A stretch of 64,000 nt of DNA from Phenylobacterium sp. NIBR 498073 (lineage in GTDB: Bacteria > Pseudomonadota > Alphaproteobacteria > Caulobacterales > Caulobacteraceae): NCBI RefSeq assembly GCF_027286305.1, contig NZ_CP114599.1, forward strand, positions 2,170,001 to 2,234,000, in the 5' to 3' direction. A program made the translations under genes and the position numbers. Under the pieces are notes generated by a model, which did no database searches, had not been told where the DNA came from, and was given only the letters and a program-made list of their open reading frames with translations. Below are positions 1-64,000 of this stretch, one piece after another; position 1 is the stretch's first letter, and each line of letters starts with the position of its first letter.

Positions 1-1
1 C

Positions 2-586
2 GGCGCTGAGGACTACGCCAACCGTCCCGACAGCTGCGGTCCGGCGGTCCCGGTCAGCGACCTGGAGATCCGTGACCCGGCCGACGGCGTCACCGTGCTC
101 GCGCCGAACCAGGTGGGCGAGCTCTGGGCGCGCGGCCCGCAGGTCGTGAAGAACTACTGGAACAAGCCCGAAGCGACGGCCCAGACCTTCGTCGACGGCT
201 GGGTCCGCACCGGCGACCTGGCGCGCCTCGACGAGGAAGGCTTCTGCTTCATCATCGACCGGGCCAAGGATATGCTGATCCGCGGCGGCGAGAACATCTA
301 CTGCATCGAGGTCGAGAACGTTCTCTACGACCACCCGGCGGTGATGGACGCGGCCATCGTCGGCATCCCGCACCGGACGCTGGGCGAGGAGCCGGCCGCG
401 GTCGTCACCCTGAAGCCCGGCGCCTCGGCGACCGAAGAAGAGCTCCGCGCCCACGTCGCCGAGCACCTGGCCGCTTTCAAGGTGCCGGTGAAGGTCCGCT
501 TCTGGCACGAGACCTTGCCTCGCAACCCGAACGGCAAGATTCTCAAGAACGAGCTGAAGAAGCTGTTCGTCGAGGAGCAGGCCTAA
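2..586 (+). CDS. Acyl-CoA synthetase (AMP-forming), C-terminal part; 5' end outside window
   Basis: The open frame runs in from the left edge, so only the last 194 codons are visible. Class I adenylate-forming enzymes activate a carboxylic acid with ATP and transfer it to CoA. Visible family marks in order are GELW near the start, the TGDLA block (core motif A7), the hinge and loop KDMLIRGGENIY (A8), and the C-terminal NPNGKIL with the catalytic lysine (A10). The C-terminal swivelling domain is therefore complete. A fatty or aromatic acid substrate cannot be decided from this part. The stop TAA lies 16 bases before the tlyA start, so the two may be co-transcribed. Family call is secure, substrate unknown. 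Confidence 0.9.
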   Translation, partial: GAEDYANRPDSCGPAVPVSDLEIRDPADGVTVLAPNQVGELWARGPQVVKNYWNKPEATAQTFVDGWVRTGDLARLDEEGFCFIIDRAKDMLIRGGENIYCIEVENVLYDHPAVMDAAIVGIPHRTLGEEPAAVVTLKPGASATEEELRAHVAEHLAAFKVPVKVRFWHETLPRNPNGKILKNELKKLFVEEQA

Positions 587-602
587 CCCGCCTGGAGAAG
601 GC

Positions 603-1334
603 TTGGGCAAGAAGCGCGCGGATGTCGTCCTGGTCGAACGCGGCCTGTTCGACAGCCGCGCCAAGGCCAGGGCGGCCATCGAGGCCGGCGGCGTCAGCGT
701 CGCCGGCCGTGTGCTGTCCAAGCCGTCCGAACTGATCGACGAGGACGGCGAGATCGCCGCGCTCCCCGCCCATCCCTACGTCGGGCGAGGGGCTCTGAAG
801 CTGGTCCACGCGCTCGATCTCTGGCCGGTGCAGGTCGAGGACCGCACGGTGCTCGACCTCGGGGCCTCGACCGGCGGCTTCACGGAGGTCTGCCTGCAGC
901 GCGGCGCGGCCCGGGTCTTCGCCATCGACGTCGGCCGCGGCCAGTTGCATCCGAAGCTGGCGGGCGACCCGCGCGTCGTGGGACTTGAGGGCGTCGACGC
1001 CCGCAGCCTCGACCCGCACCTGATCCCGGTCGCGCCGGATCTCATCGTCACCGACGTCAGCTTCATCGGCCTGGCCAAGGCGCTGCCCGCGGCCCTGGCG
1101 CTCGCCGCCGGTGGCGCGGACCTCGTGGCCCTGGTCAAGCCGCAGTTCGAAGTCGGACCCGAGCACGTCGGCAAGGGCGGGCTGGTCAAGGATGAAGCCG
1201 CACGCGTCCGGGCGCTGGACGAGGTGGCGGCGTTCCTGCAGCGCTCGGGCTGGATCGTCCGCGCCACCGCCGACAGCCCGATCGCCGGCGGCGACGGCAA
1301 TTTCGAGTACCTGCTGTGGGCGTGCCGCCCCTGA
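603..1334 (+). CDS. tlyA: TlyA-family rRNA 2'-O-methyltransferase (hemolysin-A-like)
   Basis: TlyA proteins methylate ribose 2'-OH groups of rRNA using S-adenosylmethionine. Residues about 3-65 form an S4 RNA-binding domain (DVVLVERGLFDSRAKARAAI). GRGALKL (61-67) supplies the first catalytic lysine, and DLGASTGGFTE (85-95) is the SAM-binding loop. TDVSFI and KPQFEVG follow as expected in the FtsJ-like fold. At 243 residues it is of normal length. The start is TTG with a GGAG-type ribosome site just upstream (about 594-597). It follows the acyl-CoA synthetase by 16 bases. The name hemolysin is historical; the methyltransferase role is the family's known function. Confidence 0.9.
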   Translation: MGKKRADVVLVERGLFDSRAKARAAIEAGGVSVAGRVLSKPSELIDEDGEIAALPAHPYVGRGALKLVHALDLWPVQVEDRTVLDLGASTGGFTEVCLQRGAARVFAIDVGRGQLHPKLAGDPRVVGLEGVDARSLDPHLIPVAPDLIVTDVSFIGLAKALPAALALAAGGADLVALVKPQFEVGPEHVGKGGLVKDEAARVRALDEVAAFLQRSGWIVRATADSPIAGGDGNFEYLLWACRP

Positions 1335-1340
1335 CGTCCT

Positions 1341-1640
1341 TCAGATCGTGCGCCAGAAAGCCTGCTCGACGCTGAGGCTGTCGAACAGCTGCTTATCCTG
1401 CGCCGTCTTGATCGCCGCATGATAGTTCGGGTCGCCCTGGACCTTTTCCATGAGCGCCTCGAGCGCGGCCATGTTGTCGAGCCGCGACACCCAGATGATG
1501 TCGTTGTGACCGCCCACTCGGGTCGCCACCTCGATGGCGACGCCGGTCGCCTTGGTTACGACCTGCGCGATCTCCGCCGCCCATGCGACGGCCTCCGGAA
1601 CCGCTCCTGCGACCCGGGCGCGTGTGGAGAAAATGATCAT
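1341..1640 (-). CDS. Hypothetical protein, probable dimeric alpha/beta-barrel fold
   Basis: A 99-residue soluble protein with no signal peptide, convergent with tlyA and only 6 bases from its stop. It starts with ATG preceded by an AAGGA-type site. The pattern is a strand (MIIFSTRARV), an amphipathic helix, a strand containing GGHNDIIWVSRLDN, a helix (ALEALMEKVQGDPNYHAAI) and a final strand. This resembles small ABM/NIPSNAP-like ferredoxin-fold proteins that act as dimers. I do not recognise the family by name and propose no substrate. Codon use and the good ribosome site argue that it is real. Confidence 0.6.
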   Translation of the reverse strand: MIIFSTRARVAGAVPEAVAWAAEIAQVVTKATGVAIEVATRVGGHNDIIWVSRLDNMAALEALMEKVQGDPNYHAAIKTAQDKQLFDSLSVEQAFWRTI

Positions 1641-2001
1641 CTTCCGCTTCCTTGCGGCGCGTCGCGGACGGCGACGGACACGCTCGCCGGCTGCTCGGCG
1701 CGGTTCTGCGTCTGCAAAAGAACTGGATGCGGACCCGGGCGACGAGCGCGTCGGATCACAGCGACAGATGCTACCCGGACTCTTGAAATGTAAAGGAAAA
1801 AGCGGCTGTCAGGCCTGCCGGGAAACTTGGCGCCGGCCTATCTCAGGTCAGGGTTTCACCGATCCTGGGTGGGCTGGTGCGCCATCTAGTCGTTCAATCC
1901 GCACACCTGGGCGGGCGGACAAAAGTGAGAAGCCGCCCGCGCGGGGCGGCGCGGGCGGCTTCAGTCCGTCGAGTACGCCGACGGGCTCCCCCTTGGGAGG
2001 C
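1641..2001. other. Intergenic region, no gene seen
   Basis: Both strands were read. The long plus frame through here is a shadow with no plausible start signal. It holds the upstream region of the 1341-1640 gene and the terminator of the glycine-zipper gene at its right end. GC content dips around 1780-1800. Confidence 0.6.
1929..1962 (-). terminator. Intrinsic terminator of the 2002-2586 gene
   Basis: A perfect 14-bp inverted repeat (1929-1942 with 1949-1962, 6-base loop) lies 40 bases past the stop. On the minus strand it is followed by a short T-rich stretch (TCTCACTTTTG). Confidence 0.7.
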
Positions 2002-2586
2002 TTAGTCGACGACCTGGAAGTTCCCGTTCGCGTCGGGGCAGACGCGGACGAAACGCTTCTGGGTGCGGCCGTCGGGCAGGTAGATCGGGCTCTCGGCCAG
2101 GGTGCAGCCGTCGGTAGCGGCCGGACGTTCGACCACGCGATAGGGCTCGCTGCGGTCGTAATAGCGGCGATCGTCATACGAACGGGCGTAGTAGCCGTTG
2201 TCGGCGGGCTGGCCGTAGTAGCCGTTGTAGGTGGTCTGCGGAGCGCGATAGGTCGTGCCGCCGCAGGCCGCCGAGTTCTTGCCGACCGCCGCGCCGCCCA
2301 GCGCGCCGAGCGCGCCGCCCAGCAGGGCGCCTTCCGTGCGGGCGTTGCGGGCCGCGGCGTTGGAGCCGATGGCTGCGCCCAGCGCGCCGCCGACCAGGGC
2401 GCCGACCGTACCTCGGTTGGTCGAGTCGCGACGGCAGGGGTCGTAGTACGTGTTACCGTAGCTATTGCCGTAGTACGGCGCTGACTGGGCCGCGGCGAAG
2501 GTCGGAACGGCGGCGGCCGCGCCGAGCGCCATGACGCCGGCCACGCCCGCGAGCACGCTCTTGGCGAAGGTCGAACGGAAGTTCAT
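2002..2586 (-). CDS. Secreted glycine-zipper protein
   Basis: 194 residues. The N-terminus is a clear signal peptide (hydrophobic core LAGVAGVMALGAAAA, cleavage near FAAAQS). Residues about 58-105 contain two glycine-zipper stretches of the form GxxxG (GALVGGALGAAIG and GALLGGALGALGG) separated by a basic ARNARTEG linker, as in glycine zipper 2TM-type envelope proteins. The rest is tyrosine-rich low-complexity sequence (YYGNSYGN, GYYGQPADNGYYARSYDDRRYYDR) followed by a small C-terminal domain ending GRTQKRFVRVCPDANGNFQVVD. The adjacent upstream gene encodes the same architecture, so the pair looks like a tandem duplication. Location is probably periplasm or outer membrane; function unknown. 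Confidence 0.8.
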   Translation of the reverse strand: MNFRSTFAKSVLAGVAGVMALGAAAAVPTFAAAQSAPYYGNSYGNTYYDPCRRDSTNRGTVGALVGGALGAAIGSNAAARNARTEGALLGGALGALGGAAVGKNSAACGGTTYRAPQTTYNGYYGQPADNGYYARSYDDRRYYDRSEPYRVVERPAATDGCTLAESPIYLPDGRTQKRFVRVCPDANGNFQVVD

Positions 2587-2624
2587 TGCAAGATACCCTT
2601 TGGGACTGATGCGAGGTCGTTGAG

Positions 2625-3083
2625 TTAGCTGCGGCCGCTCGGACGCCAGACGCCGTCACGGCCCCGGCAGACCTCGTAGCTGTGGTTGCGACCGCCGTAG
2701 TTGTCCTGGACCCAGCGGCAGTTGCTGGGCTGGCTGTAGCTGCTGCGCTGGTAGTTGCTGCTCGAGCGATAGGCGGCCGGGCGCGGCGCGGGGGCAGGGC
2801 GGTAGCTGCTGCACTTGCTGTTGCGCTTGCCGATTTCGTGGCCGGCCACCGCGCCGACGGCCCCGCCGAGCAGCGCGCCTTCGGTCTTGGCGCCCTTGGC
2901 GGCGACGCCGCCGCCGGCCAGCGCGCCGACCACGCCGCCGACGATGGTGCCCTTGTTGGCGCTTTGGCGTTGCTGCTCACGGCACGGGTCGTAGGACTGG
3001 GCCGATGCGATGCTCGGGAACGTCACGACGGGCGCGGTCACGGCGATCATCCCGGCGGCGGCGAGAGCAAGAGCGCGTTTCAT
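2625..3083 (-). CDS. Secreted glycine-zipper protein, paralogue of the next gene
   Basis: 152 residues from the ATG at 3083, chosen because AAGGAT lies 6 bases upstream. A second in-frame ATG at 3098 would place that site inside the gene. A signal peptide (ALALAAAGMIAVTAPVV, cleavage near SIASAQS) is followed by YDPCREQQRQSANKGT and two glycine-zipper segments (IVGGVVGALAGG and GALLGGAVGAVAGHEIG). A Ser/Tyr-rich region and a conserved end (CRWVQDNYGGRNHSYEVCRGRDGVWRP, two cysteines) follow. Spacing to the downstream paralogue is 38 bases, so they are probably one transcript. Function unknown. Confidence 0.8.
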   Translation of the reverse strand: MKRALALAAAGMIAVTAPVVTFPSIASAQSYDPCREQQRQSANKGTIVGGVVGALAGGGVAAKGAKTEGALLGGAVGAVAGHEIGKRNSKCSSYRPAPAPRPAAYRSSSNYQRSSYSQPSNCRWVQDNYGGRNHSYEVCRGRDGVWRPSGRS

Positions 3084-3255
3084 CGGCTTATCCTTCATTC
3101 GAACTCGGAGGCGGCGCCGAGGCCCCGCCTGCGCTATGGAACTTGGCTGAACGAGTCTGAACGGTGCTTGAGCGGCCCGTTCATGTTCGTTCATCTTCGT
3201 TGACGCCTTGTCCCGCTTGGGATTGCGGGGTCGGCGCCATCAGCGAGTTTTGAGC

Positions 3256-4542
3256 ATGCGACGTCCTCGGCCTCATCGGGCCCGCCCCACCGAAGCCCCG
3301 TCCGGTCCGCCGGTAGAGGTTCTGATCGAGGCTGTCGGCGGCGAAGGCGACGGCATTGCGGCCGGTCCGCTCTATGCGCCGTTCACCTTGCCGGGCGAGC
3401 GCGTACGCCTGGCGGCCGGTCCGCAGCGGCGCGAGGTCGAGGCCGTTCTTGAGGCCAGCCTGCAGCGGGTCTCACCGCCGTGCCCGCATTTCGGCGTCTG
3501 CGGGGGATGCGCCCTGCAGCATTGGGAGCACGAAGCCTACTTGGCCTGGAAGGTCGAGCGGCTGATCGGCACCCTGGCCCGCGAGCGGATCGAGACGCAG
3601 GTTCTGCCGGCCTTCGCCGCCCAGCCGCACACCCGCCGCCGCCTGGCCCTGCACGCCCGCCAGGGCAAGAAGGACGCCGCGCGCCTGGGCTTCAAGACCC
3701 GCAAGTCCTGGGACGTGGTCGACATCAGCGCCTGTCCGATCGCCGACCCGTCGCTGGAGGCGGCGCTCCCGGCGCTGCGCCGCCTGGCTGCGCCGCTGTT
3801 CGAGCACCCGAAGTCGGCCCCGACCCTGCACGTCACCCTGACCGACACCGGCATCGACGTCGATATCAGCGGGGTCGAGCGCAAGAGCGGCGGGCTCTCG
3901 GCCGACGCCCGCATGCGTATGGCCGAGGTCGCCGCCGAGGCTGACCTGGCGCGCGTCACGCTCGACGGCGAGGTCGCCTACCTGGCCCGCCAGCCGACGG
4001 TGCGGCTGGGCCCGGCGACGGTGGCGCTGCCGGCGGGCGCGTTCCTGCAGGCCACGCCCCAGGCCGAGGCTGCGATGGTGGCCATGGCCGCCGAGGCCGC
4101 CGCGGGCGCCGAGCGGATCGCCGACCTGTTCTGCGGGGTGGGGACCTTCACCTTCGCCCTGGCCCAGATCGCGCCGGTTTTGGCCGCCGATGGGGCCGCC
4201 CCCGCCGTTCGGGCGCTCAACGCCGCCGTGGCGACCGCGCCCGGTCTGCACGGCGTCACCGCCGAGGCCCGCGACCTGACCCGCCGCCCGGTGCTGGCCG
4301 AGGAGATGAAGCGCATCGACACCGTGGTCTTCGACCCGCCGCGGGCCGGGGCGGCCGAACAGTCGGCCGAGATCGCCCGCTCGGGCGTGGCCCGCGCCAT
4401 CGCGGTCTCCTGCAATCCGGCGACCTTCGTGCGCGACGCCCGAACCCTGGTCGACGCCGGCTTCACCCTGGAACGCGTGCTGCCGGTCGACCAGTTCCTC
4501 TGGTCGCCGCACGTGGAATTGGTCGGGGTGTTCAGCCGCTAG
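3256..4542 (+). CDS. RlmD/RumA-type RNA m5U methyltransferase with Fe-S cluster
   Basis: Class I SAM-dependent enzymes of the TrmA/RumA family make 5-methyluridine in rRNA or tRNA. An N-terminal TRAM-like segment (VEVLIEAVGGEGDGIA) precedes CPHFGVCGGC (Cys 76, 82, 85), which with the later SACPIAD cysteine matches the four [4Fe-4S] ligands of RumA. GAFLQATPQAE carries the conserved glutamine, DLFCGVGTFTF is the SAM loop, VFDPPRAG follows, and AVSCNPATF holds the catalytic cysteine. Start ATG 3256 is preferred over TTG 3208, giving 428 residues. The tail overlaps no gene, and the stop is 1 base from the convergent radical SAM gene. Exact uridine target is not visible. Confidence 0.88.
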   Translation: MRRPRPHRARPTEAPSGPPVEVLIEAVGGEGDGIAAGPLYAPFTLPGERVRLAAGPQRREVEAVLEASLQRVSPPCPHFGVCGGCALQHWEHEAYLAWKVERLIGTLARERIETQVLPAFAAQPHTRRRLALHARQGKKDAARLGFKTRKSWDVVDISACPIADPSLEAALPALRRLAAPLFEHPKSAPTLHVTLTDTGIDVDISGVERKSGGLSADARMRMAEVAAEADLARVTLDGEVAYLARQPTVRLGPATVALPAGAFLQATPQAEAAMVAMAAEAAAGAERIADLFCGVGTFTFALAQIAPVLAADGAAPAVRALNAAVATAPGLHGVTAEARDLTRRPVLAEEMKRIDTVVFDPPRAGAAEQSAEIARSGVARAIAVSCNPATFVRDARTLVDAGFTLERVLPVDQFLWSPHVELVGVFSR

Positions 4543-4543
4543 C

Positions 4544-5629
4544 TCAGCCGGCGAACAGGTCGCCCTGGTCGCCGGCCTTCGCCGGAACCCTGAACTGCGA
4601 GAGGTCCAGCGACGACAGCTTGGCGTCCAGCCCCAGCCGCTTCTTGGCCGCATGGAAGCGCTGCGACAGAAGTTCGGCGATCGGGCCCTCGCCGCGCATC
4701 CGCTTGCCCCATTCGGGATCGTAGTCGAGCCCGCCGCGCATCTGGCGGACCAGCGACATCACCCGCCGGGCGCGGTCGGGATGGTCGGTCTCCAGCCATT
4801 CGCGGAACAGGTCCTTGATCTCGCGCGGCAGCCGCAGGGCGACATAGCCGGCCCCCTTGGCCCCGGCCTCGGCGGCCCGCTCCAACACCGCCTCCATCTC
4901 GTGGTCGTTCAGGCTGGGGATGGCGGGCGCGAACATCACCACCACCGGCACGCCGGCGTCGGCCAGCGCCTTGATCGCCGCGATCCTGCGTTCGGGCGTC
5001 GCCGCCCGCGGCTCCATGCTGCGCGCCAGCTTGCGGTCCAGACTGGTGACCGAGATGGCCACCCGGCACAGATTGCGCCGTCCCATCGCCCCAATGACGT
5101 CCAGGTCGCGCAGGATCAGCGCCGACTTGGTGATGATCGAGCAGGGGTGCCCGAAGCGCTCCAGCACCTCCAGCACCCCGCGCGTGATCCGCGTCGTCCG
5201 CTCCACCGGCTGATAGGGATCGGTGTTGCCGCCGATGTGGATGAACTCAGGCTTGTAGCGCGGCGAGGACAACTCCTTTTCCAGCAGCCGCGCGGCGTCG
5301 GGCTTGAAGAACAGCTGGCTCTCGAAGTCGAGCCCGGGCGACAGGCCCATATAGGCGTGGGCCGGCCGTGCGTAGCAGTAGATGCAGCCATGTTCGCAGC
5401 CGCGATAGGGATTGATCGAGCGCGAGAAGCCGACGTCCGGGCTGTCGTTCTTGTTGATGATCGTGCGGGCCTTCTCGGGGCTCAGCGTGGTCTTCAGCTG
5501 CTGGGGCTCGGCGTCTTCGAGCGTCCAGCCGTCGTCGAACGCTTCGCGGGCCTCGCTCTCGAATCGCCCGCTGGCGTTGGACCGCGCGCCGCGGCCGCGA
5601 ACCGTGATCTGCTGGGTGAAGGTGCTCAC
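4544..5629 (-). CDS. PA0069-type radical SAM protein
   Basis: 361 residues from GTG 5629, which fits the family start (STFTQQITVRGRGARSN). Upstream codons are low-complexity read-through. The radical SAM cluster motif is GCEHGCIYCYARPAH (C-x3-C-x2-C), preceded by SINPYRGC. These proteins resemble spore photoproduct lyase/SplB-like enzymes and bind SAM with a [4Fe-4S] cluster; the substrate of this subfamily is not established. Downstream blocks IHIGGNTDPYQP and SVTSLD are also typical. It is convergent with the methyltransferase and divergent from the glycosyltransferase-like gene at 5706, sharing a short 76-base promoter region with it. Confidence 0.85.
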   Translation of the reverse strand: MSTFTQQITVRGRGARSNASGRFESEAREAFDDGWTLEDAEPQQLKTTLSPEKARTIINKNDSPDVGFSRSINPYRGCEHGCIYCYARPAHAYMGLSPGLDFESQLFFKPDAARLLEKELSSPRYKPEFIHIGGNTDPYQPVERTTRITRGVLEVLERFGHPCSIITKSALILRDLDVIGAMGRRNLCRVAISVTSLDRKLARSMEPRAATPERRIAAIKALADAGVPVVVMFAPAIPSLNDHEMEAVLERAAEAGAKGAGYVALRLPREIKDLFREWLETDHPDRARRVMSLVRQMRGGLDYDPEWGKRMRGEGPIAELLSQRFHAAKKRLGLDAKLSSLDLSQFRVPAKAGDQGDLFAG

Positions 5630-5705
5630 CGTGAAAGCATAGGATCGGGCGCGAACAAAGCAAGAACAAGATTGACGCGGGGACCAAAGCGACACCTTTG
5701 GAGCC

Positions 5706-6152
5706 ATGATCTCCGTCATCGTTCCCACGGCCGAATCCGAGCGTGACCTGGCCGCGCTGCTGTCGGTGCTGGTGCCGGCGGCGGTCGATGGCCTGGTGCG
5801 CGAGGTGATCGTCGTCGACGCCGGGCCGAGCCAGGCGACGGCGGCGATCTGCGAAGACGCCGGCGCCGACGTCCTCGCAGGCTTCGCCGACGCTCTGCGC
5901 CGCGCCAAGGGCGACTACGTGCTGGCGCTGCCGGCTTCGCTGCGCCTGCGGCCGGGCTGGGACGAGAGCGTGCGGCGGCATCTGGAGGATGGCGGCGGGG
6001 CGGCCCTGCTGGTGGCGCGCGAGCCGGGGCTGCTGGAACGCCTGGTGGGGCCGAAGCTGGCCGGCGTCCTGGCGCGCGCCCAGGGCCTCGACGGCGTCGG
6101 CGATCTTGCCGCCCTGCGCCGCCGCGTCGGCCGCGCAGCGGTCCTCAGCTAG
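5706..6152 (+). CDS. Short GT2-like glycosyltransferase-fold protein
   Basis: 148 residues. It opens like a family 2 glycosyltransferase (MISVIVPTAESERDLAALL, then REVIVVDAG), the nucleotide-sugar-binding half of a GT-A fold. The canonical DD and later acceptor-binding motifs are not obvious: VIVVDAGPSQAT replaces the usual VVDDGSTDGT, and the protein ends where the catalytic half should begin. It may be a truncated family member retained for another role, or a minimal enzyme. It is divergent from the radical SAM gene and 3 bases short of the convergent lytic transglycosylase stop. Catalysis should not be assumed. Confidence 0.65.
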   Translation: MISVIVPTAESERDLAALLSVLVPAAVDGLVREVIVVDAGPSQATAAICEDAGADVLAGFADALRRAKGDYVLALPASLRLRPGWDESVRRHLEDGGGAALLVAREPGLLERLVGPKLAGVLARAQGLDGVGDLAALRRRVGRAAVLS

Positions 6153-6155
6153 CGG

Positions 6156-7748
6156 CTAGCGGTCGAGGCGGGCGTCGACGAAGCGGGCCCCCTGCGCCAC
6201 GGCGTCGAGGGTCTTGGTGTCGAGGCCGAACTTCTTGCGATAGGTCCAGTAGCCCGCCATCACCTTCTCGACGTAGTTGCGGGTCTCCTGGCTCGGCAGG
6301 CTTTCGATCAGCATCAGGCTGTCGGCCTCGTCGCCGACCATCTTGGCGGTCTTCAGCAGGGTGCCGGGCCCGCCGTTATAGGCCGCCACCGTGCGCAGGA
6401 TGTCGTAGCCGACGCCGCGCTCCATCAGCCAGGTCACATAGTCCTGGCCGACCCGCAGGTTGAACGCCGGGTCGAACATCGGGCTCATGTCGGCCTTCAG
6501 CTTGTCGTCGCCGGCCGCGCGGGCGGCGGCTTCGGGCATCACCTGCATCAGCCCGACGGCTCCGGCCGGCGAAACGGCCTGCGGGTTGAAGCGGCTTTCC
6601 TGGCGCACGATCGCGTAGACCAGCGCCCGATCGATGGTGAATCCGGACTTCGGCTCCAGCACCGGCGTCGGATAGTCCGGCTCGGCGAACGAGCGCGCGC
6701 CAGGCAGCGAGGCGGCGAGGTCGGCGTCCGAGGTCAGCGGCGCGTTCAGCGCCAGGATCAGCGACATCCACTGCGAGCGCTCGGCCTCGGTCTTGGCCAT
6801 GGCTAGCCCGGCGCGCAGCTCCAGCCCGGCCTCGACCGGCATGCCGATCTGGGCCAGCGCGGTGGCGCGGTGGGCGCGGGCGTCGTCGCGGATGAACGGG
6901 GTGAGGTGCGCGCTGGGGGCCGAGGCGAAGGCCGCCGGCACGATCTCGCGGACGAGCGGCGGGGGCGGGGCCTCCGAGACGCGATCCAGCGCCTCCAGCC
7001 GCACGCGGCGCTCGGCGATCATGCCGTAGAAAGTGGTCGGATGACGCGCCGCCAGCTTCAGGAACCCCTGGGCGCGGGTGGTGTCGCCGGTCTCCTCCAG
7101 CGATCGCGCCGCCCAATAGGCCGCGCCCGAGCGCAGCCACGGGTCTTCCTGCTCGTCGCGGGCGACCTGGCTGAAGAAGCTCTGCGCGACCGCGTAGTTC
7201 TTGAGGCGATAGGCGGCCAGGCCCGCGATCCAGCGCTCGCCGACGGCTGGGGCCAGATCCATCGCGGTCTGTACGTCGCCGGAATAGAAGGCCTCGCGCG
7301 CCTTGCGGGTGCGGTCGGCCGGGGCCTTGCCGGAAATTCCCTGGGCGGTGACCTCGACGCGGCGCCAGTCGGCGCCGGCCAGCAGCGGGGCCTTCAGCGG
7401 CTTGCCGAGCGCCGGCTTGCGCTTGCTCGCCAGCATATAGATCCGCTCGGCGCCGGGCAGGTCGCTGTACTGGTCGAGCCACTTGGCCAGGTCGTCATAG
7501 CTGGCGACGTGCCCGCCCGGGCGCATCAGCTGGCGGAACGACAGGTGGCCGGCCAGCGAGCGGTCCTTGATCTCGGCGCTCTGCATCTCGGCGTCGATGA
7601 AGTCGCCGCGGTCGACGGCGTCGAACGCGGCGGCGTAACGCTTGGCGTCCCACGGGCTCAGGGCCTGTGGCGCGGCGTTCGTCGTTCCGGCGATGGCGGA
7701 GCAGATCATGGCCAAGACCGCGATCCGCATGCCCTTGCGTGCCCGCAT
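6156..7748 (-). CDS. Periplasmic soluble lytic transglycosylase (Slt70-like)
   Basis: 530 residues. Lytic transglycosylases cleave the MurNAc-GlcNAc bond of peptidoglycan to form 1,6-anhydro products. A signal peptide (IAVLAMICSAIAGTTNAAP) is followed by about 330 residues of helical superhelix with TPR-like pairs (GAAYWAARSLEETGDTTRAQ). The C-terminal SLT domain contains AIVRQESRFNPQAVSPAGA, whose glutamate is the catalytic acid, then VGLMQVMPEAA and VAAYNGGPG. Size and order match Slt70-type enzymes. It is transcribed alone, convergent with the GT2-like gene. The upstream neighbour on the same strand, UDG, ends 66 bases before its start. Confidence 0.9.
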   Translation of the reverse strand: MRARKGMRIAVLAMICSAIAGTTNAAPQALSPWDAKRYAAAFDAVDRGDFIDAEMQSAEIKDRSLAGHLSFRQLMRPGGHVASYDDLAKWLDQYSDLPGAERIYMLASKRKPALGKPLKAPLLAGADWRRVEVTAQGISGKAPADRTRKAREAFYSGDVQTAMDLAPAVGERWIAGLAAYRLKNYAVAQSFFSQVARDEQEDPWLRSGAAYWAARSLEETGDTTRAQGFLKLAARHPTTFYGMIAERRVRLEALDRVSEAPPPPLVREIVPAAFASAPSAHLTPFIRDDARAHRATALAQIGMPVEAGLELRAGLAMAKTEAERSQWMSLILALNAPLTSDADLAASLPGARSFAEPDYPTPVLEPKSGFTIDRALVYAIVRQESRFNPQAVSPAGAVGLMQVMPEAAARAAGDDKLKADMSPMFDPAFNLRVGQDYVTWLMERGVGYDILRTVAAYNGGPGTLLKTAKMVGDEADSLMLIESLPSQETRNYVEKVMAGYWTYRKKFGLDTKTLDAVAQGARFVDARLDR

Positions 7749-7814
7749 GCGATCCCCACGTCGCCGCCTCTGCGCGCGGACGACGTGACCCTCAGTTCTC
7801 GTGACGGCTAAGTC

Positions 7815-8633
7815 TTAAGCGTCACGGTCAGGGCGATCAAGCCGTTCGGTCAGGGTCAGAAGGTCGCTCCAGGCCTTCTTCTTGGCCCCCGGCTGGCGCA
7901 GCAGGAAGGCCGGATGCAGGGTCGGCATGGCCGGAAGTTCGAAGTTTCCGCTCTCCGAGCGCCACTCGAACCAGCGTCCGCGCAGCGACAGGATGCCTTC
8001 GTCGCGCTTGAGCATCGACTTGGCCGACGGCGCCCCCACCAGCAGCAGCATCTTGGGGGCGACCAGCTCGATCGCGCGCTCCAGGAACGGTTGGCAGACA
8101 GCCTGTTCCTGCGCCGAAGGGGTGCGGTTGCCGGGCGGGCGCCAGAACACCGTGTTGGTGATGAACACCCGTCCGCTCAGGCCGGCGGCGGCCAGCATCC
8201 GGTCCAGCAGCTGCCCGGCCCGGCCGACGAACGGCTCGCCGCGGGCGTCTTCCTCGGCCCCGGGCCCTTCGCCGATCACCAGCAGCGGCGCGTCGGCCGC
8301 GCCGCGCGCGAACACCGCCTGCCGCGCGCCTTCAAATTTCAGCGAGCAGCCGTCGAATCCCGCGATCGCGGCCTTCAGCGCCTCGAGGTCCTGCGCGGCC
8401 GCGGCCAGCTGCCGCGCCTGGGCCACCGCCGCGGCGACGTCGGAACCCGCGCCGGCCCGGGCCGACGGAGGCGGCGCGGCAAGCGGCTTCTTCTCCGGCG
8501 GCTTGGGCGGCACGAACTTGCCCGCCTCGATCCGATCAATGGGCGTATCATGCAGCATGGCGTCGACGCCCGCTTCGGCCCAGAAGGCGAGCAGGCTTTC
8601 GGCGACACGATCGAAGGGCACGGCTTGGCTCAT
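7815..8633 (-). CDS. Type-4-like uracil-DNA glycosylase
   Basis: 272 residues. Family 4 UDGs remove uracil from DNA and start base-excision repair. GEGPGAEEDARGEPFVGRAG (121-140) is the uracil/catalytic loop, followed by RPPGNRTPS (165-173) and a late LHPAFLLRQ motif. The N-terminal 90 residues are a poorly conserved Ala/Pro-rich extension. Classical family 4 proteins use four cysteines for a [4Fe-4S] cluster. Here C96 and C180 remain, but the second ligand position is K99 and the one before RPPGNR is W164, so an intact cluster is doubtful. Related alphaproteobacterial proteins appear to share this, from memory. Start ATG is at 8633. Confidence 0.85.
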   Translation of the reverse strand: MSQAVPFDRVAESLLAFWAEAGVDAMLHDTPIDRIEAGKFVPPKPPEKKPLAAPPPSARAGAGSDVAAAVAQARQLAAAAQDLEALKAAIAGFDGCSLKFEGARQAVFARGAADAPLLVIGEGPGAEEDARGEPFVGRAGQLLDRMLAAAGLSGRVFITNTVFWRPPGNRTPSAQEQAVCQPFLERAIELVAPKMLLLVGAPSAKSMLKRDEGILSLRGRWFEWRSESGNFELPAMPTLHPAFLLRQPGAKKKAWSDLLTLTERLDRPDRDA

Positions 8634-8776
8634 GGTACTCTTTAAAGAGCGTCTATAGCCGAGTTCGCGCTTGACCGCCCTTGTACAAGCTTCGGATAAG
8701 TCGCCCGACGGATCAACGCCGCGTGAAACAAGGGGGAGGGGAACCCCGCCGCGGCCTTTTGGGAGTTACGGGGATC

Positions 8777-10465
8777 ATGAGCGAGACCATCGCCACTGAT
8801 ACGATTGAACGCGAAGCGATGGAATACGACGTCGTGATCGTCGGCGCCGGGCCCGCTGGGCTGTCGGCGGCGATTCGCCTCAAGCAGCTGGCCGAGGCCG
8901 CCGGAACCGAGATTTCGGTCGCGGTGCTCGAAAAGGGTTCGGAAGTCGGCGCCCACATCCTCTCGGGTGCGGTGATCGACCCCAAGGGCATCAACGAACT
9001 GCTGCCCAACTGGAAGGAACTCGGCATCCCGCTGGAGACCAAGGTCACCCGCGACAAGTTCGTCATGCTCGGCCCGAACGGCGAGCTCGACATCTCCTGG
9101 GTGCCCTTCCCGAAGTGGATGCTGAACCACGGCAACTACATCGCCTCGCTCGGCAACGTCTGCCGCGCCCTGGGCGCCCACGCCGAAGCGCTCGGCGTTG
9201 AGATCTATCCGGGCATGGCCGCCTCGGAAGTCGTCTACAACGAAGACGGCTCGGTGAAGGGCGTCGTCGCCGGCGTGTTCGGCATCGACAAGGACGGCAA
9301 TCCGGGCCCCGACTATCAGCCGGGCATCGAACTGCACGCCAAGTACACCTTCATCGGCGAAGGCGTCCGCGGCTCGCTCGCCAAGCAACTGCAGGCCCGC
9401 TTCGGCCTCACCAATGGCCGCGACGCCCAGAAGTTCGGCATCGGCATCAAGGAACTGTGGCAGGTTCCGGACGAGAACTTCGAGCCGGGCCTGACCCAGC
9501 ACACCTTCGGCTGGCCGCTCGACAACGCCACCGGCGGCGGCTCGTTCATGTACCACTTCGGGGACAACTACGTGGCCATCGGCTTCGTGGTCCACCTGAA
9601 CTACAAGAACCCCTGGCTCTCGCCGTTCGACGAATTCCAGCGTTTCAAGACCCATCCGACCATCCGCGGCTACCTGGAAGGCGGCAAGCGCGTCGCCTAC
9701 GGCGCCCGCGCCATCACCGAGGGCGGCTCCCAGTCGCTGCCGCAGCTCTACTTCCCGGGCGGCGTGCTGCTCGGCTGCTCGGCCGGCATGGTCAACGTTC
9801 CGCGCATCAAGGGCAGCCACAACGCGGTCAAGAGCGGCATGATGGCCGCCGAGGCCGCCTTCGAGGCCATCCAGGGCGGCCGCGCCAGCGACGAGCTGGT
9901 CGGTTATGAAACCGCCTACAAGAAGTCGTGGGTCCACAAGGAGCTGTGGGCCGTCCGTAACTTCAAGCCGCTGTGGTCGAAGTTCGGCACCATTCCGGGC
10001 CTCGTGCTCGGCGGCGCCGACGCGATGATCGCCAACATCCTCGGCGGCTGGTCGCCGTGGGGCACGCTGAAGCACGGCAAGTCCGATGCAGAGTCGACGG
10101 GCCTGGCCAAGGACTACAAGCCGATCGTCTATCCGAAGCCGGACAACGAGTTCAGCTTCGACAAGCTGTCGTCGGTGTTCCTGTCCTCGACCAACCACGA
10201 CGAGAACCAGCCCGCGCACCTGAAGCTCAAGGATCCGAGCATCCCGGTGAACGTGAACCTGCCGCGCTATGGCGAACCGGCGCGCCTGTTCTGCCCGGCC
10301 GGCGTCTACGAGGTGCTGTACGACGAGGCGGGGAACAATCCGAAGTTCCAGATCAACTTCCAGAACTGCGTTCACTGCAAAACCTGCGACATCAAGGATC
10401 CGTCGCAGAACATCAACTGGACGACGCCGCAGGGCGGCGACGGGCCCAACTACCCGAACATGTAA
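8777..10465 (+). CDS. etfD: Electron-transfer flavoprotein-ubiquinone oxidoreductase
   Basis: 562 residues. ETF-QO passes electrons from fatty-acid and amino-acid dehydrogenases, via ETF, to ubiquinone at the inner face of the membrane. The FAD-binding motif VGAGPAGLSAA (22-32) lies near the N-terminus. The quinone-binding and membrane-associated central region follows. The C-terminus has a ferredoxin-like cluster with CPAGVYEV and NCVHCKTCDIKDP, giving four cysteines for one [4Fe-4S] centre. ATG 8777 was chosen because the homologous core starts soon after; the frame opens earlier at TTG 8681. A strong terminator follows. Length matches the family. Confidence 0.93.
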   Translation: MSETIATDTIEREAMEYDVVIVGAGPAGLSAAIRLKQLAEAAGTEISVAVLEKGSEVGAHILSGAVIDPKGINELLPNWKELGIPLETKVTRDKFVMLGPNGELDISWVPFPKWMLNHGNYIASLGNVCRALGAHAEALGVEIYPGMAASEVVYNEDGSVKGVVAGVFGIDKDGNPGPDYQPGIELHAKYTFIGEGVRGSLAKQLQARFGLTNGRDAQKFGIGIKELWQVPDENFEPGLTQHTFGWPLDNATGGGSFMYHFGDNYVAIGFVVHLNYKNPWLSPFDEFQRFKTHPTIRGYLEGGKRVAYGARAITEGGSQSLPQLYFPGGVLLGCSAGMVNVPRIKGSHNAVKSGMMAAEAAFEAIQGGRASDELVGYETAYKKSWVHKELWAVRNFKPLWSKFGTIPGLVLGGADAMIANILGGWSPWGTLKHGKSDAESTGLAKDYKPIVYPKPDNEFSFDKLSSVFLSSTNHDENQPAHLKLKDPSIPVNVNLPRYGEPARLFCPAGVYEVLYDEAGNNPKFQINFQNCVHCKTCDIKDPSQNINWTTPQGGDGPNYPNM

Positions 10466-10470
10466 GACCG

Positions 10471-10497
10471 AAGGGGGCCCTCGCGGCCCCCTTCTTT
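10471..10497 (+). terminator. Intrinsic terminator after ETF-QO
   Basis: A 9-bp perfect stem (10471-10479 with 10485-10493), 5-base loop, is followed by CTTTC. It sits 5 bases after the stop. Confidence 0.8.
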
Positions 10498-10573
10498 CAT
10501 TGGACTCGCGATTTCACCTGAGTTCGTCGTGCACGCCTTGAACTCGCCCCCGAAAGCGCCGAGGTTCCCAGGC

Positions 10574-12277
10574 ATGCGCCGTCTGCTTGTCGCCCTCGCT
10601 CCGCTGCTCCTGGTCACCGCCTGCGCGACCGCGCCACAGGGCGTCGCCTGGACGCCGCCGGCCGACGACGGCATGGGCGGTTCGGCCTACGGGGCGTTCC
10701 TGGCCGGCCAGGGGGCGCTGAACGACGGCGCCGGCGCCGAAGCGGCCGCCTATTTCGAGCGGGCCGAGATCGAGGGCGGTTCCAGCGACCTGCTGCGCGA
10801 CCGCGCCTTCACCGCCGCGGTGCTGGCCGGCGACATCCCCAAGGCCGCCGTGCTCGCGCCTGACGGCGTCGACGCCTCCGAAGCCACCAAGCGCCTCGGC
10901 CAGCTGGTCAAGGCGGTCGAGCTGATGGCTCAGGGCCAGGGCAAGGAAGCCCAGGCCGCGCTGTCCGGCGACGCCATCGGCTTCCCGCACCGCGGCGCGG
11001 CGGCGCTTCTGGCGCCCTGGGCCGCGGCCATGGCCGGCGACACCGAAGGCTCGCTGGTGCGGCCCGAAATGCGCGGCGACCGCGTCGTCGACTATTTCGG
11101 CCAGCTCGGCCAGGCCTGGCTATATGAACGCGCCCGTCGCTACGACGAGGCCGAGACCGACTACAAGGCTCTGACCGGCGGCGATGCGCCCGGCGACATC
11201 GCCGTCCAGGCCTATGGAGCCTTTCTGGAGCGCCGGAACCGGCGCGCCGACGCCGTGGCGCTCTATGACGCGTCCCTGGCCCTGCAGCCGAACAACGAGA
11301 ACCTGATCGCCGCGCGCGCCCGCGCGGCGGCCGGCAAGTCGGCCCCGGCTGCGCCGAGCCTGCGCCAGGGCGCGGCCCAGGTGCTGGTCGCTCCCGCCGC
11401 GACCATGCTGGCGGCCAAGCAGGAGCAGCTTGGCCTGGCCTATCTGCGGCTGGCGCTGCGGCTCGACCCGAACCGCGACACCGCCTGGCTGATGGTCGGC
11501 GACATCATGGAGGCGGCGGGCGACGTCAACGGCGCCCGCGCCGCCTACGCCCGGCCCAAGCCCGGTTCCAGCGACTACAGCGCCGCGCGCGGCAAGCTGG
11601 CCTGGAGCTACCAGAACGCCAAGCAGTCCGACGTGGCCCTGAAGATGGCGCAGGAGGCCGCCGCGACCGGCGACGCCGAGGCCAAGCTCACCTACGCCGA
11701 CCTGCTGCGCGCCAACGAGCGCTACGACGACTCCGCCCAGGTGCTGAGCGGCCTGATCGAGCGCAGCGCCACCCCGGACTGGCGCCTGCTCTACATGCGC
11801 GGCGTGGCCTACGAGCGCGCCGGCCACTGGCCGCAGGGCGAGCGCGACCTGAAGGCGGCGCTGGAGCTGCGGCCCGACGAACCGGAGCTGCTCAACTATC
11901 TCGGCTACACCTGGATCGACCGCGGCGAGCGGCTGGCCGAGGCCCTGGGGATGGTCGAGCGGGCGGTGGCGGCCAACCCGCAGTCCGGCGCGATGGTCGA
12001 TTCCCTCGGCTGGGCCCACTACCGGCTCGGCGACTACAAGAAGGCCGTCGACCTGCTGGAACAGGCCGTCGAGCTTGAGGCCGGCGACCCGGAGATCAAC
12101 AACCACCTTGGCGACGCCTACTGGCGCGTCGGCCGCCGGATCGAGGCGGAATACCAGTGGCGCCGCGTGCTGACCCTGGATCCGGACGCGAAGATCAAGG
12201 CGGACGTGGAGTCCAAGCTCGCCTCCGGCCAGGGACCGAAAGGCCCGGCGGCGGCGCCGCGCATTGCCGGTCAGTAG
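10574..12277 (+). CDS. TPR-repeat lipoprotein
   Basis: 567 residues. ATG 10574 starts a lipoprotein signal (RRLLVALAPLLLVTAC) with a lipobox at VTAC; the frame also opens at GTG 10529, but that would put 15 residues before the signal. The mature protein is almost entirely tetratricopeptide repeats; the clearest are in the C-terminal half (EPELLNYLGYTWIDRGE, GAMVDSLGWAHYRLGDYKKAVDLLEQA, EINNHLGDAYWRVGRRIEAEYQW). Such proteins act as scaffolds on the outer or inner membrane. ispE starts 6 bases after the stop, and this TPR-ispE order looks like an operon. Function beyond protein binding is not visible. Confidence 0.85.
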   Translation: MRRLLVALAPLLLVTACATAPQGVAWTPPADDGMGGSAYGAFLAGQGALNDGAGAEAAAYFERAEIEGGSSDLLRDRAFTAAVLAGDIPKAAVLAPDGVDASEATKRLGQLVKAVELMAQGQGKEAQAALSGDAIGFPHRGAAALLAPWAAAMAGDTEGSLVRPEMRGDRVVDYFGQLGQAWLYERARRYDEAETDYKALTGGDAPGDIAVQAYGAFLERRNRRADAVALYDASLALQPNNENLIAARARAAAGKSAPAAPSLRQGAAQVLVAPAATMLAAKQEQLGLAYLRLALRLDPNRDTAWLMVGDIMEAAGDVNGARAAYARPKPGSSDYSAARGKLAWSYQNAKQSDVALKMAQEAAATGDAEAKLTYADLLRANERYDDSAQVLSGLIERSATPDWRLLYMRGVAYERAGHWPQGERDLKAALELRPDEPELLNYLGYTWIDRGERLAEALGMVERAVAANPQSGAMVDSLGWAHYRLGDYKKAVDLLEQAVELEAGDPEINNHLGDAYWRVGRRIEAEYQWRRVLTLDPDAKIKADVESKLASGQGPKGPAAAPRIAGQ

Positions 12278-12283
12278 CGCGCC

Positions 12284-13171
12284 ATGAGCCCGATCGCCTT
12301 CGCCCCGGCGAAGATCAACCTGTTCCTGCACGTCGGCGCGCCGGGCGACGACGGCTATCACCCGCTCTGCAGCCTGATGGCCTTCGCCGACGTCGGCGAC
12401 CGGGTGGTGCTGCACGAGGCCGACGTCCTTTCGGTGCGCGTGCACGGTCCGTTCAGCGGGATGCTGGCGGGCGAGGGCGACAATCTGGTGCTGAGGGCCG
12501 CGCGGGCCTTGCTGGCCCGGGCGCGGGGGCCTCAGCCCCTGGTCGGGCTCTCGCTGGAAAAACTGCTGCCGGTGGCCGCCGGCCTCGGCGGCGGCTCTAG
12601 CGACGCGGGCGCGGCCCTGCGCCTGCTGCGCACGGCCCTGGGCGTGCAGGTCGACGATGTGGAGCTCGAGGCCATCGCCGCCTCGCTGGGCGCCGACGGC
12701 GCGGCCTGCCTCTGGGGCCGGCCGGTGCTGGCGCAGGGCAGGGGCGAGCAGCTGTCGCCCGCGCCCGTCCTGCCGCCGATCGAGGCGGTGCTGGTCAATC
12801 CGCGGGTCGAGGTCTCCACCCCGGCGGTCTATCGCGCCTTCGACGGGCTCGGCGACTTCGGCGACGTGACGCCGCCGCCGATGCCGGACGCCTTCGAGAG
12901 CGTCGAGGAAATGGCCGCCTGGCTCGGTTTCATGCGCAACGACCTGCAGGCCCCGGCCATCGCCCTGGCCCCGGCGATCGGCGACGTCCTGGCGCTGCTG
13001 GCCGACGAGCGCGAGACCCTGTTGGCGCGGGTGTCCGGCTCGGGGGCGACCTGCTTTGCGATCTGCGCCAGCGACATCGAGGCCGACGCCCTGGCAGAGC
13101 GGGTCGCCGGCTTGCGGCCCGACTGGTGGACGGTCCGCTGCCGGCTCGGCGGTCCCTGGCCGGACGCCTGA
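12284..13171 (+). CDS. ispE: 4-diphosphocytidyl-2-C-methyl-D-erythritol kinase
   Basis: 295 residues. IspE phosphorylates CDP-methylerythritol in the non-mevalonate (MEP) isoprenoid pathway. It is a GHMP kinase: APAKINLFLHVG at the N-terminus (residues 6-17) is the substrate-binding motif, LPVAAGLGGGSSDAGAAL (about residues 90-107) is the phosphate-binding loop, and SGSGATCFAIC near residue 250 is the third GHMP motif. All key positions are present. It lies 6 bases after the TPR lipoprotein gene and probably shares its transcript. Confidence 0.93.
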   Translation: MSPIAFAPAKINLFLHVGAPGDDGYHPLCSLMAFADVGDRVVLHEADVLSVRVHGPFSGMLAGEGDNLVLRAARALLARARGPQPLVGLSLEKLLPVAAGLGGGSSDAGAALRLLRTALGVQVDDVELEAIAASLGADGAACLWGRPVLAQGRGEQLSPAPVLPPIEAVLVNPRVEVSTPAVYRAFDGLGDFGDVTPPPMPDAFESVEEMAAWLGFMRNDLQAPAIALAPAIGDVLALLADERETLLARVSGSGATCFAICASDIEADALAERVAGLRPDWWTVRCRLGGPWPDA

Positions 13172-13194
13172 TCCGGGCCAACGTCCAAAAGAAT

Positions 13195-13218
13195 ACGGGG
13201 GACCCGAAGGCCCCCCGT
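13195..13218 (+). terminator. Probable terminator between convergent ispE and amt
   Basis: A stem ACGGGGG (13195-13201) pairs with CCCCCGT (13212-13218). No strong T tract follows on the plus strand, so it is a weak call; it may serve both converging transcripts. Confidence 0.5.
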
Positions 13219-13243
13219 TCCCATCCCCCCGTTTTGAGGCGAT

Positions 13244-14662
13244 CTAGTCGTGCAGGGCTTCGCCGTGCTGCGACATGTCCAGGCCTTCGACCTCGGCCTC
13301 GTCGCTGACCCGCAGGCCGATCGTGAACTTCACGAGCATCAGGATCAGGAAGGTGGCGATGGCGGTGAAGACGATGGTGACGCCGACGCCCCAGGCTTGG
13401 GTCATCAGGCTCGCGCCTTCGCCCAGGCTGTTGACGGCCGGGTCGGCCAGCACGCCGGTCAGCAGGGCGCCGACGATGCCCGCGATGCCGTGCACGCCGA
13501 AGGCGTCCAGGCTGTCGTCATACTTCAGCAGGCGCTTCAGCCAAACCGCGCCGAAGTAGCCGGCCGCGCCGCCCAGCAGGCCGATGATCAGCGCGCCTTG
13601 CGGGTTCACGAAGCCGGCGGCCGGGGTGATGGCGACCAGGCCGGCCACGGCGCCGGAGGCCAGGCCCAGCATGCCGGGCTTCTTGCGCTCGACCCACTCG
13701 ATCAGCATCCAGGCGATGGCCGCGGCGGCGGTCGCGACCTGGGTGTTCAGCATCGCCACGCCGGCCAGGGCGTTGGAGCCGACAGCCGAACCGGCGTTGA
13801 AGCCGAACCAGCCGACCCACAGAAGGCTGGCGCCGATCATGGTCAGCACCAGGTTGTGCGGAGCCATGTTCTCGCTGCCGTAACCCTTGCGGCGGCCGAG
13901 CACGAGGGCGCAGACCAGGCCCGCGACACCGGCGTTGATGTGGACGACCGTACCGCCGGCGAAGTCGAGGACGCCGTCGCCGCCCAGGAAGCCGCCGCCC
14001 CAGACCGCGTGGGCGGTCGGCGCATAGACCAGCAGGGACCAGAGCACGGTGAACACCAGCACGGCCGAGAACTTGATGCGCTCGGCATAGGCGCCGGCGA
14101 TCAGGGCCGGGGTGATGATCGCGAAAGTCATCTGGAACATCACGAACACCGATTCCGGGATCGTGGCGGCCAGGCCGTTCGTGCTCTCCATGGTGACGCC
14201 CGACAGGAAGGCGTTCCCGAGCCCGCCGATGACGGCGTTGAGGCCCTCATTGGAGTTGGCGCTGAAGGCCAGCGAGTAGCCGGCGACCATCCAGACCACC
14301 GAGATGACCGCGGTGATGGCGAACGATTGGGCGACGGTCGCGATGACGTTCTTGCGGCGGACCATGCCGCCGTAGAACAGCGCCAGACCCGGAATGGTCA
14401 TCATCAGAACCAGGGCGGTGGAGGTCAGCACCCAGGCGGTGTCGCCGGTGTCGAGGGCCGGCTTTTCGTCTTCGACCGGAGCTTGGGCCGGCGCGGGCTC
14501 GGTTACGGGCGCGGCGGCTTCAGGCGCGGCGGCGACCGGTGCGGCGGCTTCGGCCGCCGCCGGCGCGGCCTCCTGCGCGAACGCCGCCGGGGCGAGCATG
14601 CCGCCCGCGATCACGGCGGCGAGCGCTAGGCCCGTCAGCTTGTTGAATCTCAGTGTCGTCAT
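13244..14662 (-). CDS. amtB: Ammonium transporter of the Amt family
   Basis: 472 residues from ATG 14662, which has AAGGGG 8 bases upstream. A cleaved signal peptide (ALAAVIAGGMLAPAAFAQE) and an Ala/Pro-rich linker of about 40 residues precede the 11-helix channel. The pore histidine pair is seen in GGTVVHINAG and DAFGVHGIAG, and the first helix begins DTAWVLTSTALVLMM. Amt proteins conduct ammonium across the inner membrane. The C-terminal tail LRVSDEAEVEGLDMSQHGEA is the GlnK-contact region. glnK is immediately upstream (37-base gap), giving the standard glnK-amt operon. No convincing sigma-54 promoter was found. Confidence 0.93.
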   Translation of the reverse strand: MTTLRFNKLTGLALAAVIAGGMLAPAAFAQEAAPAAAEAAAPVAAAPEAAAPVTEPAPAQAPVEDEKPALDTGDTAWVLTSTALVLMMTIPGLALFYGGMVRRKNVIATVAQSFAITAVISVVWMVAGYSLAFSANSNEGLNAVIGGLGNAFLSGVTMESTNGLAATIPESVFVMFQMTFAIITPALIAGAYAERIKFSAVLVFTVLWSLLVYAPTAHAVWGGGFLGGDGVLDFAGGTVVHINAGVAGLVCALVLGRRKGYGSENMAPHNLVLTMIGASLLWVGWFGFNAGSAVGSNALAGVAMLNTQVATAAAAIAWMLIEWVERKKPGMLGLASGAVAGLVAITPAAGFVNPQGALIIGLLGGAAGYFGAVWLKRLLKYDDSLDAFGVHGIAGIVGALLTGVLADPAVNSLGEGASLMTQAWGVGVTIVFTAIATFLILMLVKFTIGLRVSDEAEVEGLDMSQHGEALHD

Positions 14663-14699
14663 TGTCGTTATCCCCTTGTCCCGATGAGTTCGGCGCGCG

Positions 14700-15384
<685 letters not shown>

Positions 15385-15789
15385 ATGACGATGAAAACCC
15401 TGCTCACCACCGCGGCCGCCCTGGCGCTGATCGGCGGCGCCGCCCATGCAGGCGAAGGCGCCAAGAAATCCAAGCCCGCCGACCCCGCCCAGATGCACGG
15501 TCAGATGCACGATCAGATGAGGGACGAGACCGGCAAGGCGATGACCCCGCCCGGCGCGGACGCCTCGGCCACCCCGGCCATGCCCGACACCAGCGTGAAC
15601 CCGCCGGCCAACGACACCGCGGCCATACCGCCGGGCAGCCCCGACGCCTCGGCCGAGGGGGTTCCGGCCTCGGCGACGGTCAGCGCGAACGTCACGACCA
15701 ACGGGCCCGTGGCCGACACGCCCGAGAACAGGGCGAAGTTCAAGCCGCTGTCGCGGGCCGGCCGGGCGACCACGCCGCGCGGCAATTAG
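15385..15789 (+). CDS. Small secreted low-complexity protein
   Basis: About 134 residues. Three in-frame ATGs (15379, 15385, 15391) lie together; GGAGG at 15372-15376 is best spaced (8 bases) for 15385. A signal peptide ([19 protein letters not shown]) precedes a short Met/His/Asp-rich stretch (MHGQMHDQM), which could bind metal, then a long Pro/Ala/Ser/Asp-rich disordered region. No conserved domain was recognised. A strong terminator follows 27 bases after the stop. Periplasmic or outer surface location is inferred from the signal only. Confidence 0.65.
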
Positions 15790-15804
15790 AACAAGGCATT
15801 CCGC

Positions 15805-15833
15805 TTGAAGCGAAGGTCGGCGGGCCCTATGGT
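15805..15833 (+). promoter_or_regulatory. Candidate glyQ promoter inside the upstream terminator
   Basis: TTGAAG (15805-15810), a 17-base spacer and TATGGT (15828-15833) fit a sigma-70-like promoter. The -10 falls in the loop of the terminator hairpin, so transcription would start near 15840 and give a leader of about 30 bases. Inference only. Confidence 0.4.
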
Positions 15834-15848
15834 CCGCCGACTTTTTTT
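15816..15848 (+). terminator. Strong intrinsic terminator just upstream of glyQ
   Basis: GTCGGCGG (15816-15823) pairs with CCGCCGAC (15834-15841), followed by seven T residues (15842-15848). It ends 21 bases before the glyQ ATG. Confidence 0.85.
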
Positions 15849-15869
15849 GCGCCTGCGAAACCCCAACCA

Positions 15870-16799
15870 ATGCCAGCCGATAAGCCGCTTTCGTTTCAGG
15901 GTCTTATCCTGAAGCTGCATGACTATTGGAGCCGCCAGGGCTGCGTGATTCTGCAGCCCCATGACGTCGAGGTGGGGGCGGGTACGCTTCATCCGGCGAC
16001 GGTGCTTCGCGCCCTGGGACCCAAACCCTGGCGCGCGGCCTATGTGCAGCCCTCGCGCCGCCCGGCCGACGGGCGCTATGGCGAGAACCCGAACCGGCTG
16101 CAGCACTACTACCAGTATCAGGTGATCCTGAAGCCGAACCCGGACAACCTGCAGGAGCTCTATCTGGGCAGCCTGGAGGCGATCGGCCTCGACACCCGCC
16201 TGCACGACATCCGTTTCGTCGAGGACGACTGGGAAAACCCCACCGTCGGCGCTTGGGGCCTGGGCTGGGAAGTCTGGTGCGACGGCATGGAAGTCACCCA
16301 GTACACCTATTTCCAGCAGGTGGGCGGCCTGGACGTCTGGCCGGTGGCCGGCGAACTGACCTACGGGCTCGAGCGCCTGGCCATGTACCTGCAGAACGTC
16401 GACCACTTCACCGACCTGGCGTTCAACGATCCGGACGGCCCGCTGCCGATGACCTATGGCGACGTGTTCCTTGAAAACGAACGCCAGCAGTCGGAAGCCA
16501 ACTTCCACCTCTATGACGTCGACACTCTGAAGCGTCAGTTCGAGGATATGGAACGGCAGGTGCCGCGCATCCTGGAGGGCCGCGGCCCCCAGGGCCAGCG
16601 CACCGTGCTGCCGGCCTACGACCACGTGCTCAAGGCCAGCCACCTGTTCAACCTGATGGACGCCCGCGGCGCGATCGCCGTGGCCGAGCGCCAGAGCTAC
16701 ATCGGCCGCATCCGCGACCTGACCAAGATGTGCGCCGAAGCCTGGGTTGAAAACGAGGGCGGAAACGCCGCGAAGTCCGACGACGTGGCGAAGGCCTGA
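15870..16799 (+). CDS. glyQ: Glycyl-tRNA synthetase alpha subunit
   Basis: 309 residues, normal length. GlyQ is the catalytic class II core of the alpha2beta2 bacterial enzyme that charges tRNA-Gly. [19 protein letters not shown] opens the family; motif 2 is within [39 protein letters not shown] and [15 protein letters not shown] are hallmark blocks. ATG 15870 matches the family start although the frame is open far upstream. glyS begins 2 bases after the stop. Confidence 0.96.
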
Positions 16800-16801
16800 C
16801 C

Positions 16802-19096
16802 ATGCCGCAATTGCTGATCGAACTGTTCTCCGAAGAGATTCCCGCGCGCATGCAGGTGCAGGCCGCGCGCGACCTCGACCGCATGTTCCGCGAGCGGCTG
16901 GCCGAGCAGGGCCTGCTGCCGGAGGGGCTGAAGACCTTCTCCGGTCCGCGCCGCCTGACCCTGGTGGCCGAAGGCCTGCCGGCGGCCCAGGGTGACCGCC
17001 ACGAGGAGCGCAAGGGCCCGCGCGTCGGCGCCCCCGACGCCGCCATCGACGGCTTCCTGCGCTCGACCGGCCTGACCCGCGACCAGCTCACCGAGAAGGA
17101 CGGGGTGTGGTTCGCCCACATCCACCGCAAGGGCCGCCCGACCGCCGAGATCGCCGCCGAGATCCTCGACCACGTGATCCGCAACTTCCCGTGGCCGAAG
17201 TCGATGACCTGGGGCCGCGGCACGCTGCGCTGGGTGCGGCCGCTGAAGCGGATCGTCTTCCTGTTTGACGGCGCGGTCGTGCCGTTCAACATCGACGGCG
17301 TCGAGGCCGGCGACGTCACCGAGGGCCACCGCTTCATGGGCTCGGGCAAGCCCTTCAAGGTGAAGGACTTCGATTCCTACCGCGACAAGCTGGCCGCGCA
17401 CTTCGTGATCCTTGATCCCGAGGAGCGCAAGGACCGCATTATGGACGGCGCGCGCACCCTCTGCTTTGCGCGCAACCTGGAATTGGTCGACGACGACGGC
17501 CTGCTGGACGAGGTCGCGGGCCTCGCCGAATGGCCGACTCCGGTGCTCGGCGACATGGACCCTGCCTTTCTGGACCTGCCGCCGGAGGTGATCCGCACCT
17601 CGATGCGCACGCACCAGAAGTACTTCGCCGTCTCCGATCCCAGCCGTGGGAACGGCAACGGCGGCCGTAAACTGGCTCCGAACTTCCTGACCGTCGCCAA
17701 CATCGAGGCGGCCGACGGCGGCAAGGAGATCGCCCGCGGCAACGCCAAGGTGCTTTCCGCCCGCCTCAACGACGCGCGCTTCTTCTGGGACGAGGACCGC
17801 AAGGTCACCCTCGAGGAGCGGCTGTCCAAGCTGTCCGGCGTCACCTTCCACGCCAAGCTCGGCACCCTGGCCGAGCGTGTCGAGCGGCTGGAACTGCTGG
17901 CCAAGGCGATCGCGCCCCGGGTCGGCGCCGACGTCCCCAAGGCGGTGCTGGCCGCGCGCCTGTCCAAGGCCGACCTCGCGACCGGCATGGTCGGCGAGTT
18001 CCCCGAACTCCAGGGCCTGATGGGCGGCTACTACGCCCGCGAAGAGAAGATCAGCCCGGTCGTCGCCGACGCCATCCGCGACCACTACCGGCCGGTCGGC
18101 GCCAAGGACGAGGCGCCCGACACCCCGGTGACCATGGCTGTGGCCATCGCCGAGAAGCTCGACACCCTGGTCGCCTTCTTCGCCATCGACGAAAAGCCGA
18201 CCGGCTCGCGCGACCCCTACGCCCTGCGCCGCGCCGCCCTCGGCATTATCCGCATCCTGCTGGGCTCCGAGGCCCGCGCCCCGGTGCGCGAGCTCGTCGC
18301 CGACTGGTACAAGTCGCTGCGTTGCTACGTCGATCCGGGCCGTGCGCTCTACGTCTCGACCCGCCGCACCACCGGCTATCTCGGCCCTGCCTACCGCTCG
18401 CCGTCGGAAGTCTTCGAGACCTATGTCGAGGAATTCGAGAACGCGCTGCTCGAAGGCGTGCCCTACGTCGTTTCGACGACCGAGGACTTCGATATCCGCT
18501 TCGACCGCTCGGCCGCGGCCGGGGATCCGCCGGAGGGCGAGGTCCAGTACCAGTTCCGCCCCTACGGCGTGGTCGCCGACGAAGTCATGGGCTTCATGGC
18601 CGACCGGTTCAAGGTCGCCCTGCGCGACCAGGGCAAGCGTCACGATCTGGTCGACGCGGTGTTCGCGCTCGGCGACGACGACCTGGTGCGCATCGTCGCC
18701 CGGGTCGAGGCGCTCGACCACTTCCTGACCGGCGCCGACGGCCAGAACCTGCTGGCCGGCTACAAGCGCGCCGGCAACATCCTCAAGGCCGAGGAGAAGA
18801 AGGGCGAGCTGCCGGTTGGCCCTGCCGTCGGCATGCCGGCCGCGCCGAAGGAGGAGGGGGCCCTGATCGCCGCCCTCCAGGCCGCCGAGCCGGCCGTGGC
18901 GCAGGCCTTGCAGCAGGAAGACTTCGCCGATGCCATGCGTGCCCTCTCGGGACTGCGCGCGCCGGTCGACGCCTTCTTCGAGGCGGTGCTAGTGAATTCT
19001 GAAAACGCGGCGGAACGTGAGAACCGCCTGCGTCTTCTCGTGCAGGTTCGCGATCTCATGGAACGGGTCGCGGACTTCTCGCAAGTGACGGGCTAA
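16802..19096 (+). CDS. glyS: Glycyl-tRNA synthetase beta subunit, with an insertion
   Basis: 764 residues, longer than the roughly 690 of the E. coli protein. The beta subunit binds tRNA and completes the alpha2beta2 synthetase. The N-terminus LLIELFSEEIPARM is typical, as are MRTHQKYFAV and NFLTVANIE, and the HD-like region DKLDTL-type block (AIAEKLDTLVAFFAI) is followed by PTGSRDPYALRRAALG. Between APVRELVADWYKSL (about residues 494-507) and VADEVMGFMADRFKV (about 590) there is an extra segment of about 80 residues (YVDPGRALYVSTRRTTGYLG onward) not expected from E. coli. It follows glyQ directly and ppdK follows in 13 bases. Confidence 0.93.
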   Translation: MPQLLIELFSEEIPARMQVQAARDLDRMFRERLAEQGLLPEGLKTFSGPRRLTLVAEGLPAAQGDRHEERKGPRVGAPDAAIDGFLRSTGLTRDQLTEKDGVWFAHIHRKGRPTAEIAAEILDHVIRNFPWPKSMTWGRGTLRWVRPLKRIVFLFDGAVVPFNIDGVEAGDVTEGHRFMGSGKPFKVKDFDSYRDKLAAHFVILDPEERKDRIMDGARTLCFARNLELVDDDGLLDEVAGLAEWPTPVLGDMDPAFLDLPPEVIRTSMRTHQKYFAVSDPSRGNGNGGRKLAPNFLTVANIEAADGGKEIARGNAKVLSARLNDARFFWDEDRKVTLEERLSKLSGVTFHAKLGTLAERVERLELLAKAIAPRVGADVPKAVLAARLSKADLATGMVGEFPELQGLMGGYYAREEKISPVVADAIRDHYRPVGAKDEAPDTPVTMAVAIAEKLDTLVAFFAIDEKPTGSRDPYALRRAALGIIRILLGSEARAPVRELVADWYKSLRCYVDPGRALYVSTRRTTGYLGPAYRSPSEVFETYVEEFENALLEGVPYVVSTTEDFDIRFDRSAAAGDPPEGEVQYQFRPYGVVADEVMGFMADRFKVALRDQGKRHDLVDAVFALGDDDLVRIVARVEALDHFLTGADGQNLLAGYKRAGNILKAEEKKGELPVGPAVGMPAAPKEEGALIAALQAAEPAVAQALQQEDFADAMRALSGLRAPVDAFFEAVLVNSENAAERENRLRLLVQVRDLMERVADFSQVTG

Positions 19097-19109
19097 GGAG
19101 GCCTTAGGA

Positions 19110-21806
<2,697 letters not shown>

Positions 21807-21818
21807 TCTTCCGCGACC

Positions 21819-21840
21819 GGGCCCGCCTCGCGGCGGGCCC
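21819..21840 (+). terminator. Hairpin after ppdK
   Basis: Perfect 9-bp stem (21819-21827 with 21832-21840), TCGC loop, 12 bases after the stop; no T tract. Confidence 0.55.
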
Positions 21841-21853
21841 CAAATGCGCCAGA

Positions 21854-21950
21854 CACGAAAAGGCCGCGCGATCAGCGCGGCCTTTGTTGTTTCAGACTTA
21901 GCCCCTGGAAGGTCTTAGGCGGCCTTGCCGCGGGCCCGCTCGTCGGCGCG
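21854..21950 (-). pseudogene. Relic copy of the PEP-CTERM gene 3' end and its terminator
   Basis: This 97-base block is closely similar (about nine bases in ten by eye) to 22011-22108, which contains the terminator and last codons of the intact gene at 22073-22909. Read on the minus strand the relic encodes RADERARGKAA and a stop, against RADERARGKVA in the gene. No start codon or upstream coding sequence remains. It most likely records a tandem duplication that was then mostly deleted. Confidence 0.75.
21859..21885. terminator. Bidirectional-looking terminator
   Basis: Perfect 11-bp stem AAAGGCCGCGC (21859-21869) with 21875-21885, loop GATCA, A/T-rich on both flanks. It probably ends ppdK transcription; it belongs to the duplicated block. 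Confidence 0.75.
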
Positions 21951-22010
21951 TATGGGAAAGGCCTGCTAGGCTTCCACGAGCGGATGCGAAGCGGATCCCA
22001 ACGCTCCAGC

Positions 22011-22108
22011 CACGAAAAAGGCCGCACGATCAGCGCGGCCTTTCTTGTTTCAGGCTTAGTCCTCGGAGGGTCCTAGGCGACCTTGCCGCGGGCCCGCTCG
22101 TCGGCGCG
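22011..22108. repeat. Intact copy of the duplicated 97-base block
   Basis: Partner of 21854-21950. It spans the terminator hairpin and the last 11 codons of the PEP-CTERM gene, so the duplication ends within coding sequence. Confidence 0.75.
22015..22043 (-). terminator. Terminator of the PEP-CTERM gene
   Basis: AAAGGCCGC (22017-22025) pairs with GCGGCCTTT (22035-22043). On the minus strand it is followed by TTTTT. It lies about 30 bases past the stop. Confidence 0.8.
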
Positions 22109-22909
22109 CGAGCGGCGCACCATCGAGCCCAGGCCGAAGAAGCCGACGATCATCATCAGCCAGGTGCCAGGCTCAGGGATCGGGCTGGGGCCAGGTCCGG
22201 GACCGGGACCGGGACCAGGGCCGGGGCCCGGATCAGGACCGGGGCCGGGACCAGGGCCAGGACCCGGATCAGGACCGGGGCCGGGGCCGGGACCTGGGCC
22301 CGGATCAGGGCCAGGACCGGGACCCGGATCAGGGCCGGGTCCGGGGCCAGGGCCAGGAGGCGTCGGTTCTTCTTCGCCGGGCGGGACGTACGTGCCGCCG
22401 CCGCCACCGCCGCCGCGCGGGCCGAACACCGACGGGAATCCACCGCCGCCGCCGACCGGCAGGGCGGCCAGGGTCATCGGCGGGGAGGCGTCGGCGATCT
22501 CGGCCGGCGGACCGGCGACTTCGTCCAGCAGGCGCTGGGCCGGCGGACGGGCTTCAGGCGGCAGGGCCGCCATGATTGACGGCTTGGTGTCGCATTCGGT
22601 CGACGGCGGGGCCGGCACATAGGCCGTGCGCATCGTGTACGACGACTCCGGAAGCTTCTTCATCGGCGCGGCGGGCTTGGCCGCGGCCACGGCGGTGCGC
22701 GGCTTGGCGACCGGCTTGCGGGCTTGCACGCTGGCGGCCGGCTTGGCCTTGGCGGGCTTGAGCGCGCGGGCCGGCTTGGCGGCCTTCGGCGCCGCCGGCT
22801 TGGCGACGGCGGGTCGCGAGACCTTGATGAAGCAATCTTCGGCGGCGGCCGGCGTAGCGGCGGCCGTACTCAGAATCGCACCCATGACGACATATTTGGC
22901 GATCGCCAT
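22073..22909 (-). CDS. PEP-CTERM (PEPxxWA-like) sorted protein with a Pro-Gly repeat stalk
   Basis: 278 residues. PEP-CTERM proteins are exported and processed at the membrane by an exosortase. An N-terminal signal (MAIAKYVVMGAILSTAAATPAAAED) is followed by a Lys/Ala/Pro-rich segment (AAPKAAKPARALKPAKAKPA) and a glycine-rich stretch. A long PGPGPD-type repeat (about residues 185-240) comes next, then the sorting signal PIPEPGTWLMMIVGFFGLGS, a transmembrane helix and a basic end RRSRADERARGKVA. The motif reads PEPGTWLM, a small variation on PEPxxWA. No exosortase gene is in the window. The stalk probably projects the N-terminal part from the surface. Confidence 0.8.
   Translation of the reverse strand: MAIAKYVVMGAILSTAAATPAAAEDCFIKVSRPAVAKPAAPKAAKPARALKPAKAKPAASVQARKPVAKPRTAVAAAKPAAPMKKLPESSYTMRTAYVPAPPSTECDTKPSIMAALPPEARPPAQRLLDEVAGPPAEIADASPPMTLAALPVGGGGGFPSVFGPRGGGGGGGTYVPPGEEEPTPPGPGPGPGPDPGPGPGPDPGPGPGPGPGPDPGPGPGPGPGPDPGPGPGPGPGPGPGPSPIPEPGTWLMMIVGFFGLGSMVRRSRADERARGKVA
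22187..22355. repeat. Hexanucleotide-based tandem repeat coding Pro-Gly
   Basis: Imperfect tandem copies of a 6-base unit (GGACCG/GGGCCA variants) with periodic GGATCA inserts encode repeated PGPGPD. Such repeats change length by slippage. Confidence 0.8.
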
Positions 22910-23173
22910 GTCGTACCCCCCAGATTAACGAGCTCGCCGCTGACGACGACGACGCTCCATGAGGCGCTTTCGCGCCGGCTCGCCACTATCTAGAGGCGAA
23001 CCTTTCAAACTCCACCTTATAGTATGACGACGTTCGGGGAAACCGGCGTAATCAATTGTAAAGCATGCAATCCCGTTAACGTTGCGCCGTTGCTACGCAT
23101 CGTGCCTCACGCGCAAGTTTCGCGTTGCAGGAGAATCGCCATGAAGATGCGCCGCGCTGATTCGCCGGTAAGA

Positions 23174-23830
23174 TTACTCGTCAGCGGCGAGTATTCTGTC
23201 CAGCTGCGCGGTGATGATGCGCGGCGAGGCCGCGGCGCTGAAGTCCATCACGCACATGGTCTCATAGTCGCGGTGCGGGCCGCAGCTGACGCCGGCCACC
23301 TTGAAGGCGGCGGTGAACATGTTGGTCCGGTGCCCGCGGTCGGGGACGCCGCTGTCGATGATCAGGGCGCGCACCACGTCCTCAGGGGAGGGCGGGCCGT
23401 AGGCGATGTTCTCGGCGGCCATCGCCGGCGCCGCGCCGTGCCGGCGCACGCGGTCGTAGAAGCGTTCGCCGTCGGCGCTGGCGTGGCCGATGGCCCCGAC
23501 CGGCCCCTGCAGCGACACATGCTCCAGCGCTGCCGAGGCCAGGCTGTCGTCGGGCCGAAGCGGCGGCAGCGGACGCTGGCGCTTGAGGAACTGCACCGCT
23601 TCGATATAGGCGGCGTGGTCGGCCGGTTCGCCGGCGTCGATCAAGGCCTGCTCCCAGCGCGTGACCGGTTCACGCTCGAGGCGTCGGGCGTATTCCTGGG
23701 GGTAGGCGCGGGCGAAGTTGATCTCGGCGAGGATCGCGTCTTCCATCGGCCCGGCGCTCGCCGTGGTCGGTGCGCACAGGGCGGCCCCCAGTGCGGCGAG
23801 TAGAACGGGATGTAGGAAGCGCGGTTTCAA
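23174..23830 (-). CDS. Secreted CAP-domain (SCP/PR-1 family) protein
   Basis: 218 residues with a signal peptide (LHPVLLAALGAALCAPTTASAG). CAP-domain proteins are secreted, disulphide-poor in bacteria, and of varied or unknown function. The domain begins MEDAILAEINFARAYPQEYA. The cavity histidines are probably in SAALEHVSLQ and RGHRTNMFT, with ENIAYG in the usual place, and it ends with SCGPHRDYETMCVMDFS. No catalytic role should be assumed. The start at 23830 fits the signal; the next plus-strand gene starts 167 bases away, so promoters are divergent. Confidence 0.85.
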   Translation of the reverse strand: MKPRFLHPVLLAALGAALCAPTTASAGPMEDAILAEINFARAYPQEYARRLEREPVTRWEQALIDAGEPADHAAYIEAVQFLKRQRPLPPLRPDDSLASAALEHVSLQGPVGAIGHASADGERFYDRVRRHGAAPAMAAENIAYGPPSPEDVVRALIIDSGVPDRGHRTNMFTAAFKVAGVSCGPHRDYETMCVMDFSAAASPRIITAQLDRILAADE

Positions 23831-23996
23831 TTGTTTCGCCCATCGATTTCCTGGGCGAAGACTGCAGTATCGCGATGTATTTCAACTTAAGAGTAATGGT
23901 TACAATCCTGGTTACCTTAACGCGAAGTCAATATCTGGAACGGCCTCGATTCGGCGTGGCGAGCGGATGCCGCCGATCGGGCAAGGGACGGGCGTG
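23831..23996. promoter_or_regulatory. AT-rich divergent promoter region with a direct repeat
   Basis: TGGTTAC occurs at 23897-23903 and 23909-23915, a 12-base period that would place two half-sites on the same DNA face. The area is unusually AT-rich. No regulator is identified. Confidence 0.4.
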
Positions 23997-24755
23997 ATGA
24001 ACTTGAAGCAATTGTTGGTCGCCGCCGCCCTGCTGTCGCTGGCCGGCTGCGATGGGCCGCAGAAGGCGCCGGTCCAGAACGACCCGGCGTTTGATCGCCG
24101 CCTGCGCGCCTACCTGCTTGAGCACCCGGAGGTCATCCGCGACGCCGCGGCCAAGCTGCAGGCCGAGAAGGCCGCCAAGGCCCGGGCCGTGCTCGCCAAG
24201 GCGCAGCCGGCGCTGGAGCGCGACGCGCGCGACTTCGTCGCCAATCCCGACGGCCGCGCGACGGTCGTCCAGTTCTTCGACTACCGCTGTCCCTACAGCC
24301 GCGCCGTCGCGCCCGATGTCGAGCGGCTGATCGCGGCCAACCGCGATGTTCGCTTCGTCTTCAAGCAGTATCCGGTGTTCGGCAGCGCCTCGGACTATGC
24401 GGCCCGCGCGGCCCTGACGCCCCAGGGCAAGGCCAAGGGCCTGGTGCTGCACCGCGCGCTGATGGCGCAGAAGGACCTCAACCCGGCCCGGACCGACCGC
24501 ATCCTTGGGCAGTTGGGCCTCAACGCGCGCGACGTAGAGGCCGCCGCCCGCGACCCGGCGATCGCCGAGCAGATCGCCGACACCCGCGAGCTGGCCTTGA
24601 AGCTCAATCTGAAGGGCACCCCGACCTTCGTCGTGGCCGGCGAGGTCATTCCCGGCGCCGACATCGAGCGGCTCGAAACGGCCATCGCCCGGGCCCGGGC
24701 CTCGGCGCTGTCCAGCGTCGGCGAGGTGCTGACCCGCAATCCGTTCGGGCACTAG
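23997..24755 (+). CDS. DsbA/ScsC-like thioredoxin-fold lipoprotein with CPYS site
   Basis: 252 residues. The signal (LLVAAALLSLAGC) has a lipobox with Cys18, so the protein is probably membrane-anchored in the periplasm. A helical N-terminal extension (RLRAYLLEHPEVIRDAAAKL) is typical of ScsC/Com1-type DsbA proteins. The active-site region FFDYRCPYSRA has Cys98-Pro-Tyr-Ser101 where relatives have CPYC. The cis-proline loop KGTPTFVVAG is intact. Loss of the second cysteine should prevent two-cysteine disulphide exchange and favour isomerase, glutathione-linked or trapping chemistry. The yghU-like GST begins 98 bases downstream. ATG 23997 starts the lipoprotein signal. Confidence 0.85.
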   Translation: MNLKQLLVAAALLSLAGCDGPQKAPVQNDPAFDRRLRAYLLEHPEVIRDAAAKLQAEKAAKARAVLAKAQPALERDARDFVANPDGRATVVQFFDYRCPYSRAVAPDVERLIAANRDVRFVFKQYPVFGSASDYAARAALTPQGKAKGLVLHRALMAQKDLNPARTDRILGQLGLNARDVEAAARDPAIAEQIADTRELALKLNLKGTPTFVVAGEVIPGADIERLETAIARARASALSSVGEVLTRNPFGH

Positions 24756-24853
24756 CGGCGCGTCGCGCCCTTGGCGTGGGGCGCGCCATGCCCCACCTTG
24801 AACCGAACAAGCCGCAACTCGCGGGCGCCCGCCCGCACGCCTGGAGCCCGCTG

Positions 24854-25720
24854 ATGACCGACTACACTCCGCCGAAGGTCTGGACCTGGAACAAGGAAAA
24901 CGGCGGGCGCTTCGCCAGCATCAATCGTCCCATCGCCGGCCCGACCCACGACAAGGAACTGCCGGTCGGCCGCCATCCGCTGCAGCTCTATTCCCTGGCC
25001 ACCCCCAACGGGATCAAGGCCACGGTGATGCTCGAGGAGTTGCTGGCCCTTGGCCACAAGGGCGCTGAGTACGACGCCTGGCTGATCAACATCGGCGCCG
25101 GCGACCAGTTCGGCAGCGGCTTCGTCGACATCAATCCCAACTCCAAGATCCCGGCGCTGCTCGACCGCAGCGGGCCGACCCCGATCCGAGTGTTCGAATC
25201 CGGCGCGATCCTGGTCCACCTGGCCGAGAAGTTCGGCGCCCTGCTGCCGACCGACCCGGCGGCGCGCGCCGAGACCATGTCCTGGCTGTTCTGGCAGATG
25301 GGCAGCGCGCCCTATCTCGGCGGCGGCTTCGGCCACTTCTACGCCTACGCCCCGACCAAGATCGAATACGCCATCGACCGCTTCGCCATGGAGACCAAGC
25401 GCCAGCTCGACGTCCTCGACCGCCGGCTGGGCGAGAGCGAGTACATCGCCGGCGCCGAGTACACGATCGCCGACATCGCCATCTGGCCCTGGTACGGCGG
25501 CCTCGCCAAGGGCGTGCTCTACGAGGCCGGCGAGTTCCTGGCCGTGCACGAGTACAAGAACGTTCTGCGCTGGGCCGACCAGATCGCCGAACGCCCGGCC
25601 GTCCAGCGCGGCCGCATGGTCAACCGCACCTGGGGCGAACCGTCGACCCAGCTCGCCGAACGCCACGACGCCGCCGATTTCGACACCAAGACCCAGGACA
25701 AGCTGCAATCGGTGGAGTAG
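24854..25720 (+). CDS. yghU: Glutathione-dependent disulfide-bond oxidoreductase (YghU type)
   Basis: 288 residues. YghU/YfcG-type Nu-class GSTs reduce disulphides using glutathione. The N-terminal extension (YTPPKVWTWNKENGGRFASINRP) is typical of YghU. The thioredoxin fold starts LQLYSLATPNGIKATVMLEE, with the TPNG segment that replaces a catalytic cysteine. NSKIPALLD and VFESGAILVHLAEKFG supply the cis-proline and glutathione-binding turn, and the alpha-helical domain carries WLFWQMGSAPYLGGGFGHFY. ATG 24854 has GGAG upstream. Followed by a Nudix gene after 8 bases. Confidence 0.9.
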   Translation: MTDYTPPKVWTWNKENGGRFASINRPIAGPTHDKELPVGRHPLQLYSLATPNGIKATVMLEELLALGHKGAEYDAWLINIGAGDQFGSGFVDINPNSKIPALLDRSGPTPIRVFESGAILVHLAEKFGALLPTDPAARAETMSWLFWQMGSAPYLGGGFGHFYAYAPTKIEYAIDRFAMETKRQLDVLDRRLGESEYIAGAEYTIADIAIWPWYGGLAKGVLYEAGEFLAVHEYKNVLRWADQIAERPAVQRGRMVNRTWGEPSTQLAERHDAADFDTKTQDKLQSVE

Positions 25721-25728
25721 GGCGGGGC

Positions 25729-26355
25729 ATGAGCTATCCGTTCACCACCGCCTTCCGGACCGAACTGGCCGCCCGCTGCCAGGCGTTTCCCCGCCTGGCC
25801 TACGAGGGGCCCCAGCTCAAGCACGCGGCGGTGGCGATCACCCTGGTGGACGCCGGCGACGGCTCGGGGGAGACGGCTTTCCTGCTGACCCGCCGCTCGG
25901 CGACCCTGCGCGCCCACGCCGGCCAGTGGGCCCTGCCGGGCGGGCGCTGCGACGACGGCGAGACCCTGCAGCAGGCGGCGCTGCGCGAACTGCACGAGGA
26001 GCTCGGCGTCCAGCTGGCGCCGTCGAACATCCTCGGCGTTCTGGACGACTACGCCAGCCGGTCGGGCTATGCGATCGCCCCGGTCGTGACCTGGCTGGAC
26101 GACGCCCGCGCGCTGGCCCCCAATCCGGACGAGGTGGCGTCCGTCCACCGCTTCCGGCTCGACCAGATCGCTGGGGACGACGCGGTGGCGTTCGAGACGA
26201 TCCCTGAGAGCGAGCGGCCGCTGATCCGGCTGAATCTCGGCGAGCACCACATCCACGCGCCCACCGCGGCGCTGATCTATCAGCTGCGCGAGATCGTCGC
26301 CGGCCGCGTCACCCGCGTCGCCGACCTCGACCAGCCGGTCTTCGCCTGGCGCTGA
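25729..26355 (+). CDS. Nudix hydrolase, CoA-pyrophosphatase-like
   Basis: 208 residues. The Nudix box GRCDDGETLQQAALRELHEE matches GX5EX7REUXEE with all metal-binding glutamates. The placement after an approximately 60-residue N-terminal strand region (VAITLVDAGD, AFLLTRRSATLRAHAGQWAL) and the later UPF0035-like features match CoA pyrophosphatases (NudL type), which split CoA into phosphopantetheine and ADP. Substrate is inferred from similarity in the RHAGQ-like segment. It lies 8 bases after the yghU stop, so they are probably co-transcribed. Confidence 0.8.
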   Translation: MSYPFTTAFRTELAARCQAFPRLAYEGPQLKHAAVAITLVDAGDGSGETAFLLTRRSATLRAHAGQWALPGGRCDDGETLQQAALRELHEELGVQLAPSNILGVLDDYASRSGYAIAPVVTWLDDARALAPNPDEVASVHRFRLDQIAGDDAVAFETIPESERPLIRLNLGEHHIHAPTAALIYQLREIVAGRVTRVADLDQPVFAWR

Positions 26356-26361
26356 GGCGGC

Positions 26362-26940
26362 TTAGTCCTCGGCGATCAGGGTGTTGAACACCGCCGTGAC
26401 CTGCGCGACGAACACCTCGCGCTCGCGGCCTTCCAGAGCCTCGCCGCGGATCAGGCGTTCCACCAGGAAGCCGATATAGACGCCGGCCAGCACCCGGGCG
26501 CGGGCCTCGGCGTCGGCCCCGCCCATCCAGTTGCGGATCGGCGCCATCAGGCGCTCCTGCACCAGGGTGTTGAGGAACGGTGCCGTCGCCGGCGAGGTCG
26601 CCGCCCGCAGCAGGAACTGAAACCGCTGGGTCCGCGCCTCGTCGGCATGCGGGCTGCCGGCCAGCATCCGCGCCATCTCTCCGGCGAAGGTCGCCCGGTT
26701 CCAGTCCAACTGCTCATTGGCCTGGAAGGAGTCCTTCAGCGCCTCGACGAACAGCGCTTCCTTGCCGCCGAAGTAGCGTTTGACCAGCGCCACGTCCGCG
26801 CCTGCCTCGCCGGCGATGTCGCGCAGCGTGCAGTCATAGCCGGTGCGCGCGAACTGCTTCTTCGCCGCCTTCAGTATGGCCGCGCGGGTGGCTTCGGCGT
26901 CGCGCCGGCGGGGGCCTTGGCGTACCAGCGTCTCTGTCAT
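26362..26940 (-). CDS. TetR/AcrR-family transcriptional regulator
   Basis: 192 residues from ATG 26940 (MTETLVRQGPRRRDAEA); an ATG at 26976 would add a residue stretch lacking homology. The N-terminal HTH is clear: TRAAILKAAKKQFARTGYD, then TLRDIAGEAGADVALVKRYF and GGKEALFVEAL. The C-terminal ligand domain is helical with no recognisable effector motif. It is convergent with the Nudix gene (6-base gap), and the globin gene ends 43 bases upstream on the same strand, so co-transcription with the globin is possible. Its target and effector are unknown. Confidence 0.88.
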   Translation of the reverse strand: MTETLVRQGPRRRDAEATRAAILKAAKKQFARTGYDCTLRDIAGEAGADVALVKRYFGGKEALFVEALKDSFQANEQLDWNRATFAGEMARMLAGSPHADEARTQRFQFLLRAATSPATAPFLNTLVQERLMAPIRNWMGGADAEARARVLAGVYIGFLVERLIRGEALEGREREVFVAQVTAVFNTLIAED

Positions 26941-26983
26941 CGAGCGTTGTGTACACCAAGCCGCGCGGCGCGACACCCCGGCC

Positions 26984-27433
26984 TCAGGCGGCTTCGGCGT
27001 CCTCGTAGGCCTGGGCCTCGGCCGCGATCAGGATGTCGGCCAGCATCCAATAGGCCTCGCCCCAGGCCGACAGCACCTCGTCGGTGGCGACGTCGGCGCC
27101 CAGCACCTCGCGGATCGCCGGCAGCAGGGCGTTGGCGACATGCGGATAGTGTTCGGGCTTCACGCCGGTGTCGACGTGCCGCGCCACCATGACCTGCACG
27201 GCCGGGCCGAGGTTCTCCAGGTGGTCGATGTTCTTGGCGTAGGCGAGGATGGCGCCGGCCAGCCGCCGCGGCTGTTCGCCGCTTTCCTGGGCCGCGCGAT
27301 CGAACATCGCGGCGATTTCCGCATCTTGGAACAGCCGGGCGTACATCGCCGTCGTGATCTCCAGGCCATGCTTCTGAATGGCGGGAGCGGTGGACTTGAC
27401 GATGGCCATGGCCTGAGCGGAAGCGACGCGCAT
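26984..27433 (-). CDS. Single-domain globin, bacterial haemoglobin type
   Basis: 149 residues from ATG 27433, chosen because GGAG lies 6 bases upstream (within codons of an alternative ATG at 27445). The globin fold is shown by helix E/F blocks (RRLAGAILAYAKNIDHL) and the proximal-histidine region ARHVDTGVKPEHYPHV, then AWGEAYWMLADILI in helix H, close to Vitreoscilla haemoglobin and flavohaemoglobin N-domains. No reductase domain is attached. Such globins bind oxygen and consume nitric oxide. The divergent Rrf2 regulator starts 86 bases away and is the likely controller. Confidence 0.9.
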   Translation of the reverse strand: MRVASAQAMAIVKSTAPAIQKHGLEITTAMYARLFQDAEIAAMFDRAAQESGEQPRRLAGAILAYAKNIDHLENLGPAVQVMVARHVDTGVKPEHYPHVANALLPAIREVLGADVATDEVLSAWGEAYWMLADILIAAEAQAYEDAEAA

Positions 27434-27445
27434 TCGAGTCTCCAT

Positions 27446-27518
27446 TAAAGTGGTATATAAAAAGCCGGTATTATAGTTGCTTGATTATCGCAAGCGCGTT
27501 TTCCACATAGATCCTGGC
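27446..27518. promoter_or_regulatory. Shared promoter of globin and Rrf2 regulator with repeat elements
   Basis: GGTAT occurs at 27452 and 27467 within GGTATATA/GGTATTATA direct repeats, 15 bases apart. A GCTTG-N7-CAAGC inverted repeat spans 27479-27495. The region is much more AT-rich than its surroundings. These are candidates for Rrf2 operator sites; no consensus is claimed. Confidence 0.5.
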
Positions 27519-27965
27519 ATGCAGCTCACCCAGCACACCGATTTCGGCCTGCGCCTCCTGATCGTCCTGACGCGGACGGGCGGCGGCCCGATCTCGCTGC
27601 CCAGCTTCGCGGCCGAGCAGCAGCTGTCGTACAATCACGTGGCCAAGGTCGCTCAGGCGCTGGTCCGGGCCGGCTTCATCCGCAGCCTGCGCGGCCGCAA
27701 CGGCGGGGTCGAACTCGCCCGTTCGCCGGCGGAGATGACGGTGGGCGATGTCGTGCGCGCCCTGGAGCCGGGCATGCGCATGGCCGACTGCGCCAACTGC
27801 CAGCTGCGGCTCGGCTGCGAAACCAGCAGCATCCTGGCCGAGGCCGTCGGCGCGTTCATGGCCGTCCTCGACCGGACGACGCTGGAGGTTGCGGCCCAAT
27901 CGGCGCGACCGGCCTTTTCCGCGTGGAGCGCGGCGACCCGTTCGGACCCGGCCTCGCCGGGCTGA
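27519..27965 (+). CDS. nsrR: Rrf2-family regulator, NsrR-like
   Basis: 148 residues from ATG 27519. The family start MQLTQHTDFGLRLLIVLTR is diagnostic. The winged helix runs SLPSFAAEQQLSYNHVAKVAQALVRAG, with wing GRNGGVELARSP. Three cysteines, Cys91, Cys94 and Cys100 (DCANCQLRLGCE), sit where NsrR/IscR-type proteins ligate a [2Fe-2S] or [4Fe-4S] cluster; spacing is C-x2-C-x5-C. NsrR senses nitric oxide and represses NO-detoxifying genes. Divergence from a globin gene supports that role. NsrR is the best guess; another Rrf2 subtype is possible. Confidence 0.8.
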   Translation: MQLTQHTDFGLRLLIVLTRTGGGPISLPSFAAEQQLSYNHVAKVAQALVRAGFIRSLRGRNGGVELARSPAEMTVGDVVRALEPGMRMADCANCQLRLGCETSSILAEAVGAFMAVLDRTTLEVAAQSARPAFSAWSAATRSDPASPG

Positions 27966-27969
27966 GGGC

Positions 27970-28443
27970 TCAGCCGCGCCGGGCCGCGTCGATCGCCGCG
28001 ACGTCGATCTTGCCCATGGTCATCATCGCCTCGAACGCGCGCTTGGCCTCCGCCCCGCCGGCGGCCATGGCCTCGGTCAGGGTCCGCGGGGTGATCTGCC
28101 AGGAGACGCCCCAGCGGTCCTTGCACCAGCCGCAGGCGCTCTCCGTGCCGCCATTGGCGACGATGGCGTTCCAGTAGCGGTCGGTTTCGGCCTGGTCGTC
28201 GGTGGCGATCTGGAACGAGAACGCCTCGTCCTGCTTGAAGGTCGGGCCGCCGTTCAGGCCGATGCAGGCGACGCCTGCGACGGTGAATTCGACGGTCAGC
28301 ACGTCGCCTTCCTTGCCGGAAGGATAGTCGCCGGGCGCGCGGCGCACCGCGGTCACGGCGCTGTCGGGAAAGGTCTGGGCGTAGAAGCGCGCGGCGGCTT
28401 CGGCGTCGGTGTCGTACCAGATGCAGATCGTGTTCTTGGCCAT
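27970..28443 (-). CDS. VOC-family (PhnB/DUF899-like) protein
   Basis: 157 residues from ATG 28443 (MAKNTICIWYDTDAEAAARFY). This is the '3-demethylubiquinone-9 3-methyltransferase domain' group of VOC-fold proteins, whose annotated name is misleading. Blocks seen are FYAQTFPDS, SGKEGDVLTVEFTVAGVACIGLNGG and NGGTESACGWCKDRWGVSWQI, then the end MTMGKIDVAAIDAA. Paired beta-alpha-beta-beta-beta modules form a cup for metal and substrate. Enzyme activity is unknown. It is convergent with nsrR (4 bases apart). Confidence 0.85.
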   Translation of the reverse strand: MAKNTICIWYDTDAEAAARFYAQTFPDSAVTAVRRAPGDYPSGKEGDVLTVEFTVAGVACIGLNGGPTFKQDEAFSFQIATDDQAETDRYWNAIVANGGTESACGWCKDRWGVSWQITPRTLTEAMAAGGAEAKRAFEAMMTMGKIDVAAIDAARRG

Positions 28444-28517
28444 GGCGGTCCCCTGGTCGCCCGCTGCGGGCGTCCGCTCATAACGTGCGCCACGCCGCCG
28501 CGTTCGCCGCATGCGTC

Positions 28518-28544
28518 CGATTGCTAAGTCAATCGCCGTTGACA
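28518..28544. promoter_or_regulatory. Inverted repeat next to a -35-like element
   Basis: CGATTG (28518-28523) and CAATCG (28530-28535) form a perfect inverted repeat with a 6-base spacer. A TTGACA (28539-28544) lies just downstream, toward the P450 gene. An operator near a promoter is plausible. Confidence 0.4.
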
Positions 28545-28642
28545 TAGGGCCGGTCTGCGCTCAACCTTCCGGAAAGTCCGCAGACCCGGCGGCGACGTCG
28601 CCGGGGAGAGCAAAAGAGGGCGGGCGACTTGGGAAGGAAGCC

Positions 28643-29929
28643 ATGAATATCTCCGCCAAGATTACCGCTGCCGATGCGGCCGCCGAAATCGCCGCCATGC
28701 CGCTGGAGCAGCTCAACCCCGCCAAGGTGTCGCGCTTCTACGACGACACCATCTGGCCGGTGTTCGAGCGCCTGCGCCGCGAAGATCCCGTCCACTTCAC
28801 GCCGGACAGCGAGTACGGCCCCTATTGGTCGATCACCAAGTGGAACGACATCATGGCGGTCGACACCGACCATGAGTCCTTCTCCTCGGCCGAGGGCATC
28901 ACCCTGATCAATCAGGTGGCGATGGCCGAGCAGGAAAAGGTCATGGGCGTGCGCCGCCGCGGCGGCGCCGGCTTCATCACCATGGACGAGCCGCATCACA
29001 GCCATGCGCGCAAGGCGGTCAGCCCGACGGTGGCCCCCTCGAACCTGCACAACATGGCCCCGCTGGTTCGCGAGCGCGCCGGCCAGATCCTCGACTCGCT
29101 GCCGATCGGCAAGGAGTTCGACTGGGTCGACCTGGTGTCGAAGGAACTGACGGCCATGACCCTGGCCACCCTGTTCGACTTCCCGTTCGAGGACCGCCGC
29201 AAGCTGACCTACTGGTCGGACATGGTCACCAACCAGCCCGGGCACGGGCCGGTGAAGAGCTGGGAGCACAAGGGCCAGGCGATGATGGAGTGCTTCTCCG
29301 CATTCCAGGAGCTGTGGGACCAGCGCGTCAACGCCGAACCGGCCGGCGACCTGATCTCGATGCTGGCGCACAATCCGGCCACCCGCGATATGGAGCTGGC
29401 CACCTATCAGGGCAACGTCATCCTCCTGATCGTCGGCGGCAACGACACCACCCGCAACACCATCTCCAGCAGCGTCTACTCGCTGAACAAGAACCCGGAC
29501 CAGTACGCCAAGCTGCGGGCCAACCCGGACCTGGTGCTCTCGATGGTGTCCGAGACGATCCGCTGGCAGACCCCGCTCGCCCACATGGCCCGCGTGGCCA
29601 CGCGCGACGTCGAGCTCGGCGGCAAGACCATCAAGAAGGGCGACCGCGTCGCCATGTGGTACATTTCGGGCAACCGCGACGAAGAGATGGTCGATCGTCC
29701 GAACGAGTACATCATCGACCGCGAGCGGCCGCGCCAGCACATGTCCTTCGGTTTCGGCGTCCACCGCTGCGTGGGCAACCGAGTCGCCGAGATGCAGCTG
29801 ACCATCATCTGGGAAGAAATCCTCAAGCGCTTCCCGGAGATCAAGGTCGTCGGCGAGCCCACGCTGAACTGGTCAGCCTTCGTGCACGGGTTCGAGACCC
29901 TGCCGGTGATCATTCCGCATCGAGTCTGA
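28643..29929 (+). CDS. Cytochrome P450, CYP153-like
   Basis: 428 residues. The CYP153 family hydroxylates medium-chain alkanes and related substrates at the terminal carbon. Marks are LFDFPFEDRRKLTYWSDMVT, the I-helix VGGNDTTRN, ETIRWQTPLAHM with the ExxR pair, GDRVAMWYISGNRDEE, and the haem loop FGFGVHRCVGN (Cys376 is the axial thiolate). The combination is typical of CYP153. It needs ferredoxin and ferredoxin reductase, which are not adjacent. Ribosome site GGAAGGAAG precedes ATG 28643. The substrate is inferred from family similarity only. Confidence 0.85.
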   Translation: MNISAKITAADAAAEIAAMPLEQLNPAKVSRFYDDTIWPVFERLRREDPVHFTPDSEYGPYWSITKWNDIMAVDTDHESFSSAEGITLINQVAMAEQEKVMGVRRRGGAGFITMDEPHHSHARKAVSPTVAPSNLHNMAPLVRERAGQILDSLPIGKEFDWVDLVSKELTAMTLATLFDFPFEDRRKLTYWSDMVTNQPGHGPVKSWEHKGQAMMECFSAFQELWDQRVNAEPAGDLISMLAHNPATRDMELATYQGNVILLIVGGNDTTRNTISSSVYSLNKNPDQYAKLRANPDLVLSMVSETIRWQTPLAHMARVATRDVELGGKTIKKGDRVAMWYISGNRDEEMVDRPNEYIIDRERPRQHMSFGFGVHRCVGNRVAEMQLTIIWEEILKRFPEIKVVGEPTLNWSAFVHGFETLPVIIPHRV

Positions 29930-29978
29930 CCCGGAGACGGGGAGGGGCGCGCCGGCTTCATGACGGCGCGGGGAGATC

Positions 29979-30017
29979 GGGGTCGAGCGTCTGGAGCGCT
30001 CGGCCCCTTTCGTTTTG
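29979..30017 (+). terminator. Terminator after the P450
   Basis: GGGGTCGAGCG (29979-29989) pairs with CGCTCGGCCCC (29997-30007) with one wobble pair, followed by TTTCGTTTT. Confidence 0.75.
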
Positions 30018-30286
30018 AGCTCAGCTTTGGGCATGTCCTTGCTTCATGCGGCCAGAAGGCGGGCATGTTGTTTCTATGGTTACATTTGAAACTTTCCGGT
30101 CTCGGCCAAGAATAATGCAGTCTCCGGGCAACAGTCTGGCGGTTCTGTAGGCGTCAGGTCGCCCAGATCACTTGGCAGGCGGGGAACTTCTCTGTAGCGC
30201 CACTGTCGCGAGGCCTTAAGCTTCGCCATCGCGAGCTTGCGGATCGCGCAAGACAGTAAGACGAGCGCCGCTCACCGGGAGTAGAA
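30018..30286. other. Intergenic region upstream of the M20-like gene
   Basis: No gene is supported. The ribosome site GGGAGT precedes ATG 30287. Earlier part is relatively AT-rich (near 30060-30120), so probably the promoter. Confidence 0.5.
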
Positions 30287-31825
30287 ATGTCCGACCAGTA
30301 CGACCGCCCTTCGACCGACCGTCGCAGCTTGATGGCCGGCGCCGCCGCCGCCGCGGCCGGCGCGTTTCTTGCGCCCGGCCTGGCCAGCGCCGCGAGCGCC
30401 GACCTCGCGGCGATCCGCAAGGCCGCCGAGGCCGACAAGGCCGACGCCATCAAGCGCCTTCAGGAATGGATCGCGCTTCCGACGGTCGCCGCTGAGGGGC
30501 TGAACGTCACCGAAGGTCCGGCCTATATGGCCAAGATCGCCAAGGAGGCCGGTTTCAAGACCGCCGAGATCATTCCGACCGACGGCGTCGACGGCGTGTT
30601 CGCCACCCTCGACGTGGGCGCCCCGCGCTGGATCGGCGTCTACTTCATGTACGACGTGAAGCAGTTCGACCCCAAGGAATGGTCGAGCCCGCCGCTCGAA
30701 GGCCGCCTGGTCGAAAAGGCCCCGTTCGGCACGGTGATGATGGGCCGCGGCGCCACCAACTCCAAGGGCGGCCAGATCGCGCTGCTCAACGCCCTGCGGG
30801 CTATGCGCGCCGCCGGCAAGAAGCCGCCGGTCAACATCGCCCTGATCTGTGAAGGCGAGGAAGAGATCGCCTCGCCGCACTTCCGCCAGATCGCCACCCA
30901 CCCGAAGGTCCTGCCGATCCTGCAGAAGTGCGAGGGCATCTACGTGCCCGGCCCGGCGCAGGACCGCACCACCGGCGAGGTTTCGTTCACGCTGGGCGCC
31001 AAGGGGCCGGTCGAGCTGCAGCTGATCGTCGACGGCGCCAAGACCGGCATCGGCCCGAAGACCGACATCCACTCGTCCGAGAAGGCCCGCATCGACAGCC
31101 CGATCTGGCGTCTGGTCCAGGCCCTGGCCACCCTGACCAGCGCCGACGGCAACACCCCGACGCTCGACGGTTTCATGGACAAGGTCCGGCCGCTGTCGGC
31201 GCGCGAAAAGGAGCTGATCGGCCAGCTCGCCCAGAAGACCAACGAAGCCGCGATCAAGCAGGCCTACGGCAACAAGGCCTGGATCGACAACCTGAGCTAC
31301 GAGAAGTCGATCGAGCGGCTGCTCTCGCAGCCGACGATCAACCTGCAGGGCCTGGTCGGCGGCTACACGGGGCCGGGCGGCAAGAGCATCCTGCCGAGCC
31401 GCGCCGAGGCCAAGCTCGAGATCCGCATGGTGCCGAACCAGACCTACGAGGACACCGTCCGCCAGCTGCGCGAGCATCTGGACAAGCGCGGCTTCCAGGA
31501 CGTCCAGATCAACGTCTCGGGCGGCTACGATCCCACCGAGACGGCCGAGGATGCCCGCGTCGTCCAGGCCGCGCTCGGCGCCTACAAGAAGATGGGCATC
31601 CCGGTGACGCTGTCGCCGCGCAGCCCCGGCTCCTGGCCGGGCTCGCTGTTCACCCAGCCGCCGGTGGCCAAGCCGGCGATCCACTTCGGGGTCGGCTTCG
31701 GGTCGGGCGCGCACGCGCCGGACGAGTTCATCGTCATCGACTCGGCCAACCCGAAGGTGGCCGGCTACGTCGACGCCACCATGGCCCAGGCGCAGTTCCT
31801 CTACGCCCTGGCGGAAATGAAATAG
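30287..31825 (+). CDS. M20-family metallohydrolase homologue with altered metal ligands
   Basis: 512 residues. The N-terminus (DRRSLMAGAAAAAAGAFLAPG, cleavage near SAASA) resembles a Tat or Sec signal. The M20 framework is present: GVYFMYDVKQFDP, GRGATNSKGG, CEGEEEIASPHF, VHADIHSS-like DIHSSEKA and a late GAHAPDEF. In active M20 enzymes the first motif has His-x-Asp and the second Asp; here the histidine position is Met121 and the aspartate position Asn158, while Asp123, Glu191-193 and the final histidine remain. It may bind zinc differently or be non-catalytic. A TonB receptor follows 112 bases later on the same strand. I recall related sequences sharing this pattern, not checked. Confidence 0.8.
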   Translation: MSDQYDRPSTDRRSLMAGAAAAAAGAFLAPGLASAASADLAAIRKAAEADKADAIKRLQEWIALPTVAAEGLNVTEGPAYMAKIAKEAGFKTAEIIPTDGVDGVFATLDVGAPRWIGVYFMYDVKQFDPKEWSSPPLEGRLVEKAPFGTVMMGRGATNSKGGQIALLNALRAMRAAGKKPPVNIALICEGEEEIASPHFRQIATHPKVLPILQKCEGIYVPGPAQDRTTGEVSFTLGAKGPVELQLIVDGAKTGIGPKTDIHSSEKARIDSPIWRLVQALATLTSADGNTPTLDGFMDKVRPLSAREKELIGQLAQKTNEAAIKQAYGNKAWIDNLSYEKSIERLLSQPTINLQGLVGGYTGPGGKSILPSRAEAKLEIRMVPNQTYEDTVRQLREHLDKRGFQDVQINVSGGYDPTETAEDARVVQAALGAYKKMGIPVTLSPRSPGSWPGSLFTQPPVAKPAIHFGVGFGSGAHAPDEFIVIDSANPKVAGYVDATMAQAQFLYALAEMK

Positions 31826-31830
31826 CCGAG

Positions 31831-31853
31831 GCCGCCCCCCGCCCGGGGGCGGC
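31831..31853 (+). terminator. Hairpin after the M20-like gene
   Basis: Nine-bp stem (31831-31839 with 31845-31853) directly after the stop, without a T tract; a weak terminator or pause. Confidence 0.4.
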
Positions 31854-31937
31854 GCTCACGACCAGCAAGAGTTTTGACGACCGCCGCCGCGCCCGCCGGG
31901 CCCGGCGGCACGATACTTGGGGGAAGTTCACACAATC

Positions 31938-34211
31938 ATGTCAGTCCAACGTTCATTCCGCGTAGCCTTGCTCAGCGCCTCGGCGAGCGTCGCCGTCGGC
32001 GGGGCGGCCCTGGCCCAGTCGGCTCAGCCGCCCGCGGTCGAGGAAGTCGTCGTCACCGCGCTGAAGCGCGCCACCAACCTGCAGGACACGCCGATCTCCA
32101 TCTCGGCGGTGACCTCGGAGACCATCGCCAATTCGGGCGTGCAGTCGATCGCCGACCTCGGCGCGACGGTCCCCGGCCTGACCTTCGTCAACAGCGGCCC
32201 GTCGTTCAGCCGCGTCGTGATCCGCGGCATCAACGCCGCCGGCGAGCCGACGGTCGGCGTCTATTATGACGAAACCCCGGTGACCGGCTCGATCGGCGCA
32301 GGCAACAACGCCGGCGGCTCGACCCCGGAACTGCGCCTGTTCGACGTCGAGCGGGTCGAAGTGCTGCGCGGCCCGCAGGGCACGCTCTACGGCTCCGGCT
32401 CGATGGGCGGCACCCTGCGCACCATCTACAAGAAGCCGAGCTACACCTTCGAAACCGCCCTGGACGGCGCGGTCTCCAAGACCGAGGGGGCCGGCGACTG
32501 GAACTATGAGGCGCAGGGGATGCTCAATGTCCCGCTGGCCGAGGACAAGGCCGCGCTGCGTATCGTCGGCTTCTATCGCGAAACCGCCGGCTACATCGAC
32601 AACACCTATCTCAACGACAGCGACATCAACGAGATGGAGACCTGGGGCGGCCGGGCGCTGCTGCGCCTGGAGCCGACCGAGAACCTGACCATCGACCTGG
32701 CCGCCTACATCAACCGCACCGAGGCCGAGGCCCCGAGCTGGTTCCCCGCGGTCGGCGAGTACAAGTCCGACGCCCGCACCCAGCTGCCGCAGACCGACGA
32801 CCTGGATCTCTACAGCGTCACGGCCAATCTGGACCTGGGCCCGGTCACGGCGGTGGGCTCGGCCTCCTACATGCGCCGCGAGCTGATGAGCACCCAGGAC
32901 GTGACCCAGTTCATGCAGGGCTTCCGCACGCCCGCCCGCTGCCAGGCGCTCTACAACCGCGGCGCCGCCTGCAGCACCGACCAGCTGTCGGCCTACTACG
33001 CCTATGTGGACACCCAGTACCCGTCGGTGCTGAAGCCGCAGCAGGAGATGGACACCTACACGGCCGAGCTGCGCTTCACCTCGAACTACGAGAGCGCGCT
33101 GCAATGGACCGCGGGCGGCTTCTTCTCGGACCGCAAGACTGTCGTCTGGAACCCGCAGGTCGGCGTCGATCCGCGCAGCGGCGCGCTCTATGAGCCCGAA
33201 GTGGTCATGACCGGCCGGGTGATCGACGACACCCTGAAGCAGTATGCGGCCTTCGGCGAACTGTCCTTCGACGTCAACGAGCAGCTCAACCTCACCGCCG
33301 GCGCCCGCTACTTCAAGTACACCAAGGACATCATCGGCGAGACGCTGGTCCCGTCGATCCTGGTGGGCGCGGTCGTCACCCCGCCGACCCACGTCCAGTC
33401 CAATGAAAAGGGCTGGGTGTTCCGCTTCAACGGCTCCTACAAGATCACGTCGGACGTCATGCTCTACGCCGAGGCCTCTCAGGGCTACCGTCCGGGCGGC
33501 GCGAACCAGGTGCTCGGCCTGCCGGGCAACCTGACCCCCTACGAGTCGGACCAGCTCTGGAACTATGAAGTCGGCGTGAAGTCGGCCTTCTGGGATCGTC
33601 GCGCGACCCTCAACGCCGACATCTTCCAGATCGACTGGAGCGACATGCAGGTTCGGATCCTGACCCCGAACGGCGCCTTCAGCTACATCGGCAACGCCGG
33701 CAAGGCCCGCATCCGCGGTCTGGAAGTCGAAGGCGCGGTGAACCCGATCTCGGGCCTGTCGATCACCGGCAACTTCTCGATCATGGAAGCCGAGCTGACC
33801 GAGAACCAGCCGGGCGGCGGGACCACCATCCCCAATGCCGGCCTGAAGGGCGACCGCATCCCCTACGTGCCGAAGTTCCAGGGCGCGATCTCGGCCCAGT
33901 ACGTCTGGCCGCTGACCGAGGGCCTCAACGGCTTCGCCCGCGTCGACTTCAACCACATGGGCAGTTCCTACAACGAGCTGCGCACGAGCTACGTCTACGC
34001 CCGCAAGATCGACGCCTATGACCTGGTCAACACCCGGGTCGGCGTCGAATCCGACGCCGGCGGTTGGGGCGCCTACCTCTTCGTGACCAACCTGTTCGAC
34101 GAGGCGGCGATCTTCTCCAAGAGCGTCGGCGCCACCTCGGCGGGCCGCACCTCGGTGTTCTCGGCCCCGCCGCGGACCATCGGGGTCAACCTGCGCAAGT
34201 CGTTCCAGTAA
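31938..34211 (+). CDS. TonB-dependent receptor
   Basis: 757 residues. ATG 31938 begins a signal peptide (FRVALLSASASVAVGGAALAQ). A TonB box-like EEVVVTALKR is followed by the plug domain (DTPISISAVTSETIANSG, VPGLTFVNSGPS, RGINAAGEPTVGVYYDETPVT) and the 22-strand barrel, ending with GRTSVFSAPPRTIGVNLRKSFQ, whose final Phe-Gln is close to the expected C-terminal aromatic. These outer membrane gates use TonB energy to import siderophores, sugars or other ligands. Substrate is unknown. The preceding M20-like hydrolase suggests peptide- or amide-derived material. Confidence 0.9.
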   Translation: MSVQRSFRVALLSASASVAVGGAALAQSAQPPAVEEVVVTALKRATNLQDTPISISAVTSETIANSGVQSIADLGATVPGLTFVNSGPSFSRVVIRGINAAGEPTVGVYYDETPVTGSIGAGNNAGGSTPELRLFDVERVEVLRGPQGTLYGSGSMGGTLRTIYKKPSYTFETALDGAVSKTEGAGDWNYEAQGMLNVPLAEDKAALRIVGFYRETAGYIDNTYLNDSDINEMETWGGRALLRLEPTENLTIDLAAYINRTEAEAPSWFPAVGEYKSDARTQLPQTDDLDLYSVTANLDLGPVTAVGSASYMRRELMSTQDVTQFMQGFRTPARCQALYNRGAACSTDQLSAYYAYVDTQYPSVLKPQQEMDTYTAELRFTSNYESALQWTAGGFFSDRKTVVWNPQVGVDPRSGALYEPEVVMTGRVIDDTLKQYAAFGELSFDVNEQLNLTAGARYFKYTKDIIGETLVPSILVGAVVTPPTHVQSNEKGWVFRFNGSYKITSDVMLYAEASQGYRPGGANQVLGLPGNLTPYESDQLWNYEVGVKSAFWDRRATLNADIFQIDWSDMQVRILTPNGAFSYIGNAGKARIRGLEVEGAVNPISGLSITGNFSIMEAELTENQPGGGTTIPNAGLKGDRIPYVPKFQGAISAQYVWPLTEGLNGFARVDFNHMGSSYNELRTSYVYARKIDAYDLVNTRVGVESDAGGWGAYLFVTNLFDEAAIFSKSVGATSAGRTSVFSAPPRTIGVNLRKSFQ

Positions 34212-34250
34212 CCGGCGACGGGGGCGGCGGCTGGCCCGCCGTCCCCGCAG

Positions 34251-34532
34251 CTATGCAGGTTGCCTGACGCCGAAACGCTCGGCCGAGCGCGCCTTGGCCT
34301 TGGCGGCCTCTTCCTCGCGGTCCTTGGGCCGCGCCGACGTCTCAAGTCCCTCGAACAGCCGCCCAGCGGCCGCGGCGACCTCGTCGACGGCGGCGTCGAA
34401 GGCTTGCTGGTTCGCCTTCGAGGGGGCGTTGAAGCCGGACAGCTTGCGGACGAACTGCAGCGCCGCGTCGCGGATTTCCTCGTCGGTGGCCGGCGGGTCG
34501 AAATTGAACAGCGTCTTGATGTTGCGGCACAT
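34251..34532 (-). CDS. DUF2277 protein
   Basis: 93 residues from ATG 34532 (MCRNIKTLFNFDPPATDEEI). The MCRNIK-LFNFDPPAT start and FVRKLSGFNAPSKAN are typical of DUF2277, a small conserved soluble protein of unknown function. The C-terminal tail is charged and probably disordered (KDREEEAAKAKARSAERFG). It lies downstream of the cupin gene on the same strand (35-base gap), perhaps co-transcribed. The open frame continues upstream over the cupin gene but in another phase, so that part is a shadow. Confidence 0.85.
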   Translation of the reverse strand: MCRNIKTLFNFDPPATDEEIRDAALQFVRKLSGFNAPSKANQQAFDAAVDEVAAAAGRLFEGLETSARPKDREEEAAKAKARSAERFGVRQPA

Positions 34533-34567
34533 GGCCCGGCGTCTCCCTGTCCTCGGCGGTCGCTCGC

Positions 34568-35014
34568 CTATCCCGCCGGAACCGCCACCGTCAGTCCATA
34601 GGGCCGGCCCAGCTCGATGAGCTTGTCGAGCTCCGGCGCGGTCGGCGAAATCTCGCGGTCGAAATCGGCGAACATGTGCGAGGCGCCCTCGCGCGAGGTC
34701 AGCGAGACCATCTCGCCGCCGCCCTTGCCGAACCGGAACCAGTGGGTGGTTCCGGCCGGCAGGTGAACGAAGGCCCCCGCATGGGCGACCAACTCCTGTT
34801 CGCCGATGCCGAAGGCGATCTCGCCGGCGACGACATAGAACGCCTCGTCCCAGGGATGGCTGTGCGGCGGCGGGCCGCTGCCTTCGGGACCGATCTGGTG
34901 AAAGACCTCGTAGCTGCCGGTGCGATCGCCGCTGGCGAGCACGGTGATCTGCTCGCCCACGACGTTCAGCGGGCGCACTCCGTCGGTCAGCTTGACGACG
35001 ATTGGCTCGGCCAT
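34568..35014 (-). CDS. Cupin-domain protein
   Basis: 148 residues with a single cupin barrel. Motif 1 is PPPHSHPWDEAFYVVAGE: the two histidines and glutamate bind metal. Motif 2 is GAFVHLPAGTTHWFRFG. This small mono-cupin may bind a ligand or perform a simple oxygenase or isomerase reaction; no substrate is visible. The GNAT acetyltransferase is divergent, starting 90 bases away. Confidence 0.85.
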   Translation of the reverse strand: MAEPIVVKLTDGVRPLNVVGEQITVLASGDRTGSYEVFHQIGPEGSGPPPHSHPWDEAFYVVAGEIAFGIGEQELVAHAGAFVHLPAGTTHWFRFGKGGGEMVSLTSREGASHMFADFDREISPTAPELDKLIELGRPYGLTVAVPAG

Positions 35015-35104
35015 GTCGGCGCGCTCCTCTTTGAAGGCGTGAAGATAACATCGTTATGCGATGCTCGCCATGACGCCGGCAGCTGGCGGGGCTATGCAGG
35101 CGCC

Positions 35105-35785
35105 ATGCCCCATCCGCTCGATCGCCCGGTCTGGTCGGCCCTGACCGACCGCCAGTCCCATCTCGCCCTGCAGCACGGCGCGGCGGTCCGATTTAGCCCC
35201 GACTTCGGGCTGTTCGCGGCGCTGCCGGACGCCGCGCCCGAGCGCCTCGCGGACCTAGCCGCCCTGGTCGCCGCCCAGGGCGACGTGGCGCTGGTCGAGG
35301 CCGAGCCGCCGCCGCCGGCGCCGGGGCTGGCGGTCCGCAGCCAGGCGCTGTGCTGGCAGATGGTCGCCGAGGCGCCGAACCCGGTGGGCGAGCCGGCTTT
35401 CGCCATCGAGGTGCTGACGCCGGCCGACGCCCCGCAGATGCTCGCCTTGGCGACGCAGACCGCGCCGGGCCCGTTCTTCGCGCGCACCCACGAGCTCGGC
35501 CGCTTCGTCGGGGTCAAGGAGGACGGCAGGCTGGTGGCCATGGCCGGCGAGCGGATGCAGCCGCCCGGCTACACCGAGGTCAGCGGCGTCTGCACCGATC
35601 CGGCCTATCGCGGCCGCGGTTTCGCCGCCGGCCTGATGCTCGAGGTCGCCGCCCGCATCCGCGCGCGGGGCGAGATCCCGTTCCTGCATTCCTACGCTCA
35701 CAACACCGGCGCCATCGCGCTCTACCAGGCGCTGGGCTTCGATTTCCGCCGCGAGCTGGTGATGACCACCCTGACGAGCAGCTAG
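35105..35785 (+). CDS. GNAT-family N-acetyltransferase
   Basis: 226 residues from ATG 35105. The acetyl-CoA-binding motif A is VSGVCTDPAYRGRGFAAGLM, with the Arg-Gly-x-Gly loop (RGRGFA), and IPFLHSYAHNTGAIALYQALGF is motif B. The first 100 residues are a distinct N-terminal domain (HPLDRPVWSALTDRQSHLAL) like that of FR47-type acetyltransferases. It probably acetylates a small-molecule or protein amine; substrate unknown. An extra frame opens upstream, but it overlaps the cupin gene on the other strand. Confidence 0.85.
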   Translation: MPHPLDRPVWSALTDRQSHLALQHGAAVRFSPDFGLFAALPDAAPERLADLAALVAAQGDVALVEAEPPPPAPGLAVRSQALCWQMVAEAPNPVGEPAFAIEVLTPADAPQMLALATQTAPGPFFARTHELGRFVGVKEDGRLVAMAGERMQPPGYTEVSGVCTDPAYRGRGFAAGLMLEVAARIRARGEIPFLHSYAHNTGAIALYQALGFDFRRELVMTTLTSS

Positions 35786-35851
35786 CGCTGCGGGCGCGTG
35801 CGGGGTTAGGCTCGCCCCAAGCCATAGGGCCCACGCCAAAGGGAGAGAGAC

Positions 35852-36160
35852 ATGGCCTTGGAACTGCGGGCCCGCCGCAACCCCGTCGCCGTCGTGGACG
35901 CCGCGCCGCGCCGCGTGCGCGCCCATCCGGTCTATGTCGGCCCGCGCGCGACGCCTGCCGGCGCCGTCGGCCTGGGGGCGATGGGCAGCCTGGCGCTGGG
36001 GGCCATCGCCTTCGGGGCCTTCGCGGTCGGGGTGCTGGCGATCGGCAAGCTGGCCGTCGGCCGCGTGTCGGTCGGCCGGGCCCGGATCAAGCGCCTGGAG
36101 ATCGACGAACTGACCGTGCGGCGGCTGACCGTCCTCGATGACGGCGAGCCGCCCCGCTAG
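35852..36160 (+). CDS. Pentapeptide-period, glycine-patterned small protein
   Basis: 102 residues, unrecognised family. Residues 46-75 fall into perfect five-residue units of the form x-[LIFV]-A/S-[LIVF]-G: SLALG AIAFG AFAVG VLAIG, then KLAVG RVSVG, and the period continues without glycine through RARIK RLEID ELTVR RLTVL to 95. That implies a regular beta-helix-like solenoid, with the first six rungs hydrophobic and possibly membrane-embedded. The N-terminus is basic, with no cleavable signal. GAGAG ribosome sites precede ATG 35852. The stop TAG is the first base of a dispersed palindromic repeat. Function unknown; bactofilin- or pentapeptide-repeat-like proteins are the closest analogy. Confidence 0.7.
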   Translation: MALELRARRNPVAVVDAAPRRVRAHPVYVGPRATPAGAVGLGAMGSLALGAIAFGAFAVGVLAIGKLAVGRVSVGRARIKRLEIDELTVRRLTVLDDGEPPR

Positions 36161-36262
36161 AGCATTTTCCGCCAAATCGGCCCCCGGTTCGGCGAAGAAA
36201 ATGCTCAAACCTCAACGAGAGAGAAGCAAAATCCCGATCCCACGCGATCGGATTTGCTCTAG
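36158..36262. repeat. Dispersed double-hairpin palindromic repeat, copy 1
   Basis: Starts CTAGAGCATTTTCCGCC and contains CGAAGAAAATGCTC, which can pair with it as hairpin 1. Hairpin 2 is AGCAAAATCCCGATC with GATCGGATTTGCT (about 36224-36259). It overlaps the stop of the preceding gene and closely resembles copy 2 at 45364-45465. Confidence 0.75.
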
Positions 36263-36314
36263 GTTCCGTGCAAACGCCGCCTTGGAGGCGGCTTCTCGGA
36301 GCTAAATCACTGAC

Positions 36315-37808
<1,494 letters not shown>

Positions 37809-37810
37809 GC

Positions 37811-38842
37811 ATGAACAGCGAGATCGCCGCCGACCTGCAGGCCTTCCTGGCCTTCGAGCTTGTCCGCCTGGGCAAGACGGAGATCACCGTGGGGGGGCTG
37901 GCGGCGGCGATCTTTATCGTCTTCGCCTCGGTGATCGCCGGCCGCATCGCCGCCGGCGCCATCCGCCGCATCCGCGGCCGGGTCGACACCGACGCGGCGC
38001 CGTCGATCTACATCTTCGAAAAGCTCAGCACCTACGGCCTGGTGATCTTCGGGATCATCGCCGCCTTCTCGACCCTCGGTCTCGACCTGTCGTCCTTCAC
38101 CCTGTTCGCTGGGGCCCTTGGCGTCGGCCTCGGCTTCGGCATGCAGGGCATCGTCAAGGAGTTCATCTCCGGCCTGGTGCTGCTGTTCGACAAGCTGATC
38201 CGCATCGGCGACTACATCGAGCTGCAGACCGGCGAGCGCGGCGTCGTCGCCGAGATCGGTCCCCGCGCCACCCGCATCCGCAACAATGACGACCTCGACG
38301 TCCTGATCCCCAATTCGCGGCTGATCGAGCAGCCGGTCACCAACTGGACCCACCAGAACGGCGCGCGGCGGATGCACATCCCGTTCCGCGTCGCCTACGG
38401 CGTCGACAAGGAGGCGGTGCGCGAGGTGGTGCTGCGCGCGGCCCACGCGGTGCCCTTCACCTTGAAGGACACCTCGGTCCGCAAGACCCAGGTCTGGCTG
38501 ATCGGCTTCGGCGAAAGCGGCCTTGCCTTCGAACTCGTCGTCTGGCCGGCGCTGGAGGCGGTCAAGCGGCCCAACGCCACCCATGCGGCCTACACCTGGG
38601 CGATCGAGGACGCCTTGCGCTCCGGCGGCTTCGAGATTCCCCTGGCCCAGCGCGAGGTGCGCGTTCGCTCAGTGTTCGGCGAGGAGGGGGAGGACGCCCT
38701 CCAGACCCTGGGCCTGGCCGGTCACGCCGCCGGCCTGCGGCCAGGTCTCGCCAGGGCCAGCACCAATGACGCGGCCGAGGACCTGGCGCGCGGCGCAGAG
38801 CAGGACGCCGCCGAAGAGGCCCGCAAACCGAAGGGACGCTGA
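37811..38842 (+). CDS. Mechanosensitive channel, MscS family
   Basis: 343 residues. MscS channels open on membrane tension to release solutes in hypo-osmotic shock. Three N-terminal membrane segments are visible (ITVGGLAAAIFIVFASVIAG, YGLVIFGIIAAFSTLG, FTLFAGALGVGLGFGMQGIVKEF). The third is the pore-lining helix TM3 with its glycine/alanine pattern. The beta domain follows (GDYIELQTGERGVVAEIGPR, ATRIRNNDDLDVLIPNSRLI), then a cytoplasmic domain and a charged C-terminal extension of about 40 residues. Close to the M49-like gene (2 bases) and to DUF488, so it is probably in one operon. Confidence 0.92.
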   Translation: MNSEIAADLQAFLAFELVRLGKTEITVGGLAAAIFIVFASVIAGRIAAGAIRRIRGRVDTDAAPSIYIFEKLSTYGLVIFGIIAAFSTLGLDLSSFTLFAGALGVGLGFGMQGIVKEFISGLVLLFDKLIRIGDYIELQTGERGVVAEIGPRATRIRNNDDLDVLIPNSRLIEQPVTNWTHQNGARRMHIPFRVAYGVDKEAVREVVLRAAHAVPFTLKDTSVRKTQVWLIGFGESGLAFELVVWPALEAVKRPNATHAAYTWAIEDALRSGGFEIPLAQREVRVRSVFGEEGEDALQTLGLAGHAAGLRPGLARASTNDAAEDLARGAEQDAAEEARKPKGR

Positions 38843-38843
38843 G

Positions 38844-39278
38844 ATGAAGCCGTTGGCCACCATCGGCTACGAGGCCGCCACCCAGGACGCGGTCATCGAC
38901 CGCCTGAAGGCCGCCGGCGTCGAACTGCTGGTCGATGTGCGGGCGGTGGCCGCCTCGCGCCGCGCCGGATTCTCCAAGACCGTGCTGGCCGCCAGCCTGG
39001 CGGAGGCGGGGATCGGCTATGTCCACCTGCGCCAGCTCGGCACCCCCAAGCCGGGCCGCGAGGCCGCCCGCAAGGGCCGCATCGCCGAGATGACCGCGAT
39101 CTTCGAGGAGCACCTGGCCGAGCCCGCCGCCCAGCTTGAGCTGGCCGCGGCCAAGGAACTTGCGGCCGAGCGCAAGATCGCGCTGCTCTGCTTCGAGGCC
39201 GACCACCGCGGCTGCCACCGCAAGATCCTTGCCGACCGCATCTGTGAAGACCTCGGCTGCGCGATCGAGCATCTCTGA
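38844..39278 (+). CDS. DUF488 protein
   Basis: 144 residues, starting 1 base after the MscS stop. The family has a conserved start (TIGYEAATQDAVIDRLKAAG), VDVRAVAASRRAGFSK, HLRQLGTPK and the end LLCFEADHRGCHRKILADRI, with Cys and His/CHR that may bind metal or form an active site. It resembles a Rossmann-like fold with unknown function. Co-transcription with mscS is likely from the spacing. Confidence 0.88.
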   Translation: MKPLATIGYEAATQDAVIDRLKAAGVELLVDVRAVAASRRAGFSKTVLAASLAEAGIGYVHLRQLGTPKPGREAARKGRIAEMTAIFEEHLAEPAAQLELAAAKELAAERKIALLCFEADHRGCHRKILADRICEDLGCAIEHL

Positions 39279-39691
39279 ACCGACCTGAGCGACTATTCGC
39301 CTGACAAGCCGCGCCGGTTCTGCCTCCTTCGAGGGACTGGAGGAACGCACATGGCCCAGGTATTCGTGTCGCCCCGATTTAAGATTGGCCCTCTCACAAC
39401 TTGAGAGTGGCCCGATATATCGAAGCGGGGGCAGAGGGTGCGTAGCCAGCCAGGCTTATGGTGGGCTGACAATTCGACCCCGCCGCCGCGACGCCCGGGC
39501 TGATGGGAATGGTCGCGCGTTCTTCCTGGTCGACCGATTGCTTTCCCCGGTGCTGCGCTGGACCGGCGCCAAGGGCGTGCAGGGACTGGCCGACCCCGCC
39601 GGATTCCCGGTCATCGGCGGTCGGCAGCCGCATCCGCATGGCGATGGATTGGAAGGCCGCGCAGATAAAGGTCGATGACCTCCACTAGCTG
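39279..39691. other. Intergenic region with possible gene remnant and micro-ORF
   Basis: No full gene is supported. The plus frame 39385-39678 contains GC3-rich, gene-like codons (GRAFFLVDRLLSPVLRWTGA) but no ribosome site and an unconserved start, so a decayed gene is possible. A 17-codon ORF with a strong ribosome site lies at 39351-39404. Confidence 0.4.
39351..39404 (+). CDS. Possible leader peptide / micro-ORF
   Basis: MAQVFVSPRFKIGPLTT, 17 residues. GGAGGA at 39339-39344 sits 6 bases before ATG, an excellent Shine-Dalgarno. The last codons and stop overlap an inverted repeat (GGCCCTCTCA with TTGAGAGTGGCC, one bulge). No long gene follows in frame. It may be a translated leader, an sRNA-linked peptide or chance. 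Low confidence. Confidence 0.3.
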   Translation: MAQVFVSPRFKIGPLTT

Positions 39692-39910
39692 TCAGCCGAA
39701 CCCGCGCTTCAGCTTTTCCAGCGCCGGCGTAATGGTGTCCCAGTAGGGGCGGGCGCATTCGCCGTGCCAGGGGCCGCTCAGACCGCGGACGCCGTCCGGG
39801 TCCTCGCGGAAATGCATGTGGGTGGTCGGCTCGCCTGGGCGGATCGGCAGCTTGCACTTGGGGCACCACCGGCCGCGCGGATCGCCGCCGGGAACGTCGT
39901 CATAGGCCAT
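39692..39910 (-). CDS. Small zinc-ribbon-like protein
   Basis: 72 residues (MAYDDVPGGDPRGRWCPKCK). It contains WCPKCKLPIRPGEPTTHMHF and WHGECARPY: two CxxC-like cysteines, then His and a later Cys that could complete a zinc site. The start is ATG with AGTACC/GGGGGAG upstream. Read in this frame it has the composition of a real gene, unlike the longer overlapping minus frame. Function unknown; small zinc-binding regulators or chaperone-like proteins are possible. Confidence 0.65.
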   Translation of the reverse strand: MAYDDVPGGDPRGRWCPKCKLPIRPGEPTTHMHFREDPDGVRGLSGPWHGECARPYWDTITPALEKLKRGFG

Positions 39911-39985
39911 CTCGGTACTCCCCCGGGGAACTGAGGTTTAGCTTAGCCCTCAGCTTCCCGGAGGCCGACGCGGCACGGCGCCGCG

Positions 39986-41101
39986 TCAGCGTTTGCGCAC
40001 GAACACCGTGCCGGCCGAATAGCCGGCGCCGAACGAGCAGATCAGGCCCGTCTCGCCGCTTTGGAAGTCCTCGTTGGCCTTGTGGAAGGCGATGATCGAA
40101 CCGGCCGAGGAGGTGTTCGCATATTCATCTAGGATGATAACGTTTTCGCCCGGCGCAGGTTCGCGTCCCAGCACCCGCTTGCCGATCAGTTCGTTCATGT
40201 TGATGTTGGCCTGGTGCAGCCACATGCGCTTCAGGCCGGTCGGGTCGATGCCCAGGTCGCCGGCGTGGGCGACGATCATCTCCGAGACCATCGGCACGAC
40301 CTCGCGGAACACCTTGCGGCCTTCCTGCACGAACAGCTTGTCGGCGGCGCCGACGCCCTCGGGGGCGGCGCGGTTCAGGAAGCCGAAGTTGTTGCGGATG
40401 TTGTTCGAGAACTGGGTCTTCAGCCGCGTGCCCAGGATGTCCCAGCCGCCGACGGCGTCCTCCGCCCGCTCGACGATCACCGCGGTGGCGACGTCGCCGA
40501 AGATGAAGTGGCTGTCGCGGTCGCGGAAGTTCAGGTGGCCCGAGCAGACCTCCGGATTGACCATCAGCACCGCGCGGGCCGAGCCCGAGCCGACGAAGTC
40601 GGCGGCGGTCTTGATCCCGAAGGTGGCCGACGAGCAGGCGACGTTCATGTCGAAGGCGAAGCCCTCGATGCCCAGCGCCTGCTGCACCTCGATGGCCATG
40701 GCCGGATAGGCGCGCTGCATGTTCGAGGCCGCGCAGATCACCGCGCCGATCTGGCTGACGTCCTTGCCCCAGCGCTCGATGGCCTGCTTGGCGGCCTCGA
40801 CCGCGATCTCGGCCAGCACCGAGATCTGGTCGTTCGGGCGTTCCGGAATGATCGGCCGCATCAGGTCCGGATCGACCAGCCCGGTCTTGTCAATGACGAA
40901 GCGCGACTTGATGCCCGAGGCCTTCTCGATGAACTCGGCCGACGACGGGGTCAGGGCGACGACTTCGCCGGCGGCGATGGCCTCGGCGTTGGCGGCGTTG
41001 AACCGCTCGACATAGGTGTTGAAAGTCTCGACCAGCTCGGTGTTCGAGAGGCTGTGCGGCGGGGTGTAGAGGCCCGTGGCCGCGATCACGGCTTGATGCA
41101 A
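39986..41101 (-). CDS. Beta-ketoacyl-ACP synthase III family protein
   Basis: 371 residues. KAS III condenses acyl-CoA with malonyl-ACP. The catalytic triad is visible: Cys156 in FDMNVACSSATFG, His296 in WLHQANINM and Asn329 in DEYANTSSAGS. GIKSRFVID and GVGAADKLFV-type blocks also fit. It starts MHQAVIAATGLYTPPHSLSN. It differs from housekeeping FabH in length and context: no other fatty-acid gene is adjacent, suggesting a secondary KAS III (FabH-like, perhaps for branched or long-chain starters or signal synthesis). Start 41101, convergent with the small zinc-ribbon gene on the same side. Confidence 0.88.
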   Translation of the reverse strand: MHQAVIAATGLYTPPHSLSNTELVETFNTYVERFNAANAEAIAAGEVVALTPSSAEFIEKASGIKSRFVIDKTGLVDPDLMRPIIPERPNDQISVLAEIAVEAAKQAIERWGKDVSQIGAVICAASNMQRAYPAMAIEVQQALGIEGFAFDMNVACSSATFGIKTAADFVGSGSARAVLMVNPEVCSGHLNFRDRDSHFIFGDVATAVIVERAEDAVGGWDILGTRLKTQFSNNIRNNFGFLNRAAPEGVGAADKLFVQEGRKVFREVVPMVSEMIVAHAGDLGIDPTGLKRMWLHQANINMNELIGKRVLGREPAPGENVIILDEYANTSSAGSIIAFHKANEDFQSGETGLICSFGAGYSAGTVFVRKR

Positions 41102-41316
41102 AACGCTGTCTCCGACGACCGCTCCTCTCGTCGAACGGGGAGCTTCGGATCACAGTGATAGCACGTTCGCTTACGGCGTCAGCGGTCGATGTGGCCGCAA
41201 GGCAACAGACACAATTCGTCTTCTGATTGTCCCGGCAGGGGCCCTTTCTCGCCCCGTTTGGGCGCGACCAAGCCCGCGTGGCTGGAGATCGCCACGCCTA
41301 AGTACGGAGTAAAAAC

Positions 41317-41844
41317 ATGAACAAGAACATTTCTCTCATCGCCGCCGTCGCCGCTGTCGCCATGGTCCCCGTCGCCGCCAACGCCCAGGCCGTCACCGGC
41401 TACGGCTCGGTCGGCTACAGCCACCACGACCTGGAAGGCGCCGACGTCGGCGCGATCCAGGGCCGTCTGGGCGCCCGTTTCAACCCCTACCTCGGCGTCG
41501 AGGGCGAGCTTGGCTTCGGCGTGAAGAAGGACGACGTCTCGATCGGCGGCGTCAACGGCAAGGCCGAACTGAAGAACTCGGCCGCCATCTACGGCGTCGG
41601 CTTCCTGCCGGTGGCCCCGAACGCCGACCTCTACGCCCGCGTCGGCTACGGCAAGAGCGAAGGCAAGGTCTCGGTCCCGGGCGCGATCGCCAAGGCCGAC
41701 GGCAACAGCTGGAACTACGGCGTCGGCGGTCAGTACTTCCTCGACGACAAGAACGGCGTGCGCGCCGACTACACTCGTCACGATTTCGAGGATGACGCCG
41801 GCAAGGCCGACGTCTGGTCGGTCGGCTACGTGCGCAAGTTCTAA
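41317..41844 (+). CDS. Small outer membrane beta-barrel protein (OmpA-like porin fold)
   Basis: 175 residues with a signal peptide (LIAAVAAVAMVPVAANAQA). The rest is eight amphipathic strands typical of OmpA/OmpW/Ail-sized barrels (VTGYGSVGYSHHDLEGADVG, VEGELGFGVKKDDVSIG, YARVGYGKSEGKV, YGVGGQYFLDDKNGVRADYTRHDF). The terminal strand VWSVGYVRKF ends in Phe, the usual barrel-insertion signal. GGAGT precedes the ATG. Followed by a strong terminator, so it is monocistronic. Function: structural or adhesive; not specified by the sequence. Confidence 0.88.
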   Translation: MNKNISLIAAVAAVAMVPVAANAQAVTGYGSVGYSHHDLEGADVGAIQGRLGARFNPYLGVEGELGFGVKKDDVSIGGVNGKAELKNSAAIYGVGFLPVAPNADLYARVGYGKSEGKVSVPGAIAKADGNSWNYGVGGQYFLDDKNGVRADYTRHDFEDDAGKADVWSVGYVRKF

Positions 41845-41866
41845 GCGGCGCATCTAGCCCGAATGG

Positions 41867-41900
41867 AAAGGGCCGCCTCCTTGCGGGGGCGGCCCTTTTT
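41867..41900 (+). terminator. Strong intrinsic terminator after the outer membrane protein
   Basis: AAAGGGCCGCC (41867-41877) pairs perfectly with GGCGGCCCTTT (41888-41898), followed by TT. Confidence 0.9.
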
Positions 41901-41927
41901 CATGGTCGCTTGCCTTTCGCGCCGCCG

Positions 41928-42146
41928 TCAGGCGGCCGCGCTGTGCAGAAAGCGTCCGGCCAGGTCGCCGTTGCGCAGGAAGATGCTCACCTCGGCGGCG
42001 CTTCCCGAGCGCGCATAGCGGTCGGCCAGGGCCCGGGCGGCGGCTTCGGCGCGTCCCCCGGCCTCGAAGATAAGTTCGTTGTCGAAGGCTTCGGAACGAA
42101 CGGCCCAGCCTTCACCGGCGGGCGCGACAAGAATTTGCAGAGCCAT
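41928..42146 (-). CDS. Small conserved-looking protein, DUF2188-like
   Basis: 72 residues: MALQILVAPAGEGWAVRSEA, EAAARALADRYARSGSAAEVSIFLRNGDLAGRFL. It has the alpha/beta pattern of DUF2188-type proteins (strand-strand-helix-strand). AAAGGAG lies 6 bases before the ATG, an excellent ribosome site. Function unknown. The palindrome at 42185-42209 is in its promoter region. Confidence 0.65.
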   Translation of the reverse strand: MALQILVAPAGEGWAVRSEAFDNELIFEAGGRAEAAARALADRYARSGSAAEVSIFLRNGDLAGRFLHSAAA

Positions 42147-42184
42147 GTGAGCTCCTTTTTTTACGCTACTGATTTTTCGGGGTT

Positions 42185-42209
42185 CGTGACGCCCCTACTA
42201 GGCGTCACG
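42185..42209. promoter_or_regulatory. Perfect inverted repeat upstream of the 41928-42146 gene
   Basis: CGTGACGCC (42185-42193) and GGCGTCACG (42201-42209), loop of 7. It lies 39-63 bases upstream of the minus-strand ATG and has no T tract, so an operator is more likely than a terminator. Confidence 0.4.
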
Positions 42210-42437
42210 ATCGAGCATGCAGGCGGCCATTGCATGGCCCCCGCTGGGCGAGGTCAGGCCGGCATTCGGCCCTGTTTAAGATGACATCGACACATGTGCG
42301 TCGCTCGCTGGCTCGCTTCCGATGCGAGCAGAGATAGTGCTCCCGTGACGTTTCGCCACCCCAGAAACCCAGAAAAGCGCGTGAAGTTTCACTGAAGGCG
42401 CGCTTGCCAGCGCCAAACGGGGCGGCGAGGGTAGGGG

Positions 42438-43133
42438 CTACGCGCCTGGACCCGACCAGATCGGCCCGGCCAGGATCGCCCCGCTGGTGAAGTCCTGCAG
42501 ATAGACCTCGAGGCCGCCCTCGCGGGGCTCGTCCTCCTCGCGATAAGCCTTCGGCGCCAGCCGCGCGGCCCGCCAGCGCAGCACGTCGAACTGCAGCCGG
42601 GCGACCTTGACCTCGTCCTCGCGGGCCTCGCGGGCGATGGCCCAGGCCAGGTCCGCCAGCATCTCGGCCTGCATCCGGCGGGCCTGCCGGTACATGGCGG
42701 CGAAGTCGTCGTGCCCGCGCAGCCACTCATAGACCGTGCCGGTGACCGGCATGTCGTCCTCGCCGCAAATCTCCAGCAGGCTGCGGCCGCTGGCCAGTCG
42801 GCGGCAGATTTCCTCGCCGACCTCGGCCCGATAGGCGTCGGGGCGCGCCCAGGGGCGGGCGCGCTTCCAGGCCCGGTCGGCCGCCTTGGCGCGATAGGCG
42901 TCCCGCCGCCCGGCCTGCGCTGCGGCCTGCGCCTGTCGCAATGCCGTCCCGAACGCCGGCCGCACGGCGGCCCAGCGGTGCACGGTCGCCGCGCCGGGCA
43001 TGTCGCGCGGCTTGCAGATCGCTCGCAGGCTTTCGCCGGCCGCGACGCGGCTGCAGATCTGCGCGGCGGTCGCCTCGCAGAACGGCGTCGCCGCGCGTTT
43101 GCGCGGGCGCTCGGTTTCGGTGGATTCATGCAT
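42438..43133 (-). CDS. Orphan terminase-small-subunit-like protein with a duplicated HTH module
   Basis: 231 residues from ATG 43133. Bacteriophage terminase small subunits of the Sf6 type recognise packaging DNA through an HTH and oligomerise. Module 1 is residues 22-69 (ICSRVAAGESLRAIC, MPGAATVHRWAAVRPAF) and module 2 residues 105-152 (ICRRLASGRSLLEIC, MPVTGTVYEWLRGHDDF); they align throughout. After module 2 come the typical ARRMQAEMLADLAWAIAREA and RLQFDVLRWRAARLAPKAY. No large terminase, portal or other phage gene is nearby. It may be a domesticated DNA-binding protein. Ribosome site and codon use look normal for the host. Confidence 0.75.
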   Translation of the reverse strand: MHESTETERPRKRAATPFCEATAAQICSRVAAGESLRAICKPRDMPGAATVHRWAAVRPAFGTALRQAQAAAQAGRRDAYRAKAADRAWKRARPWARPDAYRAEVGEEICRRLASGRSLLEICGEDDMPVTGTVYEWLRGHDDFAAMYRQARRMQAEMLADLAWAIAREAREDEVKVARLQFDVLRWRAARLAPKAYREEDEPREGGLEVYLQDFTSGAILAGPIWSGPGA

Positions 43134-43288
43134 CCCGCCAGTATAGCGTGCAGGTGAAACAAAGCAAGAACATACAACGTTCGACGCCGTCATCTGAGGC
43201 ATCCGCGCCACAAGCTGAAAAACTTGCCGGCCGCGGCCTTGCGACCCCTCGCGCACAGGCGGGAGCAGGCCCATATCGGGCTTCTCCC

Positions 43289-43948
43289 ATGGAAGCGTTC
43301 ATTCAGAGTCTCGCAGATTTCATCGCCCGGCACGCCGCCTGGGCCGGCCTTGTGCTGGGCGTCGTCACGCTGCTGGAATCGCTGGTCCTGATCGGCGCCT
43401 TCATTCCGGCCACCGCCCTGATGGTGATGGCCGGTGGTCTGATCGCCGCCGGCGTGCTCGATCCGGTCCAGGTGGTGCTCTGGTGCGTCGCCGGCGCGAT
43501 CGTCGGCGATGCGGTTTCGTTCGAACTCGGCCGCCGGCTGGGCCCGCGCGCCCTGCGCCATCCGATGTTCCGGGGGCATCGCCGCAAGGTCGCCCGCACG
43601 CGCCTGTTCAACCGCCGCTACGGCGCGGCCTCGATCTTCATCGGCCGGTTCTTCGGCCCGCTGCGCGCCTTCGTGCCGCTGGTCGCCGGGCTGCTGCAGA
43701 TGCGCCGCCGCACCTTCCAGCTGGCCAACGCCGTGTCGGCGGCGATCTGGGTTCTGGCCATCCTCGCGCCCGGCTATTTCGCCGCCAAGGGCCTGGCCGA
43801 ACTCGAGGCCTTGGGCGAAGCGCACCTCACCACCATCGCCGCCATCACCCTGGGCGGCCTGGTGATCGTCGGCCTGGTCGCCCGCGAGGTCTTGCGTCGC
43901 CGCGTTGCGGCCGGGGCGCCGCCGCTGCTTGCGAAGCCACGCGCCTAG
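43289..43948 (+). CDS. DedA-family membrane protein
   Basis: 219 residues. DedA proteins are polytopic inner membrane proteins linked to undecaprenyl-phosphate or phospholipid flipping and membrane homeostasis. Typical blocks are VVTLLESLVLIGAFIPATAL, GALIAAG, CVAGAIVGDAVSFELGRRLG, FNRRYGAASIFIGRFFGPLRAFVPLVAGL and a C-terminal helix. The conserved F-x-G-R-(F/W) GP and Arg residues of the family are present. Start ATG 43289 begins MEAFIQSLADFIARH. It is divergent from the terminase-like gene, sharing a 155-base intergenic region. Confidence 0.9.
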   Translation: MEAFIQSLADFIARHAAWAGLVLGVVTLLESLVLIGAFIPATALMVMAGGLIAAGVLDPVQVVLWCVAGAIVGDAVSFELGRRLGPRALRHPMFRGHRRKVARTRLFNRRYGAASIFIGRFFGPLRAFVPLVAGLLQMRRRTFQLANAVSAAIWVLAILAPGYFAAKGLAELEALGEAHLTTIAAITLGGLVIVGLVAREVLRRRVAAGAPPLLAKPRA

Positions 43949-44009
43949 ATAGGCTGTCACTTGACGGTCACGTTCGGCGGGCGGACCCTGCCGGCGGGGA
44001 GGACCACAA

Positions 44010-44413
44010 GTGTCGCAAGCATTCTTCGTGCAGTTCGCTGCGTCGGCGGGGGCGATCGCCCTGCTGGTGGGGCTGGCCGCCTGGGCCAAGATCGCCAAGC
44101 CGATGACGCCGCTGACCGACGCCAAGGCTCTGGACCTGCTCGCGCAGGAGTTCCCCGGCCGCCCGATCGAGCGCATCTGGGTAGCGGTCGACGGCCGCGG
44201 CGCCCTGGCCAAGTCGGGCGCGGCCGCCCTGGTGCTGTGCGAGGTCGGCGACGGCTATGTCGCCCGCCATATCCCCTGGACCCAGGCGGTGGCCTCCTCG
44301 TTCCGTGACGGGGTCGTCCGGCTCGACCTGTCCGACGTCGCCGCGCCGCTGGCGCGGCTGGCGCTGCAGAACTGGCCGCCGGCCCCGGGCCCGGACGAGG
44401 ACCGCCGCGCCGC

Positions 44414-44417
<4 letters not shown>
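44010..44417 (+). CDS. Membrane-anchored hypothetical protein
   Basis: 135 residues from GTG 44010, preceded by GGAGG. One N-terminal membrane segment (FVQFAASAGAIALLVGLAAWA) is followed by a soluble alpha/beta domain (ALDLLAQEFPGRPIERIWVA, AALVLCEVGDGYVARHI, VRLDLSDVAAPLARLALQNW). The family is not recognised. Its stop overlaps the next gene's start by 4 bases (ATGA), so it is translationally coupled to the fatty acid hydroxylase, suggesting a linked role. Confidence 0.75.
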
Positions 44418-45319
<902 letters not shown>

Positions 45320-45363
45320 CCACCCTGGCAGAACCGTCAGGTTGTTCGACCGTTTAGCCCTTC

Positions 45364-45465
45364 GCTAGAGCATTTTCCGCCGAAGTGGATACCGGTTCGG
45401 CGAAGAAAATGCGCTAAATTCAAAGAGTCTTGAGCAAAATCCGATCCAGATCGGATTTTGCTCAA
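45364..45465. repeat. Dispersed double-hairpin palindromic repeat, copy 2
   Basis: Begins CTAGAGCATTTTCCGCC and includes CGAAGAAAATGCGC (hairpin 1). Hairpin 2 is a perfect 17-bp inverted repeat, TTGAGCAAAATCCGATC (45430-45446) with 45449-45465, separated by 2 bases. It lies in an intergenic space. Confidence 0.85.
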
Positions 45466-45493
45466 GGCTGGGGCCAGGCGGACGCGAGGCGAG

Positions 45494-46390
45494 ATGGCTC
45501 ACGACACTTCCACACGGGCGGCGCTGGACGCGCCCGGCGCCGGTCTGGCGGGCGCCCTCGACCGGCGGATCTTCGGGCCCTCGCGGGTCGACTATTCGCA
45601 GCCGAAGGGCGATCCGGGCCTCTATGGACCCGACTCGGTCGCCTGGCGGGTGCACGCCAACCCCATCGCCCTGGCGATCGGCGGGGTGGCGGCGGTGATC
45701 CTCGAACTGGCCGAACCGCGGGTCCGCACCGGGGTCTGGGAGCACTCGATCTTCGCCCGCGACCCGCTGACCCGCATGCGCCGCACCGGCGAGGCGACCA
45801 TGATCACCACCTACGCGGCGACCGCCGAGGCGCAGGCCCGCATCGCCATGGTCGCCCGCATGCACGAAAAGGTCCGCGGCCGCACGCCCGAGGGGATGGA
45901 CTACCACGCCCTCGATCCGGACCTGGCCGACTGGGTGCACCTCACCGCCGCCTACGGCTTCCTCAACGCCTATCGGCGCTATGTCGACCCGCAGATCAGC
46001 CGCGCCGACCAGGACCGCTACTATGCCGAGGGCGGCGCCGTCGGCCGTGCGTTCGGGGCGCATCGTCCGGCGGCCTCCGCCGCGGCGGTCGCCGAGGCGA
46101 TGCAGGCCATGCGGCCCAGCCTCGTGCATCACCCGATCATCGACGAGTTCCTCGGCATCGTGCGCCGCACCTCGCCGATGGGCGCGCTCGGCCGCGCCCT
46201 GCAGCCGCTGGTGGTCGAGGCCAGCATCGACCTGCTGCCGCCGGGCCTCGGCGCCCAGCTGGGCCTGACGCCCCATCCGTCGCGCCTGGCCGCGGCCAGG
46301 ATCACCCTGTCGGCGCTCGGCCGCGCCGCGCGACTGGCGCCGGGGCCCATCCCGCGCCAGGCCTATGCGCGCATGGGTCGGCGGCCCTGA
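45494..46390 (+). CDS. MpaB-family oxygenase (DUF2236)
   Basis: 298 residues from ATG 45494. The family includes fungal MpaB and the latex-clearing protein Lcp, haem-binding oxygenases of polyisoprenes or lipids. Blocks seen are [49 protein letters not shown] and [20 protein letters not shown], a hydrophobic helix-rich pattern. The haem-ligand histidines are not decided. It is near the fatty acid hydroxylase (174 bases upstream, through the repeat) and convergent with pncA (4 bases). Function assigned by family only. Confidence 0.85.
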
Positions 46391-46394
46391 AGCT

Positions 46395-47024
46395 CTAGGG
46401 AGCGGCGAGGGCGACGCCCAGCGCCGCGAACGAGGCCATCGCCGCGGCCGCCGATCCGTCCAGGTCGATGGCCCGGCTCGCCTGTGGGATCACCACCGCC
46501 TCGAAGCCCTCGGCGATCGCGTCCTCGGCCGAGTAGCGGACGCAGAAATCCAGCGCCAGGCCGACGAAGACGCAGCGCTTGAACCCGCGCTGGCGCAGGT
46601 AGCCGGAGAGGCCGGTGGCCGTGGTCTTGTCGTTCTCGAAGAAGGCCGAATAGCTGTCGACGGCGCGATTGTACCCCTTGCGCAGGATCAGCTCGGCGTG
46701 CGGCGTGTCGAGCGCCGGATGCAGCTGCGCGCCTGGACTGCCTTGCACGCAATGGTCCGGCCACAGGGTCTGCGGCCCATAGGCGACCTCGATGACGCTG
46801 AACGGCGCGGCCCCCGGATGGTTGGACGCGAACGAAATCTGGTCGCGCGGGTGCCAGTCCTGGGTGATCACCACATGCTCGAACCGGGCCGCGATCTGGT
46901 TGATCAGCGGCATGATCTCATCGCCGCCGGCCACCGCCAGCGCCCCGCCGGGACAAAAGTCCACCTGCGGGTCGATGACGACCAGCACGTCGCCTGGCGC
47001 GGTTTGCAGTCTCTGGATGCTCAT
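46395..47024 (-). CDS. pncA: Nicotinamidase
   Basis: 209 residues from ATG 47024. PncA deamidates nicotinamide to nicotinate in NAD salvage (and pyrazinamide). The catalytic triad is Asp18 (VVIDPQVDFCPGG), Lys116 (RKGYN) and Cys161 (GLALDFCVRYS). Zinc ligands are expected at Asp56, His58 (QDWHPRD) and His91 (WPDHCVQG). Complete and of normal length. Convergent with the MpaB gene. Confidence 0.95.
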   Translation of the reverse strand: MSIQRLQTAPGDVLVVIDPQVDFCPGGALAVAGGDEIMPLINQIAARFEHVVITQDWHPRDQISFASNHPGAAPFSVIEVAYGPQTLWPDHCVQGSPGAQLHPALDTPHAELILRKGYNRAVDSYSAFFENDKTTATGLSGYLRQRGFKRCVFVGLALDFCVRYSAEDAIAEGFEAVVIPQASRAIDLDGSAAAAMASFAALGVALAAP

Positions 47025-47125
47025 GGGGCCAGCATAGCGTCGGGCGGTCTGTCGGGACACGCCACTGCGCTGCGTCCTAGGATGGCCCCGCCATATCGGC
47101 GGACGGCGGAACGGCGGAGGCGGCT

Positions 47126-47767
47126 ATGTCGCGAGTGCGCGTAGGGGGCTTTTCGATCTCGCTCGACGGCTTCGGCGCCGGCCCAGGCCAGAGCCTGGAC
47201 CATCCCCTCGGCCGGCGCGGGGACGAATTGCACCAGTGGCTGTTCGGGACCCGCTACTTCCAGTCGATGATCGGCCAGCCGGGCGGCTCCGAGGGCGTCG
47301 ACCAGGCCTATGCCGACCGCGCCATGCGCGGCTTCGGGGCCTTCATCCTGGGACGCAACATGTTCGGGCCGGTCCGCGGGCCCTGGCCGGACGAGGCCTG
47401 GACGGGCTGGTGGGGCGATGATCCGCCCTATCACGCCCCGACCTTCGTCCTCACCCACCACAGGCGCGACCCGATCGAGATGGCGGGCGGCACGACCTTC
47501 ATTTTCGTCACCGACGGGATCGAGGCGGCGCTGGAGCAGGCGAGGGCGGCGGCCGGGGACCTCGACGTCAAGATCGGCGGCGGGGTCGAGACGGTGCGTC
47601 AGTACTTGTGCGCCGGTGCAATCGACGAAATGCACCTGGCCCTGTCGCCGGTCGTGCTCGGCCAGGGCGAGGCGCTGCTTGCCGGCATCGATCTGCCGGC
47701 CCTCGGCTTCCGCGTCACCGAACACCAGCCCGGCGAGCACGCCACCCACGTCGTCCTGGCGCGGTAG
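47126..47767 (+). CDS. RibD-C/dihydrofolate reductase-like protein
   Basis: 213 residues. The dihydrofolate-reductase fold of the RibD C-terminal family is suggested by VRVGGFSISLDGFGAG at the start, FGAFILGRNMFG, FIFVTDGIEAALEQARAAAG, and DVKIGGGVETVRQYLCAGAIDEMHLALSPVVLG. These NADPH-dependent reductases act on pterin- or flavin-precursor-like compounds; the physiological substrate is unknown. It starts divergently from pncA, with a 101-base intergenic space. A hairpin follows the stop. Confidence 0.88.
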   Translation: MSRVRVGGFSISLDGFGAGPGQSLDHPLGRRGDELHQWLFGTRYFQSMIGQPGGSEGVDQAYADRAMRGFGAFILGRNMFGPVRGPWPDEAWTGWWGDDPPYHAPTFVLTHHRRDPIEMAGGTTFIFVTDGIEAALEQARAAAGDLDVKIGGGVETVRQYLCAGAIDEMHLALSPVVLGQGEALLAGIDLPALGFRVTEHQPGEHATHVVLAR

Positions 47768-47785
47768 ACGCCCCCGACCCTGACC

Positions 47786-47805
47786 CCGACCCGTCTTCGG
47801 GTCGG
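47786..47805. terminator. Hairpin after the reductase gene
   Basis: Perfect 8-bp stem CCGACCCG (47786-47793) with CGGGTCGG (47798-47805), TCTT loop, no T tract. Confidence 0.45.
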
Positions 47806-47853
47806 GTCCGGAATGCGCCAGACGGCGGGCTCGCGGTCGCTAACTCTGCGGCC

Positions 47854-49119
47854 ATGACCCAATCAACGAACGAAACTCCACAACGCCATCTCGGCGCCGG
47901 GACGACGCTGTTCCTGGCGATCGCGGCCGCCGTGGCCACCTCGACAAGCTACACCGTGCAGCCCGAACTCGGCGTGATCGCCGCGGATCTGGGGGCGTCG
48001 CTGGCGTCGACCAGCGCCGCGGCGGGGCTGCCGATCGTCGGCTACCTGCTGGGACTGGCGCTGCTGGTTCCGCTGGTCGACCGGGTGCGGCCCCACGTGC
48101 TGGTTTCAGCCCAGCTCGCGGCGCTGGCCGGCGCGCTGGTCCTGGCCGCCGCGGCGACCTCGGTCTTCGTGTTCGGGGCGGGCCTGCTGCTTTCGGGGAT
48201 CTGCGCGAGCACCGGCGCGCAGATGAGCACCCTGGCCGCCAAGCACGCGCCGGCCGACCGCCAGGGCATGGCTCTCGGCGTCGTCACCGCCGGCATCTCG
48301 GCGGGGATCCTGTTGGGCCGATTGATCGGCGGCGGCCTTACCGATCTGGTGGGGTGGCGCGCGATGCTGCTGCTTGTGGCCGCCGCCTGTCTGGCCTGCG
48401 CCGTGGTCGGACGCGCGGTGCTGCCGCGCGGCGCCATCCGCGCGCCTGGATCGTGGCTGTCGGGGCTGCTGTCGACGCCTTGTCTGCTGCGCGCGCGGCC
48501 GGATCTGCTGGGCGCCGCCGTGGCCGGCGGGCTCTGGTTCTTCGCCTTCAGCCTGGTCTGGGTCGGGGTCTCGCTGGCGCTCTCCCTGCCGCCGCACGGC
48601 CTGTCGCCGACGGTGGTCGGCCTCTACTCCCTGGCGGGGATCGCCGGCATGCTCGTGACCCCCACCGCGGGACGCATGGCCGACCGGTTCGGAGGTCGAC
48701 CGATCGTGCTCGTGGGCCTGCTGACGGCGCTGGTCTGCACCGTGGCGATGTGGCCCGCCCTCGGCTCTGCGCCGCTGTTGCTGGCCGCCCTGGCGCTGTT
48801 CGACGCCGGCCTCTTCGCCGCCCAGGTCGCCAATCAGCGCCGGGTGCTCAACATGGACCCGCTGCGGCCGGCCCAGATGAACAGCACATACATGGTCATC
48901 TACTTCGTCGGCGGCAGCCTCGGGGCGGCGGCCGGCGGTCCCATCGTCTCGGTGCTCGGCTGGCCGGCCGCTGTGATCGCCGCCGCCCTGGCTATTCTCG
49001 CCGCGCTTGCCCTGGCCCTTCGTCAGGGCGGCGCGGGTTATTCCGCCGCCCGGAGTGAAGGGCGCGCGGGCTCGCTCCCAGCCGCCTCGTCCGCCTGCGG
49101 TCGGGTGAGGATGCGATAG
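47854..49119 (+). CDS. Major facilitator superfamily transporter
   Basis: 421 residues from ATG 47854. It shows the twelve-helix MFS pattern with the first cytoplasmic loop motif approximated by VDRVRPHVL and the second by MADRFGGRPIVLVG. Other blocks: YTVQPELGVIAADLGASLAS, GICASTGAQMSTLAAKHAPADRQG, MNSTYMVIYFVGGSLGAAAGG. This resembles Bcr/CflA- or YnfM-like drug-efflux permeases; substrate unknown. The C-terminal 27 residues overlap the convergent GT87 gene. A different upstream frame was rejected as a shadow. Confidence 0.88.
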   Translation: MTQSTNETPQRHLGAGTTLFLAIAAAVATSTSYTVQPELGVIAADLGASLASTSAAAGLPIVGYLLGLALLVPLVDRVRPHVLVSAQLAALAGALVLAAAATSVFVFGAGLLLSGICASTGAQMSTLAAKHAPADRQGMALGVVTAGISAGILLGRLIGGGLTDLVGWRAMLLLVAAACLACAVVGRAVLPRGAIRAPGSWLSGLLSTPCLLRARPDLLGAAVAGGLWFFAFSLVWVGVSLALSLPPHGLSPTVVGLYSLAGIAGMLVTPTAGRMADRFGGRPIVLVGLLTALVCTVAMWPALGSAPLLLAALALFDAGLFAAQVANQRRVLNMDPLRPAQMNSTYMVIYFVGGSLGAAAGGPIVSVLGWPAAVIAAALAILAALALALRQGGAGYSAARSEGRAGSLPAASSACGRVRMR

Positions 49120-50297
49120 GTCAGCCAGAACAGCAGCCAAAGCAGCGGCGCGATGAAGGAAATCCCCGCCGTGCCGTCACCGAGTTCGACGCTGGAGCTG
49201 ACGTCGCTGGCCGCAATCGCCCAGGCCATTCCGTATCCGCAAGCCAGCCACGTCAGGGCGAACCAGGCCAGGAACTGTCGATTTCCGCTGCGCTCGACGA
49301 TCTCGGGGAAGATGAAGGCGATTCCCACCCCGAGCACCGTCAGGTCATAGTCGTAGCCGTACGGGCTGACGCAGACGCTCGCCGCGCAGGCCAGAGCGGC
49401 CAGGCGGTTGAACGCCACGCCCTTGACGCAGGCCAGGGCAAGGATCCCCAGCGACACGATCGCGCTCACCGCCTGGAGCGCCATGGCCGCCGCCGGCGCC
49501 GCGCCGAGGCTATGGGCGGCGGCATAGACCGAGTTCATGCGGAAGAGGGGATAGTACCCCGCCGCCAGGTAGCGGCCGGCCTCGCCCACGGCGTCGCGGA
49601 AATCGCTCCAGATCGACAGGCCGTAGACCGCCGTGGAGATCGCCAGCAGGGCCGTTGCGACCGCCCCGGCGATGACGGCCACCGACCATCGGCGGCGCAT
49701 CAGTACGAGCAGGCCGACGGCTACGGCGAGATGCGGCTTGATGATGAGCAGCCCGAGCGGCAGCCCGGCCAGCCGCCGGTTGTCGCGAAACGCCAGCAGG
49801 AAAGCGCCGATCAGGCCCGCGATCAGGAAACCGTTCTGTCCGGTGCCCAGGTTGAGGATGATCGCCGGGGCGACGGCGGCGGCCGTCCCCGGCAGCCAGG
49901 GCCCGGCGATCCGTCGCAGCACCCAGAGGTAAAAGGCGCAGCTCGCCGTCGCGAACAACAGGAACGCCACGCCGATCGGCAAGGTCGCCAGGCCTTCCAT
50001 CGCCAGCGTGAAGGGGGGCGGATAGGTCCAGGGCATGAAGCTGACCGTGCCGGTCATCTCCTCTTGGGCGGCGACCATCGAAACCGCGTGATAGGCCTCC
50101 GACACCCGGCCCTCGAGCGCCAATCGGCCGGCGATGTGGAAGGCGTCGAAATCGGTCAGCACCTTCGGCTTTCCCAGCAGTTCCGGCGCCTGGAAGCTTA
50201 CGGCCGCAACGCTCGCGACTAGGCAACCGACCAGGATCAGGACGAGGAACAGCGGCCGGCTGCGGCCAATACTCTCCCCGAACGTCGTGCGCGCCAC
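49038..50297 (-). CDS. DUF2029 / GT87-type membrane glycosyltransferase
   Basis: 419 residues from GTG 50297, preferred because AGGGGGA precedes it; ATG 50384 is an alternative. Many membrane helices (PLFLVLILVGCLVASVAAV, WLACGYGMAWAIAAS, SFIAPLLWLLFWLTYRILTR) surround a periplasmic loop containing TDFDAFHIAGRLAL near the N-terminus, the family's acidic catalytic region. MPWTYPPPFTLAM and GTGQNGFLIAG are also typical of GT87. Such enzymes use polyprenyl-phosphate sugars (mannosyl- or arabinosyl-type). Its 3' end overlaps the MFS gene by 82 bases. Confidence 0.85.
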   Translation of the reverse strand: MARTTFGESIGRSRPLFLVLILVGCLVASVAAVSFQAPELLGKPKVLTDFDAFHIAGRLALEGRVSEAYHAVSMVAAQEEMTGTVSFMPWTYPPPFTLAMEGLATLPIGVAFLLFATASCAFYLWVLRRIAGPWLPGTAAAVAPAIILNLGTGQNGFLIAGLIGAFLLAFRDNRRLAGLPLGLLIIKPHLAVAVGLLVLMRRRWSVAVIAGAVATALLAISTAVYGLSIWSDFRDAVGEAGRYLAAGYYPLFRMNSVYAAAHSLGAAPAAAMALQAVSAIVSLGILALACVKGVAFNRLAALACAASVCVSPYGYDYDLTVLGVGIAFIFPEIVERSGNRQFLAWFALTWLACGYGMAWAIAASDVSSSVELGDGTAGISFIAPLLWLLFWLTYRILTRPQADEAAGSEPARPSLRAAE

Positions 50298-50700
50298 AGC
50301 TTCGTCCCCCTGAACACGCCCCGGGCGGCGCCCGGCTGAACGCCATAGCTCGGCCGCGAGGCGTTGCGGATACTGTTGCCGCATGGGTTGCGATGACGTG
50401 AATGCGCGCGAGGGTGGTGGAAATTCAGGGCGCGTTGTCGCGCAGCCTGGCATTGGCGGTCCGTCTGCCGCCGGCGCCGGACCCGACTTCTACTCAGGGC
50501 GTAGTTCGCGATGATGGGTCGAATTCGCGCGGAACTCCCACACGGACGTCAGCTTCGCCGCGGAACGCGCCTCAGGGCGAGATTGATTCAGATCAAGGCT
50601 CCGATCACGCCAAGGAACATTGATCTCACAAGACGTCAGGCGAGGGGGCCCATTTTCGACAGATGGCGTTTCAGAGCGCCTCTGTCGCTTGGAGGGTCTG
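50298..50700. other. Intergenic region before the SCP2-like gene
   Basis: No gene is supported. It carries the promoter of the SCP2/debranching pair with the FNR/FixK box at 50583-50596 and a weaker half-site TTGAT at 50620-50624. Confidence 0.6.
50583..50596. promoter_or_regulatory. Perfect FNR/FixK-type binding site
   Basis: TTGAT-TCAG-ATCAA exactly fits the TTGAT-N4-ATCAA consensus of FNR/FixK-family regulators. It lies 105 bases before ATG 50701, so a promoter in between, activated from about -40, is plausible. Confidence 0.75.
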
Positions 50701-51063
50701 ATGAAAACGACCTCGTCTGGCGACCCCGCCACGGAACCGATCAAATGGGCCTCAATGCGAGGTCACGCTCCGGGCCTGGAGGACATTGCCGGACGGCTTC
50801 GGCTTCAGGTGGCCGGGGTCGACGCAGGGGTGCTGAAGGTCGAAAGCGGCGCCGTCGAGATTCTCCCTGAGGGCGACGCGTCCGCCCTGATGGCCGTCGA
50901 CAGCCAGGCGACGCTGCTGAGTGTTCTTAGCGGCGACACTCACCCCTTCGTCGCCTTCCTGCAGGGTCGGTTGCGCTTGGAAGGCGATCGCGCGCTCGCA
51001 CTGCGTATCGGGTTCGGCCTGCGAGCCGGTTCGCCCTGGAGCGGCCTCACTCCTGGGAGTTAA
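50701..51063 (+). CDS. SCP2-like lipid-binding protein
   Basis: 120 residues from ATG 50701, after GGAGG. The pattern ILPEGDASALMAVDSQATLL, VLSGDTHPFVAFLQGRLRLE, GDRALALRIGFGL matches the SCP2 sterol-carrier fold, which binds lipid in a hydrophobic tunnel; residues near the end are the family-typical G-[KR]-[LI]-x-[LI]-x-GD. The first 25 residues are non-conserved. It ends 4 bases before the debranching-like gene. Expected control by an oxygen-sensing FNR/FixK regulator. Catalytic function is not expected. Confidence 0.75.
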   Translation: MKTTSSGDPATEPIKWASMRGHAPGLEDIAGRLRLQVAGVDAGVLKVESGAVEILPEGDASALMAVDSQATLLSVLSGDTHPFVAFLQGRLRLEGDRALALRIGFGLRAGSPWSGLTPGS

Positions 51064-51067
51064 CGCC

Positions 51068-53146
51068 ATGGTCTTGGACACGATTAGCATCCTCGACGGC
51101 AATGAGTTCGTCGTGAGCAATCATCAGGGCGACCTCGACGCGACGCCCGCGGCGCATCACGGGTTGTTCCTGGACGACACGCGGTTCCTGTCGCGTTGGG
51201 TGCTGACCATCAATGGCCAGCGGCCGATCCTGCTTTCGATCGACGACACCTCCTACTATCGGGTCCAGCACTTCCTCGCTCTGGCGACGGGCGAAGTCTA
51301 TATCGACTCCCACCTGACCGTCGTTAGGCAGCGCGCCGTCGGCGGGGGGTTCCACGAAATCCTGAACCTCGCAAACCATGGCCAAGAGCCTGTTGACCTC
51401 GAGATTCGCATCGAGGCGGCGGCTGATTTCGCCGATCTGTTCGAGGTCAAGGACAAGCTGAGCAAGAAGGGGCAGCTGTATTCCAGCGTGGAGAATGGAG
51501 AGGCGCTAACGCTCGGGTATTGCCGCGATCAGTATCGGCGTGAGACGCGGATTACGAGCAGCGTCCCTGCAGAGCTGAACGAAACCGGCCTGACCTATCG
51601 GATTCGTCTGGATCCGCTCCGGCAGGACACCAACTCGATCTGGACGACGCACATCGATGTGATCGCCGTCAAGGATCCCGACAGCACTCCGGCCAAGGCG
51701 ACTTCTCGACTTGGGAACGAGGGCGTTCGGCCCGAGCTCGCGGAGAACCTGAAGCGCTGGGTCGACGGCGCGCCGAAGGTCGTCGCGTCATGGCAGCCGC
51801 TTGAGCATATCTACCGTCGCAGCTTGGTCGACCTCGCCGCGCTTCGATTTCGCAAGCCCATCCTCCTCGGCGCGATGCCCGCGGCGGGCCTGCCCTGGTT
51901 CATGACCGTTTTCGGCAGGGACAGTCTGTTGACCAGCTTTCAGGCCATTCCGTTTATGCCGGACCTCGCAGCCACCACGCTGCGCACACTGGGCCTTCTG
52001 CAATCGCGTGCGCATGATGAGTTTCGCGACGCCGAGCCCGGCAAGATTCCGCACGAAGTCCGCTTCGGCGAGATGACCGCCTTCGAAGATACGCCCCACT
52101 CGCCCTACTATGGGACTGCCGATGCGACGCCGCTGTTCCTGATCCTCATGGAGGAATACGAGCGCTGGACCGGGGACCGCGCCCTTGTGCTCTCGCTGGA
52201 AAGCGAGGCGCGCGCCGCCATAGCGTGGATCGACAACCACGGCGACCGCGACGGGGACGGTTACATCGAATACGAGCGCCGCAATCCGAACGGCCTCGAG
52301 AACCAATGCTGGAAGGACTCCGGGGATTCTATCGCGTTCGCGGACGGAACTCTGGCGGACACCCCTCGGGCGACTTGCGAACTGCAGGGTTACGCCTATG
52401 ACGCCAAGCGGCGCACCGCGCGCCTTGCGCGGGAGGTCTGGAAAGACTCCGTATGGGCCGCTGAACTTGATCGGCAAGCGGACGAGCTAAAGCGCCGGTT
52501 CAATGATGAGTTCTGGGTCCCCGACCGGAAATTCTTCGCTCTCGCGCTCGACGGCCGCAAGCGCAAGGTCGACTCTCTGACATCAAACATCGGCCATCTT
52601 CTGTGGAGCGGGATCGCCGATGAAGATAAGGCCAGGCACTGTGTCGAGCACCTCTTGGGCGAAGCCCTTTTCTCCGGTTGGGGCGTGCGCACGACGGCCC
52701 AGACCGAAGGGTCCTATAACCCGATCGGTTACCATGTCGGCACCGTGTGGCCCCACGACAACGCCTTCATCGCGTGGGGGCTGCGACGCTATGGGTATGC
52801 GGCAGAGTCCGCACGCCTCTCGTACGCGATGCTGGAGGCGGCCGAGCTATTCCACCACCGACTCCCGGAAGCGTTCGCGGGATACAACCGCGCCATTACC
52901 AAGTTCCCGGTCGAGTATCCGACCGCGTGCAGCCCGCAGGCCTGGGCCGCCGGGGCTCCGTTGTTACTGATCCGCGCTCTCCTTGGCCTGGAATCCATAG
53001 GTGGAAACCTGATCGTCGATCCGGCGCTTCCCGAGACCCTCGGACGACTTGAGACCCTGGATATTCCGGGACCCTGGGGACGACGAGACGCTTTCGGTCG
53101 CGCAAGGGGCGAGATCCCATCAAATCGCCGGCGTGGCCAAGGCTGA
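51068..53146 (+). CDS. Glycogen-debranching-like (amylo-alpha-1,6-glucosidase) protein
   Basis: 692 residues from ATG 51068, with GGAG upstream. The N-terminal GDE_N-bis-type domain begins VLDTISILDGNEFVVSNHQG and DGLFLDDTRFLSRWVLTING. The C-terminal (alpha/alpha)6 barrel has MTVFGRDSLLTSFQAIP, IPHEVRFGEM, DGYIEYERRNPNGLENQCWKDSGDS and GTVWPHDNAFIAWGLRRYG, with the catalytic acids expected in these blocks. Such enzymes remove alpha-1,6 branches of glycogen or related glucans. Its codons are less GC-rich at third positions than those of neighbours, which suggests recent transfer. Paired with the SCP2-like gene (4-base gap). The extreme C-terminus (SNRRRGQG) looks unconserved. Confidence 0.85.
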   Translation: MVLDTISILDGNEFVVSNHQGDLDATPAAHHGLFLDDTRFLSRWVLTINGQRPILLSIDDTSYYRVQHFLALATGEVYIDSHLTVVRQRAVGGGFHEILNLANHGQEPVDLEIRIEAAADFADLFEVKDKLSKKGQLYSSVENGEALTLGYCRDQYRRETRITSSVPAELNETGLTYRIRLDPLRQDTNSIWTTHIDVIAVKDPDSTPAKATSRLGNEGVRPELAENLKRWVDGAPKVVASWQPLEHIYRRSLVDLAALRFRKPILLGAMPAAGLPWFMTVFGRDSLLTSFQAIPFMPDLAATTLRTLGLLQSRAHDEFRDAEPGKIPHEVRFGEMTAFEDTPHSPYYGTADATPLFLILMEEYERWTGDRALVLSLESEARAAIAWIDNHGDRDGDGYIEYERRNPNGLENQCWKDSGDSIAFADGTLADTPRATCELQGYAYDAKRRTARLAREVWKDSVWAAELDRQADELKRRFNDEFWVPDRKFFALALDGRKRKVDSLTSNIGHLLWSGIADEDKARHCVEHLLGEALFSGWGVRTTAQTEGSYNPIGYHVGTVWPHDNAFIAWGLRRYGYAAESARLSYAMLEAAELFHHRLPEAFAGYNRAITKFPVEYPTACSPQAWAAGAPLLLIRALLGLESIGGNLIVDPALPETLGRLETLDIPGPWGRRDAFGRARGEIPSNRRRGQG

Positions 53147-53178
53147 CTACTGGATGCCCAGCGCCGCTGAGCCGGAAC

Positions 53179-53358
53179 ATGGGCCGCAAGGCCGTCGCGA
53201 TCGCTAATGCTCAATCGATATTTCGTGGTTCGGTAGGGCCGCTAATTGGCGCATCGACCTGCTGGAGGGAGGCCATTGCCGACGGGGTGTTCGCGGCCCT
53301 GGCCGCCGAGGCCGCGCGGCTGAACCGCGAGGTCGGCGACCCGAGCGCGCGGGGCTAG
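53179..53358 (+). pseudogene. Short ORF or fused gene remnant beside the debranching gene
   Basis: 59 codons from ATG 53179 to TAG 53358. The first half (GRKAVAIANAQSIFRGSVG) has mixed codons; the last half (WREAIADGVFAALAAEAARLN, then REVGDPSARG) has GC3-rich, gene-like codons. It has only a weak ribosome site. It may be a real small protein, or the truncated 3' end of an older gene fused to island DNA. The stop is shared in place with the end of the OmpA gene on the other strand. Confidence 0.35.
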
Positions 53359-54143
53359 CCCGGAACGCTCGCCTTGCTGACCATGATGGTGACCGTCACG
53401 CGGCGCGCCTCACTGGCGCTCTTCGGCGGATCGGGGTCATCGACGATCGAGGACTCGCCGAGCGCGGTCGAGGGCACGAACTGGCCCGGCAGCACGCCGG
53501 CGTTCTCAAGCAGGTAGGTCTTCACAGCGGCTGCGCGGCGGGCGCTGAGGCGCTTGTTGGCCGCCGCATCGCCGGTGGGATCGGCGCGGCCGACGATGGC
53601 CAGCCGGTAGCCGCTGGGGATCGCCTTGGCCTTGGCGGCGATGGCCTGCAGCTCGTTCATGCCCTCGGCGGTGAGGGCCGCGCTGCCGACTCCGAAATAG
53701 ACGTTAGCGCGACCAGCGGCGACCAGGTTGCCGATGTTGTTGAGCCGCGCCTCCTGCTGGGCGACCGTCTCCTCGGTCTCGGCCAGGCCCGCCTGGATCT
53801 GCTGGGCTGTCTTCAGGTCAGAGGTCTTGAAGGTGATCGCGTCGGCGCTGACTTCCTGGCCCGTGGAAACGCCAGTGACCTCGATCGCCAGCCCGCGGAT
53901 CAGGTCGCTGGCCTGCCGGTCCTCGCGGCGCAGGATGCCCGCGCCCTGCGTGCCTTCGATGCGGGTGCCGGCGCTCAGGTTGACCTGTCGGTCGCCGGCC
54001 GGCGTGCGCACCACGATCCGGTTGTCCTTGTGCGAGACGATCATGCCCCTGAAGGTCTCTGGGCCGGCGGCCTGGCCGAACGAGGCGCCCGGGGCGACCA
54101 GCAGGGCGGCCCCTGCCAGTAGAGCTGCAGCTTTGCGGATCAT
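53355..54143 (-). CDS. OmpA-family outer membrane protein
   Basis: 262 residues from ATG 54143. Signal peptide ALLAGAALLVAPGASFGQA. A middle domain (FRGMIVSHKDNRIVVRTPAG, IRGLAIEVTGVSTG) may be a beta-rich OB-like unit, and a coiled segment (TEETVAQQEARLNNIGNLVAA) follows. The C-terminal OmpA domain binds peptidoglycan: VYFGVGSAALTAEGMNELQA and YRLAIVGRADPTGDAAANKRLSARRAAAVKTYLL, with the conserved Asn-x2-Leu-x3-Arg pattern near NKRLSARR. Thus it links outer membrane and cell wall. The N-terminal half is family-specific. It converges with the 53179-53358 fragment. Confidence 0.85.
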   Translation of the reverse strand: MIRKAAALLAGAALLVAPGASFGQAAGPETFRGMIVSHKDNRIVVRTPAGDRQVNLSAGTRIEGTQGAGILRREDRQASDLIRGLAIEVTGVSTGQEVSADAITFKTSDLKTAQQIQAGLAETEETVAQQEARLNNIGNLVAAGRANVYFGVGSAALTAEGMNELQAIAAKAKAIPSGYRLAIVGRADPTGDAAANKRLSARRAAAVKTYLLENAGVLPGQFVPSTALGESSIVDDPDPPKSASEARRVTVTIMVSKASVPG

Positions 54144-54520
54144 CGCACTTCTCCATGCCTGCACAGCGCAGGTTGGAGCTGTGCTAGCGCTAGGCTCGCG
54201 CATGCGACATCGGATGAACACCTGAGCCGGCCAGGGGGGGCGCCCTGAGCCAGCGCAGACGCTCAGCCCCTTCAGGTCCGTGCCGCCCCATGCCAGGCCA
54301 GCATGGGGAGCGTAGAGGCGATGCCGACCAGGCTCAGCCGCAGACCTCGGGAACGTGACCCACGGGCGAACTCGGCGATGCCCCAGCCAGCGCCAGCGGG
54401 CCGCCAACGACATAGAAGATCAGAAGAAGCTGCATGGCCCGGCTGTGCGGGGGCCGGCGGTCGGCGAGGGCCTCCCAGCGATTACCGCGAACCCGACCTG
54501 GTCGGGCTCGCGTTTCCCCG
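54144..54520. other. Intergenic region between OmpA and P450 genes
   Basis: It contains the OmpA promoter and the frameshifted small membrane ORF (54272-54435). No other gene is supported. Confidence 0.5.
54272..54435 (-). pseudogene. Possible frameshifted small membrane protein
   Basis: From ATG 54435 the frame reads MQLLLIFYVVGGPLALA and then ends early at 54334. Joining it to the next frame gives ...LALAWGIAEFARGSRSRGLR then LSLVGIASTLPMLAWHGAART with a stop near 54272: two hydrophobic stretches around a basic loop. One missing base near 54384 would explain it. It follows the P450 on the same strand. It could be a sequencing error or a decayed gene. Confidence 0.35.
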
Positions 54521-55732
54521 TCACCCCGCCACCACCAACGCCTCCATGCCCCGGAAGAAGGGCAGGGCCCGCCAGGTCGGCTCGTCGCCGGCCAGGTGTA
54601 GGTCGGGGAATCGTTCGAACAGCCGCACCAGCGCCTGCTTGGCCTCGATCCGCGCCAGCGGGGCGCCGATGCAGATGTGGCTGCCGCCGCCGAAGGCGAC
54701 GTGCGGCACGTGCTTGCGGGTGATGTCGAAGCGGTCGGGATCCTCGAAGATCTCGGGATCGCGGTTGGCCGCGTGCAGCGAGGTGATCACCGACTGGTGG
54801 ACGTGCATCGGACAGCCGCCGACCTCGCGCTCCTCGGAGATCACCCGGTTGGTGATCGCCACCGGGGATTCGTAGCGCAGGATCTCCTCGACCGTGGCGG
54901 CGGCCAGGCTCGGATCGGCCTTCAGCTTGGCCAGCTCCTCGGGGTGGTTGAGCAGCAGCCAGACGCCGTTGCCGATCAGGTCGGTGGTGGTCAGGTTGCC
55001 GCCGATCAGCAGGGCCGAGAGATTGACCCGGATTTCGCCGTCTGACAGCGGAACGCCCTCGGCCTGCAGCTTGACCATGTCGCTGATCAGGTCGTCCTTG
55101 GGCGCCGCGCGGCGCGCGGCCATCAGCTCGGTGAAGTATTCCGTCAGCATGCCCGAGCCCCACTCCATGCGCGCGGTCTCTTCCGGCGTGCGCAGCGGGT
55201 TGAGGCCGAGGATCGAGGCTTCCGACCATTCGCGGAATTCGCGGAACCGCTCCTCCTCGACGCCGAGGATGGCGGCGATCACCAGGATCGGGATCGGCAC
55301 CCCGAGGTCGGCGATCAGGTCGAACGGCCGGTCGGCCGGGACCTCGTCGATCACCCGGTCGATGATCGCCTCGATCTGCGGCTTCATGGCGTTGATGCGG
55401 GCGTAGAAGGCCTTGGCCAGCGGCAGGCGCACGCGGCTGTGGTCGGGCTCGTCCAGCGACAGGATGCTGTCGATGCGGTCGCCCTCGTCGTCGCGGTCCA
55501 TCCGGCGCAAGAGGGCGCCTTCCTCCGAGCGGCTCCAATGGCGCCACAGGCTGCGGTCGTTGACGGTCTCGCGCACGTCGCCGTAGCGGGTCAGGAACCA
55601 GGTCTTCACCGCTTCGTCGCGGTGCACCGGGCACTGCTCGCGCAGGTCCTTCAGCCGCGCGTGCGGGCTGACCCGCGCGACCGGATCGAAGGCGGACGTC
55701 TCAACGATGCTCCAGGCGCGTTGATCGGTCAT
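54521..55732 (-). CDS. Cytochrome P450
   Basis: 403 residues from ATG 55732. Fully bacterial class I architecture: I-helix LLIGGNLTTTDLIG (241-254), ExxR at Glu283-Arg286 (EEILRYESP), and haem loop HVAFGGGSHICIGAPLA with Cys354. The N-terminal meander MTDQRAWSIVETSAFDP is typical. Substrate unknown; CYP107/CYP105-like sequence features are only suggested. Needs ferredoxin and reductase, not present nearby. The 54272-54435 remnant lies downstream on the same strand. Confidence 0.88.
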   Translation of the reverse strand: MTDQRAWSIVETSAFDPVARVSPHARLKDLREQCPVHRDEAVKTWFLTRYGDVRETVNDRSLWRHWSRSEEGALLRRMDRDDEGDRIDSILSLDEPDHSRVRLPLAKAFYARINAMKPQIEAIIDRVIDEVPADRPFDLIADLGVPIPILVIAAILGVEEERFREFREWSEASILGLNPLRTPEETARMEWGSGMLTEYFTELMAARRAAPKDDLISDMVKLQAEGVPLSDGEIRVNLSALLIGGNLTTTDLIGNGVWLLLNHPEELAKLKADPSLAAATVEEILRYESPVAITNRVISEEREVGGCPMHVHQSVITSLHAANRDPEIFEDPDRFDITRKHVPHVAFGGGSHICIGAPLARIEAKQALVRLFERFPDLHLAGDEPTWRALPFFRGMEALVVAG

Positions 55733-55905
55733 CGGCGTTACTCCCCATACCTTTGTTTCGAAGCATAGTGAGCGGATCGCCGCGCGCTTCAAGGGGGCGC
55801 CGCAGGGGAAACTGAACAGTGATTACATTATTTTTGCGCGCGCCTGCGCAGCCGCCCCTCGGATCGTCATCGCCGGGCGCGTCCCGGCGATTGGGCCGGC
55901 AAAGG
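55733..55905. other. Intergenic region upstream of the P450
   Basis: AT-rich patch GTGATTACATTATTTTTG near 55817-55835 is probably the P450 promoter region. No gene is seen. Confidence 0.4.
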
Positions 55906-56862
55906 TCAGTCGCGCAGCAGCGGCAGGGCCAGGCCCGAGACCGGCCGCGCGCTCAGCGCCTCGCGGCGGAAGCGGAACAGTTCGGCCGGGCGGCCGCCGG
56001 TCTCCGAATCCACCCGGCCCAGGCCCTCGACCAGCTCGGCCCGCTCCAGGGCGCGGCGGAAGTTCTGCTTGTGCAGCGGCACGCCGGCGATCGCCTCCAC
56101 CGCCCGCTGCAGGGCCGAGAGCGTGAAGGCCTCCGGCATCAGCTCGAACACCACCGGGCGGTACTTCAGCTTGCCGCGCAGCCGCGAAAGAGCGGTGGCC
56201 AGGATCCGGCGGTGGTCCGAGGCCATCGGCTCGCCCAGGGCCGCGGCCAGGGCCTCCGACGGCGCGCCCGGCGCCTCGGCGCGGTCGCGGGCCGCTTCGG
56301 GGGCGAGGCCCGCCTCATATAGCAGCTCGTAGCGCTCCAGCACCCGCTCCTCGTTCCAGGGCGCGCCGTCCAGCGCGAACAGCAGCCGGGCGCGGGCCAG
56401 CTTCTCCAGCCGCCCGCCGGCCCAGCGGCGCAGCGCCGGCTCGAGCACGTCAAGGGCTTCGGGGCGGCCCTCGCGCCAGTCCTCGTAGGGGAAGAACCGC
56501 GCCCAGTCGGCCCAGGCGGTGTCGGGGGCGGTGGTGTCGACCGGGGTCGGGGTCAGGCCCAGATAGCCGACCGAGATCACCCGCTCGGGGCCCGAGCCTT
56601 GCCCCATGTCGGCCAGCGGCGCGTCGCGGCCGCGGTCGCCGAAGGTGTAGAGCTGCTCGACATAGCCGAGGTCGAAGCGGGTCTGGGCGGTCACGAAGGC
56701 GCGCAGGGCCAGCTCGAAGGTGCGGTGGGCGTCGGGATCGAACGGGCCGAAGGGCAGGCCGGCCAGCTGGCCTTCTCGGCGCACGGTCAGGACCACGGCG
56801 TCGCCGTCGCGCACGGCGACGACCACGGCCGACAGTCCGATGACGACGGCGGCGGGCTCCAT
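55906..56862 (-). CDS. Nudix-type regulator, NrtR-like
   Basis: 318 residues from ATG 56862, overlapping the phosphatase stop by one base (TGATG). The N-terminal Nudix-fold region is MEPAAVVIGLSAVVVAVRDG and VVLTVRREGQLAG, but the GX5EX7REUXEE box is degenerate in FELALRAFVTAQTRFDLG. The C-terminus has a winged-helix-like segment (LSALQRAVEAIAGVPLHKQN, FRRALERAELVEGLG) as in NrtR repressors of NAD genes, whose Nudix domain senses ADP-ribose rather than hydrolysing it. A NAD-related regulatory role is therefore inferred. It is last in an HD/phosphatase operon. Confidence 0.75.
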   Translation of the reverse strand: MEPAAVVIGLSAVVVAVRDGDAVVLTVRREGQLAGLPFGPFDPDAHRTFELALRAFVTAQTRFDLGYVEQLYTFGDRGRDAPLADMGQGSGPERVISVGYLGLTPTPVDTTAPDTAWADWARFFPYEDWREGRPEALDVLEPALRRWAGGRLEKLARARLLFALDGAPWNEERVLERYELLYEAGLAPEAARDRAEAPGAPSEALAAALGEPMASDHRRILATALSRLRGKLKYRPVVFELMPEAFTLSALQRAVEAIAGVPLHKQNFRRALERAELVEGLGRVDSETGGRPAELFRFRREALSARPVSGLALPLLRD

Positions 56863-57374
56863 CAGTGGGCGGCCGAGAAGTCGAAGGGCACGCCGTAGCC
56901 GCTGTATTCGTAGTCGCCCATCGCCTCGACCGCGTCGACCATGCGCCCGCGGCGGCCAAGGATGTCGTCGGCCAGCGCGATGATCTTGCGGTTGGGATAG
57001 GCGTGCTTGGCGGCGCGGCGCATGCGCATGGCGATCAGGTGCTCGTCGGCTTGCGGATTGCGATCGCAGGCCAGGATGAAGGCGCTGGCGCTGGAGCGGC
57101 TGATCCCGGCCCAGCAGTGGACGATCATCGGGGTGCGGGCGTCCCAGGCGCGGCCGAAGGCCAGCAGCCGGTGGACCAGGTCGGCGCTGGGCAGGATCAG
57201 GCCCTCGGTCGGCTCGGCGATGTCGTTGACCGACAGGCGCAGGTGGTGGTCCGGCGGCAGGCCGGCCGGGGTCTCGATCATGCTGGCGGCGTCCAGCAGG
57301 GTGATCATGTGCGAGGGGGCGCGGGCCGCGATGATCGCGGGCACCTCGGCCAGTCCGCAGACAATCAGGGTCAT
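56862..57374 (-). CDS. Protein-tyrosine-phosphatase-like protein
   Basis: 170 residues from ATG 57374. The phosphatase signature CX5R is HCWAGISRSSAS: nucleophile Cys87 and Arg93, followed by two serines. SVNDIAEPTEGLILPSADL may carry the general acid. The start (MTLIVCGLAEVPAII) and end (YSGYGVPFDFSAAH) resemble small cysteine phosphatases found in alphaproteobacteria. It hydrolyses a phosphoester, either phosphotyrosine or a small molecule. It is 4 bases after the HD gene's stop and overlaps the next gene by 1 base. Confidence 0.85.
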   Translation of the reverse strand: MTLIVCGLAEVPAIIAARAPSHMITLLDAASMIETPAGLPPDHHLRLSVNDIAEPTEGLILPSADLVHRLLAFGRAWDARTPMIVHCWAGISRSSASAFILACDRNPQADEHLIAMRMRRAAKHAYPNRKIIALADDILGRRGRMVDAVEAMGDYEYSGYGVPFDFSAAH

Positions 57375-57378
57375 TGCG

Positions 57379-58029
57379 CTACTCGGTGTCGAAGGCGGCG
57401 TCGGCCGAGGCGGTGGCGAATCCCGCCGCCTCGGACAGCACATTGTAACGCTGAATGTAACGGCTTTGCGCCTGGGCCGGGGGCAGGGGGTCGATGGTCA
57501 GTTCGTAGCCGGCCGGCGGGGCGCCGAAGAACTCCAGCGCCTCCTTGTGGCTGAAGCCGGCCAGCTGCGTGGCCTCGAAGAAGGCGCAGGCGCGGTCGGC
57601 CTGCTTGATCAGCTTCTTGATCGCGACCGGGGCCTTGGCGGGAATGCCGAAGCGGACGTGGATCGCGGTCTCCAGCCGCTCCTCGAATTTCTTATAATCC
57701 ACGCCCAGCGCCGCCTTGAACGGGCTGATCATGTCCCCGATCACATACTCCGAGGCGTCGTGCAGCAAAGCCGCCAGCCGCCAGCGCGGATCGAGGTCGG
57801 GCTGGATGTGCGCGCAGATCTCTTCGACCACCACCGAGTGCTGGGCGACCGAGAAGGCGTGCTCGCCGGTGGTCTGGCCGTTCCAGCGCGCGACCCGGGC
57901 CAGGCCGTGGGCGATGTCCTCGATCTCGATGTCCATCGGCGAGGGGTCCAGCAGATCGAGTCTGCGCCCCGAAAGCATCCGCTGCCAGGCGCGCGGTTCC
58001 TTGCGCGATGTACGCAGCCCTTTGCTCAC
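57379..58029 (-). CDS. HD-domain nucleotidase, YfbR-like
   Basis: 216 residues from GTG 58029; GGAAGGA lies 8 bases upstream and the family-type start SKGLRTSRKEPRAWQRMLS follows it. The HD motif is LLHDASEYVIGD (His90, Asp91), with metal-binding histidines expected in WNGQTTGEHAFSVAQHSVVV (His57, His64) and a later Asp in KQADRACAFFEA. YfbR-like enzymes hydrolyse deoxynucleoside monophosphates. It heads a tight operon with a phosphatase and NrtR-like regulator. The C-terminus AQSRYIQRYNVLSEA is unremarkable. Confidence 0.82.
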   Translation of the reverse strand: MSKGLRTSRKEPRAWQRMLSGRRLDLLDPSPMDIEIEDIAHGLARVARWNGQTTGEHAFSVAQHSVVVEEICAHIQPDLDPRWRLAALLHDASEYVIGDMISPFKAALGVDYKKFEERLETAIHVRFGIPAKAPVAIKKLIKQADRACAFFEATQLAGFSHKEALEFFGAPPAGYELTIDPLPPAQAQSRYIQRYNVLSEAAGFATASADAAFDTE

Positions 58030-58073
58030 CGATGCGTTCCTTCCATAGTCAAGGTCGTGAACTGACCCAGGAC

Positions 58074-58087
58074 TTGCCAAAGATCAA
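58074..58087. promoter_or_regulatory. FNR/FixK-like site, imperfect
   Basis: TTGCC-AAAG-ATCAA matches TTGAT-N4-ATCAA at 8 of 10 defined positions. It lies 60 bases upstream of ATG 58148, a usual activator position. Confidence 0.5.
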
Positions 58088-58147
58088 TGCGCGGCGTGCG
58101 ATTGAGGCTCCAGATGGCGGGCAGGCCGGGTCGAGAAAGGAACTGCG

Positions 58148-58960
58148 ATGAGCTGGGCTAGGATCATGGCGCCCTTGTCAGGTGGAGAAGGCGACAAGGC
58201 CGTGATAGCCGCCGCGGCCAAACTCGCCGAGCCGTTCGGCGCCGAGCTGGCGGGCGTCTACACCCCTGCCGACGTCGCCGACGTGATGCCGTGGATGGGT
58301 GAAGGATTCCTGGGCGGGGTGCAGACCACCGCCCTGGAGTCGCTGAAGGAAGCCGCCGTCGCCGGCGAGAGGAACGCCCGCGCCGCCATGGCCGCGACGC
58401 CCTACGCCAAGGCGCAGTTCACCGCCTTGCAGACCCCGGTATGGGCCGGTCTGTCGGCCGAGAGCCGGTTGTCTGACGTGGTCGTCTTCAACAACGATTC
58501 CGCGCGTGGTCGCGGCCCGCTGGCCGAGGCCTTCCAACAGATGGTGGCCGACGAGCAACGGCCGGTGCTGGTGGCCCGCGACGGCTTCGCCGTGGGCGGC
58601 CCGATCGCAGTCGCCTGGGACGGGGGCAAGGAGGCCTCGCGCGCCGCCCGGCTGGCGATGCCGCTGCTGGAAAAATCCAAGCATGTCGTGATCCTGGCCG
58701 CGCCGAAGGCGACCTCGCGCAGCTTCGATCCGCACCGGTTGCAGGCCTATTACGCCGCTCGCGGCGTGAAGGCCGATGTCGACGTCCTGCCCGACAGCGG
58801 CGACGCCGCGCCGTTGCTGCTCTATGCAGCCAGCAAGGTCGGGGCGGGCATCCTGGTCGCCGGCGCGTTCGGTCATCCGCGGCTGCAGGAGTTCATCTTC
58901 GGCGGCACCACCCGCACTCTGCTGTCGGCCGAGCAGCCGTCACTCTTCCTTTCCCACTAG
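58148..58960 (+). CDS. Universal stress protein (UspA family)
   Basis: 270 residues, so a tandem or extended UspA architecture: half one begins ARIMAPLSGGEGDKAVIAAA and half two GPIAVAWDGGKEASRAARLA. The ATP-binding motif G-x2-G-x9-G(S/T) is suggested by GAGILVAGAFGHPRLQEFIF, followed by GGTTRTLLS. USPs aid survival under starvation, low oxygen and other stress. The start has an AAAGGA ribosome site. The FixK-like box upstream suggests oxygen control. A hypothetical gene follows after 17 bases. Confidence 0.88.
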   Translation: MSWARIMAPLSGGEGDKAVIAAAAKLAEPFGAELAGVYTPADVADVMPWMGEGFLGGVQTTALESLKEAAVAGERNARAAMAATPYAKAQFTALQTPVWAGLSAESRLSDVVVFNNDSARGRGPLAEAFQQMVADEQRPVLVARDGFAVGGPIAVAWDGGKEASRAARLAMPLLEKSKHVVILAAPKATSRSFDPHRLQAYYAARGVKADVDVLPDSGDAAPLLLYAASKVGAGILVAGAFGHPRLQEFIFGGTTRTLLSAEQPSLFLSH

Positions 58961-58977
58961 AGCTTGAGGTTCAGGAC

Positions 58978-59352
58978 ATGACTTTGTCGCGCATCGTGAT
59001 GCGGCTCGCCCGCAATCCCGGCACTGAATTCGCCGGCGGCGACGATCACCGTGGCTACGCCCTGACCGCCCCGCTGACGCCGGACGGCTTGCTCGACGCC
59101 GACGCCTACACCAAGGCGCGGTCGGAGTGCGTGGTGCGGCGCTTCGCCCCCGACGAGGACGCCGCCGACGGCCGTCTGGCGCGTCGCGGCGCCCGCTGGT
59201 TCTTCGACTATGACGACGAAGACGCCTCCGACGACGAGCCTGTGCACCGCTTGGGCGAGCATCGCTTCGCGGTCGGCGAATACGTCACCGTCACCGACGA
59301 GGACGGGCGGCCGCTAACCTACAAGGTCGTCGAGGTTCAGGCGGCCGACTAG
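58978..59352 (+). CDS. Hypothetical acidic protein
   Basis: 124 residues. It begins MTLSRIVMRLARNPGTEFAG and is rich in Asp/Glu (DYDDEDASDDEPVHRLGEHR). Conserved-looking strands include AVGEYVTVTDEDGRPLTYKV. It resembles conserved small proteins of alphaproteobacteria of unknown role. It follows the universal stress protein by 17 bases and is probably co-expressed. Its last bases overlap the convergent lipoprotein gene by 4 bases. Confidence 0.65.
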   Translation: MTLSRIVMRLARNPGTEFAGGDDHRGYALTAPLTPDGLLDADAYTKARSECVVRRFAPDEDAADGRLARRGARWFFDYDDEDASDDEPVHRLGEHRFAVGEYVTVTDEDGRPLTYKVVEVQAAD

Positions 59353-60134
59353 ACGCCGCCGTTGCGGCGAACCAGTTCCTGGACGTCGTGGTAGATTTTG
59401 TCGCCGGACTCTGTGTCGAGCTTGGAGCGGACCTTGGCCACGGTCAGCGGGCCGTTCTTCGGCCCGCCCGCCTCAAAGCCGACATAGCGATAGCCGGCCG
59501 GCAGATCCTTGCCCGTATAGATGAAGGTGGCTCGCAGGCCGCGCTTCTCGCGCGACAGCGCTTCGCCCCGCATTCTGACGTCCCGGTAGATGTTCACGGT
59601 GGTGTCTTCGCCGTCGGCGTCGACATGCAGCGGTCCGATGCGGACATTGGCGCTGTCGCCTTCCTCGGACACGTGGATGCCCGGCAGGTCGATGCGATTG
59701 CTGCCCGCGTCGTCGAGTCGGGCCGCGGGGAGGGCGACGCCGGCGTCGGCGGCGGCCTCGGCGTGGACGCGGGCGACCTCGGCGGCCATGGCCCCGACGT
59801 TCGCCTTCGCCGCGGCGACCTCGGCGATCTTGGCGCCGGTCTCGGCCTGAGCCGCTTCAGCTTCCGGAGTCATTGGGCCGGGCGTACTGCGCAGGTCGGC
59901 CTCGATCTTGGCCAAGGTCTGCTGTGGGGTGCCGACGACGGGTGTCAGCTCAAGGTTGACCTCGGCGCCGTCTGACGAACGGTAGGCGCACGACTTGCCG
60001 TCCTCGGCGATGCTGATCCGGGTCAATTCGCCTTCTGTGGCGGGGCAGTCGAGCTTGGCGACGGCGCGCGGCGCCTCTCCGGTGCAGCCCGCCAGGGCGA
60101 GCGCCGATCCGACGAGTAGAAGTGCAGCCTTCAT
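59349..60134 (-). CDS. Lipoprotein of unknown function
   Basis: 261 residues. Lipobox LALAGC gives Cys16 as the modified residue. The mature part has a helical Ala/Glu-rich region (EAAQAETGAKIAEVAAAKAN, AAEVARVHAEAA), then a beta-rich domain (RIGPLHVDADGEDTTVNIYRD, GLRATFIYTGKDLPAGYRYV) and a final basic helix. No family recognised. The ribosome site GGAG is inside the stem of the upstream terminator, 10 bases before the ATG. It may be anchored in the outer membrane. Confidence 0.7.
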   Translation of the reverse strand: MKAALLLVGSALALAGCTGEAPRAVAKLDCPATEGELTRISIAEDGKSCAYRSSDGAEVNLELTPVVGTPQQTLAKIEADLRSTPGPMTPEAEAAQAETGAKIAEVAAAKANVGAMAAEVARVHAEAAADAGVALPAARLDDAGSNRIDLPGIHVSEEGDSANVRIGPLHVDADGEDTTVNIYRDVRMRGEALSREKRGLRATFIYTGKDLPAGYRYVGFEAGGPKNGPLTVAKVRSKLDTESGDKIYHDVQELVRRNGGV

Positions 60135-60137
60135 ACG

Positions 60138-60178
60138 AAAAACGCTCCGGTCATGTCATGGCGACGGTGACCGGAGCG
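60138..60178 (-). terminator. Terminator of moxR overlapping the lipoprotein leader
   Basis: An 11-bp stem (60143-60153 with 60168-60178), 14-base loop, and on the minus strand five T residues. The T tract ends 3 bases before the lipoprotein ATG, and the lipoprotein Shine-Dalgarno (GGAG) is within the stem. Confidence 0.75.
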
Positions 60179-60209
60179 CTTTGAAACGTCGAGTGAATTC
60201 GCCGTAAGC

Positions 60210-61082
60210 CTATTGCTGGCCCGGGCGGCTCCCGGCGCCTTCGCGGCGGGCGAGGAAGGCGAGGCGTTCGAACAGGTGGACGTCCTGCTCGTTCTTCAGC
60301 AGCGCGCCATGCAGGGGCGGGATCAGCTTGGTCGGATCCTTTTCCTTCAGCGCGTTCTCGTCGATGTCCTCGACCATCAGCAGCTTCAGCCAGTCGAGCA
60401 GCTCCGAGGTCGACGGCTTCTTCTTCAGGCCCGGCACCTTGCGCATGTCGTAGAAAATGCGCAGCGCCTCGGCGACGAGCTTCTGCTTGATGCCCGGATA
60501 GTGCACCTCGACGATCTCGTTCATCGTGTCGGCGTCGGGGAAGCGGATGTAGTGGAAGAAGCAGCGGCGCAGGAAGGCGTCCGGCAGTTCCTTTTCATTG
60601 TTTGAGGTGATGATCACGATCGGGCGGACCACCGCCTTGATCGTCTCGTTGGTCTCGTAGACGTAGAATTCCATCCGATCGAGCTCCTGCAGGAGGTCGT
60701 TGGGGAATTCGATGTCGGCCTTGTCGATCTCATCGATCAACAGGATCGGGCGCTTGTCGGAGGTGAACGCCTCCCAGAGCTTGCCCTTCTTGATGTAGTT
60801 GCGGACGTCCTTGACGCGCTCGTCGCCGAGCTGGCTGTCGCGCAGGCGGCTGACCGCGTCGTATTCGTAGAGGCCCTGCTGAGCCTTGGTGGTCGACTTG
60901 ATGTGCCAAGTGATCAGCTCGGCGTCGAGCGCCTTGGCGATCTCGTATGCGAGCACGGTCTTACCGGTGCCCGGTTCGCCCTTGATCAGCAGGGGCCGTT
61001 CCAGCGCAACAGCGGCGTTGACGGCGACCTTCAGGTCCTCGGTGGCGACGTAATTGTCGGTGCCTTCAAAACGCTGGCTCAT
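60210..61082 (-). CDS. MoxR-type AAA ATPase
   Basis: 290 residues from ATG 61082. Walker A is GEPGTGKT (35-42), Walker B LLIDEIDKAD, sensor region ITSNNEKELPDAFLRRC. MoxR ATPases act as chaperones that assemble metal or envelope protein complexes, usually with a VWA-domain partner coded next to them. Here no VWA gene follows; the next downstream gene is the lipoprotein. The C-terminal lid domain is present (STSELLDWLKLLMVEDID). Start chosen at MSQRFEGTDNYVATEDLKVA because upstream codons look unconserved. Confidence 0.9.
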   Translation of the reverse strand: MSQRFEGTDNYVATEDLKVAVNAAVALERPLLIKGEPGTGKTVLAYEIAKALDAELITWHIKSTTKAQQGLYEYDAVSRLRDSQLGDERVKDVRNYIKKGKLWEAFTSDKRPILLIDEIDKADIEFPNDLLQELDRMEFYVYETNETIKAVVRPIVIITSNNEKELPDAFLRRCFFHYIRFPDADTMNEIVEVHYPGIKQKLVAEALRIFYDMRKVPGLKKKPSTSELLDWLKLLMVEDIDENALKEKDPTKLIPPLHGALLKNEQDVHLFERLAFLARREGAGSRPGQQ

Positions 61083-61225
61083 TCGCGCTCCTTGCGACGG
61101 GCGAGTATGGCGCCCGCTTTCGAACAAATGTTTCAACCTGGGGCCAAACTAAAGACCCAAGCGGGACATTCAAGCTGATTGAGCGGTGTTCCGCGGCCTT
61201 TATCGCAAAAGGTCGCGGGGTTTCC

Positions 61226-61762
61226 CTAGCGTCGGGGGAGGGTGACCGAGACCGGATCGGATGCGGGAAAGGTGTCCTCAAGGCCAATCTCCAGCGCCCG
61301 TTCGGCGCGCGCATCGAGCTTGTCGGCGGCCGCATAGCCCATGCGCCGCAGATCCTCGTCGCTGAGCGCCTTGGACTGGAAGTTGGTGAAATCGTCCTCG
61401 CCGCCGGCGACCAGGTCGGCGTCGGCGACCTCGTCCAGGCCGTCGATCGAATCGGGCTCGACCTGATCGTCGTCAAACTCCTCGTCGTCGTCGAAATCGT
61501 CGGCCGAGGCGCGATAGTTGAGCTCGTCGTCCTCTTCCAGGGCGTCGACGTCGAACTCCTCCTCGTCGAAATCGGCCGCATCCATTGACCGGCCCTCATC
61601 TGCGTCGCGATCGCCATAGGCGCGGGTCGCGTCGAACAGGTCAGGCATTTCCTCGAAGGTCCGCATCTCGCCGACCTGCTCACGGTCATCGAGGTTGGCT
61701 TCGTCAAACGTCTCGGCGTTGTCCTGGTCGTCGTAGCCGTCGTCTTCCCGCAGGCCCGGCAT
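61226..61762 (-). CDS. Highly acidic protein of unknown function
   Basis: 178 residues with about 30% Asp/Glu (DDGYDDQDNAETFDEANLDD, DDFDDDEEFDDDQVEPDSID). The C-terminus is ordered: ALSDEDLRRMGYAAADKLDA then RALEIGLEDTFPASDPVSVT. The LEDTFPASDP end recurs in small alphaproteobacterial proteins of unknown role. The acidic tract could bind metal, basic proteins or mimic nucleic acid; no such role is shown. Spacing to the MoxR start is 143 bases on the same strand. Confidence 0.7.
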   Translation of the reverse strand: MPGLREDDGYDDQDNAETFDEANLDDREQVGEMRTFEEMPDLFDATRAYGDRDADEGRSMDAADFDEEEFDVDALEEDDELNYRASADDFDDDEEFDDDQVEPDSIDGLDEVADADLVAGGEDDFTNFQSKALSDEDLRRMGYAAADKLDARAERALEIGLEDTFPASDPVSVTLPRR

Positions 61763-61810
61763 GATCGCTCTCCTGGCTTCGAGCGTCCGCGACGGACGCG
61801 CGTCGCCGGA

Positions 61811-63559
61811 TCAACCCGTCGCGACGGCTCGCGTTCCCGCTTCGACGGCCTGAGCGAGGTCGGACGCGATCTGGCCCATGACTGAGGCCCAATCGCCAGG
61901 CGTGTCCGGCGAGTAGGCGCGCACCTGACTGTACCAGGGGTAGCGATCCGTCCCGAGACGGGTCCAGGCCGATTCGACCGCGATCAGCCAGGCCGGCGCC
62001 CCGCTCGCTGCTGCGATGTTGAAGCTGGCGTTGGAGAAGCCGATCACGAGGTCGAGCGCGGCGGACAGGGCGGCGACATCGTCCAGGTCGTTGCGCAGGT
62101 CGATCCCGACCGGTTGGTGGATTTCAACTCCGAACGCTTCGCGGGCGTGGGCGATGGCCCCGGACTGATCACCGTACTGGAGGTTGACGAACGTTATCCC
62201 GGGCGTCTGCAGGACCTCTCGCCAGTCGTCAAACGGGGCGAAGTAGAGGTGACGACTGGAGTCGATGACCAGGCTGGTCCACAGCACCCCGACCTTGATG
62301 CCGGGGAGGGCAGAGAGCGCTTCGCGCCAGTGTTGCACCCGAGCTGGATCGGGCTTCAGGTAGCCTGCCGGTCGGTTCGGAAATTGGCCGAGGGTGGCGC
62401 GGTGCGTCTTCAACATCGCCCCGAGCGGCGCCCAGAGGTCGATGCCGCCCCAATCCTTGATGAACTGCGCGCCGCGGAAGGCGCGGCCGTCGCTCTTCAA
62501 GGTGGCGTGCGGCCCGAAGCGGACGGTAGGATAGCTGCGCTGGAACAGCGGAAGCAGCCGGTCGGTGACGGCGACCGTCAGGCGGCCTTCCGGCCCTAGT
62601 TCGGCAAGCACGTCATCGATGACGTTGGCGAAGAGGATCTCGTCGCCGAGGCCCTGCTCTCCGAACAGCATCAGGTGACGCCCGGCAAGATCAATTCCCG
62701 GCGTCCAGCGCGGCCGGTCGACGACGAAGTGAATCGGCTCGGCGTAGGTCGGCTCGAGCCGAGCGTCATAGCAGTTCCAGCCCTCGGTCAGTTCACTGCG
62801 GGCGAGCAGCATGGTCGAGAGCGCGAACCGCATCATCGAGCTGTCCTGCGGGACGTCGGACAGTTCGATCGCACGCCGGCAATGGGCGATGGCCTCGTCG
62901 TGCCGGCGCTGCGTGAAGAGGATGTTGGCGAGGTTGTAGTGCGCCTTGGCGTAGTCGGGCTCGAGCCGCAGGGCCTCGCTGTAGAATATCTCGGCCTGGT
63001 CGATGTCGCCCTGGTCGCCGACGATGGTGCCCAGGGTCAGCCACAGCATGGCCGACTCGGGTTCGGCGGTCAGCGCCACACGCAGGACGTCGATGGCCTC
63101 GTCGAAGCGCATCTGACGTCGCAGCAGGGCCCCCAGATTGTTCGACGGCTCGCGCGCGCCGACTTTGTAGCTCAGGCAATGGCGAAACAGCGCCTCGGCC
63201 TGGGGCAACATGTCCAGCTTGAAGGCGAGGCGGCCGAGGTCGTGGGCGATATCAGGGTCGGCCGGGGACAACGACAAGGCCCGCTCATAGGCGTCGAGCG
63301 CCGGGCCACGCTGGTTCAGCTTGTCGCGTCCGATGCCCAGGAGGTGCCATCCCAGCACCAGGGCCGGATCGTGGGTCAGCGCTTCCTCAGCGGCCGTGCA
63401 GGCTTCGACGAAGCGGTCGGCGTTGGCGTGCTCCAGCGCGACCTGCAGGGACTTCAGAGCCTCCCGTGTCGCGGTCGCCTTGGCGATCTCGGCGCTCAGG
63501 CGCGCGAGCTTTTCCGGGGCGGCGGCGTCGCCGACGGGACCTTCATCGAACGTCGCCAC
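61811..63559 (-). CDS. TPR-repeat glycosyltransferase, FlmG-like
   Basis: 582 residues from GTG 63559. Residues about 40-290 are tetratricopeptide repeats (GPALDAYERALSLSPADPD, AMLWLTLGTIVGDQGDIDQA, EIFYSEALRLEPDYAKAHYN). The C-terminal domain is GT-B-like, with LFGEQGLGDEILFANVIDD, GVLWTSLVIDSSRHLYFAPF and a nucleotide-sugar site suggested by FSNASFNIAAASGAPAWLI. This arrangement matches FlmG of Caulobacter, which attaches sugar to flagellin. Target and sugar here are inferred only. Its start overlaps the upstream paralogue's stop by a few bases (stop at 63562-63564). Confidence 0.82.
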   Translation of the reverse strand: MATFDEGPVGDAAAPEKLARLSAEIAKATATREALKSLQVALEHANADRFVEACTAAEEALTHDPALVLGWHLLGIGRDKLNQRGPALDAYERALSLSPADPDIAHDLGRLAFKLDMLPQAEALFRHCLSYKVGAREPSNNLGALLRRQMRFDEAIDVLRVALTAEPESAMLWLTLGTIVGDQGDIDQAEIFYSEALRLEPDYAKAHYNLANILFTQRRHDEAIAHCRRAIELSDVPQDSSMMRFALSTMLLARSELTEGWNCYDARLEPTYAEPIHFVVDRPRWTPGIDLAGRHLMLFGEQGLGDEILFANVIDDVLAELGPEGRLTVAVTDRLLPLFQRSYPTVRFGPHATLKSDGRAFRGAQFIKDWGGIDLWAPLGAMLKTHRATLGQFPNRPAGYLKPDPARVQHWREALSALPGIKVGVLWTSLVIDSSRHLYFAPFDDWREVLQTPGITFVNLQYGDQSGAIAHAREAFGVEIHQPVGIDLRNDLDDVAALSAALDLVIGFSNASFNIAAASGAPAWLIAVESAWTRLGTDRYPWYSQVRAYSPDTPGDWASVMGQIASDLAQAVEAGTRAVATG

Positions 63560-63561
63560 GG

Positions 63562-64000
63562 TCAGGCCCCTGCCGCTGCGGTCGCGGGCGTGGCTTGGAT
63601 TTCGGCGGCGAGCGCCTGGGCGACCGCGGCCATGAGCGGAGGCCAGTCGCCGGACGTTTCCGGCCAAAAGGCGCGCACCTGACTGTACCAGGGGTAACGA
63701 TCTGTCCCCAGGCGCGCCCAGGTGTCGGGCGACGTCAGCAGCCAGCACGGCGCGCCGCAGGCCGCTGCGATGTTGAAGGTTGCGTTGGAGAAGCCGATCG
63801 TGAGGTCCAGCGCGCAGGCCAGGGCCGCGACGTCGTCGAGGTCGTTCTTGAGATCGATTCCCGGCGGCTGATGAATCTCGACGCCGAACTCGTCGCGAGC
63901 CCGCGCAATCGCCGCGCTGCAGTCGCCGTACTGGAGATTGATAAAGGTCGCGCCCGGGGTCTTCAGGATCGGGGCCCACTCTTCGAACGGCGCGAAGTAG
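63562..64000 (-). CDS. TPR-glycosyltransferase paralogue, C-terminal fragment; 5' end outside window
   Basis: The last 145 codons run off the right edge. Translated, it is YFAPFEEWAPILKTPGATF, then INLQYGDCSAAIARARDEF, GVEIHQPPGIDLKNDLDD, VAALACALDLTIGFSNATF, NIAAACGAPCWLLTSPDTWA and RLGTDRYPWYSQVRAFWPET. It aligns all along with the C-terminal domain of the adjacent gene (FDDWREVLQTPGITFVNLQ and so on), so the two are a tandem pair. The stop lies just before the downstream GTG. TPR content cannot be seen. Confidence 0.88.
   Translation of the reverse strand, partial: YFAPFEEWAPILKTPGATFINLQYGDCSAAIARARDEFGVEIHQPPGIDLKNDLDDVAALACALDLTIGFSNATFNIAAACGAPCWLLTSPDTWARLGTDRYPWYSQVRAFWPETSGDWPPLMAAVAQALAAEIQATPATAAAGA

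Follow-up and report, generated by a model that had tools for sequence, protein, structure and literature searches.

A candidate FixK-controlled gene pair encoding an SCP2-fold protein and a GH133-type glucosidase in Phenylobacterium sp. NIBR 498073

Architecture of the locus

There are two closely spaced genes on the plus strand of the window, which is the whole 64,000-nucleotide stretch of Phenylobacterium DNA that was analysed, and a palindromic FixK/FNR-type box is located in front of them. The box, TTGATTCAGATCAA, occupies positions 50583 to 50596, is assigned to neither strand, and matches TTGATN4ATCAA with 0 mismatches. It is the only site within 0-1 mismatch of this pattern when all 64,000 nucleotides of the window are scanned. 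A first-pass annotation had called it a perfect FNR/FixK consensus, and both the sequence and its coordinates agree. The centre of the box is 111.5 bases from the start codon of the first gene (ATG at 50701) and 104 bases intervene between the end of the box and this codon, which is the spacing that had been described.

The first gene (50701 to 51063, plus strand) has a putative ribosome-binding site (RBS), GGAGGG, at 50691 to 50696 on the same strand and encodes a 120 amino acid protein. It had been described as SCP2-like, and it matches the Pfam family SCP2 (PF02036) at 6.6e-7, above the cut-off, and its profile matches SCP2 among solved chains at 1e-14. The AlphaFold2 model is of moderate quality (pLDDT 84, pTM 0.75), and its top Foldseek match is rabbit SCP2 (1c44, 5.7e-6), with UbiJ and the SCP2-like domains of SdsA1 and Pisa1 also among the fold matches. 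Thus, Pfam profile and predicted fold both place the protein in the SCP2 superfamily. It has the fold and Pfam family in common with SCP2, UbiJ, UbiT and the C-terminal domain of SdsA1. It differs in being freestanding and tied to a glucosidase, and it resides in a genome with no match to the family of UbiU and UbiV. In alkylsulfatases of the SdsA1 type, handling of the alkyl chain is the role ascribed to the SCP2-like domain.

The stop codon of the SCP2 gene ends at 51063 and the ATG of the second gene begins at 51068, which confirms the gap of 4 bases given earlier. A putative RBS for this gene, GGGAG (51055 to 51059, plus strand), forms part of the end of the SCP2 gene. The second gene (51068 to 53146, plus strand) encodes a 692 amino acid protein with an N-terminal beta domain, an (alpha/alpha)6 barrel and no obvious signal peptide. 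The earlier assignment of a debranching-like enzyme is upheld by matches to the Pfam families GDE_N_bis (6.8e-47), MGH1-like GH (2.5e-17) and GDE_C (8.5e-9). A profile built from 31 relatives matches the solved structure 7vma over its full length (E 7.5e-137). The AlphaFold2 model (pLDDT 89) gives a Foldseek match to 7vma of 9.3e-49, and superposition yields a VIA Z of 54.4 with an rmsd of 2.0 over 601 residues. The next families, which are GH63 enzymes, follow at Z 35-37.

Two acidic residues are invariant in 31 homologues and align with the same motifs of 7vma. These are D417 in a WKDS motif (codon 52316 to 52318, plus strand) and E601 in an LPE motif (codon 52868 to 52870, plus strand). Their catalytic counterparts in the glycogen debranching enzyme (GDE) of Candida glabrata are Asp1241 and Glu1492 (PMC4837477), and by this analogy D417 is the probable general acid and E601 the probable general base. 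The features looked for in a GH133-type amylo-alpha-1,6-glucosidase, namely full-length homology with a matching fold and the conserved Asp/Glu pair, are both found, and we take 7vma to be a member of CAZy family GH133. It is the archaeal-type GDE of Thermococcus gammatolerans STB12, an amylo-alpha-1,6-glucosidase that cuts alpha-1,6 bonds and acts best in branched maltodextrin (PMC9142091). The two enzymes have the full-length match, the two-domain architecture and both motifs in common. In contrast to this relative, the window enzyme is bacterial, is only about 31-33% identical to it and is encoded behind an SCP2 gene.

A FixK-type box and its candidate regulators

Perfect TTGATN4ATCAA sites are rare in this genome (4.29 Mb, one contig), where there are 4 of them versus 0.20 expected from base composition and 0 sites for a reversed control pattern. 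The wider consensus TTGAYN4RTCAA, published as the Fnr box of Sphingopyxis granuli (PMC7713065), has at least 16 sites versus about 2.0 expected from base composition. These comprise 14 among the matches listed, the window site upstream of the SCP2 gene, and a site before a ccoN-like gene. The latter site, TTGATTTCGGTCAA, is located about 64 bases before the start of the gene (L141 6227-6240; G000:C1:2440226), which is named from its own sequence and its neighbours. Most conspicuous is a cluster of TTGAYN4RTCAA sites between 1137 and 1160 kb, within 23 kb.

There are 2 FixK-like regulators of the Crp/FNR family in the genome (L123 and L124). Both carry an ETVSR recognition helix, and the FNR-type cluster of N-terminal cysteines is absent from both. 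One of these adjoins hemN, a gene for a heavy-metal P-type ATPase, and ccoG, with the cluster that holds the ccoN-like gene nearby. The other is located inside a stress/fermentation island and has its own box upstream. Thus, regulators with an E..SR helix occur together with boxes before known targets, as expected for FixK/FNR control. Given how few perfect sites there are, and that the wider consensus recurs at ccoN and in the stress/fermentation island, TTGATTCAGATCAA is very probably a FixK site. The low-oxygen control proposed by the first-pass annotation is therefore well supported at the level of sequence, by the two regulators, by the boxes at ccoN and in the island, and by the rarity of perfect sites.

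The FixK/FnrN regulons of other alphaproteobacteria have the same box consensus (Sphingopyxis, PMC7713065; the Rhizobium small heat-shock protein, PMC11784457; Caulobacter FixK, PMC3751524) and share ccoN, hemN, uspA and Hsp20 as kinds of target with this genome. The FNR-type regulons of Rhizobium and Sphingopyxis in particular include ccoN, hemN, uspA and a gene for a small heat-shock protein (PMC11784457, PMC7713065). However, in the passages of these reports that were consulted, no target is an SCP2-glucosidase pair (PMC7713065, PMC11784457, PMC3751524).

The island that carries the box cluster is about 25 kb long (L007 3484-16001 and L008 1-14000; G000:C1:1137483-1164000), has a low third-position GC content and resembles a dormancy or hypoxia regulon. 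It encodes four Usp proteins, Hsp20, PfkB, a PPDK/PEP-synthase-like protein, a P-type ATPase, a beta-CASP nuclease, BON and DUF2267 proteins, and a Host_attach/baeRF12 protein. The boxed FixK-like regulator belongs to it as well, and Pta and AckA come next. The window too has a universal stress protein gene (58148 to 58960), but this one lacks a TTGATN4ATCAA site at 0-1 mismatch, in contrast to several Usp genes in the island. A cupin-like gene and a gene for a metallo-beta-lactamase of persulfide-dioxygenase-like type flank another perfect TTGATN4ATCAA site (L005 8068-8081; G000:C1:248067), with an ArsR-type regulator adjoining. A cupin is likewise a direct Fnr target in Sphingopyxis (PMC7713065).

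A gene pair conserved in four phyla

An SCP2-like gene is located directly upstream of the glucosidase gene in a Phenylobacterium metagenome-assembled genome (MAG; L012), a gammaproteobacterial MAG (L013), Manganitrophus of the Nitrospirota (L014 and L045), Chloroflexota (L015 and L016) and Micromonosporaceae (L020 and L023-L025). In a maximum-likelihood tree the SCP2-paired enzymes (10 in the tree) form one clade with support of 100/100, the SCP2 gene is upstream in 10/10, and the clade spans Pseudomonadota, Nitrospirota, Chloroflexota and Actinomycetota. With genes in the compared loci called by a simple composition rule, the intergenic gap is 58 bases in L016 and ranges from -4 to +10 bases in every other pair, and four pairs exhibit an ATGA overlap. 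Pfam SCP2 is matched by 9/10 aligned partner proteins, and 5/10 also match Alkyl_sulf_C. The assignments of L013-L016 are those of MAGs, for which wrong binning is a usual risk. The spread across phyla is backed by the complete Manganitrophus chromosome (L045), whose glucosidase frame looks broken, and by Micromonospora isolates. Judged from this upstream position in 10/10 across four phyla, the SCP2 gene is not an incidental neighbour.

A search of the open-access literature for a description of an SCP2 and debranching pair, or of SCP2 together with FixK, yielded nothing relevant. The suggestion that this is a small undescribed system is thus supported, as the pair is conserved in four phyla and no description of it was found in that literature. 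A sister clade of the SCP2-paired enzymes (L017, L018, L021 and L022) has no adjoining SCP2 gene, and its glucosidase genes are followed by genes for a pyridine-nucleotide-disulfide-type oxidoreductase and an HtrA-like protease.

Proposed local origin of the box and probable acquisition of the pair

The box does not travel with the pair. Within 300 bp upstream, a box at 0-1 mismatch is found in 0/10 other pairs, including the one other from Caulobacteraceae (L012). The best upstream matches have 2-4 mismatches and, except weakly in L012 and L016, are no better than those in shuffled sequence; a conserved box is therefore rejected. A strict match in L015 is located inside the upstream coding region and was likewise set aside. 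The first-pass annotation had named relatives that keep the pair without the box as an outcome that would refute its proposal, and this outcome is what was found as regards a conserved FNR link. Because no other pair has the box, FixK control looks like a local acquisition rather than a defining part of the pair, and the pair, judged by its distribution, is tied neither to oxygen control nor to alphaproteobacteria.

Among 385 alphaproteobacterial genomes, the SCP2-clade enzyme is found in the host genome only, and the sole further match at E<=1e-140 has 40% identity. There are no further carriers of the SCP2 clade among 398 sampled genomes of the host's phylum at E<=1e-145. Plasmid-borne relatives are at most about 43% identical among the matches listed and below 60% in all 194 records, and they are not evident members of the SCP2 clade. 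No SCP2 relative was found on viral contigs. The two genes have a third-position GC content of 0.74 and 0.77, compared with 0.86-0.92 for their neighbours. Their codon-usage log-odds (+0.18 and +0.14) resemble those of the hypoxia island (+0.10 to +0.22), whereas core genes range from -0.21 to +0.03. These values suggest that the pair was horizontally acquired, perhaps from a source similar to that of the island.

Possible function of the pair

We consider it moderately probable that the locus is a horizontally acquired two-gene operon under FixK control, which would make an SCP2 partner and a GH133-type glucosidase at low oxygen. At low oxygen a FixK-type dimer would bind the box and turn on one transcript, a step that is well supported by the genomic context. 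The transcript would yield the SCP2-fold protein and then, 4 bases on, a predicted cytosolic inverting alpha-glucosidase of GH133 type. The enzyme could free sugar from an alpha-1,6-branched glucan or an alpha-glucoside, and this sugar might feed the PfkB, Pta and AckA stress metabolism of the box-rich island. Given its fold and fixed position, the SCP2 protein is probably a dedicated subunit of the enzyme or its substrate or lipid handler, which might take charge of a hydrophobic portion of the substrate. It probably works with the enzyme because it is the fixed upstream partner throughout one clade in four phyla, with a gap that is usually <=10 bases or an overlap. A bolder version, which we rate as quite unlikely, is that SCP2 is a lipid-presenting subunit that makes the GH133 enzyme act on an alpha-glucosyl lipid or lipid-linked glucan, and that a pair mobile across phyla was captured here by FixK to use a non-glycogen sugar store without oxygen.

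A simpler explanation is ordinary debranching of glycogen or maltodextrin at low oxygen, with the SCP2 gene as an incidental neighbour. The closest solved relative is indeed an alpha-1,6 debranching enzyme that acts on branched maltodextrin, and other pairs adjoin alpha-glucan enzymes, namely GH15 in L014/L045 and a classical GDE in L015. However, there is no Pfam match in the genome to glycogen phosphorylase (PF00343) or to the GT5 glycogen synthase GlgA (PF08323), there is one GH13 gene, and the lone match to the GH57 branching-enzyme family (PF03065) is better explained as a polysaccharide deacetylase (PF01522). Absence here is judged by these Pfam families, and the same searches matched most control genomes. 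With GlgA, GlgP and GH57 not detected and a single GH13 gene, classical glycogen debranching by the pair is doubtful; the synthase and phosphorylase of a glycogen catabolic pathway are not found. The SCP2 gene upstream in every clade member also argues against this explanation, which as a whole we consider unlikely. The proposal of glucan handling is thus doubtful as far as glycogen debranching is meant, but an alpha-glucan substrate stays likely, because GH15 or a classical GDE adjoins other pairs. A GT4-made glucan or another alpha-glucoside is possible.

Perhaps the enzyme is instead a glucosidase for glycolipids or lipid-linked sugars, with SCP2 as the protein that holds the lipid part and offers it to the barrel, similar to the role ascribed to the SCP2-like domain for the alkyl chain in SdsA1-type alkylsulfatases. 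The Alkyl_sulf_C matches of half the partner proteins, the SdsA1/Pisa1 domains among the fold matches and the missing classical glycogen pathway all fit this idea, and the fixed pairing wants a reason. Against it, the enzyme most closely resembles a polysaccharide debrancher and an SCP2 fold alone is no proof of lipid binding, and we give the idea a small chance.

The box could also be a chance match or serve the divergent GT87 gene (minus strand, coding region 49038 to about 50320-50453), which would leave the pair without oxygen control. No common -10 element emerged when the sequence downstream of the boxes was inspected by eye, none could be clearly placed at class II spacing, and the other pairs have no conserved box. 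However, perfect sites are rare, sites of the wider consensus stand at ccoN, at a FixK-like gene and in the stress island, and the site is intergenic and 104 bases from the SCP2 start, all of which make this alternative improbable. A role as a UbiT-like factor of oxygen-independent ubiquinone synthesis was rejected as very improbable: ubiTUV is under Fnr control in Escherichia coli (PMC10470549) and has an Fnr site in Sphingopyxis (PMC7713065), and UbiJ is among the SCP2 fold matches, but there is no match to the U32 family of the partners UbiU and UbiV (PF01136) in this genome and a glucosidase is the partner gene in every clade member.

Both folds of the operon favoured here are already known, whereas a fixed SCP2-glucosidase pairing is not described in the open-access literature that was searched. 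SCP2 pairing defines one clade of debranching-type enzymes, in place of the GT4 partner of many relatives. No glycogen pathway is detectable in this genome, and the pair may thus reveal an unrecognised alpha-glucoside store as well as a lipid-carrier protein that cooperates with a glycosidase. Through the FixK box, a simple inducing condition is available for its study.

More distant relatives often adjoin a GT4 glycosyltransferase gene, which 48/82 loci carry; L016, with both GT4 and SCP2, is counted among these. The host genome itself has a GT4 gene followed by a GDE_N_bis enzyme gene (L138 7135-10366; G000:C1:4161134-4164365), an arrangement that is frequent in the host's genus and has an echo in Actinomycetota. 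This genus-common paralogue (G000:C1:4162299) belongs to the same enzyme family as the window glucosidase, with 39% identity, but has GT4 rather than SCP2 as its partner and falls in a separate part of the tree. An archaeal GT4-GH133 neighbourhood, whose role is unclear, is mentioned in a review (PMC11046441). The GT4-GDE_N_bis pair is found in organisms without classical glycogen genes.
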